DNA of 36,361 nt from an uncultured Ferrovum sp. Its GTDB lineage: Bacteria; Pseudomonadota; Gammaproteobacteria; Burkholderiales; Ferrovaceae. The notes under the pieces are model-generated. The model was not told the origin of the DNA, did no database searches, and was given only the letters and a program-made list of their open reading frames with translations. The stretch lies in contig CAIVUX010000034.1 in the NCBI GenBank assembly GCA_903909215.1, positions 1 to 36,361 of the forward strand. The letters are read 5' to 3'. This document shows, piece by piece, positions 1 to 36,361 of the stretch. Every line of letters begins with the position of its first letter. Position 1 is the stretch's first letter. The position numbers and the translations under genes were made by a program.

Positions 1-506
1 GGTAACCAAATAAGGGGTAACGCAAGCCAGGCCCAGTGAATAGGGTTGCCCAGCAACAGACTGGCCATCAACAATAAGGCCACTGCCGGCAGGGCAAAAC
101 ATAAGGCTGATAACACGTTTACCCAGGGCAGAATTTCCACAGGGAAGCGCACCTTCTTCACCAAGTTGGGTTGCTCAACCACCAACATAGGAGAACGTGT
201 CAGGGCTTCAGCAAAAAAACCAAATACTGTCATGCCGGCAAAGAGGCGCAGGGCAAAATCAAAGCCGGTATCCAGACCATTATCCCAGCGCATCTTAAAC
301 ACGTAACGAAACACCAGGGTGTACACAGTCATCATGAGCAGCGGTGTCAGTAAGCTCCATGCAACGCCTAACAAGGTGCCCCGATAACGCGCTTCCAATT
401 GACGGCGGACAAATTGGCGCAACAACCCCCTATGGTGCCAGGGCCAATACCAAGCCAACAAAGCTTGCGGTGCGGGGGAATGGGGGGCGCTTATCATGCC
501 CTGCAT
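1..506 (-). CDS. ABC-2 type polysaccharide exporter permease (5' part, runs off the window)
   Basis: The reverse complement reads open from an ATG at 506 to the window edge (168 codons), so only the N-terminal part is present. It starts MQGMISAPHSPAP, continues with a basic stretch (RQFVRRQLEARYRGT) and then hydrophobic segments (LLGVAWSLLTPLLMMTVYTLVF, and ALCFALPAVALLLMASLLLG near the edge). The RYRGTLLGVAWSLLTPLLM region and the FALRLFAGMTVFGFFAEAL/VKKVRFPVEILPW segments are typical of Wzm/RfbA-type ABC-2 permeases that export O-antigen or other polysaccharides with a partner ATPase. It is divergent from the glycosyltransferases at 583, which fits a surface-polysaccharide locus. An alternative ATG lies at 497; neither start has a clear ribosome binding site. 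The family call is firm, the exact substrate unknown. Confidence 0.85.
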   Translation of the reverse strand, partial: MQGMISAPHSPAPQALLAWYWPWHHRGLLRQFVRRQLEARYRGTLLGVAWSLLTPLLMMTVYTLVFRYVFKMRWDNGLDTGFDFALRLFAGMTVFGFFAEALTRSPMLVVEQPNLVKKVRFPVEILPWVNVLSALCFALPAVALLLMASLLLGNPIHWAWLALPLIWL

Positions 507-582
507 TGTAACGAAAGCGGGCTGTGGGCGCTCCAAAATCCAGTAGAATGGCTTGAATTCAACATCTCAATGCCCATGACCC

Positions 583-3423
583 GTGTCCAATAACGGTTTA
601 CAAAGCCCTGCGCCCCATTCATCACCTTGCGTTTCAGTGCTGATTCGCAGCATTGATCGGCCCGAGCTATTGCAAAAGGCATTAAGCTCTGTAGCTGCGC
701 AGACCTGGCCTGCCATTGAGGTGGTGGTGGTTTCGGCCAACCCCAACCACTCTCCATTACCCAATCTGTGCGGCACGTATCCCTTACGGTTTATCCCCAC
801 CCCCACCCCCTTGGCGCGCAGCCATGCCGCTAACCGCGGCCTCCATGAGGCGCGCGGTGATTACATTCTTTTTTTAGATGATGATGATTGGCTGGCACCT
901 GATCACATTAAAAAACTAGCCGAAGCACTAAATGAAAACCCGCATAGCGTTGCTGCTTACAGCGATGTGCAACGGGTTGACGAGGGCGGCTCTCCCCTCC
1001 CCCAGTCACCCACTCCTCCTTTTGACCCTCTGCGGTTATTAAGCGCCAACTGGATATCCGTTCACACCGTTTTATTTCGCCGCACCATGGTGGCGCAGGG
1101 CTGCCAGTTTGATGAGGCCTTGGACCACTATGAGGACTGGGATTTTTGGTTGCAACTCTTGCAGCAAGGATCTTTCGTACATGCCCCTGGACCCTCCGCC
1201 TATTACCGTATTCACGGTAGCTCAGGGGTGCATGAGCTGGAAGCGTTCTACAGCAATGCTGCCTTAAACATTTATCGCAAATGGCGCGCCCGTTGGAGCG
1301 ACGCGCAGCTTAGCGCCATGATGATGCGGGTATGGAGAATGCCCGAACTGTTGGTGGAGTTGGATGAATTAAACCAACTTCGCGCCATTGAGCGCGCTCA
1401 CTTAAACCATGAACGGCTAGCGCTAATACGCACCCAAAACCAAATCAAGACCCTTCAGGCCGGCGTGACTGCACATGAGGCGCGCATTCATGATCCCTTG
1501 CACAGCAGCAGTTGGCGCATCACGGCACCCATGCGCGCTATGGCGCGCGCAGCCCGTCTCACGCATAAGGCATTGCGTGTTCTGTGGCGTGCGATTACGC
1601 AACCCCGCTGGGGACTGTGGGCGTTGCAGCACAGCGTCTCTACGCTCACCACTCGCGGTTGGGCTGGGTTCGCAGAAGACCTCAACAGACAAAAAAAGGT
1701 GGTTGCACCACTGACTTACCTGGACTGGCTAGAGCGTTATGAAATCCCTGTGAGCGAATACGCGCGCTTGCAGCAGATGGCCAACAACTGGGATCGTAAT
1801 CCGGTCATTTCTGTAATCATGCCCACCTATAATTCGAATTTGCTGTGGTTACAAGAAGCCATTGATAGCGTACGCAATCAAATCTATCCCCACTGGGAAC
1901 TCTGCATTGCTGATGACGCCTCTCATTCGCCGGAGCTTCATGCATTGCTTGATCAGTATGCCGCTAAAGATGCGCGCATTCGCTGGGTGAAACGCGAGCC
2001 CAACGGACATATCAGCGCCGCTAGCAACAATGCCTTGGCATTAGCCAACGGTGAATTTGTAGCGCTTTTGGATCACGACGATAAGCTCCACCCCCTGGCC
2101 CTATGGTTTATGGCGGAGGCCATCTGCACGCACCCCGATGCAGGACTAATCTACAGCGATGAAGATAAGTTGGACGAGGAAGGCCATCGCTGCACCCCCC
2201 ACTTCAAATGCGACTACAACCCAGAACTGATGCTGGCACAGAACATCGTAAGCCACCTGGGGTGCTTCCGACGCAAGTTAGTGCTCGACGTGAACGGCTT
2301 TCGCAAGGGCTTTGAAGGGGCTCAGGACTATGACCTTGCATTGCGCATCATTGAGCGCCTTCAACCGCACCAAATCATCCATATTCCCCGATTGCTCTAC
2401 CACTGGCGAATTTCTCCGGGCAGTACAGCCCAGCATACCGATGCAAAAAATTATGCGCCCGCCGCTGCGCTACGCGCCATTAACGAACATCTTAATCGCG
2501 TCGGAATTAAGGGTCGGGCAACCTCCTGCGCTGAGGCCCCTCATCTGCAACGGGTTCATTTTGAGTGCCCCAATCCGTTGCCCAAAGTGACCATCATCAT
2601 TCCCACGCGCGATCATGCGGAGCTGCTTAAAACCTGCGTGGATTCTGTTTTTCAAAAAACCACCTACAGCAATTTTGAAATCATTGTGGTGGACAATGGC
2701 AGCGTTGAAAGCGCTACTCATGAGCTGTTTATCAAACTACAAGAACAGGGCGTCATTATTCACCGTGACGAGCGCCCTTTTAATTATGCAGCGCTCAACA
2801 ATGCAGCCGCCAAAATGGCTCGTGGTGAGTTGTTATGCCTCATGAACAACGATATCGAAATCATTACCCCCGGCTGGCTGGAAGAAATGGTGTCATTTGC
2901 AACCCAACCCGGCGTAGGGGCCGTGGGTGCGCGCCTATGGTACCCCAACAATACATTGCAGCATGGAGGAGTTGTGGTGGGCTTGGGTGGGGTAGCCGGA
3001 CACGCCTTCGTACACCAAGCGCGTGATTTGCCCGGTTACTTCTGGCGTGCCGTCCTTCACCAGTCCTACAGCGCCATCACTGCCGCCTGCCTGGTTATAA
3101 GAAAATCTATTTTTGATGAAGTAAAGGGTCTGGATGAAACCCTGGCCGTAGCCTTTAACGATGTGGATTTTTGTTTGCGCGTACGCGCCGCGGGCTACCG
3201 CAACGTGTGGACCCCTTACGCGGAGATGATTCACCACGAATCCATCAGTCGTGGTTTTGAAGACACCCCGGCTAAGAAAAAACGCTTCATGAGTGAGGCC
3301 GCCATTTTAAAAGAACGCTGGCCCCACGTGATTGCCGATGACCCCGCTTACTCACCCAACCTCTCCCTTGATAACGGAAACTTTGAGTTGGCCCATCCCC
3401 CACGCGTACGCTCGCCCATTTAA
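583..3423 (+). CDS. Multidomain GT2 glycosyltransferase with three GT-A domains
   Basis: Likely assembles a surface glycan at the cytoplasmic face by successive sugar transfers. Three GT-A family 2 modules are visible in 946 residues. Module 1, about residues 15-240, begins CVSVLIRSIDRPELL and carries FLDDDDW near residue 100. Module 2, from about 407, begins PVISVIMPTYNSN and has ALLDHDDKLHP. Module 3, from about 668, begins PKVTIIIPTRDHAELL and has CLMNNDIEIITPGWLEEM. Between modules 1 and 2 lies a helical linker with SSSWRITAPMRA near residue 308, a motif common in linkers of multidomain O-antigen transferases. The start is GTG 583, because an in-frame TGA lies just upstream at 577-579. 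The next glycosyltransferase begins 4 nt after its stop, so the two are probably co-transcribed. Which sugars are moved cannot be read from the sequence. Confidence 0.9.
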   Translation: MSNNGLQSPAPHSSPCVSVLIRSIDRPELLQKALSSVAAQTWPAIEVVVVSANPNHSPLPNLCGTYPLRFIPTPTPLARSHAANRGLHEARGDYILFLDDDDWLAPDHIKKLAEALNENPHSVAAYSDVQRVDEGGSPLPQSPTPPFDPLRLLSANWISVHTVLFRRTMVAQGCQFDEALDHYEDWDFWLQLLQQGSFVHAPGPSAYYRIHGSSGVHELEAFYSNAALNIYRKWRARWSDAQLSAMMMRVWRMPELLVELDELNQLRAIERAHLNHERLALIRTQNQIKTLQAGVTAHEARIHDPLHSSSWRITAPMRAMARAARLTHKALRVLWRAITQPRWGLWALQHSVSTLTTRGWAGFAEDLNRQKKVVAPLTYLDWLERYEIPVSEYARLQQMANNWDRNPVISVIMPTYNSNLLWLQEAIDSVRNQIYPHWELCIADDASHSPELHALLDQYAAKDARIRWVKREPNGHISAASNNALALANGEFVALLDHDDKLHPLALWFMAEAICTHPDAGLIYSDEDKLDEEGHRCTPHFKCDYNPELMLAQNIVSHLGCFRRKLVLDVNGFRKGFEGAQDYDLALRIIERLQPHQIIHIPRLLYHWRISPGSTAQHTDAKNYAPAAALRAINEHLNRVGIKGRATSCAEAPHLQRVHFECPNPLPKVTIIIPTRDHAELLKTCVDSVFQKTTYSNFEIIVVDNGSVESATHELFIKLQEQGVIIHRDERPFNYAALNNAAAKMARGELLCLMNNDIEIITPGWLEEMVSFATQPGVGAVGARLWYPNNTLQHGGVVVGLGGVAGHAFVHQARDLPGYFWRAVLHQSYSAITAACLVIRKSIFDEVKGLDETLAVAFNDVDFCLRVRAAGYRNVWTPYAEMIHHESISRGFEDTPAKKKRFMSEAAILKERWPHVIADDPAYSPNLSLDNGNFELAHPPRVRSPI

Positions 3424-3427
3424 TGTC

Positions 3428-4342
3428 ATGAAGGTACTGGCCGTCACGGTGACCTTTCACCCCGACCTTAAGGTGTTGCGACAACAATTGGATGTGCTGC
3501 TAACGAGTTTGGGGTCAGACCCCATTCTGTTGGTGGACAATGGCTCGCCACCCGAGACACTATCCGTATTGCAGCACTGGACCTTGCAAGACCCGCGCAT
3601 CACCGTACAGGCCTTGGGAGAGAACCGTGGTTTGGCCGCGGCCCATAATGTGGGGATTGCAGCAGCCCGCGCCCAAGGGCGTAGCCATGTGTTGCTTATG
3701 GACCAAGACAGCTTGCCCGCTCCGGATATGGTGGAAGAATTGATTAAGGCCTTTGCCTTGCGCCTAACTTTTCAGCCGCACTTGGCCGCGGTGGGGCCTT
3801 GCTACACAGACCCTGTGTTGCGTAACCCGCCAGACTTTGTGCGCCTGCACTGGTGGGGGGTTAGTCGGTTTAAAGAAACACTCGAACACCCCGTGGTGGA
3901 AGTGGATTATCTTATTTCTTCCGGCTGCCTTATTTCCTTGGCGGCCTTGGCGGTCATTGGCCCCATGCAAGAGGCGCTATTTATAGATTATGTGGATATT
4001 GAATGGGGGTTGCGCGCACGGCGCTTGGGCTACACCTTATGCGGCGTGTTCCCGGCCCACATGACGCATGCGCTGGGCCCCGTCATTGTTCATTTTTTAT
4101 GGCGCCGCTTTCCTTTGCACAGCCCGAAACGCCACTACTTTGTGGTGCGCAACGCCCTCTGGCTGTATCGTGACAAGGCGCTGCCCTTATTGTGGCGCAT
4201 GCCGCACGCGCTACGCTTGCTGCTGCGTTTTGCTGTTTATTTTATAGCGGGCAGCTCACGCCGCGAGCGCCTCAAGTTTGTCTGGATGGGCGTGCAAGAT
4301 GGATTGCAAGGGCGCATGGGGAAACCGTCGTGGATGAATTAA
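3428..4342 (+). CDS. GT2 family glycosyltransferase, rhamnosyltransferase-like
   Basis: A single-domain family 2 glycosyltransferase of 304 residues. It starts MKVLAVTVTFHPDLKVLRQQL, followed by LLVDNGSP, a NRGLAAAHNVGI segment, the DxD-like nucleotide-sugar/metal site in LLMDQDSLPAPDMV (near residue 92), and FIDYVDIEWGLRARRLGY (near residue 184). This pattern matches the rhamnosyltransferase (RfbF-like) subgroup of O-antigen enzymes. I chose ATG 3428 because the domain begins directly there; an upstream in-frame ATG at 3332 would lie inside the preceding gene. Bases 3511-3523 are an exact copy of the dispersed palindrome GGGGTCAGACCCC and encode GSDP in the loop before the LLVDNG strand. The next glycosyltransferase overlaps the end of this gene by 13 bases. 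Confidence 0.85.
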   Translation: MKVLAVTVTFHPDLKVLRQQLDVLLTSLGSDPILLVDNGSPPETLSVLQHWTLQDPRITVQALGENRGLAAAHNVGIAAARAQGRSHVLLMDQDSLPAPDMVEELIKAFALRLTFQPHLAAVGPCYTDPVLRNPPDFVRLHWWGVSRFKETLEHPVVEVDYLISSGCLISLAALAVIGPMQEALFIDYVDIEWGLRARRLGYTLCGVFPAHMTHALGPVIVHFLWRRFPLHSPKRHYFVVRNALWLYRDKALPLLWRMPHALRLLLRFAVYFIAGSSRRERLKFVWMGVQDGLQGRMGKPSWMN

Positions 4343-5265
4343 TTTCGCGCACCCTATGCGTAATGCTCACCTACCATCATGGTGCGGCTCATTTGGCCCA
4401 GCAACTGCAATCTTTAAAAGCGCAAACCTTGCCCATTAATACATTACTCATTGGCGATGACAGCGCGTTTGGGGATTCATCCCTGGCTGAGGTTTTGGCC
4501 GGTATCAACTTAACCCCCATGATGGTGCGGGTTTTGAGTGGTCCGCACCAAGGGGCGGCGGCTAATTTTATGTCTTTGGTGGCTCAGACACCCGCTGCAC
4601 GCTATTACGCCTTTTGTGACCAAGATGATAGTTGGTTGCCAGAAAAGTTAGCACGCGCCGTGGCTTGGTTGGACAGCATTCCAGCTGATCGGCCTGCGCT
4701 GTATGGCTCTGCCACACGTTATATAACTGACGGGGGCGCTTTCCTCGGAATCTCCGCCCCCATGCCGCGCCCACCGGAGTTTGCCAACGCCTTGGTGCAA
4801 TGTATGGCAGGGGGCAATACCATGGTGTTTAACGCAGCGGCACTGAATTTGTTAAAACGTATTGGCGCGCCTGCAGGACAGGCCTCACATGATTGGTTGC
4901 TGTACGCTCTGGTCAGCGGTTGTGGTGGGGCGCTGCATTACGATGCAAACCCCACGGTGTATTACCGCCAACATGGCGCTAACTTGCGCGGTGAGAATCG
5001 CTCTGTTGCTGCACGAGTGCAGCGCGCTGCAGGATTATTTAACGGTATATTTCGTGCACGACTGTGCGCGCAGGTGGCGGCTCTACAATTAGGCAGTGAC
5101 ATGCTATCGCCCAAAGCCCAACATCAACTGGCTTTTTTTGTACAAGCCCTAAAGGATCCCAGCCCATGGGGGCGTCTGCGCGCGCTGCGCGCCAGCGGCG
5201 CTTGGCGGCAATCAATCACGGAACAAGCAGCGCTTACCCTAGCGGTACTGATGGGGCGGTTGTAG
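4330..5265 (+). CDS. GT2 family glycosyltransferase
   Basis: A 311-residue family 2 glycosyltransferase. After a short lead it reads RTLCVMLTYHHGAAHLAQQL, then LLIGDDSA, and YAFCDQDDSWLPEKLARAV near residue 96, where DQDD is the usual metal/nucleotide-sugar site of rhamnosyltransferase-like GT2 enzymes. GTG 4330 is the preferred start: GGGGA lies upstream at workable spacing and the first beta strand (TLCVML) is kept. ATG 4363 would remove part of that strand. It overlaps the preceding glycosyltransferase by 13 bases, implying translational coupling. Its 3' end overlaps the convergent Crp-type regulator gene by 32 bases. Acceptor and donor are unknown. Confidence 0.85.
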   Translation: MDELISRTLCVMLTYHHGAAHLAQQLQSLKAQTLPINTLLIGDDSAFGDSSLAEVLAGINLTPMMVRVLSGPHQGAAANFMSLVAQTPAARYYAFCDQDDSWLPEKLARAVAWLDSIPADRPALYGSATRYITDGGAFLGISAPMPRPPEFANALVQCMAGGNTMVFNAAALNLLKRIGAPAGQASHDWLLYALVSGCGGALHYDANPTVYYRQHGANLRGENRSVAARVQRAAGLFNGIFRARLCAQVAALQLGSDMLSPKAQHQLAFFVQALKDPSPWGRLRALRASGAWRQSITEQAALTLAVLMGRL

Positions 5266-5986
5266 CGGTTTCGGGTTGTGTTATTTTGCCCTCCACACCG
5301 GAGGCCAATGTTTCCAGCACTTGGGGTTGGCGCACAATAAGACGGCGATGGTCTTTTTCTACTACCCCTTGTTTGATTAACATCTGCAATGCGCGCGATA
5401 CACTTTCGCGACTGACATTGGCCATCATGGCCAATGCTTGCTGCGTAGGCATATTCTCGATGGTAGCCAAATTTCCCCCTGCCTGGCGCGTCACTGTATT
5501 GTTTAACACAGAAAAAATTCGGGCATGGGCGCGCGCAATACCCAAGGCTGCGCGCATGCGCGAGCCATCACGAATTACATTGCATAAGTGTCGCATGATG
5601 CGCTCAGCCACTAACGGGTGGCGCGTCATCAGCTCGTGAGATGTGACCTTGGGCAAGTACCCCACCACTGTATCCGCCAAGGACACCAGAGATGAGGCAA
5701 TGGGCTGTCCGTCAATCACAGACACTTCCCCATAAAAATCACCCGGCTCCAGAAAATGAATCCCCACTTCACGGCCATCTTCTGAAAAAGAGATGACCTG
5801 CAGACGCCCGGATACCACCAACACCAGCGCCTCACCCACCGTACCTTGGTGAAGAACAATCTGCCGATCCTGAAAGTACTGAAAACGCACCAAGCTTTCC
5901 AGCTGCTTGAGGAGCGCCTCGTCAAGCCCCTCAAACAGCTTTTGCTGTCGGATGGCCAGTGCCGGATTGATGGTAATTTTTTTCAT
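5234..5986 (-). CDS. Crp/Fnr family transcriptional regulator
   Basis: A 250-residue DNA-binding regulator. Residues about 18-135 form the cyclic-nucleotide-binding beta-roll (LFEGLDEALLKQLESL, VLHQGTVGEALVLVVSGRLQV, LEPGDFYGEVSVIDGQPI). A long dimer helix with RMRAALGIARAHARIF follows, then a winged helix-turn-helix with MPTQQALAMMANVSRESVSR near residues 178-200. No N-terminal cysteine cluster is present, so it is not an oxygen-sensing Fnr. The effector may be a cyclic nucleotide, but specific ligand residues were not established. The start ATG at 5986 is preceded by AGAGATTAA. A low-complexity, Thr/Pro-rich tail after the HTH ends opposite the glycosyltransferase gene. Position beside polysaccharide genes hints at, but does not prove, control of surface glycans. 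Confidence 0.9.
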   Translation of the reverse strand: MKKITINPALAIRQQKLFEGLDEALLKQLESLVRFQYFQDRQIVLHQGTVGEALVLVVSGRLQVISFSEDGREVGIHFLEPGDFYGEVSVIDGQPIASSLVSLADTVVGYLPKVTSHELMTRHPLVAERIMRHLCNVIRDGSRMRAALGIARAHARIFSVLNNTVTRQAGGNLATIENMPTQQALAMMANVSRESVSRALQMLIKQGVVEKDHRRLIVRQPQVLETLASGVEGKITQPETATTAPSVPLG

Positions 5987-6312
5987 TTAATCTCTAGTTA
6001 TGGGGGTCAGGCCTCCTATTTTAAGGGAGGTTAATAATAAAACCGACCTTAATACAACTGGCAATGCCCTGAATGGCCCCTATCCTTTTCAATGTCTGCT
6101 GCCGGGGTGCTTGTTAGGCTGCTTCGTGCCCAAAAGAAACATTCAGCATCGCGGAAAGCTGTCGTACAGATACTTACTTTTATATCAGCGGTGCATCGGA
6201 GTCCGTTGCGTTTGGTTCACCATTCTCAATGTGGGATAACACAGTTTTCTGTCCTATTGAATCGCTCCCAGTTTGCCATCGGTCAGACTTAATGTACATA
6301 TTTACGAAAATT
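5987..6312. other. Intergenic stretch of 326 bases without a recognisable gene
   Basis: No convincing coding frame, RNA gene or terminator is visible. Near 6002-6016 there is a degenerate relative of the dispersed palindrome (GGGGGTCAGGCCTCC), followed by a GGGAGG that could pair with CCTCC. The stretch separates the Crp-type regulator gene from a truncated methyltransferase gene on the same strand and presumably holds the promoter of the regulator, but no clear -35/-10 pair was found. Confidence 0.5.
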
Positions 6313-6659
6313 TTATCTCATGACGCAGAGCGCAAGAGCGGGACCGTTTGGATGATCAAGATGGTCAAAACTAACCTCAATTTTAGTAAATCTGAATTCT
6401 ATTAAAGCACGCATGAGGCTATCACGTGTTAGCCATTTGCTTGTAGATTTGCTCCCGCCGAAAAAACCTGCCCAACCAAGTGAATCTTTATACGATTGAA
6501 CGGAATATTCATAACTAACGCCCAGGTATTCAATTGAATTAAGGGACAAGAACTTATGTGCTAAATTCCTATCTTTTGGGATGACATTATGATCATAATA
6601 ATGCGTCCAGATGAAAACTCTGTCAGATACGTTTGATATCAGTTTCAACAGCTCACAGG
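6313..6659 (-). pseudogene. 3' fragment of a class I SAM-dependent methyltransferase gene, cut by an IS21 element
   Basis: The minus-strand frame ends at TAA 6315-6313 and reads CELLKLISNVSDRVFIWTHYYD close to the junction with the insertion sequence, then GVSYEYSVQSYKDSLGWAGF, FFGGSKSTSKWLTRDSLMRA and a terminal FRFTKIEVSFDHLDHPNGPA. The ELLKLI...VFIWTHYYD segment and the tail resemble the C-terminal third of sugar- or lipid-modifying methyltransferases often found in polysaccharide loci. The N-terminal SAM-binding part is missing. The sequence beyond the far end of the element (after 9127) does not continue this gene on the minus strand. A GTG at 6672, inside the element, could give a chimeric 119-codon frame, but I consider it non-functional. 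Confidence 0.7.
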
Positions 6660-6666
6660 TGTTGAA

Positions 6667-6721
6667 TTGCACTCAGAATTGACCCACTTAGGGGTATAAA
6701 TTGCACTAGAAATTGACCCAC
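6667..6721. repeat. Left-end subterminal direct repeats of the IS21 element
   Basis: Two copies, at 6667-6687 and 6701-6721, share TTGCACT and AATTGACCCAC around a variable centre. They match the inverted copies at the right end, and in IS21 elements such repeats bind the IstA transposase. Confidence 0.8.
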
Positions 6722-6764
6722 GTACCGATACTATTCTGCTCAACCTATGAGCAGGAGAATGGGA

Positions 6765-8288
6765 GTGATCACCGTGGAACTATTAAGTGTAATTAGACGC
6801 TGGCATTTGCGTGATCAAATGTCGATTCGTGAGATTGCTAAAAGAACTGGCTTATCTCGCAACACCATCAAGAAGTACCTGCGTAATGACATCGTCATCC
6901 CTCAATATGTTGGGCAAGGACGCACCAGTAAACTCACTGCGTATGTTGATAAGCTACAGCAGTGGCTTAAAACTGAGTCTAATCGAGGACGTAAAGAGCG
7001 TCGTAGTATTAAGCAGCTCTACCATGACTTAGTGCAACTGGGCTATCTCGGTTCTTATGATCGTGTTGTGGCTTATGCTAGGCGATGGCGACTGCATCAA
7101 CAGCAACTTGCTGGCACCGTTGGGCGAGGCGCTTTTATTCCACTGACCTTTGCCTCTGGTGAAGCCTTCCAATTTGACTGGAGTGAAGACTGGGCAGTCA
7201 TTGGCCATGAGCGCGTGAAACTACAAATTGCACATTTCAAACTGGCTCACAGCCGTGCCTTTTACTTGCGTGCTTATCCACTACAAACCCATGAGATGTT
7301 GTTTGATGCGCATCACCACGCCTTCCAATGTTTAGGTGGTATTCCCAAACGCGGCATCTACGACAACATGAGGACCGCGGTTGACAAAGTCGGGCGCGGC
7401 AAGCAGCGTACAGTCAATGCAAGATTCGCAGCCATGGTCAGTCACTATCTCTTTGAAGCCGAGTTCTGTAATCCAGCATCTGGTTGGGAGAAAGGCCAAA
7501 TTGAGAAGAATGTACAAGATGCGCGTCATCGGTTGTGGCATCAAGCACCACCATTTGCGAGCTTGGACGCTCTCAATGATTGGCTGACCGTACGCTGTAC
7601 CGCTTTATGGCAACAAATACAACATCCAGAGTTTCGCCATCAAACCATCGCAACTGTTTGGCAATCCGAGTTGCCAACCTTAATGTCTGTCCCGCGACCA
7701 TTTGATGGCTTTGTGGAATGCATCAAGCGCGTCACCCCGACCTGCTTAGTTCACTTTGAGCGCAACCGCTACAGTGTGCCAGCCTCTTTTGCTAATCGAC
7801 ATGTCAGCTTGCGTGTTTATGCAGATCACTTAGTCATGGTCGCAGAAATGGCGGTGATTGCTGAGCATAAACGCATCATCAATCGTCATCATCGTAGTGG
7901 CGTGACCTGTTACCAATGGCAGCATTACTTAAGTGTGTTACAGCGTAAACCAGGTGCACTGCGTAATGGCGCACCTTTTACCACCCTGCCTGAAGCATTC
8001 AAGCTACTGCAAACTAAGCTCTTAACCAGAGTTGGCGGTGACAGAGAAATGGTCGAAGTGCTCTCGCTAGTATTACATTATGATGAGTCGCTAGTACTGG
8101 CTGCCATTGAGGAGTCTTTGGCAGCAGGGGCAGCCTCTAAGCTCAACATCCTCAATATATTAAGGCGGATGATTAGTCCGGCACTACCACCGCTCGCAGA
8201 TACGCCGCATCGTTTGGCGTTGATTGAAGAGCCCATAGCGAACGCTGAGCGTTATGATGGGCTAAGAGAGGTGCGTCATGCAGCATGA
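6765..8288 (+). CDS. istA: IS21 family transposase IstA
   Basis: The transposase of the element, 507 residues from GTG 6765. An N-terminal helix-turn-helix lies in [20 protein letters not shown] (about residues 20-40). The DDE catalytic core follows: FQFDWSEDW supplies the first Asp, the second lies in [12 protein letters not shown], and the Glu in [21 protein letters not shown]-terminal beta-rich domain ([21 protein letters not shown]) completes the usual IstA layout. I prefer GTG 6765 because AGGAG lies 7 bases upstream and the protein then begins VITVELL, the normal family start; ATG 6747 would add six residues without a suitable ribosome binding site. It overlaps istB by 11 bases, indicating translational coupling. 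Confidence 0.93.
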
Positions 8289-9030
8289 CACGATGATGAC
8301 CACCTTAAAGGGGCTAAAGTTGTATGGCATGGCGCAAGCGGCAGATGAGCTTCATCAGCAAGGTGTGCCCAGTTATGAAGCCGCACAGCCGATCCTTGGC
8401 AGCTTATTAAAAGCCGAAATGGCAGAACGTGAAATCCGTTCAATCAATTACCAAGTTAAGACCGCAAAGTTTCCAGTGTATCGAGACTTGACTGGCTTTG
8501 ACTTTAGTCAGAGCACCGTTAACGAACCATTGGTTCGGCAGTTACATCGATGCGACTTTATTGAAGATGCGCAGAATGTAGTCTTGATTGGTGGGCCTGG
8601 TACAGGTAAAACGCACTTGGCCACAGCCATCGGTATACAGGCGATTGAGCATCATCTCAAGCGGGTACGTTTCTTCTCGACCATTGAGTTGGTCAATACA
8701 TTAGAACTAGAGAAAGCCGCAGGCAAACAAGGCCAACTGGCATTTCGGTTAATGTATGTTGATCTGGTCGTTTTAGATGAGCTGGGGTATTTGCCGTTTA
8801 GCCAAGCAGGCGGTGCCTTGCTGTTCCATTTACTCTCAAAGCTCTATGAGCATACCAGCGTCATCATCACGACTAATCTAGGCTTTGCTGAATGGGGTAA
8901 TGTCTTTGGAGATCAGAAGATGACTACGGCTTTATTAGACCGCTTAACGCATCGTTGTCATATCGTCGAGTCAGGCAATGAAAGTTTCCGCTTTAGACAC
9001 AGCACGGCGAACAATAGAAAGGAGAAATAA
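8278..9030 (+). CDS. istB: IS21 family helper ATPase IstB
   Basis: The DnaC-like AAA+ ATPase that assists IstA in target choice and strand transfer; 250 residues, the normal family length. Visible motifs are Walker A in [19 protein letters not shown] (near residue 105), Walker B in [13 protein letters not shown] (near 165), and a sensor segment in [13 protein letters not shown]. The N-terminal domain ([19 protein letters not shown]) is the usual IstB N-terminal part. ATG 8278 is preceded by GAGAGG at good spacing and lies inside the end of istA. Confidence 0.94.
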
Positions 9031-9075
9031 ACCAACATACCAATCCTATAAATTGTGCTAAATTAACAACAAAGG

Positions 9076-9120
9076 GTGGGTCAGTTTTAAATGCAATTGG
9101 TGGGTCAATTATTAATGCAA
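9076..9120. repeat. Right-end subterminal repeats of the IS21 element (inverted relative to the left end)
   Basis: Two copies, at 9076-9096 and 9100-9120, read on the minus strand as TTGCATT...CTGACCCAC and TTGCATT...ATTGACCCAC. They mirror the left-end pair. Confidence 0.8.
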
Positions 9121-9127
9121 TTCAACA

Positions 9128-9355
9128 AATACGGTGATCGATGCAACGCTCACTGAAACCATTGGCTTATCCCCCGATACCGCAACCACAGCTTTGTTGT
9201 GCCTAACCGATACCGTACAGCTTACGCAAGCCGGTATTAATGATAATCTGAGCGTTGCGCCTTCCTCAAACTGCTTCCGCATCGACCCCAATGGAAACGT
9301 GCTTGGCATGCAAATTACCACACAGGTTAATGGTCTTACGATGCTGTTTTATTAA
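9128..9355 (+). pseudogene. 3' fragment of an unrecognised gene beside the IS21 right end
   Basis: An open frame runs directly out of the element (NTVIDATLTETIGLSPDTAT) to TAA 9355, 75 codons. The sequence is rich in Thr, Asn and Asp and ends NVLGMQITTQVNGLTMLFY, with two cysteines. It looks like the C-terminal end of an exported or surface protein, but I do not recognise the family. GTG 9134 could serve as a start, yet no ribosome binding site precedes it and the frame continues into the junction, so I read it as a gene whose 5' part was lost with the insertion. Confidence 0.5.
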
Positions 9356-9385
9356 TGAATAATTTATAGATTGAGAAATCTAAAC

Positions 9386-9670
9386 ATGAAAAAATCCAAC
9401 TGTTTGTTTTTTTTATTGGCCTTGATGATTGCAGGTTGTGCGGATAACCCCGGATGGTCCAAGTTGGGGGCATCAAACGCTGACTTTAAAACAGACCATT
9501 ACACCTGTTTGCAGGAATCTCAAGAAAACCGCACTATTGGCAGCTTGGGGGGGGATACGAACAAGGGGTTAAACCAAGAAAGATCGGGCGTTGCGCCTGA
9601 CAAAATGGTCACCAACTGGAATCTCTTTAACTCCTGCATGTCTCGATTGGGTTGGAAATCAACCATGTGA
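9386..9670 (+). CDS. Small putative lipoprotein
   Basis: 94 residues from ATG 9386. The N-terminus MKKSNCLFFLLALMIAGCAD is a clear lipoprotein signal with lipobox IAGC, so the mature protein should begin at Cys18 and be lipid-anchored; the following Ala-Asp does not firmly decide inner or outer membrane. The mature part contains HYTCLQESQENR and a C-terminal LFNSCMSRLGWKSTM, a Cys pair pattern seen in short secreted proteins of unknown role. A TTG at 9371 would add five residues ahead of the signal and is less likely. It lies 30 bases after the gene fragment at 9128-9355. No function is proposed. Confidence 0.7.
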   Translation: MKKSNCLFFLLALMIAGCADNPGWSKLGASNADFKTDHYTCLQESQENRTIGSLGGDTNKGLNQERSGVAPDKMVTNWNLFNSCMSRLGWKSTM

Positions 9671-9771
9671 TCACACACGTTAGAACAACAACAAAAACCA
9701 GTGAATGGCGGCTTTGTAGAACGTTAACAGCCTCGCAATCAATACATAGCCAATACATTACATTCCAAAAG

Positions 9772-9808
9772 AAAAAAGGCTCCAAAAGCGTTTTGCCTTT
9801 GAAGCCTT
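9772..9808 (-). terminator. Rho-independent terminator behind the tRNA-Lys pair
   Basis: On the minus strand AAGGCTTCAAA and TTTGGAGCCTT form an 11-pair stem with one G-U, followed by a run of T residues (the A tract at 9772-9777). It lies 9 bases beyond the 3' end of the first tRNA and would end their shared transcript. Confidence 0.75.
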
Positions 9809-9816
9809 GTACATCT

Positions 9817-9892
9817 TGGTGGGCCGTGAAGGATTCGAACCTTCGACCAACGGATTAAGAGTCCGCGGCTCTACCAACTGAGCTAACGACCC
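9817..9892 (-). tRNA. tRNA-Lys (anticodon CUU)
   Basis: 76 bases on the minus strand with an encoded CCA. The acceptor stem GGGTCGT/ACGGCCC pairs with one G-U, the D arm is GCTCAGTTGGTAGAGC, the anticodon loop CTCTTAA carries CUU, and the T arm GAAGG-TTCGAAT-CCTTC is perfectly paired. It reads AAG codons. It is the 3' member of a tandem tRNA-Lys pair, 66 bases from the second gene. Confidence 0.97.
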
Positions 9893-9958
9893 ATGTAACG
9901 ACATATTTGAACGCTCTTTTACTGCTCAACAGTATAGCGCAGCAAAAAACTCTGTGAT

Positions 9959-10034
9959 TGGTAGGCCGTGCGGGATTCGAACCTGCGACCAACGGATTAA
10001 AAGTCCGCTGCTCTACCAACTGAGCTAACGACCC
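9959..10034 (-). tRNA. tRNA-Lys (anticodon UUU) with two stem irregularities
   Basis: 76 bases on the minus strand with an encoded CCA. The anticodon loop is CTTTTAA, anticodon UUU, reading AAA and AAG. D arm and anticodon stem are standard. Two positions depart from a normal tRNA-Lys: the last acceptor pair is G1-U72 (the 3' strand reads ACGGCCT), and the T stem GCAGG/CCCGC has an A-C mismatch at 51-63. The gene may still work, since both changes are at tolerant places. Confidence 0.93.
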
Positions 10035-10062
10035 CAAACAACAATCGGCAATTATAGCTTTT

Positions 10063-10133
10063 GGGGTCAGACCCCGCAAGCTTTTGGGGTCAGAGGAGGG
10101 GTCAGACCCCTATTGGGGTCTGACCCCTCCTCT
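10063..10133. repeat. Cluster of GGGGTCAGACCCC palindromes with a 19-base inverted repeat
   Basis: Between cpoB and the tRNA genes lie full cores at 10063-10075, 10098-10110 and 10115-10127 and a partial core at 10086-10094. Bases 10092-10110 and 10115-10133 are perfect inverted repeats around a 4-base loop (TATT), so a transcript from either strand would fold into a strong hairpin. No T tract follows on either strand, so it is a repeat element first; it could still hinder transcription or protect 3' ends of cpoB mRNA. Confidence 0.85.
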
Positions 10134-10154
10134 ACCCTTCCTCTGTCTAACCCC

Positions 10155-10985
10155 CTATTGCAGTCGGGCCCGGGCCTTAACGGCAGCAGGACTATTGGGG
10201 TATTTGGCTATCAGGATGCGTAAGACATTATTAGCAGAGGTGTTATCCCCCAGTCCGCTATGGGCACTGGCGAGGCCTAGCAAGGCATCCGGGGCCTTGG
10301 CGGCATTGGGGTAATTCTTAATAAGACTTTGCAAGGTGGCGCGTGCACCCTTGTAATCTTTCAAGGACATCTGGTTGGTGCCTATCCAATAGACCGCATT
10401 GGCCGCTCGGGCATCCTTCGGGTTGGCCTCTAAAAAAGCCTTGAACTGCTTTAAAGAACCCGTGAAATCACCGCCATTGAAGGCGACTAAGGCGTTATCG
10501 TAGGGGTCGGTTGCAACAGGAGCAGTGGTTGTTGGGGTCGGCACTGGTGGGACAGGAGTCGGCGTCACCGATGGTGCAGCAGCTGTGGCCTGAGCAGATG
10601 TTGCAGCAGGAGTGACTGCCGCATTTGGGGTGGGACCCTGTGCGGCTTCCAACAACTTTAAGCGGCTATCCAAGTCCAGATACAGATCGCGACTGTGTTT
10701 ATTAGCAGACTCAATCTGGTTGCCCAACACTTCCAATTTGCCACGCAGAGCCGCCATATCCTGGCTTAGAGTTTCCATTTGGTTGACCAGATCAGGGAAG
10801 CTTTGAATGGACGCTTCTAGGCGCGCGGTACGGGCGTCCAGAGCATCTTGCGCAGCCTTAATATCCGCCACACCTTTGCGCGCTTCGTCGTCACTTAGAA
10901 GACCGGCTTGGGCAATGGTTACGCTCGCTAAAATAAAAACGGCCCCAAGAAACCTCAGGGCCGATGTGATGCGCAGGCTCAACAA
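10155..10985 (-). CDS. cpoB: Tol-Pal associated periplasmic protein CpoB/YbgF
   Basis: A periplasmic protein that couples the Tol machine to peptidoglycan synthesis during constriction; 276 residues. The N-terminus (ALRFLGAVFILASVTIAQA) is a Sec signal peptide. An N-terminal coiled coil follows (residues about 30-115, with DALDARTARLEASIQ), then a Pro/Thr/Ala-rich linker near 125-160, and a C-terminal TPR region with YDNALVAFNGGDFTGSLKQF, AVYWIGTNQMSLKDYKGARA and APDALLGLASAHSGLGD. The start is TTG (10985 or 10982), immediately after the pal stop codon, with GGTGA just upstream. It is the last gene of the tol-pal run; a palindrome cluster lies downstream. Confidence 0.92.
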   Translation of the reverse strand: MLSLRITSALRFLGAVFILASVTIAQAGLLSDDEARKGVADIKAAQDALDARTARLEASIQSFPDLVNQMETLSQDMAALRGKLEVLGNQIESANKHSRDLYLDLDSRLKLLEAAQGPTPNAAVTPAATSAQATAAAPSVTPTPVPPVPTPTTTAPVATDPYDNALVAFNGGDFTGSLKQFKAFLEANPKDARAANAVYWIGTNQMSLKDYKGARATLQSLIKNYPNAAKAPDALLGLASAHSGLGDNTSANNVLRILIAKYPNSPAAVKARARLQ

Positions 10986-11513
10986 TTATTCACCCTGATA
11001 AACGATGTCGGTGCGGCGATTTTCGCCCCAAGCGGCAGCATCGTGACCGGGGTTACGGGGGTTTTCTTTACCAAAACTAATGGTTTCAATTTGGTTGTCG
11101 GATACGCCCTTAGCAACAAGAATCTTGCGCACGCTATCCGCGCGGCGTTGACCCAAGGCCAAGTTATATTCACGGCTGCCACGCTCATCACAATTGCCTT
11201 GCAAGGTTGCCTTAGCCGCTTTATTGCCCAGCAAGAAACCACCGTGCGCGTCCACCATGGGGCGATACTGATCTTTTACAGTGTAGTTATCGAAGTCGTA
11301 GAACACGCTGCGATCACCCAAGGCACCACCCACACCCTTAGCGGGATAGAGGCCGGCGCTGACATTTCCATTAACAATAGGCTGAGCCGCAGCCACAACA
11401 GCAGGTTGCGCTGCAGATTGTGGTGTTTGTTCTGCAACAGGGGCCGAGGTGGGCGTGGTGCTACACGCGGCCAATAAAGCGGTTAATACTATGGCCAAAT
11501 ATGTTTTTTTCAT
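10986..11513 (-). CDS. pal: Peptidoglycan-associated lipoprotein Pal
   Basis: The outer-membrane lipoprotein that binds peptidoglycan and TolB; 175 residues. The signal MKKTYLAIVLTALLAACS contains lipobox LAAC. An Ala/Pro/Gln-rich linker is followed by an OmpA-like domain with VFYDFDNYTVKDQYRPMVD, NCDERGSREYNLALGQRRAD and SFGKENPRNPGHDAAAWGEN. ERGSREYNLALGQRRAD and AAWGENRR are the peptidoglycan-contact signature. The usual Thr before DERG is Cys here (GNCDERG). ATG 11513 was chosen for its ribosome binding site (AGAGGA) and because it starts the signal peptide directly; an upstream start would add 11 residues of no sense. The YxVKD...AWxENRR style resembles betaproteobacterial Pal. Confidence 0.95.
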   Translation of the reverse strand: MKKTYLAIVLTALLAACSTTPTSAPVAEQTPQSAAQPAVVAAAQPIVNGNVSAGLYPAKGVGGALGDRSVFYDFDNYTVKDQYRPMVDAHGGFLLGNKAAKATLQGNCDERGSREYNLALGQRRADSVRKILVAKGVSDNQIETISFGKENPRNPGHDAAAWGENRRTDIVYQGE

Positions 11514-11524
11514 AACAGTCCTCT

Positions 11525-12820
11525 CTATTGTACATAAGGGCCCCACACAGGTTCATATACATCGCCTGTCTGAGTTGTTAACTTTTGTCGGATGCGCCCA
11601 TCACTGCTTACAATAGCAAGAATTCCGCGATCTTGCACCTGCGTAGAATACAAAATAGAACGTCCATTGGGAGCAAATGTAGGGGATTCATCTAGGCCGG
11701 ATTCGGTCATCACCTGCGTCTGTCCGGACCCAAGGTCTTGAACTACCACATGAAATGCACCCTCATCACGACGCACAAATACCAATTGCTTGCCATCGGG
11801 ACTCAAGCGCGGGGATACACAATAATTGCTACCAAATGTAACCCTCTGGGGATCACCCCCTGTCACCGCCACGCGGTAGATTTGTGGGCTACCTCCACGA
11901 TCAGAGGTAAAGTAAATAAATTGTCCATCGGGGGTAAATACGGGTTCGGTATCAATGCTGCTGCTGCTGGTCAAGCGCCGCGCCACACCAGTGCCATCAG
12001 TAGTCACCAAATAAATTTGCGCAATCCCATCCTTAGAGAGCACCACTGCCAGTTGTTTGCCATCGGGCGCCCAAGCAGGGGCGCTGTTATTGCCTTTGTA
12101 ATTGGCGATAATTTTGCGCGCGCCGGTGGTCAACACTTGCACCACCACAATGGGGCGTTTCAATTCAAAGGTAACATAGGCCATGCGGGTGCCGTCCGGC
12201 GACCAACGCGGTGAAATAATGGGCTCGTTGGCCGTGAGCATGGTCTGCTCATTAAAGGCATCGCTGTCGGCCACCTTTAGGCTGCGCGCTTTGCCATTTT
12301 TGGTGATATAAGCGATGCGCGTGCTAAACACACCCTTGTCACCCGTGATGTTCTCAAAAATCGCATCCGCAATATGGTGTGCCACCAAGCGATATTGCTC
12401 ATTGCTTCCACTAAAAGCCAAGCTCATGCGCGACACTTGCGTGTTGGCGTCTAACAGCCTAAAGCGCGCCTCAAAACGGCGATTGGGTTGCTCGGTGACA
12501 TTGCCCACTACCACGTAACTGGCCCCACGAGTCTTCCATGTATCTATTTTCAGGTCACTGACATCAGAAGGCACAGGGTTTATATCCGAACCATCCACCA
12601 AAGTAAACAACCCTGAGCGCGCTAAGTCTGCCCCCACCACTTTACTCACACTGTTGCCTACCGACGCCTCACGCGCGAAGGGCAGCACCGCAATGGGCGT
12701 TTGGTGCGCGCCTTGCACATTAATTTCTAGGGTCAGCTCGGCATGAACTAGGGGTGTGACCAGCAGCGCTAGCAGTGTCAGCAGTAATAGTGAGAGTTGC
12801 AGGAGGAATTTATTTTTCAT
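11525..12820 (-). CDS. tolB: Tol-Pal system periplasmic protein TolB
   Basis: A periplasmic component of the Tol-Pal trans-envelope machine that binds Pal; 431 residues, normal for the family. The signal peptide is MKNKFLLQLSLLLLTLLALL... ending HAE. An N-terminal domain (PIAVLPFAREASVGNSVSKV, near 40-60) is followed by a C-terminal six-bladed beta-propeller whose blades are visible as repeats: ISPRWSPDGTRMAYVTFE, SAPAWAPDGKQLAVVLS, TEPVFTPDGQFIYFTSDRGG, VSPRLSPDGKQLVFVRR and ESPTFAPNGRSILYST. It starts 11 bases inside the end of tolA, and pal follows after 11 bases. Confidence 0.96.
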   Translation of the reverse strand: MKNKFLLQLSLLLLTLLALLVTPLVHAELTLEINVQGAHQTPIAVLPFAREASVGNSVSKVVGADLARSGLFTLVDGSDINPVPSDVSDLKIDTWKTRGASYVVVGNVTEQPNRRFEARFRLLDANTQVSRMSLAFSGSNEQYRLVAHHIADAIFENITGDKGVFSTRIAYITKNGKARSLKVADSDAFNEQTMLTANEPIISPRWSPDGTRMAYVTFELKRPIVVVQVLTTGARKIIANYKGNNSAPAWAPDGKQLAVVLSKDGIAQIYLVTTDGTGVARRLTSSSSIDTEPVFTPDGQFIYFTSDRGGSPQIYRVAVTGGDPQRVTFGSNYCVSPRLSPDGKQLVFVRRDEGAFHVVVQDLGSGQTQVMTESGLDESPTFAPNGRSILYSTQVQDRGILAIVSSDGRIRQKLTTQTGDVYEPVWGPYVQ

Positions 12821-13580
12821 AGTTAATCAGTAACACCAAGTCGCGCATGTCCCGTCGCAAGGCGGGGTCGGTAGGCAACGGCAAAGGTTGCGAGCGCATA
12901 ATACCTTGTAACGCGGCCTCATCCCAAACTTTATTACCACTGGGAATCATGATGCGAATGGGCTCTAACACCGAGCCATCAGGCAATACAGTTATTTTAA
13001 CCTGTACCACCGTACCTTTACTGATATTGTCCGTCACACGAATGTTGCTTTTAATTTTATCAATGATAGCATTGGTATAGCGCTGCACTTCGGATTTCTT
13101 CGCTGCTTGCTCAGCGGCGGCTTTTTCAGCACGGACGCTCTGCGCTTGCGCCGCAGCCTGCTGCTCTTGCAACTGTTGCACGCGCAGGGCTTCCACGCGC
13201 AGGGCTTGCGCGTTCTTCAATTCTTTTTGTGCCGCTAATTTTTCCAAGTTCAGTTGCTGCGCCTGCAGCTCACGTACTTTTTTCTGTTTCAACGCTATAT
13301 CAGCTGCGGGAACAGCCAATGCTTTGGGGGGGGTGGGCGCCAATATGGGTTTGGGAGGCACGGCTTTAATGGGCTCTTCAGGGCGCGGAGGTGGGGGCAC
13401 TGGCGTAGGCGCCGCAGCGGGTTGCGGTAAGTCGGTCCACAGCTCGGCTTCATAACTTTGCGGCGCCTTGGCATGCCACGCCACACCAAACACCAACACA
13501 GCGGCAAATAACAGATGCACCCCTGCCGCCAAGACAAAGGCTTGCGCTCGGTGCTCGCTTTGAATATTAACTCGGTTCAA
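12810..13580 (-). CDS. tolA: Cell envelope protein TolA (TonB-like)
   Basis: The inner-membrane protein that spans the periplasm and, driven by TolQR, contacts TolB/Pal. 256 residues, shorter than the 421-residue E. coli protein. A membrane helix lies near residues 14-33 (FVLAAGVHLLFAAVLVFGVA). A Pro-rich stretch (PTPVPPPPRPEEPIKAVPPK) and a long Gln/Ala/Lys/Leu coiled helix (QLNLEKLAAQKELKNAQ onward, residues about 100-165) make domain II. A C-terminal TonB-like domain follows (IRVTDNISKGTVVQVKITVL, DEAALQGIMRSQPLPLP). It overlaps tolR by 4 bases and tolB by 11. Confidence 0.93.
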   Translation of the reverse strand: MNRVNIQSEHRAQAFVLAAGVHLLFAAVLVFGVAWHAKAPQSYEAELWTDLPQPAAAPTPVPPPPRPEEPIKAVPPKPILAPTPPKALAVPAADIALKQKKVRELQAQQLNLEKLAAQKELKNAQALRVEALRVQQLQEQQAAAQAQSVRAEKAAAEQAAKKSEVQRYTNAIIDKIKSNIRVTDNISKGTVVQVKITVLPDGSVLEPIRIMIPSGNKVWDEAALQGIMRSQPLPLPTDPALRRDMRDLVLLINYEK

Positions 13581-13993
13581 CCGGACCTCGGTTTGGCCAG
13601 TAAGCCCACCCGCTTCACGTCTGCTTGACGCAACAGGTCCATGAGATTTAACACCTCTTCGTAGCGCACGGAGCGTTCCGCGGCAATCACCACCGGTTGA
13701 TCAGGATGGCGCAGTTGACTGGCTTTAAGCAGCGCCACCAAGTTGCCGCGTTCAATGGGCTCTTCCACGCTGCCCGTGGCAGGGTCTAACACCGTGAGAC
13801 TGCCATTGAGTCGCAGGGATACTTGAATGGGTTGTTGTGGGGTGCTTAAGCTTTGCCCAACAGTGGGCAGATCAATTTGACCGGGGTTAATCATGGGCGC
13901 TGTAATCATAAAAATCACCAGCAATACCAACATCACATCAATGTAGGGCACCACATTGATCTGATTCATGAGGCGACGGGGTTTGCGCAGCAT
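13577..13993 (-). CDS. tolR: Tol-Pal system protein TolR
   Basis: The inner-membrane, ExbD-like partner of TolQ that uses proton flow; 138 residues. The single membrane helix near 18-36 reads VVPYIDVMLVLLVIFMIT, with the proton-carrying Asp in YIDVML. The periplasmic domain follows (INPGQIDLPTVGQSLSTPQQ, VVIAAERSVRYEEVLNLMD). It sits three bases behind tolQ and overlaps tolA by 4 bases. Confidence 0.95.
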   Translation of the reverse strand: MLRKPRRLMNQINVVPYIDVMLVLLVIFMITAPMINPGQIDLPTVGQSLSTPQQPIQVSLRLNGSLTVLDPATGSVEEPIERGNLVALLKASQLRHPDQPVVIAAERSVRYEEVLNLMDLLRQADVKRVGLLAKPRSG

Positions 13994-13996
13994 GGT

Positions 13997-14683
13997 TTAG
14001 CGTCCGGGCTGAATTTGCCGTTGTAAAATATTGGAACACTCTTCCATGAAACTTTCGAACCGTATGGATAGGCGGTCAATGTCATGGGCAAAGCGGTTAT
14101 ACGCCACCACGGCGGGGATGGCGGCAAAAAGACCCATAGCGGTGGCCACCAGCGCCTCTGCAATGCCAGGCGCCACATGAGCCAAGGTGGCCTGCCCCAC
14201 ATTGGCCAAACCACGGAAGGCGTTCATGATGCCCCATACGGTGCCAAACAAGCCCACATAGGGGCTAACCGAGCCCACGGTGGCCAAGAAAGCCAGGTGC
14301 GCCTCTAAGGTGTCCATTTCGCGTTGATAGGTGGCCTTCATGGCACGCTGCACGCCGTTGGTCACCGCAGTGACATCTTCAGTGCCATTTTTAAGATGGC
14401 GTTGAAACTCGCGAAACCCGGCATGAAAAATCCTCTCCAGTGCACCCGCTTGCACCGCGTTGGCGCTGCTGCGCTCATAGAGCGTATTTAAATCGGCGCC
14501 GCCCCAAAAGCTATCTTCAAATCGGGCAGTTTCAAGGCGCGCACGACGGATGGTGAGGAGCTTCATAAAAATGTACGACCACGACATCAAAGAAATGATG
14601 AGCAGCAGCAGTAGCACCAACTGCACCAGCACGCTGGCATTGGTCACAAGTGAAATTAAGGTAATGTCGGTGGTGACGTTCAT
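13997..14683 (-). CDS. tolQ: Tol-Pal system proton channel protein TolQ
   Basis: The inner-membrane ExbB/MotA-family channel subunit; 228 residues, normal length. The first membrane segment (SVLVQLVLLLLLIISLMSWS) lies near residues 17-40; a cytoplasmic domain rich in charged residues follows, and the signature hairpin pair FLATVGSVSPYVGLFGTVWG and ALVATAMGLFAAIPAVVAYN lies near 133-150 and 170-190. Thr and Gly positions in TVGSVSPYVGLFGTVW match the family. It overlaps ybgC by 4 bases. Confidence 0.96.
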   Translation of the reverse strand: MNVTTDITLISLVTNASVLVQLVLLLLLIISLMSWSYIFMKLLTIRRARLETARFEDSFWGGADLNTLYERSSANAVQAGALERIFHAGFREFQRHLKNGTEDVTAVTNGVQRAMKATYQREMDTLEAHLAFLATVGSVSPYVGLFGTVWGIMNAFRGLANVGQATLAHVAPGIAEALVATAMGLFAAIPAVVAYNRFAHDIDRLSIRFESFMEECSNILQRQIQPGR

Positions 14684-15093
14684 AAATTAACTCCCAAATC
14701 CTGCTTTAACTGGTCCGAAATCCCCACCGATTTAAAATCGGACACGCTGACGCTAATCACACGAACTGTGGCGCGCGCCAACTCCACATCGTGGTTCATA
14801 ATGCGCTGATCAAAAACCATCAGGCCATGATTAATTTTAACCAGTTCCGCGCTGGCCACTAGCAAATCACTTAAACGGGCTGGGCGTAAAAATTTAATCT
14901 CTACCGAGCGCACCACAAACAGAATACCTGCTTCGCGCGCCACACGGTCGTGATCGAAGCCCCGATCACGCAGCCATTCGGTACGGGCCCGCTCCATGTA
15001 GCGCAGGTAATTGGCGTGATACACCACACCGCCGGAATCCGTATCCTCGTGATAAATACGTACCGACACCAAGGTTTTGTTTTCCACGGTCAT
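14680..15093 (-). CDS. ybgC: Tol-Pal associated acyl-CoA thioesterase YbgC
   Basis: A cytoplasmic hotdog-fold thioesterase, 137 residues. The active-site segment [20 protein letters not shown] (residues about 14-33) carries the catalytic Asp of the 4-hydroxybenzoyl-CoA thioesterase type, and [20 protein letters not shown] follows. E. coli YbgC hydrolyses acyl-CoA and interacts with acyl carrier protein; its place in the Tol system is unclear. It overlaps both ruvB and tolQ by 4 bases, tying the ruv and tol groups into one transcription unit. Confidence 0.93.
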
Positions 15094-16106
15094 AGTAAGG
15101 TGCCGGCGGCTTTCAGCCCCAAATGTTCATACGCCAAAGGAGTGGCCATGCGCCCGCGCAAAGTGCGCTGTAAGTAACCTTGCTGGATGAGGTAAGGTTC
15201 TAACACGTCTTCAATGGTGTCGCGTGCCTCGCCAATAGCGGCGGCCAAGTTGTCCACGCCCACAGGGCCACCGGCAAACTTTTCAATAATGTTGAGCAAT
15301 AGCTTGCGGTCCATGAGGTCTAACCCCACACCGTCCACATCCAACATTTTCAACGCGGCGTCGGCCACCGGCTGTGTTACTACACCTTGCGCCCGCACTT
15401 CGGCATAGTCGCGCACGCGACGCAGCAGTCGATTGGCGATACGCGGCGTGCCGCGCGAGCGCTGGGCTATTTCGCGCGTGCCGCTCTCGTCCACCGAGAG
15501 TTCCAATAAACGTGCCGAACGCGCCACAATGCGCGTTAGCTCATCTGCGCTATAAAATTCCAGACGCGCCACAATGCCAAAACGATCTCGTAGGGGGTTG
15601 GTCAGCATGCCGGCACGGGTGGTGGCGCCCACCAACGTGAAGGGTGGTAAATCTAATTTCACGGAACGCGCTGCAGGTCCCTCTCCAATCATGATATCCA
15701 GTTGAAAGTCTTCCAAAGCGGGGTACAGGATTTCTTCTACCACCGGACTTAAGCGATGAATTTCGTCGATGAAGAGCACGTCATTGGGTTCTAGGTTGGT
15801 GAGTAACGCCGCCAAGTCACCAGCACGCTCTAATACAGGCCCTGAGGTCTGGCGCAAATTAACCCCCATTTCGTGGGCGATAATATGGGCTAAGGTGGTT
15901 TTTCCCAAACCAGGCGGTCCAAACAGCAGCGTGTGATCGAGAGGCTCTTTACGCCGACGGGCGGCTTCAATAAAAATGCTCAGTTGATTGCGTATTTTTT
16001 CTTGGCCCACGTATTCATCTAACATGCGCGGGCGCAGCGCGCGTTCTAACACCTCTTCTTGCGCAGAAGCGGGGGTAGCGGCAATTAAGCGGTCGGTTTC
16101 AATCAT
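15090..16106 (-). CDS. ruvB: Holliday junction branch migration ATPase RuvB
   Basis: The AAA+ motor of the RuvAB complex, which moves Holliday junctions in recombination repair; 338 residues. The N-terminal [19 protein letters not shown] is followed by Walker A in [18 protein letters not shown] (near 60-70), Walker B in [17 protein letters not shown], sensor 1 in [20 protein letters not shown], and the [20 protein letters not shown] arginine-finger region. A C-terminal winged helix ends [17 protein letters not shown]. One base separates it from ruvA and it overlaps ybgC by 4. Confidence 0.97.
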
Positions 16107-16107
16107 C

Positions 16108-16692
16108 TTATTCAGAGCGGGACAAAAGTTTTAATGCCCGGCGTATTCCTTCTTCAAGAGAGGTGCTGTCGCTCAGTTGCTGCACAGCCCACAGGGCCTC
16201 TCGGTCATTATAGCCAAGAGCACTTAGGGCATGGGTGATCTCGTTTGCGTCCGGCGAGCCTTGCGTGGGGCGCACTGTGGCACCCATCAAAGGCACTATT
16301 TTTTCTTTCAGTTCCAGCAGTAGGCGCTCGGCGGTTTTTTTACCCACTCCGGGGATGCGCACCAAGCGCGCGCTGTCATTGCGACTCACCGCGTCGGACA
16401 AATCCGCCACCGATAAACCGGACAACACCGAAAGGGCCAAGCGCGGACCCACACCTGAAATTTTAAGCAACAGCTTAAAGGCGGTGCGCTCGGGTTCGGT
16501 GGCAAAACCAAACAGCAACTGGGCGTCTTCACGCACCACCATGTGAATATGCAGCGTAAGGGGTTTGCCTATGGCAGGCAAATCGTAGAAGGTGCTCATG
16601 GGCACATCCACTTCATAGCCCACTCCTGCCACTTCCAACACAATTTGCGGCGGCGCCTTATGAATCAGGATGCCGGATAAGCGACCAATCAT
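16108..16692 (-). CDS. ruvA: Holliday junction DNA-binding protein RuvA
   Basis: The tetrameric DNA-binding subunit of RuvAB; 194 residues. The OB-fold N-terminus starts [20 protein letters not shown]; two helix-hairpin-helix motifs follow ([19 protein letters not shown] near 71-90 and [20 protein letters not shown] near 106-125). A flexible linker leads to domain III ([20 protein letters not shown]), which contacts RuvB. It overlaps ruvC by 4 bases. Confidence 0.97.
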
Positions 16693-17213
16693 GGGCTCAC
16701 CAAACGACCACGCCGCATTTTTAGCCCCGCCAAAGGGCGCGCCGTGACCTGTTGACCCTCATGGGCGTGACGAATGGCACAAGCCAAGGCATCCGCCGGG
16801 TCCGTGGGGGGCGCTGCCGGCAGTTTTAATAAGCGCTTTACCATTTCTTGTACCTGCTCTTTTAGTGCGTGACCATGGCCCACCACTGCTTGCTTTACTT
16901 GCAACGCGGTATATTCCGCCACCGGTAGCCCTTGCGCCACAAGAGCGGCAATGGCCGCACCGCGCGCTTGGCCTAACAATAGAGTGGATTGAGGGTTAAC
17001 GTTGACGAATACAATTTCCACCGCCGCCACTTCCGGCTGATAGGTGTCGATGACCTCCGTGAGGCCTTCAAAAATGCTGCGCAGCCGATCGGGTAACGCT
17101 GCGTCCGCGGTGCGCACAACGCCACTGGCCACATAAGTTAATGTGGCGCCCTGCGCGTCAATCACGCCAAAACCCGTGGCCCGCAGGCCCGGATCAATCC
17201 CCAATATGCGGAT
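16689..17213 (-). CDS. ruvC: Holliday junction resolvase RuvC, apparent non-ATG start
   Basis: The RNase H-fold endonuclease that resolves Holliday junctions cut from the RuvAB complex. Catalytic acidic residues are seen in [16 protein letters not shown] (Asp), [13 protein letters not shown] (Glu) and the C-terminal [15 protein letters not shown]. In this frame no ATG or GTG precedes GIDPG. TTG 17204 gives 171 residues but lies 15 bases from AGGAG; ATC 17213 lies 6 bases from it and would restore the family's usual N-terminus (M)RILGIDPG, giving 174 residues. I have therefore used 17213 and flag it as uncertain. It overlaps ruvA by 4 bases, and yebC ends 19 bases upstream. Confidence 0.92.
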
Positions 17214-17232
17214 GGAAATCTCCTAACATGGG

Positions 17233-17958
17233 TTACTCGGCAATCACCGCAGTGGTATACACCGCCTGCACATCATCCAAGCTTTCCAGAGCGTCCAACA
17301 ATTTTTGCATGCGCACCCCCTCGTCCCCTGAAAATTCCGTATCTGCGGTGGGTTTTAAGGTGACCTCACCAAAGTCGGCTTTGAAGCCCGCTTTTTCCAG
17401 CGCGGCTTTTATCGCCGAAAACTCATAGGGCGGCGTCACCACTTCAATGCTGCCATCCTCATGGGTAATCACATCATCGGCGCCGGCTTCTATTGCCGCT
17501 TCCATGAGCTTGTCCTCTGAGGTGCCCGGTGAAAAAACCAATTGTCCGCAATGGGTAAACAAAAACGCCACCGAACCATCGGTACCCATGTTGCCCCCAA
17601 ATTTACTAAAGGCGTGACGCACATCGGCCACGGTTCTAATTTTATTGTCGGTTAAACAATCCACCAAAATGGCGGCGCCGTTCAAGCCATAGCCCTCGTA
17701 GCGCGCCTCTTCGTAATTCACTCCCTCCAAGTCGCCGCTGCCCCGTTTGATGGCGCGCTCCACGGTATCTTTGGGCATGTTTTGCTCGAAGGCTTTATCC
17801 ACCGCTAGGCGTAACCTTGGGTTAATGCTCATGTCGCCCCCCGCTAAGCGAGCGGCCACGGTAATTTCTTTAATCAAGCGGGTAAAAATCTTGCCGCGTT
17901 TGGCGTCAGTTGCGGCCTTTTTATGCTTGATGTTGGCCCATTTAGAATGTCCTGCCAC
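17233..17958 (-). CDS. yebC: YebC/PmpR family protein
   Basis: A cytoplasmic protein of 241 residues that begins [20 protein letters not shown], the invariant family start. Further landmarks are [59 protein letters not shown] and [21 protein letters not shown]. Members have been described as transcription regulators (PmpR) and as factors that help ribosomes through proline-rich stretches; the sequence does not tell which applies. It is the first gene of the run leading to ruvCAB and tol, with its promoter probably in 17959-18044. Confidence 0.95.
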
Positions 17959-18044
17959 GATTTTGTCCTTAGTCTTTAGTTGCTGCTAAAGATGATACCA
18001 TTCCCCATCACTCCCCATCAAAACACTCGAGGAGCAAGGCGACC

Positions 18045-18614
18045 ATGAAACCCGGAGAGAGGCGCACCGAAATTCTGCAAACCCTGGCGGGGCTCTTGGA
18101 GCAACCCCAAGCGGAAAAAACCACCACGGCCAATCTGGCCCGCCACCTCAATTTATCTGAGGCTGCTCTATATCGCCACTTCGCCAGTAAAGCCCAGATG
18201 TTTGAGGGGTTGATCGAGTTTATTGAAGAAACCCTGTTTACCCGCATTAACCGCATCATGGCGGAAAAACCCAAAGGGTTGGATCAGGTAGAAGCTGTGT
18301 TAGCGCTGCTGTTGGCCTTCGCCGAAAAAAACGCCGGTATGACGCGCGTCTTGATAGGGGATGCCCTGGTGCATGAAAACGAGCGCCTGCAAGCGCGCAT
18401 TAATCAAGTACACGATCGCCTCGAAGCCACTTTGCGCCAGAGCCTGCGCGTGGCCGCCACAGGGGGCGAGTTGGCCGCCGATTTCAATTCCAGCGCTTAT
18501 GCCAACGCGTTGCTCTGTTGCGTTACCGGGCGTTGGCATCAGTTTGCCAAAAGCGGTTTTAAGCGCTCGCCCATGGCCGGTTGGGACGTGCAATGGGTTA
18601 TGCTGCGCCCATAA
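18045..18614 (+). CDS. slmA: Nucleoid occlusion factor SlmA (TetR family)
   Basis: A TetR-fold DNA-binding protein that, bound to chromosomal sites, blocks FtsZ ring assembly over the nucleoid. 189 residues. The N-terminal helix-turn-helix reads TTANLARHLNLSEAALYRHF (near 27-46), followed by ASKAQMFEGLIEFIEETLFT. The C-terminal part has NAGMTRVLIGDALVHENERL and ALLCCVTGRWHQFAKSGFKR, which match SlmA rather than a drug-efflux TetR. ATG 18045 has GAGGAG and AAGG upstream. It is divergent from yebC and convergent with dksA, sharing a hairpin terminator. Confidence 0.92.
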   Translation: MKPGERRTEILQTLAGLLEQPQAEKTTTANLARHLNLSEAALYRHFASKAQMFEGLIEFIEETLFTRINRIMAEKPKGLDQVEAVLALLLAFAEKNAGMTRVLIGDALVHENERLQARINQVHDRLEATLRQSLRVAATGGELAADFNSSAYANALLCCVTGRWHQFAKSGFKRSPMAGWDVQWVMLRP

Positions 18615-18643
18615 AAAAACCACATCGTTGGATGTGGTTTTTT
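18614..18643. terminator. Bidirectional Rho-independent terminator between slmA and dksA
   Basis: A 13-base perfect inverted repeat (AAAAAACCACATC and GATGTGGTTTTTT) around a GTTG loop, with A and T tracts at its two ends so that it works on both strands. It follows slmA directly and lies 24 bases beyond the dksA stop. Confidence 0.92.
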
Positions 18644-18667
18644 GAAGTGCTGCACTGCAAACAAATC

Positions 18668-19090
18668 CTACTTAGCCACTTGCCGTTCGCGCATTTCTTC
18701 CAATTGTTTGCAATCAATACACAGACTAGCAGTGGGCCGCGCTTGCAGGCGGTTTAGGCCAATTTCTACACCACAAGAATTGCAATAGCCGTAGTCGCCG
18801 GATTCAATCTTGGCGATGGTTTCTTCAATTTTTTTAATCAGCTTGCGTTCGCGGTCACGATTTCGCAATTCCAGCGCCATGTCGGACTCTTGACTGGCGC
18901 GATCATTGGGATCGGCAAACACCGTGGCCTCGTCTTGCATGGTGTGCACAGTGCGGTCGATATCGTTACTGAGTTCTGATTTCCAACCGTCCAAAAGGCG
19001 CTTGAAATGATCAAGCTGCTTTTTGTTCATATACGCTTCGCTTTTTTTAGGCACGTATGGTGCAAATTGTTTGAGTGTTGCTTCTGCCAT
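18668..19090 (-). CDS. dksA: RNA polymerase-binding transcription factor DksA
   Basis: Binds the secondary channel of RNA polymerase and, with ppGpp, resets promoter choice in the stringent response. 140 residues. The N-terminal part has [20 protein letters not shown]; the coiled-coil tip carries the acidic residues in [20 protein letters not shown]; the C4 zinc finger is [20 protein letters not shown] followed by CIDC. All four cysteines are present, so this is the zinc-binding form. The start is ATG 19090. Confidence 0.95.
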
Positions 19091-19252
19091 TGTCTTGAAC
19101 CAAAGTAATCAATAAAGAGTCCGGCGGACCGGCGCTAACCGCGAATATTAACACAATCTGGTTAATCGGGCAGAGGCAAAGCAGTCGACCTGAAATACCC
19201 CCCGTTCTGCTAGACTAACCCTATGAATTATTGTGGATAACGCTTAAAAGAC

Positions 19253-20698
19253 ATGAACCGTCCGCGCTCCCTCAACCAGATCGCTCTGCGCTACTCCGCC
19301 ATCTACTTGGCGCTGGTCATCATTACCAGTGCATTGGGTGCCGGGGGGTTAACCCTATGGCAAAAAAATACCGAGGAATCGCACCGACTGCAAGTGATGA
19401 TTCATGAGGTGGAAGCCATGCGGGGCACGCTTTATCGGCAAATGAAAGAACTCTTCGACGCGACCTTTTTGGCTGATGCGCAAGCCCCCATGCAGTACCG
19501 CGAGTTTGGCCAACAAATTGAAGACAGTCTGCATCGCTTAGCCGAAAACGCGCGTCCTGGTGATGAGACGCTGGCGGTGGTAGAACTGAAACGCACCTAT
19601 CGAGAAATTTATCAGCGCACCAGCTTAGTGGCCTTCGGTCCCGTCCCTACAGAGAATCAACTGCTGCAGCGCAGCTTCGATTCTGATTTAGAATCGGGTG
19701 GCATTAAACAATACGAAACAGCCTTTGGTCAGATTGATCAATTACTGGAGCAGCAGCAAGGCGCGTTGCAACAAAAGCTCACCTCATTGGCGCGCTATAC
19801 ACCGCTTATTTTAATTGTACCCATGCTGTTGGCTGTGGGTTTATGGTTACTCACGCAACGTTTTCTGCGCAATTATTTTGTCCGCCCGCTTTCGCAGTTA
19901 TTAAAAGCCACCACAGAGCTGACCCATGGCGAATTGGCGCACCCCGTGCCGCGCCAAGGGGCCTTAGAACTCATCACCTTGGCCGACGCCATCAACGCCA
20001 TGGCGGCAGACTTAGCGCAAAGCCGAAACGCTTTGGTCACTGCCGAACGTCAGGCCACCTTAGGCGCCTTGGTGCCCATCGTGGCGCATAATATTCGCAA
20101 TCCCTTGGCCAGCATTCGCGCCACCGCCCAAGTGATCGACGACGAACATCTCACGCAAGAGGTGCGCGAAGGGCTGCAAGGTATTATGGACAGCTGCGAT
20201 CGCTTAGAACGTTGGACCGAATCATTGCTTTCTTACTTGCACCCCTTAGAGGCCACGCGCCAGAACACCGCTCTGGGCCCTCTGCTGCAAGACCTTATCC
20301 AGATGATGCAACCCATGGCGCGCTCACGCGGCGTGATCTTACACTTGCATATTCCCACTCAACCCCTCATGGCTCAGATCGACCCCGAACTGGTGGAGCA
20401 AGCCTTGCACGGTTTAATCATCAACAGTATTGAGGCCTCTCCTATGGATGGACAGGTGGCAATCCTACTGCAGCAAGAAACCGGTCGCATTACCCTACGC
20501 ATAAAGGATGATGGACCTGGCTTGCCCTTTGCCCCACAGACAGGCAGACTGACTCCCGGACCTACCACCAAGCGTTCTGGCACGGGTTTGGGCATTCCCT
20601 TCGCCCTTAAAGTGTTTGAAGTTCATGGTGGGGGCGTGCAATTTGATCTCCGTCCTGAGGGCGGAACTGAGGCTCTGCTGTGGTTACCACTACCCTAA
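19253..20698 (+). CDS. Sensor histidine kinase of an NtrC-type two-component system
   Basis: A 481-residue membrane kinase. TM1 near 15-35 (YLALVIITSALGAGGLTLW) and TM2 near 183-203 (TPLILIVPMLLAVGLWLLTQ) enclose a mostly helical periplasmic domain of about 145 residues with no recognised ligand fold. HAMP follows (NYFVRPLSQLLKATTELTHG). The phosphoacceptor is His279 in PIVAHNIRNPLASIRATAQV. The ATPase domain has IINSIEASP (N box), IKDDGPGLPF (G1) and SGTGLGIPFALKVFEVHGG (G2). The H-box style is shared with NtrB/PilS-like kinases that pair with sigma-54 activators. It overlaps the downstream regulator by 19 bases. The signal sensed is unknown. Confidence 0.9.
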   Translation: MNRPRSLNQIALRYSAIYLALVIITSALGAGGLTLWQKNTEESHRLQVMIHEVEAMRGTLYRQMKELFDATFLADAQAPMQYREFGQQIEDSLHRLAENARPGDETLAVVELKRTYREIYQRTSLVAFGPVPTENQLLQRSFDSDLESGGIKQYETAFGQIDQLLEQQQGALQQKLTSLARYTPLILIVPMLLAVGLWLLTQRFLRNYFVRPLSQLLKATTELTHGELAHPVPRQGALELITLADAINAMAADLAQSRNALVTAERQATLGALVPIVAHNIRNPLASIRATAQVIDDEHLTQEVREGLQGIMDSCDRLERWTESLLSYLHPLEATRQNTALGPLLQDLIQMMQPMARSRGVILHLHIPTQPLMAQIDPELVEQALHGLIINSIEASPMDGQVAILLQQETGRITLRIKDDGPGLPFAPQTGRLTPGPTTKRSGTGLGIPFALKVFEVHGGGVQFDLRPEGGTEALLWLPLP

Positions 20699-22140
20699 CC
20701 GATTCTGCTGCGCTGGCCATGGGCGCCACGGCACATATTCTCATTATTGAAGATGAAGCGCTGTTCGCGCGCGCAGTAGAAAAGCGTCTTAAAAAATTGG
20801 GTTATGAATGTGCGCTTGCGGGCACCCTATCAGAGGGTTTTGAAAAAGCCCGCGCCTTGCAACCCGATCTTATTCTGTTGGATTTGCGTCTGCCCGATGG
20901 CGATGGTTTGGATCAACTGGGCACGCTCACGCAGATCAATTCCGAACGTCCCACGCCGGTGATTGTCATGACCGCTTTTGGTGAAGTGGCGGACGCGGTG
21001 CGCGCCATGAAACAAGGGGCCACAGATTATCTAAAAAAACCCATCGATTTAGAAGAGATGGTGGTAACCGTGAATGCCACCTTACGTACCGCCACCTTGC
21101 AACAACAGTTAGAGCGTTCACGTGAGCGCGAAGCGCGCAGCAGCGACAGCTTAGTCATGATTGGCGAAAGCCTCCCTATGGTGGAATTGCGTCAACAGAT
21201 TATTCAATTGGGCCGCCTGACACAGCCGGGCGCACCGGGGCCCACAGTCCTGATTCAAGGCGAGACAGGGGCTGGTAAAGATGTGGTGGCGCGCCTGCTG
21301 CATCAAGCCAGCGCCAATAAAAATTCCCCCTTTGTACATGTGGATTGCGCAGCTCTACCGCGCGATTTGATTGAAGCCGAATTATTTGGCCATGAAAAAG
21401 GGGCCTACACCAGCGCCATGCAAGCACGTAGTGGTCTATTAGAAGCCGCTGAAGATGGAACGCTTTTTTTGGACGAAATCGGCGAATTGCCGCTGGACTT
21501 ACAAGCCAAATTACTCACCGTGATTGAAAGGCGACGCCTGCGTCGTGTGGGTTCTGTACGTGAGCGTGAAATTCCGGCGCGCTTTGTGGCGGCCAGTAAC
21601 CGCAACTTGCACCAGATGGTAGAAGATGGCCAATTTCGCTCCGATCTCTACTTTCGCTTAAACGTACTGACCCTAACCTTGGCTCCATTGCGCGCCCGTG
21701 GTGATGACATCCTCTTGCTGACGCAGCACTACGCCGAACAAACCGCACGGCGTTACCACCTGCCCGCACCCTCCTTCGCACCAGACACCTTGACCGCATT
21801 GCAAGCCTACTCCTGGCCGGGTAATGTGCGCGAACTCAAGCACCTCACAGAACGGGCTGTATTGCTCAGTGGGGGCGCGCCCTTGGGGGTGAAAGATTTT
21901 TCTCTAGGCGGCCCTTTGACCACTTTGGGGTCAGACCTCAATTCGGGGTCTGACCCCAAAACTAACCCCATGAAAGGACTCGTATCCTTGGGTGACGCTG
22001 AGAAAACCATGATTCAAGAGGCGCTGCTGGTTTGTGAGGGCAATATTTCAGAAGCGGCGCGTCGCTTGGGCATTACCCGTATGACACTGCGCTACCGTAT
22101 GGAAAAACACCGCATTCGACTGGAGTCCGCCGAGGATTAG
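20680..22140 (+). CDS. NtrC-family response regulator (sigma-54 activator type)
   Basis: 486 residues. The receiver domain (about 18-130) has acidic pair Glu24/Asp25 in ILIIEDEA, phosphoacceptor Asp68 in LILLDLRLPDGDG and Lys in DYLKKPID. The AAA+ domain has Walker A GETGAGKD (194-201), Walker B TLFLDEIGELP (near 261-271) and the R finger region FRSDLYFRLNVL. The sigma-54 contact loop, normally GAFTGA, reads GAYTSA at 241-246. The C-terminal Fis-type helix-turn-helix is NISEAARRLGITRMTLRYRM. Residues 415-429 in the linker are encoded by a pair of dispersed palindromes. GTG 20680 has GAGG upstream; ATG 20719 is an alternative that still keeps the receiver domain. Target candidates include the sigma-54 promoter directly downstream. 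Confidence 0.92.
   Translation: MVTTTLTDSAALAMGATAHILIIEDEALFARAVEKRLKKLGYECALAGTLSEGFEKARALQPDLILLDLRLPDGDGLDQLGTLTQINSERPTPVIVMTAFGEVADAVRAMKQGATDYLKKPIDLEEMVVTVNATLRTATLQQQLERSREREARSSDSLVMIGESLPMVELRQQIIQLGRLTQPGAPGPTVLIQGETGAGKDVVARLLHQASANKNSPFVHVDCAALPRDLIEAELFGHEKGAYTSAMQARSGLLEAAEDGTLFLDEIGELPLDLQAKLLTVIERRRLRRVGSVREREIPARFVAASNRNLHQMVEDGQFRSDLYFRLNVLTLTLAPLRARGDDILLLTQHYAEQTARRYHLPAPSFAPDTLTALQAYSWPGNVRELKHLTERAVLLSGGAPLGVKDFSLGGPLTTLGSDLNSGSDPKTNPMKGLVSLGDAEKTMIQEALLVCEGNISEAARRLGITRMTLRYRMEKHRIRLESAED
21924..21960. repeat. Palindrome pair inserted in frame in the NtrC-type regulator gene
   Basis: Cores GGGGTCAGACCTC (21927-21939) and GGGGTCTGACCCC (21945-21957) form an inverted repeat extended by TTT and AAA at the outer edges. 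It adds a Gly/Ser/Asp/Asn-rich segment (LGSDLNSGSDPKTN) between the AAA+ and DNA-binding domains without breaking the frame. Confidence 0.85.
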
Positions 22141-22176
22141 AATCGAATTGGGTTGGAATTGACTGAAAGCTGTGTT

Positions 22177-22193
22177 TTGGCACAACAAATGCT
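22177..22193 (+). promoter_or_regulatory. Sigma-54 (-24/-12) type promoter
   Basis: TTGGCACAACAAATGCT carries the -24 GG at 22179-22180 and the -12 GC at 22191-22192, exactly 10 bases apart, preceded by a T run as in many RpoN promoters. The match to TGGCAC-N5-TTGC has only one base of the -12 box changed. It lies 36 bases behind the stop of an NtrC-type activator, on the same strand. Transcription should start near 22204. Confidence 0.72.
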
Positions 22194-22203
22194 TGCATAG
22201 GAC

Positions 22204-22285
22204 GTGAGGGCTGTTTGTTTAATGTTTCCCTCCTCCTATTGCGGACTTAACTGCCGGATTCCTAAACAGATTCCGGCATTTTTTT
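22204..22285 (+). ncRNA. Candidate sigma-54-dependent small RNA of about 80 nt
   Basis: Defined by a sigma-54-type promoter (22177-22193) and a Rho-independent terminator (22252-22285), with no convincing reading frame between. The predicted transcript starts GUGAGGG, has a U-rich stretch, then CCCUCCUCCU at 22228-22237, which is complementary to Shine-Dalgarno sequences, then the terminator stem. GAGGG (22206-22210) could pair with CCCUC (22228-22232), hiding part of that site; CUGUUU (22211-22216) could pair with AAACAG (22264-22269) in the terminator loop. I do not recognise it as a named family. The arrangement is like crcZ behind cbrB in Pseudomonas, but no sequence kinship is claimed. 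Confidence 0.55.
22252..22285 (+). terminator. Rho-independent terminator behind the NtrC-type regulator
   Basis: TGCCGGA (22252-22258) pairs with TCCGGCA (22272-22278) and is followed by seven T residues. It ends transcripts coming from the regulator gene or from the sigma-54-type promoter. Confidence 0.88.
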
Positions 22286-22306
22286 CGACTTCTCTAAAAC
22301 CAGTAC

Positions 22307-22364
22307 AGCACCATAATGGTGGTTCATTTCAACCATTTCGGCTGAAATGAACCAGTTTGGTGCT
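22307..22364 (-). terminator. Long hairpin at the 3' end of pnp
   Basis: Outer arms AGCACCA/TGGTGCT (22307-22313 and 22358-22364) and inner arms of 11 perfect pairs (GGTTCATTTCA at 22321-22331 with TGAAATGAACC at 22343-22353) make a strong imperfect hairpin overlapping the last base of the pnp stop codon. The T tract on the minus strand is weak and distant (TTTT near 22300), so it may act in 3'-end stability as much as in termination. Confidence 0.55.
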
Positions 22365-24481
22365 TAGTCGGGTGCGGCTTCGGTTTCAGTGGCCGGTTGT
22401 TCCAACAAAGCCTTCATGCTTAAACGCAGACGACCCTTTTCATCGGCTTCCAACACCTTCACTTTCACCAGCTGACCTTCTTTTAAATGGTCGCCCACGG
22501 CGTTTACACGCTCGTTGGCAATTTGCGAGATGTGCAGCAGGCCATCACGACCCGGCAACACGCTCACAATGGCGCCAAAGTCCAACAGCTTCAAAACGGT
22601 ACCCTCATACACTTTGCCCACTTCTACGTTAGCTGTGAGGTCCTCAATGCGCTTGCGGGCCATTTCACCCGCTTCCGAGCTTAGACAGGCAATATTCACA
22701 GTGCCGTCATCTTGAATGTCGATAGTGGTGCCGGTTTCTTCCGTGAGGGCACGAATCACCGCGCCGCCCTTGCCGATCACATCACGAATTTTTTCAGGAT
22801 TAATCTTGATGGTGATGATGCGTGGGGCGTAGGTGGAGAGCTCTTGGCGCGCATCGGGCACGGCTTGTTTCATAATGCCCAAGATGTGAATACGCGCTTC
22901 CTTGGCTTGTGCCAGGGCCACTTGCATAATCTCTTTGGTAATGCCGGTAATCTTGATGTCCATTTGCAGCGCAGTAACGCCACGATCGGTACCCGCCACT
23001 TTAAAGTCCATGTCACCCAAATGATCTTCGTCACCCAATATGTCGGTGAGTACGGCGAAGCGGTTGCCTTCTTTAATCAGGCCCATGGCTACGCCGGCGG
23101 TATGCCCTTTTACAGGAACACCTGCATCCATTAGCGCCAATGAACCACCGCATACGGAGGCCATAGAGCTGGAACCATTGGATTCCGTCACTTCAGACAC
23201 CACGCGTATGGTGTAACCAAATTCTTCTGCGGTGGGTAAGGTGGCTACCAGCGCGCGCTTAGCCAGGCGACCGTGACCAATTTCACGACGCTTAGGGCTG
23301 CCCACACGGCCGGTTTCGCCGGTGGCATACGGTGGGAAATTGTAATGCAGCATGAAGCGGTCTTTGTACTCGCCTTGCACAGCATCAATGATTTGCTCAT
23401 CACGTCCGGTGCCTAATGTGGCCACTACCAAGGCTTGTGTTTCGCCACGGGTGAAGAGTGCGGAACCATGGGTGCGGGGCAATACGCCCACACGTACGGA
23501 AATGGGGCGCACGGTACGGGTATCGCGGCCATCAATGCGGGGTTCGCCATCCAAAATTTGACTGCGCACGATGCTGGCTTCTAAATTGCCAAACATATTT
23601 TTAATGCGGTTTTGTGTGTCGGCATTGGCATCCGCCGGCATCACCGCTGTCATCACCTTGTCGCGCAAACTATTGATTTGCTCGGTTCGTTCTTGCTTGC
23701 CGCGCACGCGGTAAGCGGCTTTCAGTTCTTCTAAGGCCAAGGCGTTAATCTGTTGTACTAGGGCTTCGTCAGGTGCGGGGGCGGTCCAATCCCAATCATC
23801 CTTACCGGCTTCATCGGCCAAAGCATTAATGGCATCAATGGCCACTTGCATTTGTTGATGGCCAAACACCACGGCCCCCAACATCACTTCTTCGGACAAC
23901 TCTGAGGCTTCGGACTCTACCATCAGCACGGCATCGCTGGTGCCGGCCACCACCAAATTCATTTCTGAAGTGGTGATTTCTGTGGCGGTGGGGTTAAGAA
24001 TATATTCGCCATTGGCGTAACCCACACGGGCTGCACCAATGGGGCCGCTAAAAGGAATGCCGGCCAAGGTAACCGCAGCAGAGGCACCGATGAGAGCTGG
24101 AATGTCTGGATCAATTTCGTTGTTGCTGGACATCACCGTGGCAATCACCTGCACTTCGTTGTAGAAGCCTTCAGGAAATAGTGGGCGCAGGGGACGGTCA
24201 ATTAAGCGTGAAGTGAGGGTTTCTTTTTCAGTGGGGCGGCCTTCTCGTTTAAAGAAACCACCGGGGATACGGCCACCGGCGTAAAAACGTTCTTGGTAAT
24301 CCACCGTCAGGGGGAAGAAGTCTTGGCCTACTTTGGCCGATTTTCGCGCCACGCAGGTCACCAATACCACGGTGTCGTCCATGGTCACCATCACAGCACC
24401 GTCGGCTTGGCGAGCAATCTCACCCGTCTCGAGGGTGACTTGATGCCGACCCAATTGAAATGTCTTACGAATTGCGCTCAT
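22364..24481 (-). CDS. pnp: Polyribonucleotide nucleotidyltransferase (PNPase)
   Basis: The 3'-5' phosphorolytic exoribonuclease of the RNA degradosome; 705 residues, usual length. Two RNase PH domains are seen, the first beginning [18 protein letters not shown] with [20 protein letters not shown], the second with [20 protein letters not shown] and [40 protein letters not shown] carries active-site Ser residues. A KH domain ([20 protein letters not shown], near 555-575) and an S1 domain ([20 protein letters not shown], near 620-640) end the protein. It follows rpsO, as in most proteobacteria, with a terminator between them. Confidence 0.97.
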
Positions 24482-24519
24482 GCGGATAGTTCCTTCAAAA
24501 CGATCGTCAGAAATAAAAA

Positions 24520-24552
24520 GCGCGGTGCGATCAATAGCTGATCACACCGCGC
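24520..24552 (-). terminator. Rho-independent terminator between rpsO and pnp
   Basis: On the minus strand GCGCGGTGTGATCA pairs with TGATCGCACCGCGC (14 pairs, one G-U) and is followed by TTTTTATTT. In E. coli the same gap carries the rpsO terminator and the processed pnp leader. Confidence 0.85.
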
Positions 24553-24563
24553 AGGTGTCCGTT

Positions 24564-24576
24564 GGGGTCAGACCCC
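24564..24576. repeat. Dispersed palindrome, single copy behind rpsO
   Basis: An exact GGGGTCAGACCCC core lies 5 bases beyond the rpsO stop and upstream of the rpsO terminator. Confidence 0.85.
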
Positions 24577-24580
24577 GAAA

Positions 24581-24850
24581 TTACTTGCGGATGCCCAAGC
24601 GGCCAATCAGATGACGATAGCCGTCAGTGTTTTTGCGCTTGAAATAATCCAATAGGCTACGACGCTGACTCACCATCTTCAGCAAACCACGACGTGAGTG
24701 ATGGTCTTTAACGTGAACTTTAAAATGTTCTGTCAATTCGTTAATACGATCGGTGAGCAATGCGATCTGAACTTCCGGTGACCCCGTATCATTAGGGGCA
24801 CGGCGATAGTCATTCATGATTTGTTCTTTGTGGGCTGCATTTGCGGCCAT
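24581..24850 (-). CDS. rpsO: 30S ribosomal protein S15
   Basis: 89 residues from ATG 24850, exactly the usual S15 length. The body ([50 protein letters not shown]) carries the 16S rRNA-binding DHHSRRGLL motif. ATG 24850 has GGAGA at good spacing; the upstream in-frame ATG at 24862 would add MEIF and has no such site. S15 represses its own translation in E. coli; no matching leader structure was established here. Confidence 0.97.
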
Positions 24851-24967
24851 GAAAATCTCCAAACTGTTCTGTCATCGGGAAAGCCGGGCATTATAACGTT
24901 AAATCAATATCTTGTGCAAGCCTCATGGAAGAACGGGCCCAACCCGCCTTTAACAGGGGGCTGCCGG

Positions 24968-25789
24968 TTAATTAGTGCCCGCTACCGGCGTTACGCTCAA
25001 ACCCTGATGGTAGCGCTGGTCTTTCGTGTCTACCACCTCGGCCACCAATTCACCGGGTTGGCGGGGAGTGAAGTAAAAATGGAAACTGGGGTTCTCACTA
25101 ATAGAAAAATCCACATCCGCCGTCATCACCGGGATGCCGGCGTAAGTCACTTGAATTTGTCGCACAAAATAAGCCGGCACATATAAGCGCGTGACCTGAT
25201 CCATGGCCATGCCCGAGAGATTGGGGTGGCTGACCATCAACTGCACGCCACTGGGGGTATTGAGTTTTGCCGCTCCCCCATCCAGGCGCAATTTCATGCG
25301 CCCTACATTGGCCAAGGCCGCTTCTAGGTCCTTGCCTGCAGGGGCCGAGCAGCCTCCCGAGGCTTTTACAAAACGCGTCACCATGTACAAATGGCCGTCA
25401 CTGGTTTCAGCCACGGCGCGCACATTAGAGTATTCCTCTAAGCGAATGCGGGTTTCTATATCCGCGCGCCCGCTGTCGGGAGTAAACCTAAACACCGCTG
25501 CTATGGGAGACGGATTTTTATCCACCAACAGATACAGGCGTTGCACGTACAAGCTGGGCGTCTGGGTCATTTGCACGCGCAATGTCACCGGAACAATGGC
25601 GGCATCTTCGGCGCGCACAGGCACTTCCAATTGCAGCCAATTCTCTGGTGGAGTTTCTAGAGGGCGATTTTGAAACAACGCGTTTCGGGTCACGTCCCAG
25701 CGATGGGCGTCATCAGCCTCTGTCGCGTGACACGTCATGGACACGGCTAATGCGCCCATTAAAACATATAACTTTATGATTTTATTCAA
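24968..25789 (-). CDS. Quinoprotein dehydrogenase-associated SoxYZ-like carrier protein
   Basis: An exported protein of 273 residues that fuses a SoxY-like and a SoxZ-like domain. The signal peptide reads NKIIKLYVLMGALAVSMTCHA. The SoxY-like half (residues about 30-150) ends with VKASGGCSAPAGKD, where the Cys of GGC corresponds to the sulfur-carrying swinging-arm Cys of SoxY. The SoxZ-like half has LMVSHPNLSGMAMDQ and FHFYFTPRQPGELVAEVVDT. Such fusions are found near PQQ-dependent alcohol dehydrogenases, and their exact role is not settled. TTG 25789 is preferred for GGAG 6 bases upstream; ATG 25759 would cut the signal. It follows the hydrolase gene after a 74-base gap holding palindromes. 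Confidence 0.85.
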   Translation of the reverse strand: MNKIIKLYVLMGALAVSMTCHATEADDAHRWDVTRNALFQNRPLETPPENWLQLEVPVRAEDAAIVPVTLRVQMTQTPSLYVQRLYLLVDKNPSPIAAVFRFTPDSGRADIETRIRLEEYSNVRAVAETSDGHLYMVTRFVKASGGCSAPAGKDLEAALANVGRMKLRLDGGAAKLNTPSGVQLMVSHPNLSGMAMDQVTRLYVPAYFVRQIQVTYAGIPVMTADVDFSISENPSFHFYFTPRQPGELVAEVVDTKDQRYHQGLSVTPVAGTN

Positions 25790-25827
25790 TTTTATCTCCA
25801 ATCTTTGAGGCCTTTTGGGGTCCTTTT

Positions 25828-25857
25828 GGGGTCTGACCCCATGGGGGGTCAGACCTC
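25828..25857. repeat. Palindrome pair between the hydrolase and SoxYZ-like genes
   Basis: Cores GGGGTCTGACCCC (25828-25840) and GGGGTCAGACCTC (25845-25857) sit head to head with a 4-base spacer; a partial GGGGTCC lies just before at 25817-25823. Confidence 0.85.
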
Positions 25858-25863
25858 ATCACC

Positions 25864-26853
25864 CTACTCGTTCCACTCTAATTCAGCATACCCTGCAGTT
25901 ACATTGCGCGGGTGGAAGAGGTCAAACAACTTCCATTCTCCTGCCGGTTGGGCGGACAGTTCTGCCACAGTATCAGTCAAATTCTTTCCTGCGTGAATGG
26001 CGCTGGTGATGTCCGTGCGCAAGTTTTGCAAGTAACGTTCTTCAGGAACAATGGCGCTGGCAATGGAAGATGCCAAGGGACCGTGACCGGGCACCACCTC
26101 GCGGGCGGATTCGGTATGCAGCACCGTCAGCGCGGACAGCCAACCTTTTAAATTGCCATCCAACACCGGCGTATGTTCACGAAAAGCCAGGTCGCCTAAA
26201 AATAAGGTGCCGCTCACCTCGTCGTAAACCGTGAGGTCATTGTCGGTATGTGCCGTGGGCCAAGTACGCAGCGTCAAGATACGCCCGCCTAAGTCTAAGC
26301 GGTCGGTTTTTTCTACCAAACGCGTGGGGATCACAATGTCCGAGCGTGCGCCCTCATCACCCAATAGGTCTAGTGTCGTGCGGTATTTGGCCGCACGCAT
26401 CAGCAAGGCGCGCGGCATTTTGGTATTGGCTATAAATTCTGGAGCATCGCCCACAAAGGCTCTGGCGCCAAACACATGATCCAGATGCATGTGGGTGAAA
26501 ATCACCGCGCACACCGGTAACGGGGTAATGGCACGAATGGCATTGCGCACCGCCAAACCCACCGTGATACTGCCCCCCGTGTCAATGACGGCTACGCAGC
26601 GCTGCCCCACCACCACGCCTATGTTGGAGAGATCACCATGATTTTCTGGAGCGTAATCGCCTAGCTGGCCTTGGTGCATATACACGCCCGCAGCAATGGG
26701 TTGCAAAACGGGCGTTTCAGCTTGAGCGCTTACGGCAGAGAGTAACAAGATGAGCAAGACCGGGGCGAGCATCGGGGTCAGACCCCAAATTTGGGGTCTG
26801 ACCCCTAATGCACTAATGCAACCCCTAAAGGGGCGCAACAATGATTTCACCAC
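25864..26853 (-). CDS. Metallo-beta-lactamase fold hydrolase, quinoprotein relay system type
   Basis: A probably periplasmic zinc hydrolase. The metal site THMHLDHVFGARAF (HxHxDH) is clear, with GVVVGQRCVAVIDTGGSITV before it, PTAHTDNDLTVYDEVSGTLF and LFLGDLAF after it, and EVVPGHGPLAS near the C-terminus. This matches the SoxH-related hydrolases found with SoxYZ-like carriers and PQQ-dependent dehydrogenases; the substrate is unknown. The start is ambiguous. ATG 26772 begins a hydrophobic signal core (MLAPVLLILLLSAVSAQA) without basic residues. GTG 26853 has GGAG 6 bases upstream and adds a basic N-terminus, but about 10 of the added residues are encoded by a palindrome. ATG 26859 is also open. 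It overlaps fhcC with the longer starts. Confidence 0.85.
   Translation of the reverse strand: MVKSLLRPFRGCISALGVRPQIWGLTPMLAPVLLILLLSAVSAQAETPVLQPIAAGVYMHQGQLGDYAPENHGDLSNIGVVVGQRCVAVIDTGGSITVGLAVRNAIRAITPLPVCAVIFTHMHLDHVFGARAFVGDAPEFIANTKMPRALLMRAAKYRTTLDLLGDEGARSDIVIPTRLVEKTDRLDLGGRILTLRTWPTAHTDNDLTVYDEVSGTLFLGDLAFREHTPVLDGNLKGWLSALTVLHTESAREVVPGHGPLASSIASAIVPEERYLQNLRTDITSAIHAGKNLTDTVAELSAQPAGEWKLFDLFHPRNVTAGYAELEWNE
26774..26805. repeat. Perfect 32-base palindrome at the N-terminus of the hydrolase gene
   Basis: Cores GGGGTCAGACCCC (26774-26786) and GGGGTCTGACCCC (26793-26805) are joined by AAATTT to give a fully symmetric 32-base palindrome directly before ATG 26772. It could hide the ribosome binding site of that ATG in RNA. 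Confidence 0.9.
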
Positions 26854-27652
26854 GGCCATCTCCGCTGCGATCGCCTAAATAACGTTGCACCACTATGGGT
26901 TCTGTGGGCAGTTGCGCAAAGCCACCGCCCAATTTTTGCAAGGAGCGAAACAGCAGGGTCAGCACGCCAAAGGTTTGCCTGTCACCACCGTTAAAAGTAG
27001 CCGGGATCGCGTTTAAGTTTGGAAAAATAAGCGTGCCGCGCCGCATGCCATAACCTGGATGAGTGCCACACCCTTTTAAGGCCATTAAGGTGCCCGCCAA
27101 CATGCGCGAGCCCGCGTAGTCGCCTACCCGGCCTTCGATAAGAATAGCACCACGGCGCATGCGGTCCCCCGCACGATGTCCCACATTGCCACGCACGCGC
27201 ACTTGGCCACCGGCCATGCCTTGCATTTCGCCTGGCACGGCAGCGCCTAAAAAATCACCCGCATCCCCGCTAATATCAATGGCACCGCCGCGCATTTGCG
27301 CAGCGGCAAAAATACCCACCGCGCCTTTTACAGTAATCAGCCCGCCGGTCATACCCTGCCCTAGATAGGCCCCCGCATCGCCTTCCACCATAAGAGAGCC
27401 CTCGCTCATGGTGGCACCCATACGGTCAAAACGGCTGACAGCCCCTTTAATAATGATGTTGGCGGTATCCTCGCCTTGCACGGTAAAGACATCCGCCACG
27501 CTCAAGCGCCTCTTGCCGCACGGCAGTGAGAGCGTCATTATTTCTTTTAACGGTAAACCGGCCAAGCGTTGCGGTGTGAGGGCGGAGATATCCATGCGCT
27601 GTGCGGGCAGCACATCTTGGGCGGTAAAGATTAAGGGGGCCAAGGCACTCAT
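26825..27652 (-). CDS. fhcC: Formyltransferase/hydrolase complex subunit C
   Basis: 275 residues, homologous to subunit C of archaeal formylmethanofuran dehydrogenase. The body is a right-handed beta-helix built from Gly-rich turns: MSEGSLMVEGDAGAYLGQGM, MRGGAIDISGDAGDFLG, MAGGQVRVRGNVGHRAGDRM, MRRGAILIEGRVGDYAGSRM and MRRGTLIFPNLNAIP. In Methylorubrum extorquens the FhcABCD complex moves the formyl group from H4MPT to methylofuran and hydrolyses it to formate; subunit C organises the complex. It is the last of four overlapping genes and overlaps fhcD by 4 bases. Confidence 0.93.
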   Translation of the reverse strand: MSALAPLIFTAQDVLPAQRMDISALTPQRLAGLPLKEIMTLSLPCGKRRLSVADVFTVQGEDTANIIIKGAVSRFDRMGATMSEGSLMVEGDAGAYLGQGMTGGLITVKGAVGIFAAAQMRGGAIDISGDAGDFLGAAVPGEMQGMAGGQVRVRGNVGHRAGDRMRRGAILIEGRVGDYAGSRMLAGTLMALKGCGTHPGYGMRRGTLIFPNLNAIPATFNGGDRQTFGVLTLLFRSLQKLGGGFAQLPTEPIVVQRYLGDRSGDGRGEIIVAPL

Positions 27653-28545
27653 GACAAAATCTCCCGCAGATGAAAGTGAAACTGACCCAGTTTGCCGCCA
27701 TAATTTCCTGCGGAGATGGCCATAACACCCGCATCGCGTCCGCGTGCACAGACCGCTTCCAACCCCACGCGCGTGGCTTCGCGCACCGCGGCTTCGGTTA
27801 ATCCATCAATCACGATTTCCATACAACTGCCCGCTTCATTGGGCAAGGCCGACTGCACCACAGAGCGCAGCGTTGGGCAATAAGCATCATTCGTGGACGC
27901 CGAGAGCGTTTTATAACGTGAGCCTACCTTAGAGCCCGAGCGCACCACGCCGCCTGGGAAGGGCATGATGACATCTCGCACATGACGCATGGCCTCAATA
28001 GCGGCTTCCGCTGCTGCCAAACCTTGCGAAGTATTGCCGGTCAAAATTAAAAAATTACCGCCGCCCACGGCACGCACCATGCGCGTGGTTTCTTGGCATA
28101 AAAATTCACCATCCATAACCGGAATACGCCAATAGCGCTTGCCGTCAATGACTTTAGAGGCTTGCCAACCATCGCCAAAATAGCGCAGGTTTTTACCCAA
28201 GGGAATGGCGTCGCCCTCCGTAAGACCTGCAAACACCGCGGTGGTGGGGCAGGTCAGCACGGTTTGCCCCACACGCTTCTCCACTTGTGAAATTAATTCT
28301 TTGCTGGACGCAGAAAAAATCAGCACCGAAGCACCGGGGCGGCCATCGGGTGTTTCGCTGGGATCAAGACGGCGTTCAATACCCGCTTCCACGCCGCAAC
28401 CAATCACAGAAGTAGCAAAGCCGGTTAAGGCGTGCGCCGCATGGTAGGCCCATTTTAAGTTTTCAGCGGTAATAAGAATGCGTGTGCCGCGCATACCAAA
28501 TGCTTCGGCAAACGTGTCTTCAATTAAGACGCCATTCTTAATCAT
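27649..28545 (-). CDS. fhcD: Formylmethanofuran-tetrahydromethanopterin formyltransferase
   Basis: 298 residues, the length of the archaeal Ftr family. It transfers the formyl group from N5-formyl-H4MPT to methylofuran. The sequence begins MIKNGVLIEDTFAEAFGMRG and has ILITAENLKWAYHAA, FGDGWQASKVIDGKRYWRIP, MDGEFLCQETTRMVRAVGGG, VMPFPGGVVRSGSKVGSRYK and MAISAGNYGGKLGQFHFHLR, all typical landmarks. It overlaps fhcA and fhcC by 4 bases each, so the genes are translated from one message. Confidence 0.96.
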   Translation of the reverse strand: MIKNGVLIEDTFAEAFGMRGTRILITAENLKWAYHAAHALTGFATSVIGCGVEAGIERRLDPSETPDGRPGASVLIFSASSKELISQVEKRVGQTVLTCPTTAVFAGLTEGDAIPLGKNLRYFGDGWQASKVIDGKRYWRIPVMDGEFLCQETTRMVRAVGGGNFLILTGNTSQGLAAAEAAIEAMRHVRDVIMPFPGGVVRSGSKVGSRYKTLSASTNDAYCPTLRSVVQSALPNEAGSCMEIVIDGLTEAAVREATRVGLEAVCARGRDAGVMAISAGNYGGKLGQFHFHLREILS

Positions 28546-30221
28546 GGCTTCCCCCTATGGCGCGCGCAGGTATGCACGCGCAGTTCAGCGCCATTAGAAA
28601 GCAGCGGAATTTCGTCATCGCGTACACGCAAGCTATTGAGACTAATGGTTTGATAACGGTCGTAATACGCAGACACGCGCTTTTCAATGGCGCGATCATA
28701 CTCAGGCTTCACCACATGTACATTTCCCCAAGTGACCTGCTGAATTTTTCCATCTTTCACCACACGAACGCCGCCTTTAAACACGTACTCCGGCTTGGTA
28801 AACATATCTTCGCGATTGGCATCGTCGCGATACACCACGATATCAGCACTGGCTCCGGGGCCTAAACGCCCACAGTCTTGCAGGCCTAAAATGCGCGCCG
28901 GTGCCGCGCGCGTCATGATGGCGATTTCTGCCAAGGTGTACTCACGCGTAATAGAGCCCAAGGTGCTGAGTGCTGCAGCATCCGGGTCAATGCGCGCAAA
29001 CATTTCATCGCGAAATGGTTTATCCATTAGCAAGCGAATTAAATGCGGATAGCTGGTGAATGGCGCCCCATTGGGGTGATCGGTGGTGAGAAAAATACGC
29101 CATGGGTCATTGGTGAGCAGAAAAATTTCTAAGCCAATGGCCCATTGCAGCGCATTCACAAAATTCTTATCCCGATAACGGAACGGCACAACCCCACAAC
29201 CGGCATCACACTCAATATCCATCACCACCGATTTGCGCGGTGAACCATGATGCGCATTGCGATGCTGCGCCATAGAGTCGCCAGACGCGGTTACGGTTTG
29301 GTTGAACAAGATTTGCCCTACATCAGCCGTTACATGTGGGTTGTTGTTGATGGCTTCTGCAATACGCGCAGCACCCGAAGAAAACTTGCGCGGCCCTTCG
29401 GTGCCATAACTGTGAAACTGAATATGGGTGAGATGAATGGGAAAACCTTCAGAAGCTGCAATGGTATCCAAAGTGGTTTCCACATTTCCCGGGACACCTA
29501 AGTTACAGCCGTGAATATGCAGCGGATGAGGCACGCTCAATTCTTCCAAAGCACGCGCCAAGGCCAACACCACTTTGCGTGGCGTGACGCCTTGATAATG
29601 CACATGCGATTCATCCAAATCAAGGCTGCGTTGGTTAAACTTGAACGCGCTAATGCCGCCGGGATTGACCACCTTAATGGCCATGGCTTGGGCGGCATTG
29701 AGCGTGAAGGCTACATAATCGTTTATGGCACGCTGATCTTCTTGGGCCACCATCATGCGCAAAAAGAAATCATCACTGCCCAACATGGCATAGGCGCCTT
29801 TGTCCACCATGGGGGTGTCGCCCATTTCTAAGTGGGCTTGACGCGCATTTACGGGCAACATGGCAGGCTCGAAGCAGGCGGTATAACCCATCTCCGCATA
29901 GCGATAGCCAGCAGTCAATGTGGAAGGAGCCGCACAGCCACAGCCGGAACGGGTATGTTCGCCGCGCTCCACCAAATCGCGACGATGATCTTCGGGCAGC
30001 ATCATGCGCGCAATATTGACTTTGCCACCGCCGATGTGGGTGTGCATATCAATAGCGCCCGCCATGATGACGCGCCCGGGCAGTGAGTAGGTTTCATCAA
30101 TACGCGCACCCGGCTCAGGCTCTGCCACCATACGTCCATCGCGCATAAAGATGTCGCGCACTTCGCCGTTCCAGTTTTGGGTAGGGTCGAATACCCGCGC
30201 CCCACTGAGCTTAATCAACAT
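28542..30221 (-). CDS. fhcA: Formyltransferase/hydrolase complex subunit A (amidohydrolase)
   Basis: 559 residues, amidohydrolase superfamily, homologous to FwdA/FmdA. It hydrolyses formyl-methylofuran to formate. The first metal ligands are His60 and His62 in AGAIDMHTHIGGGKVN; further conserved segments are MAIKVVNPGGISAFKFNQ, HPLHIHGCNLGVPGNVETT, IHLTHIQFHSYGTEGPRKFS, IFLTTDHPNGAPF (Asp ligand region) and the C-terminal LGPGASADIVVYRDDAN. ATG 30221 shares its first base with the fhcB stop (TGATG); a GTG one codon earlier is possible. It overlaps fhcD by 4 bases. Confidence 0.96.
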   Translation of the reverse strand: MLIKLSGARVFDPTQNWNGEVRDIFMRDGRMVAEPEPGARIDETYSLPGRVIMAGAIDMHTHIGGGKVNIARMMLPEDHRRDLVERGEHTRSGCGCAAPSTLTAGYRYAEMGYTACFEPAMLPVNARQAHLEMGDTPMVDKGAYAMLGSDDFFLRMMVAQEDQRAINDYVAFTLNAAQAMAIKVVNPGGISAFKFNQRSLDLDESHVHYQGVTPRKVVLALARALEELSVPHPLHIHGCNLGVPGNVETTLDTIAASEGFPIHLTHIQFHSYGTEGPRKFSSGAARIAEAINNNPHVTADVGQILFNQTVTASGDSMAQHRNAHHGSPRKSVVMDIECDAGCGVVPFRYRDKNFVNALQWAIGLEIFLLTNDPWRIFLTTDHPNGAPFTSYPHLIRLLMDKPFRDEMFARIDPDAAALSTLGSITREYTLAEIAIMTRAAPARILGLQDCGRLGPGASADIVVYRDDANREDMFTKPEYVFKGGVRVVKDGKIQQVTWGNVHVVKPEYDRAIEKRVSAYYDRYQTISLNSLRVRDDEIPLLSNGAELRVHTCARHRGKP

Positions 30222-31498
30222 CACGCAGACTCCAATTGTTTCAGAATGCCTTGTGCCACAACCTTTATGGTGGGTAATCCAGTATCAATCACTGCACGCA
30301 GGGGCAACGCTAAAATTTTATCGCCACGGAAAAGGTGCCCCTCGCAATCTACCCCGGGTGTAGCCACCGGAATCCATACCGCCACGTCATCGTCCACCGG
30401 CATGCCTGCGTCGGCCAATACCACCGTGGGGACTTTGGTTTCGGGGCGCGCGTCGCGCGAATCAAGGCTGGATACCCACAGCAACGCATCGGCTTCGTCA
30501 CGCTCTAACAAGCCCTCTGTGTCATAGAGGTGTGGGTTGTAATCGGGTTTACCAGAGGCCAAACTGGTGCGAAAGGGAAAGCCTGATTGCCAAATCAGCA
30601 CCGCATCGGCAGAAAAGTCACCATCATTACCGCCCAATGGCAATCCAGCGGCACGGGTTTTTTGATTAATATCGCCCAACAGACCCGCGATCATTTGCGT
30701 GGTGAGTTCGGCTTGCGGAAAATCCAAGTCCGGCGCCACCCATACCAGCACAGCATATTGGGCTTCACGGATCTGTTGGGCCAATTCATCCAAAGCACTA
30801 ACGGGAACACCCGCCACTTCTGTCACCGCCAAACCTTGGCCGTTAAAGCGGGCGCGCAAAGCCGCCAGTACGTCGGGTAAATCCGCGTTGCCACAGGGAA
30901 TGTGGTGGGGTGTCACGCCCTCTGGCGATTGCGCCGCCGCGGTTTGCGCGGTGCCCACGCTCACTATTTTGCGCTGCGACAAATCCGGTACAAATAAGGC
31001 TTCAGCGGGCCACACCAAGCGCTCGTAGAAACGCGGAAAACGGCTGGCCACATCGCTACCCATGACGACGATTAAATCAGCTCGATTGCGCACTTCTGAA
31101 AAGGTGGTGGTAACCCAACCATAACCTTGCACAGTCAGAATGTTGCGAAATTTGGCTGTGGCATTCATGTGGTCCAGCACAGCGCCACAATGATCCGCCA
31201 AATCCATCAAGCCGCGCATACCGTGAATATCGGTGCCTAAACCGGCAAACAACGGCAATTGGCTGCCCGCTAAGATTTTTGCCGCGGCGGCTATTGCGGT
31301 GGGCAGGTCCGTGGGGTGACCTTTGATGCGCGGGCTGCGTTGGGCATCAGTGGCGCCGGATACACGCGCAAAAGCGCTGCTGGCACGCGCGCAGCCGGCA
31401 GCGGTCACCTGCAGCACCCCGCCTTGCTCCTCGAGAGTCAGGTCGTCACACAACAGCCCGCAAAAGCCGCAACAAACAGAAGTATGGGTAGTGGTCAT
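30221..31498 (-). CDS. fhcB: Formyltransferase/hydrolase complex subunit B
   Basis: 425 residues, related to FwdB/FmdB and molybdopterin oxidoreductases. In methylotrophic bacteria this subunit is reported to have lost the redox role, the complex releasing formate by hydrolysis. The N-terminus MTTTHTSVCCGFCGLLCDDL keeps Cys residues of the former iron-sulfur motif. Other landmarks are PLFAGLGTDIHGMRGLMDLA, RADLIVVMGSDVASRFPRFY and the C-terminal GDKILALPLRAVIDTGLPTI. ATG 31498 was chosen because it begins directly with this motif; an upstream start at 31558 adds 20 residues and reaches the promoter. It is the first gene of fhcBADC. Confidence 0.93.
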   Translation of the reverse strand: MTTTHTSVCCGFCGLLCDDLTLEEQGGVLQVTAAGCARASSAFARVSGATDAQRSPRIKGHPTDLPTAIAAAAKILAGSQLPLFAGLGTDIHGMRGLMDLADHCGAVLDHMNATAKFRNILTVQGYGWVTTTFSEVRNRADLIVVMGSDVASRFPRFYERLVWPAEALFVPDLSQRKIVSVGTAQTAAAQSPEGVTPHHIPCGNADLPDVLAALRARFNGQGLAVTEVAGVPVSALDELAQQIREAQYAVLVWVAPDLDFPQAELTTQMIAGLLGDINQKTRAAGLPLGGNDGDFSADAVLIWQSGFPFRTSLASGKPDYNPHLYDTEGLLERDEADALLWVSSLDSRDARPETKVPTVVLADAGMPVDDDVAVWIPVATPGVDCEGHLFRGDKILALPLRAVIDTGLPTIKVVAQGILKQLESA

Positions 31499-31566
31499 GG
31501 AGTTATGGGCCAAGGTTTCACTGTAATAGAGTTGTTTTAGGTCGCCGCTAACGGTCAAGGCGGTTC

Positions 31567-31572
31567 ATTATA
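31567..31572 (-). promoter_or_regulatory. Candidate -10 box for the fhc genes
   Basis: TATAAT on the minus strand, about 69 bases before the fhcB start. No good -35 box lies at 16-18 bases, so an activator may be needed if this is the promoter. Confidence 0.4.
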
Positions 31573-31606
31573 ACGGCACCCTGCGAAAGCGGTACTCAGA
31601 CTTGGG

Positions 31607-31612
31607 TATAAT
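31607..31612 (+). promoter_or_regulatory. Candidate -10 box for the tonB-exbBDD genes
   Basis: TATAAT on the plus strand, 68 bases before the tonB ATG, back to back with the divergent TATAAT at 31567-31572. The -35 region (CGAAAG) is poor. Confidence 0.45.
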
Positions 31613-31680
31613 ACTCTGTTAAGCGGCGCCGCAGACGCCACAATTCTCATTAACCCATACTGGTAAGAGACCCATACGGC

Positions 31681-32310
31681 ATGAATTACGCAGCCACACA
31701 ACGCAATACACTCCAGACAGTGGTGGGGTTTTTGCTCGTGCTGGCCCTGCATGTGTTGCTGTTTTACGCTCTGGCCCACGGTTTGGGCCAACGCCTGGTG
31801 GAGGCGGTATCCACGCCCATGCAAGTAACCCTCATTCCCGAACAAGTTAAACCCTTGCCCGAGCCGCCGCGCCCCGTAGTGCCACCGCCTAAAGCTGTGC
31901 CACCCCCTCCCGAGGTAATCCCTCCTCCGGAAGTGCGGGTGGCCGCACCGTCACCTGCAGAAACCATTACAGTGGCAGCAGCCCCATTGCCCACCAAACC
32001 AGTGGTGATTAGCCCGCCTGCTGCCCCCAAAGTGCGCATGGGAGCAGAGGCCAATTGCAGCACGCCACCGCCTGAAGAATTGCAACGACGCTATCCCCGT
32101 CAAGCCAAACGCGATGGTGTTTCAGGTCGCGTGGTACTGCGTTTGTCGGTAGCGCCCAACGGTGACGTGATTGATGCCGTGGTGCGCGAGGCGCAACCGC
32201 CTAAGGTATTTGATGCTTTGGCACTGGATTTTGTCCGCCGCTTTAAATGTTCTGGAAAAGGCAATGAAGCGTACTTTGTAGACCAAGAGATTACTTTTAA
32301 ATTAGATTAA
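31681..32310 (+). CDS. tonB: TonB energy-transducing protein
   Basis: 209 residues. The N-terminal membrane anchor is TVVGFLLVLALHVLLFYALA with the His (ALHVLL) needed for energy coupling in TonB. A long Pro-rich periplasmic spacer follows (residues about 55-115), with repeated PEPPRPVVPPPKAVPPPPEV. The C-terminal TonB domain is EELQRRYPRQAKRDGVSGRV to KLD, with VVLRLSVAPNGDVIDAVVRE. It delivers proton-motive energy to outer-membrane TonB-dependent receptors. It leads the exbB-exbD-exbD set, with 25 bases to exbB. Confidence 0.93.
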   Translation: MNYAATQRNTLQTVVGFLLVLALHVLLFYALAHGLGQRLVEAVSTPMQVTLIPEQVKPLPEPPRPVVPPPKAVPPPPEVIPPPEVRVAAPSPAETITVAAAPLPTKPVVISPPAAPKVRMGAEANCSTPPPEELQRRYPRQAKRDGVSGRVVLRLSVAPNGDVIDAVVREAQPPKVFDALALDFVRRFKCSGKGNEAYFVDQEITFKLD

Positions 32311-32335
32311 TGACATGCCATTAAACGGAGCGGTT

Positions 32336-33109
32336 ATGACCCGAACTTTTTTTAAACGTGAAACGTTACTATTGACACTGCTGTGCTGCGTCACACTCGC
32401 TTGGGGAGATGATGCAGCGGCTCCTGTGGCCGCTGAAGTCGCCAACCCTTATGGTCTAGAAGCCTTATGGCACAGCGGGGACTTTATCGCACGTGGCACC
32501 TTAATGATCTTGTTGCTCATGTCCATGGGCAGTTGGTACATCATGGTCACCAAATGGTTGGATCAAAACCGTTTGTCGAAACAAGGTATTGAGGCGCGCA
32601 ACCAATTCTGGTCAGCCAACTCGGTGGCGGAGGGCGGTAAACGCTTGGCGGACAATAGCGCCTATCGCTTTATTGCCGAAACCGGTAGCCAAGCCATGGA
32701 ACATCATGAAGGAAAGTTGATGGAGCAAATTGATCGTCACACCTGGGTCACGCTGTCCCTGGATCGCGCGGTGAGCCAAGTACAAGGGCGCATGCAAGGG
32801 GGCCTTACCTTTTTGGCCACGGTGGGCTCTACCGCACCGTTTATTGGATTATTTGGCACGGTATGGGGCATTTATCACGCCCTTACCGCCATTGGGATTG
32901 CCGGTCAGGCCTCTATCGACAAGGTGGCGGGTCCTGTGGGCGAAGCACTGATCATGACAGCATTGGGATTGGCGGTGGCCGTGCCTGCTGTATTGGGTTA
33001 CAACATGCTGGTGCGGCGAAACAAAGTAACGTTAGATCAAATTCGCGCCTTTAGTGCGGACTTGCACGGCGTGTTATTGGGCGGCAGTCACCGTGGAGGC
33101 CGCGCCTAA
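32336..33109 (+). CDS. exbB: ExbB proton channel protein
   Basis: 257 residues, MotA/TolQ/ExbB family. An N-terminal signal-like segment (ETLLLTLLCCVTLAWGDDAA) precedes TM1 (GTLMILLLMSMGSWYIMVTK, near 60-80). The signature pair LTFLATVGSTAPFIGLFGTV and ALIMTALGLAVAVPAVLGYN forms TM2 and TM3. ATG 32336 has CGGAG 7 bases upstream; an earlier in-frame ATG at 32315 has no such site. It is followed by exbD after one base. Confidence 0.94.
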   Translation: MTRTFFKRETLLLTLLCCVTLAWGDDAAAPVAAEVANPYGLEALWHSGDFIARGTLMILLLMSMGSWYIMVTKWLDQNRLSKQGIEARNQFWSANSVAEGGKRLADNSAYRFIAETGSQAMEHHEGKLMEQIDRHTWVTLSLDRAVSQVQGRMQGGLTFLATVGSTAPFIGLFGTVWGIYHALTAIGIAGQASIDKVAGPVGEALIMTALGLAVAVPAVLGYNMLVRRNKVTLDQIRAFSADLHGVLLGGSHRGGRA

Positions 33110-33110
33110 T

Positions 33111-33539
33111 ATGGCCATTACGGCAGGACAATCGCACGGCGCTGACGAAGACGATCTGATCGCCACCATCAATACCACGCCCTTAGTGGATGTGATGTTG
33201 GTGCTGCTGATTATCTTTTTAATCACCATTCCGGTGGTGACGCATAATATTGCAGTTAATCTGCCCAAGCAAACCAGCCAACCCAACCAAGCGCCGCGCG
33301 AAACCATGCATGTGTCGGTGGATCAAGAAGGTCATATTTATTTAGAACAAACCCGTCTCACCGTGGCCGAACTGCAACAAAAGTTATTAGAAGCGGCTCA
33401 CAAAACACCACAACCTGAAGTGCATGTGCGCGGCGATAAACGCAGTTCATATGAACCCATTGGGCGCATTGTGTTGGCCTGTCAGCGCGCCGGTATCACG
33501 CGTGTGGGCTTTATTACCGAACCTCCGATCCATCCTTGA
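33111..33539 (+). CDS. exbD: ExbD biopolymer transport protein (first copy)
   Basis: 142 residues. The cytoplasmic tail ADEDDLIATINTTPLVDVML leads into the membrane helix VMLVLLIIFLITIPVVTHNI, which carries the proton-handling Asp of PLVDVML. A periplasmic domain follows (VHVRGDKRSSYEPIGRIVLA). ATG 33111 has GGAGG upstream and lies one base after the exbB stop; longer open frames start inside exbB and are not credible. Confidence 0.93.
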   Translation: MAITAGQSHGADEDDLIATINTTPLVDVMLVLLIIFLITIPVVTHNIAVNLPKQTSQPNQAPRETMHVSVDQEGHIYLEQTRLTVAELQQKLLEAAHKTPQPEVHVRGDKRSSYEPIGRIVLACQRAGITRVGFITEPPIHP

Positions 33540-33548
33540 GCGCAGATC

Positions 33549-33977
33549 ATGGCCATTCCCAGCCTCCGCGAACAGAACGACGATCCTGATGTGATGGTAG
33601 ACATCAACACCACGCCCTTAATTGACGTGATGTTGGTGTTACTGGTGATGCTCATCATCACCATTCCCATTCAAACCCATTCGGTAAAACTCAACTTACC
33701 CAATGGCACGCCCCCGCCCGCCCTCACCAAACCTGTGGTGGTAACCTTAGACGTGGCGGCTGATGGCAATCTATTTTGGAATGGTGTGCGCATTGAAAAT
33801 GACGCAACGCTAGAGCAGAAATTTAAAAGCGTGGTGGGCGCTGGCAATGAGGCTGAAATTCATTTGCGCCCCAATAAAGACGCTTCCTATGACCGTGTGG
33901 CCTTGGTGCTCTCGGCGGCGCAACGCTTGGGCATTAAAAAGCTGGGTCTAATTGGCCATGAACAATTCGGTGAATAG
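33549..33977 (+). CDS. exbD: ExbD biopolymer transport protein (second copy)
   Basis: 142 residues, a paralogue of the gene just upstream. NTTPLIDVMLVLLVMLIITI carries the membrane Asp, and IHLRPNKDASYDRVALVLSA corresponds to the end of the periplasmic domain. Tandem exbD genes behind exbB are known from Xanthomonas and some other proteobacteria. It is separated from the first copy by 9 bases and from the beta-RFAP synthase gene by one. Confidence 0.93.
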   Translation: MAIPSLREQNDDPDVMVDINTTPLIDVMLVLLVMLIITIPIQTHSVKLNLPNGTPPPALTKPVVVTLDVAADGNLFWNGVRIENDATLEQKFKSVVGAGNEAEIHLRPNKDASYDRVALVLSAAQRLGIKKLGLIGHEQFGE

Positions 33978-33978
33978 C

Positions 33979-34938
33979 ATGACACATAGAAACGGCATTA
34001 TTGTAGAGGCCCCCGCCCGTTTGCATTTGGGGTTTCTGGATATGCACGGCGGCTTACAACGACGTTTTGGCAGCCTGGGGTTAACGTTGGACAGCGTGAG
34101 CACCGTGCTGCACATGACCCCTTCCGAACGCCCTGAAGTCATCGGTCCACAGGCCTCACGCGTGCTGCCCTTGCTGCAAAAACTACAGGATCATTTTGGT
34201 TTTGATTGCAACGTGTCGGTAACGTTGTCCGCCGCCATCCCCGAACATGCGGGCTTAGGCTCGGGCACGCAATTGGCTTTGGCTTTGGGTGTGGCACGCT
34301 CGCTATTGGCAGGACAGCCCTTAAACGCGCGACAAGTGGCGCAAGCGTTGGATCGTGGAAACCGCTCCGGCATTGGCGTAGCAGCCTTTGAAGTGGGTGG
34401 GTTTTTATTAGACGGCGGGCGCGGCGTATTGGATGCGCCGCCCCCCCTTATCAGCCGTTTAGAATTCCCCGCAGACTGGCGCGTGCTATTAATACTCGAC
34501 CCGCGTCAACAAGGGGTGCATGGTGTTGCTGAAACCCAAGCCTTTGCTGATTTGCCGCCCTTTCCGGAAAACTTGGCCGCTCAACTATGCCGACAAATGC
34601 TGATGCAAGTGTTGCCAGCTTTGGCCGAGCAGGATCTCGCCACATTTGGGCGTGCCATCCGCCACATTCAACATGTGGTGGGTGATCATTTCGCCCCCGC
34701 ACAAGGCGGCCGTTACACCAGCCCTGCTGTGGCGCACGCATTGGCACAGCTGGAATCTTTTGGCGTGAGTTGCGTGGGTCAAAGCTCGTGGGGGCCCACC
34801 GGGTTTGCGGTAGTGGATTCTGACTCTGTCGCGCACGCGCTGCTTCAAAAACTTCAACAGACATTGCCTGTAGATAACGGCCTCACCTTTCAAGTGGTGC
34901 AGGCGCGCAATCGCGGCGGAGATGTCATTCCCACTTAA
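33979..34938 (+). CDS. mptG: Beta-ribofuranosylaminobenzene 5'-phosphate synthase
   Basis: 319 residues, GHMP-kinase fold. The enzyme joins 4-hydroxybenzoate or p-aminobenzoate with PRPP with loss of CO2 or its equivalent, the first committed step of methanopterin side-chain synthesis. The N-terminus has IVEAPARLHLGFLDMHGGLQ, and the GHMP glycine/serine loop is PEHAGLGSGTQLALALGVA (near 75-95). Further conserved parts are FEVGGFLLDGGRGV and GVSCVGQSSWGPTGFAVV. ATG 33979 starts one base after exbD with GGTGA upstream; an upstream ATG at 33952 overlaps exbD and adds nine residues. Confidence 0.92.
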   Translation: MTHRNGIIVEAPARLHLGFLDMHGGLQRRFGSLGLTLDSVSTVLHMTPSERPEVIGPQASRVLPLLQKLQDHFGFDCNVSVTLSAAIPEHAGLGSGTQLALALGVARSLLAGQPLNARQVAQALDRGNRSGIGVAAFEVGGFLLDGGRGVLDAPPPLISRLEFPADWRVLLILDPRQQGVHGVAETQAFADLPPFPENLAAQLCRQMLMQVLPALAEQDLATFGRAIRHIQHVVGDHFAPAQGGRYTSPAVAHALAQLESFGVSCVGQSSWGPTGFAVVDSDSVAHALLQKLQQTLPVDNGLTFQVVQARNRGGDVIPT

Positions 34939-34963
34939 ATTTTAATTAACGAGGATTTATGCC

Positions 34964-35863
34964 ATGGAAAAACCATTTATTCTGCACATGTTCACACCTA
35001 CCCCCAACGTCAGCCCCTTTGATGTGAACATGGCCTATGACGCAGGCTTTGATAAAGTCATGCCTTATACACACGTGAGCTTGGATATGATCTCTCCGCT
35101 TACGCAAGATGCGATATTTTCTCGTGGTCCCACGGGTGTCGCGCGCACCGGTATTTTTATTGGCGGTCGCGAAATTGGCATGGCCGCCGACATGATCGAC
35201 ATCGCGCGGCGTGCCATGGTGCCTCCTTTTGAAGTGAGCTTGTTCGCCGACCCCAGTGGTGCGTTTACCACGGCGGCGGCCATGATTGCCAAAGTAGAAA
35301 AAAGTCTAAACAACTTAGGGGGTAACGGACTAAAAGACCGGGAAGTGGTGTTGCTGGGCGGCACTGGGCCGGTGGGGACGGCCGCCGCAGTATTGGCTTC
35401 CATGGCGGGCGCTTCGGTACGCGTGGCCAGTTTTAGCAGCGCCACACGCGCACGGGTTACTGCACAAATGATTAACGCTCGTTATGGCGCCACGGCTCAC
35501 GCGGCCGACGCCACCTCCGGCGACGAAATTCACGACTTGTTTGAACGCGCTGAAGTATTGTTGGGTACTGCACGTGCCGGTGTGCAAGTGGCCAGCTTGC
35601 AGCAACTTAAATTATGCAAACGCTTAATTGTGGCCGCCGATTTAAACGCGGTGCCTCCAGCGGGCATTGAAGGTATCGGCCTCATGGACGACAGCAAACC
35701 CTTGGCCAGCGGGGCGGGAAATACCGTAGGAATTGGTGCTTTGGCCATTGGTAATGTGAAATATCAAGTAATGCGGGGTTTGTTTGAACGCATGATCACT
35801 ACCGACAAACCACTCACGCTGGACTTCCGCGACGCGTTCTTGCTGGCACGAGAATTGGTTTGA
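34964..35863 (+). CDS. mtdB: Methylene-tetrahydromethanopterin dehydrogenase MtdB
   Basis: 299 residues. It oxidises methylene-H4MPT to methenyl-H4MPT with NAD or NADP in the cytoplasm. The N-terminal catalytic domain includes LHMFTPTPNVSPFDVNMAYD, SRGPTGVARTGIFIGG and VSLFADPSGAFTTAAAMI; the nucleotide-binding loop is VVLLGGTGPVGTAAAVLASM (near 125-145), and AADLNAVPPAGIEGI and GNTVGIGALAIGNVKYQ follow. The start ATG 34964 has GAGGA upstream. The ATP-grasp gene begins 1 base after the stop. Confidence 0.94.
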   Translation: MEKPFILHMFTPTPNVSPFDVNMAYDAGFDKVMPYTHVSLDMISPLTQDAIFSRGPTGVARTGIFIGGREIGMAADMIDIARRAMVPPFEVSLFADPSGAFTTAAAMIAKVEKSLNNLGGNGLKDREVVLLGGTGPVGTAAAVLASMAGASVRVASFSSATRARVTAQMINARYGATAHAADATSGDEIHDLFERAEVLLGTARAGVQVASLQQLKLCKRLIVAADLNAVPPAGIEGIGLMDDSKPLASGAGNTVGIGALAIGNVKYQVMRGLFERMITTDKPLTLDFRDAFLLARELV

Positions 35864-35864
35864 T

Positions 35865-36361
35865 GTGTCAGACCTGCTGATCATTGCCCTATCAGGTCGC
35901 GCACTGGCCCAATCAGCGCAACGCGCTGGATTAAACGTGGTCGTCATTGATGCTTTTGGCGACACCGACACGCGCTCTGCCAGTGGTGCGTGCCTGGTCA
36001 TTCCCTCCCGCTTTAAAAACGGCACTCTGCGTTTTCAATCCAACGCCTTGCGTACTGCCGTAATTGAGGCGCATCAACGTTATGGCTGCACCTCAATTGT
36101 GGTGGGGGCAGGTTTTGAGGGCGCCCCTGAAAATCTCGCGCTGATCGCAGAACAATTCACGTTATTGGGCAATAGTGCCGAGCAGGTCAGAGAGGTCAAA
36201 GACCCGCTGCGACTCGCATCCCTCTTTGTACATGCTGGCCTGGCTTATCCCGAAACTGTTTTATCCGCACCGGCCAACCCCAGCGGATGGCTCTGCAAGC
36301 ACGTGGGCAGCAGCGGGGGTCTTGGAGTAGGGGGAATAGGGGTGGGAATAGGGGTCAGACC
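35865..36361 (+). CDS. ATP-grasp family protein of the H4MPT cluster (5' part, runs off the window)
   Basis: 165 codons from GTG 35865 to the window edge. The N-terminus SDLLIIALSGRALAQSAQRA is followed by VVVIDAFGDTDTRSAS, SIVVGAGFEGAPENLALIAE and LLGNSAEQVREVKDPLRLAS, a pre-ATP-grasp and linker pattern, and then PSGWLCKHVGSSGGLG, where Lys and the Gly-rich loop of an ATP-grasp fold start. A related gene (orfY) lies in H4MPT clusters of Methylobacterium, and cofactor synthesis is a reasonable guess. After the Gly loop the sequence turns into a G-rich tandem repeat and a palindrome core (36330-36361), so the gene may carry an insertion or be broken here; the window ends before this can be judged. 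Confidence 0.75.
   Translation, partial: MSDLLIIALSGRALAQSAQRAGLNVVVIDAFGDTDTRSASGACLVIPSRFKNGTLRFQSNALRTAVIEAHQRYGCTSIVVGAGFEGAPENLALIAEQFTLLGNSAEQVREVKDPLRLASLFVHAGLAYPETVLSAPANPSGWLCKHVGSSGGLGVGGIGVGIGVR
36332..36361. repeat. 12-base tandem repeat and dispersed palindrome at the window edge
   Basis: GGGAATAGGGGT occurs twice in tandem (36332-36343 and 36344-36355), running into GGGGTCAGACC (36351-36361), the start of a palindrome core cut by the window end. Translated in the ATP-grasp frame it gives a repeated Gly-Ile-Gly-Val. Confidence 0.75.

Follow-up and report, generated by a model that had tools for sequence, protein, structure and literature searches.

The window analyzed here is a stretch of DNA of 36,361 nt, part of a genome of 1.53 Mb in 51 contigs (G000). 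It holds the genes of a sensor histidine kinase and an NtrC-type response regulator, followed on the same strand by a short segment that the original prediction read as a sigma-54-driven small RNA (sRNA) gene. Pfam bears out the two genes, and the coordinates that had been given for the promoter, the CU-rich block, the pairing segments and the terminator are all correct on the sequence. The features of the locus are as follows.

19253-20698, forward strand: sensor histidine kinase (HAMP, HisKA, HATPase_c; Pfam)
20680-22140, forward strand: NtrC-type response regulator (Response_reg, Sigma54_activat and HTH_8, a Fis-type HTH; Pfam, orthologues, HTH comparison)
22178-22192, forward strand: predicted sigma-54 promoter TGGCACAACAAATGC (-24 GG at 22179-22180, -12 GC at 22191-22192, spacing 10)
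22204-22285, forward strand: predicted sRNA of about 82 nt (start placed from the promoter spacing, end from the T-run)
22206-22232, forward strand: predicted 5' stem-loop, GAGGG (22206-22210) with CCCUC (22228-22232)
22228-22245, forward strand: CCCUCCUCCUAUUGCGGA block, complementary to Shine-Dalgarno sequences (sequence comparison)
22252-22285, forward strand: intrinsic terminator, a 7-bp stem (22252-22258/22272-22278) and then T7 (22279-22285)
22320-22335, no strand assigned: dyad TGGTTCATTTCAACCA, candidate regulator site 1 (downstream enhancer), conserved; 0.05 occurrences of the exact form expected in the window
22339-22354, no strand assigned: dyad CGGCTGAAATGAACCA, candidate regulator site 2; pair spacing 19, pair score reached by 0 of 300 shuffles
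22364-24481, reverse strand: pnp (polyribonucleotide nucleotidyltransferase; NCBIfam TIGR03591), convergent neighbor

Sequence inspection also places CCCTCCTCCT at 22228-22237, CTGTTT at 22211-22216 and AAACAG at 22264-22269. The terminator is absent from the list of a simple scan, which permits loops of at most 8. The pnp gene is probably not part of the sRNA unit; as this next gene lies on the opposite strand, the promoter faces only the RNA. Kinase matches at E ≤ 1e-60 occur in 18 of a sample of 399 genomes of the order, its own genome counted.

Within the window, the promoter pattern is found once, against 0.86 expected from shuffles, which is the chance level. The predicted fold of the RNA (22203-22286) is more stable than those of shuffled sequences (z = -2.46), and since that of its 5' part alone (22204-22250) is not (z = -0.38), the fold signal comes mainly from the terminator. 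It is the comparison of relatives that turns the chance-level promoter match into a credible gene.

Two other traits of the window were recorded. Between 24968 and 34938, a C1/PQQ-linked region beside the two-component system encodes a quinoprotein-associated SoxYZ carrier and metallohydrolase, a TonB-family protein, beta-RFAP synthase, and formylmethanofuran dehydrogenase subunits A, B and C with the formyltransferase; these H4MPT-linked C1 genes suggest that a methylotroph-like betaproteobacterial host is plausible. A repeat of the GGGGTCAGACCCC type has 11 sites of 13 nt in 36 kb against 0 expected (3511, 10063, 10098, 10115, 21927, 21945, 24564, 25828, 25845, 26774 and 26793). The two repeat stretches tested both form perfect hairpins; the response regulator gene contains one copy (21924-21960), and the metallohydrolase ORF as listed (25864-26859) contains the pair at 26774-26805.

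Conservation within the family

A search covering 100 relatives found a close orthologue of the regulator in 15 genomes of the family, including that of the window, the others being 59 to 74% identical. One of them (G023) was left out of the count of the unit because its contig ends inside the regulator gene. All 14 testable genomes carry a GG-N10-GC promoter and an RNA of about 80 nt with CUCC and a terminator. In the family alignment, all 14 promoters keep TGGC and TGC unchanged while the bases of the spacer vary; in G005, G011 and G017, where the sequence is TGGCCC or TGGCCT, the promoter was assigned by visual inspection. CUCC is likewise present throughout (14/14), and the UAUUG after it in 11 of 14, being missing in G005, G011 and G019. 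The block is CCCUCCUCCUAUUG in G000, G017 and G026; G007-type genomes have UCCUCCCUAUUG, and G006, G018 and G027 have GCCUCCUAUUG. Among 13 sequences, 6 of the 10 predicted terminator pairs show changes on both sides. In G006, the promoter, RNA, terminator and downstream dyads (see below) stay together, 1.1 kb from the regulator. Within the family, the expectation that promoter and hairpin be kept in relatives that retain the two-component genes is borne out and, with the conserved paired dyad, supports the proposal of a sigma-54-driven sRNA behind an NtrC-type system.

An RNA model built on this unit (R1) gave no match in nine listed family genomes that lack the two-component system (G001, G003, G008, G010, G014, G016, G020, G021 and G025); it matched all four scanned family genomes that have the system, all four being R1 training sequences.

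Of two competing pairings that had been proposed to expose or hide the block, one stands in part. The GAGG/CCUC pairing is present in the predicted minimum-energy fold of 10 of the 12 family members folded (absent in G018 and G005) and is weak in the window RNA. The pairing of CUGUUU with AAACAG in the terminator loop was rejected as a conserved feature, since of 13 sequences checked the exact pair exists in the window's genome only. In several predicted folds, that of the window RNA included, the CUCC core is largely paired; the folds put some of the block into the 5' stem, which might mean that access to it is controlled, or that the core is too little exposed for the proposed mechanism.

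Paired dyads and the regulator in other families

Past the terminator lies an element that the original prediction had missed. Two dyads of the form TGGTT-N6-AACCA are located 35 to 70 nt beyond it, roughly +117 to +151 relative to the predicted start. The one at 22320-22335 is the sole exact TGGTTS-N4-SAACCA of the genome; the looser TGGTT-N6-AACCA occurs exactly at C5:27652 and C50:42727 as well. With up to one mismatch allowed, TGGTTS-N4-SAACCA shows no enrichment over the whole genome (17 sites per strand versus 36 in the backward control), and we claim no wider regulon of dyad sites in G000. Among 16 other near-match sites, 14 were retrieved, the two on C50 being left out, and none of these 14 has a second dyad 17 to 25 nt away at up to two mismatches; pairing of the dyads is therefore what sets the window site apart.

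The pairing was tested at 21 orthologue loci, by comparing the best dyad pair in the 560 nt behind the regulator gene with 300 shuffles. The families covered include f27 (G057), f31 (G061), f37 (G067, G111, G152), f24 (G100) and f40 (G192). At 17 of the 21 loci the best pair scores above all 300 shuffles; weaker pairs were reached by 1 of 300 shuffles in G019, 11 in G017 and 87 in G047b. The dyads of G006 (L200:4840 and 4861) lie outside its 560-nt test window. Wherever the pair is clear, its spacing is 19 to 22.

In the Methylophilaceae L044, L046 and G056b, the regulator gene comes after a TonB-dependent receptor gene, and two to three dyads lie upstream of the receptor gene. In L046 a TTGGTACG-N4-TTGC promoter (TTGGTACGTTTTTTGC) is placed between dyads and receptor gene, the classical layout. 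The recognition regions of the regulators are near-identical (TRMTLRYRMEKH in the window, TRMTMRYRMEKH in Methylophilaceae). Enhancers of the sigma-54 activator type can act from a distance. Because the dyads recur beside orthologous regulators elsewhere and upstream of the Methylophilaceae receptor gene, they are probably the regulator's enhancer, which would bind the regulator and, in the window, act from downstream.

Comparable units exist behind the regulator in other families. A promoter, a terminator and a dyad pair are found in G067, G111 and G152 (f37) and in G061 (f31). G057 (f27) has the terminator and the dyad pair, with a promoter that lacks the GG (TAGCACGAGTGTTGC). G047b (f17), read by eye, shows a sigma-54-type promoter and a terminator. 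In G100 and G192 the promoter is present and the terminator is not clear. The f37 RNAs have CUCCAACUUCCUCU in common (CUUCCUCUUCUU in G067), the G057 RNA has UUCCUCCUUUU, and CCUCC is missing from the RNAs of G061 and G047b. This variation of the motif among families suggests either that the layout is older than the motif or that the RNA changes fast. No such RNA was recognized in the 420 nt behind the orthologous regulators of L044, L045, L046, L047, L075, G056 and G047 C10.

A TonB-dependent receptor gene also follows the system in G067, G100, G192 and G057. The Methylophilaceae receptor genes (L044:421-2928, L046:225-2750 and L198) are distantly PqqU/YncD-like: with NCBIfam, the L044 receptor gives 159.5 bits for a generic TonB-siderophore model and, second, 116.9 bits for PqqU, both below the cut-offs, and its closest solved structures are those of YncD and of a PQQ transporter. 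No dyad (at most one mismatch) was found at the receptor loci of g6 and the G000 fragment (six loci, flanks of up to about 1.5 kb). In that fragment, G000:C49:4097-4525 (L275), the match to the receptor query is confined to residues 47-190, and the gene may therefore be interrupted, simply short, or truncated where the contig ends. In other families, a PqqA-like peptide was noted by eye near the system or the dyads in G111, G152 and L045 (loci L183, L185 and L045).

Known RNAs and a candidate Burkholderiales class

The original prediction drew parallels with CrcZ and GlmY, and these hold for the layout. The crcZ gene of Pseudomonas adjoins cbrAB, and its product acts by titration; GlmY of enterobacteria is a sigma-54 RNA beside the NtrC-type system GlrKR. 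Like CrcZ and CrcY with CbrAB, the window RNA would be a sigma-54-dependent sRNA activated by an NtrC-type two-component system. In sequence the parallels fail, and RF02278/S17 is nearer: no Rfam match to CrcZ/CrcY or GlmY/GlmZ was obtained at gathering, nor at E ≤ 5 on 22141-22300, and the repeated A-rich Hfq/Crc motifs of CrcZ/CrcY were not seen in the window RNA. The window regulator scores 280 bits as GlrR, against a cut-off of 763. The candidate enhancer is downstream and palindromic, unlike the sites of CbrB, which uses three non-palindromic subsites in promoter regions (PMC6296734).

RF02278, the Rfam family Betaproteobacteria toxic sRNA, which includes S17 of Bordetella and bdhR1 of Burkholderia, resembles the window RNA in several respects: a short RNA, CCUCCUCC(U) before an intrinsic terminator (here 22228-22285), and CU-rich sites able to cover ribosome-binding sites. 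By eye, CCCUCCUCCUAUUGCGGA here resembles CCCUCCUCCUUUGGUGGA of RF02278 members. The 160 bases given to Rfam score 22.1 bits over the full model (E 0.012), well short of the gathering score of 50, and the match is absent when a longer sequence is scanned. RF02278 RNAs form a UCCACC/GGUGGA hairpin around the motif, whereas the window RNA on inspection lacks the 5' UCCACC arm and has an unrelated 5' stem. S17 is transcribed from a sigma-A promoter (in contrast to the sigma-54 promoter predicted here), is cut by RNase E, and acts directly on the ribosome-binding site of a target to repress it (PMC11722255); predicted interactions of Burkholderia RF02278 RNAs lie mostly at ribosome-binding sites (PMC5688073), and two reports term the function of RF02278 RNA unknown (PMC4603805, PMC7011215). 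A separate RF02278-like RNA with CTCCTCCTCCTTTATTGCAAAGG was observed at G000:C36:3860-3938 (L282; 35.9 bits, below gathering); RNAs of this type appear by eye right behind a gene end in G000, G007 and G018, and may thus be 3'-UTR derived.

The alpha-r14/cuckoo RNAs share with the window RNA the CCUCCUCCC anti-Shine-Dalgarno motif; they have three hairpins, each with CCUCCUCCC, and a sigma-70 promoter, whereas the window RNA has one motif and a sigma-54 promoter. One of them, NfeR1, silences ntrB by pairing through CCUCCUCCC (PMC10746234). In literature covered mostly at the level of titles and the beginnings of abstracts, with subscription papers mostly outside it, we recognized neither the RNA, the dyad nor a sigma-54 CCUCCUCC class. 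Judged on sequence, the window RNA resembles RF02278 and is not a member; it is CrcZ/GlmY-like in layout and S17-like in motif and, by the tests made, a member of neither family.

Across the order, R1 at E ≤ 0.01 finds matches in 84 of 399 genomes. Many of these were rejected as members, as their matched part is limited to model positions 49-110 or 78-110 (the terminator or an RF02278-like part). Full-length matches are found in f23, f38, f48, f13 and f50, the f50 RNAs having CU-rich runs in place of CCUCCUCC. Within about 1.5 kb of eight full-length loci examined, neither the kinase, the regulator nor the receptor of the system has a match. A pattern made of a correctly spaced promoter with CCTCCTCC at 32 to 62 nt yields 46 matches in 43 of the 399 genomes, against 26 matches in 23 genomes when the promoter spacing is one base longer and about 20 in a backward control, so that chance may account for about half of the 46. 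A hairpin with a T-run behind it is present at 13 of 30 correct-spacing loci retrieved versus 1 of 26 off-spacing loci; by eye, the f6 and f48 stretches also have a T-run after the hairpin. Beyond the window's family, the accepted members number five in f13, six in f38, three in f48, four in f6 and one in f46, together with G142 (f23; through R1).

Covariation of the 5' stem was assessed on 18 of 22 aligned candidate sequences, whose kinship inflates the figures that follow. Paired cells make up 89.6% of the stem, whereas sliding it gives 60.4% at most, and the covariation score of the stem is 0.360 versus 0.217 in shuffled alignments (0 of 500 reach it). Pairs changed on both sides number three, a value reached by 162 of 500 shuffles and not above chance, and RNAalifold predicts only the terminator from the same alignment. 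An Rfam scan of 13 wider-class loci gave no match at gathering at the RNA site; weak scores included 28.4 bits for NmsRb, 26 for suhB, 25.4 for RF02278, 25.4 for ncS16 and 24.7 for MicX. No NtrC-type regulator was recognized in ten ORFs near the G190, G133 and G142 RNAs, of which five matched no family and not all need be genuine genes.

The window RNA has the layout of this class, namely a sigma-54 promoter, a 5' stem (weak in G000), a CCUCC block and a terminator, and may represent a branch of a larger class of CCUCCUCC RNAs, driven by sigma-54, in Burkholderiales. A broader reading, for and against which we see the balance as about equal, is that there exists an undescribed, widespread class of RpoN-transcribed anti-Shine-Dalgarno sRNAs (a sigma-54 promoter, a covarying 5' stem, UCCUCC and a terminator, in at least six families of the 399 genomes); that the Ferrovaceae-type branch is the dedicated output of an NtrC-type system through a downstream enhancer; and that in other families the system also controls a receptor distantly like PqqU and is situated near a pqqA-like gene, which would tie the RNA to PQQ-linked/one-carbon metabolism.

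Proposed mechanism and alternatives

Comparison shows a predicted promoter, a block, a terminator and paired dyads conserved beside this two-component system. Our main reading, with a probability of roughly 0.7, is that 22178-22285 is an sRNA gene transcribed by RpoN, activated by the adjoining regulator, whose product masks Shine-Dalgarno regions of its targets; transcription, dependence on RpoN and on the regulator, use of the downstream site, the pairing mechanism and the targets are what we infer from these elements. Transcription by RpoN-RNA polymerase would begin near 22204 and end at the terminator (22285), giving an RNA of about 82 nt, and the NtrC-type regulator encoded upstream would activate it, probably from the paired dyads downstream. 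The CUCC block is predicted to lie after a short 5' stem and before the hairpin of the terminator, and the sRNA would base-pair with target mRNAs at their Shine-Dalgarno regions, lowering translation; that it pairs at ribosome-binding sites is suggested by analogy with S17 and NfeR1. Target prediction with the block as seed, as originally proposed, revealed no conserved target: the pattern AATAGGAGG-N4-10-ATG has four matches in 14 genomes and none in G000. When the RNA was paired with 33 start regions of the window, that of fhcD (27649-28545) gave the best duplex (-19.9 kcal/mol versus a median of -9.2, a ranking made without a shuffled control), which we take as a lead only.

Several other explanations bear on the same elements. 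The hairpin could simply end the kinase-regulator operon and the resemblance to a promoter be fortuitous, with no separate RNA gene; the terminator does lie about 110 nt behind the regulator stop and the promoter pattern is about as common in the window as chance predicts, but GG-N10-GC is kept in 14 of 14 genomes despite a varying spacer, the internal CUCC block is kept as well, and in G006 the whole unit is found away from the regulator, all of which makes this account improbable. That the transcript encodes a small protein is more improbable by far: a 48-aa ORF does open with GTG at 22204, but it reads through the terminator and, its GTG being at the predicted first base, leaves no space for a ribosome-binding site, and ORFs inside the RNAs of eight family members (G000 and seven relatives) are short, none being common across genera. 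An RNA that titrates a protein (for example CsrA/RsmA via GGA, or Hfq) instead of pairing would recall CrcZ, the parallel in layout, and most family RNAs have at least one GGA. These triplets nevertheless shift or vanish (G005, G011, G017, G022 and G026 have no GGA after the block, and the 5' loop of G022 is also without one), whereas CUCC is kept in all 14, and we hold titration to be slightly less probable still than the operon terminator.

The downstream dyads might instead be the 3' structure of the convergent pnp mRNA, since in G000 and G007-type genomes both together form one long inverted repeat right behind pnp; similar dyads where a TonB-dependent receptor gene follows (G067, G100, G192 and G057), and others upstream of the receptor gene in Methylophilaceae, render this unlikely. 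The strongest competitor, doubtful all the same, is a diverged RF02278 member (S17/bdhR1) that gained a sigma-54 promoter and the regulator. The full-model score and the likeness of the two motifs argue for such a descent; against it stand the gathering threshold, the loss of the match on a longer sequence, the missing 5' arm and the better match on C36 of the same genome, and so short a common motif could be convergent.

If the sRNA gene reading is true, an anti-Shine-Dalgarno repressor RNA would be wired to a two-component system through RpoN, and the activator would thereby gain a repressing arm. The conserved dyad would be a candidate DNA target for an uncharacterized sensor, and a role in PQQ-linked metabolism is suggested by the linked TonB receptor, distantly PqqU-like, and the pqqA-like gene. 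The wider class, for its part, would serve as a set for studying RpoN-controlled sRNAs in betaproteobacteria.
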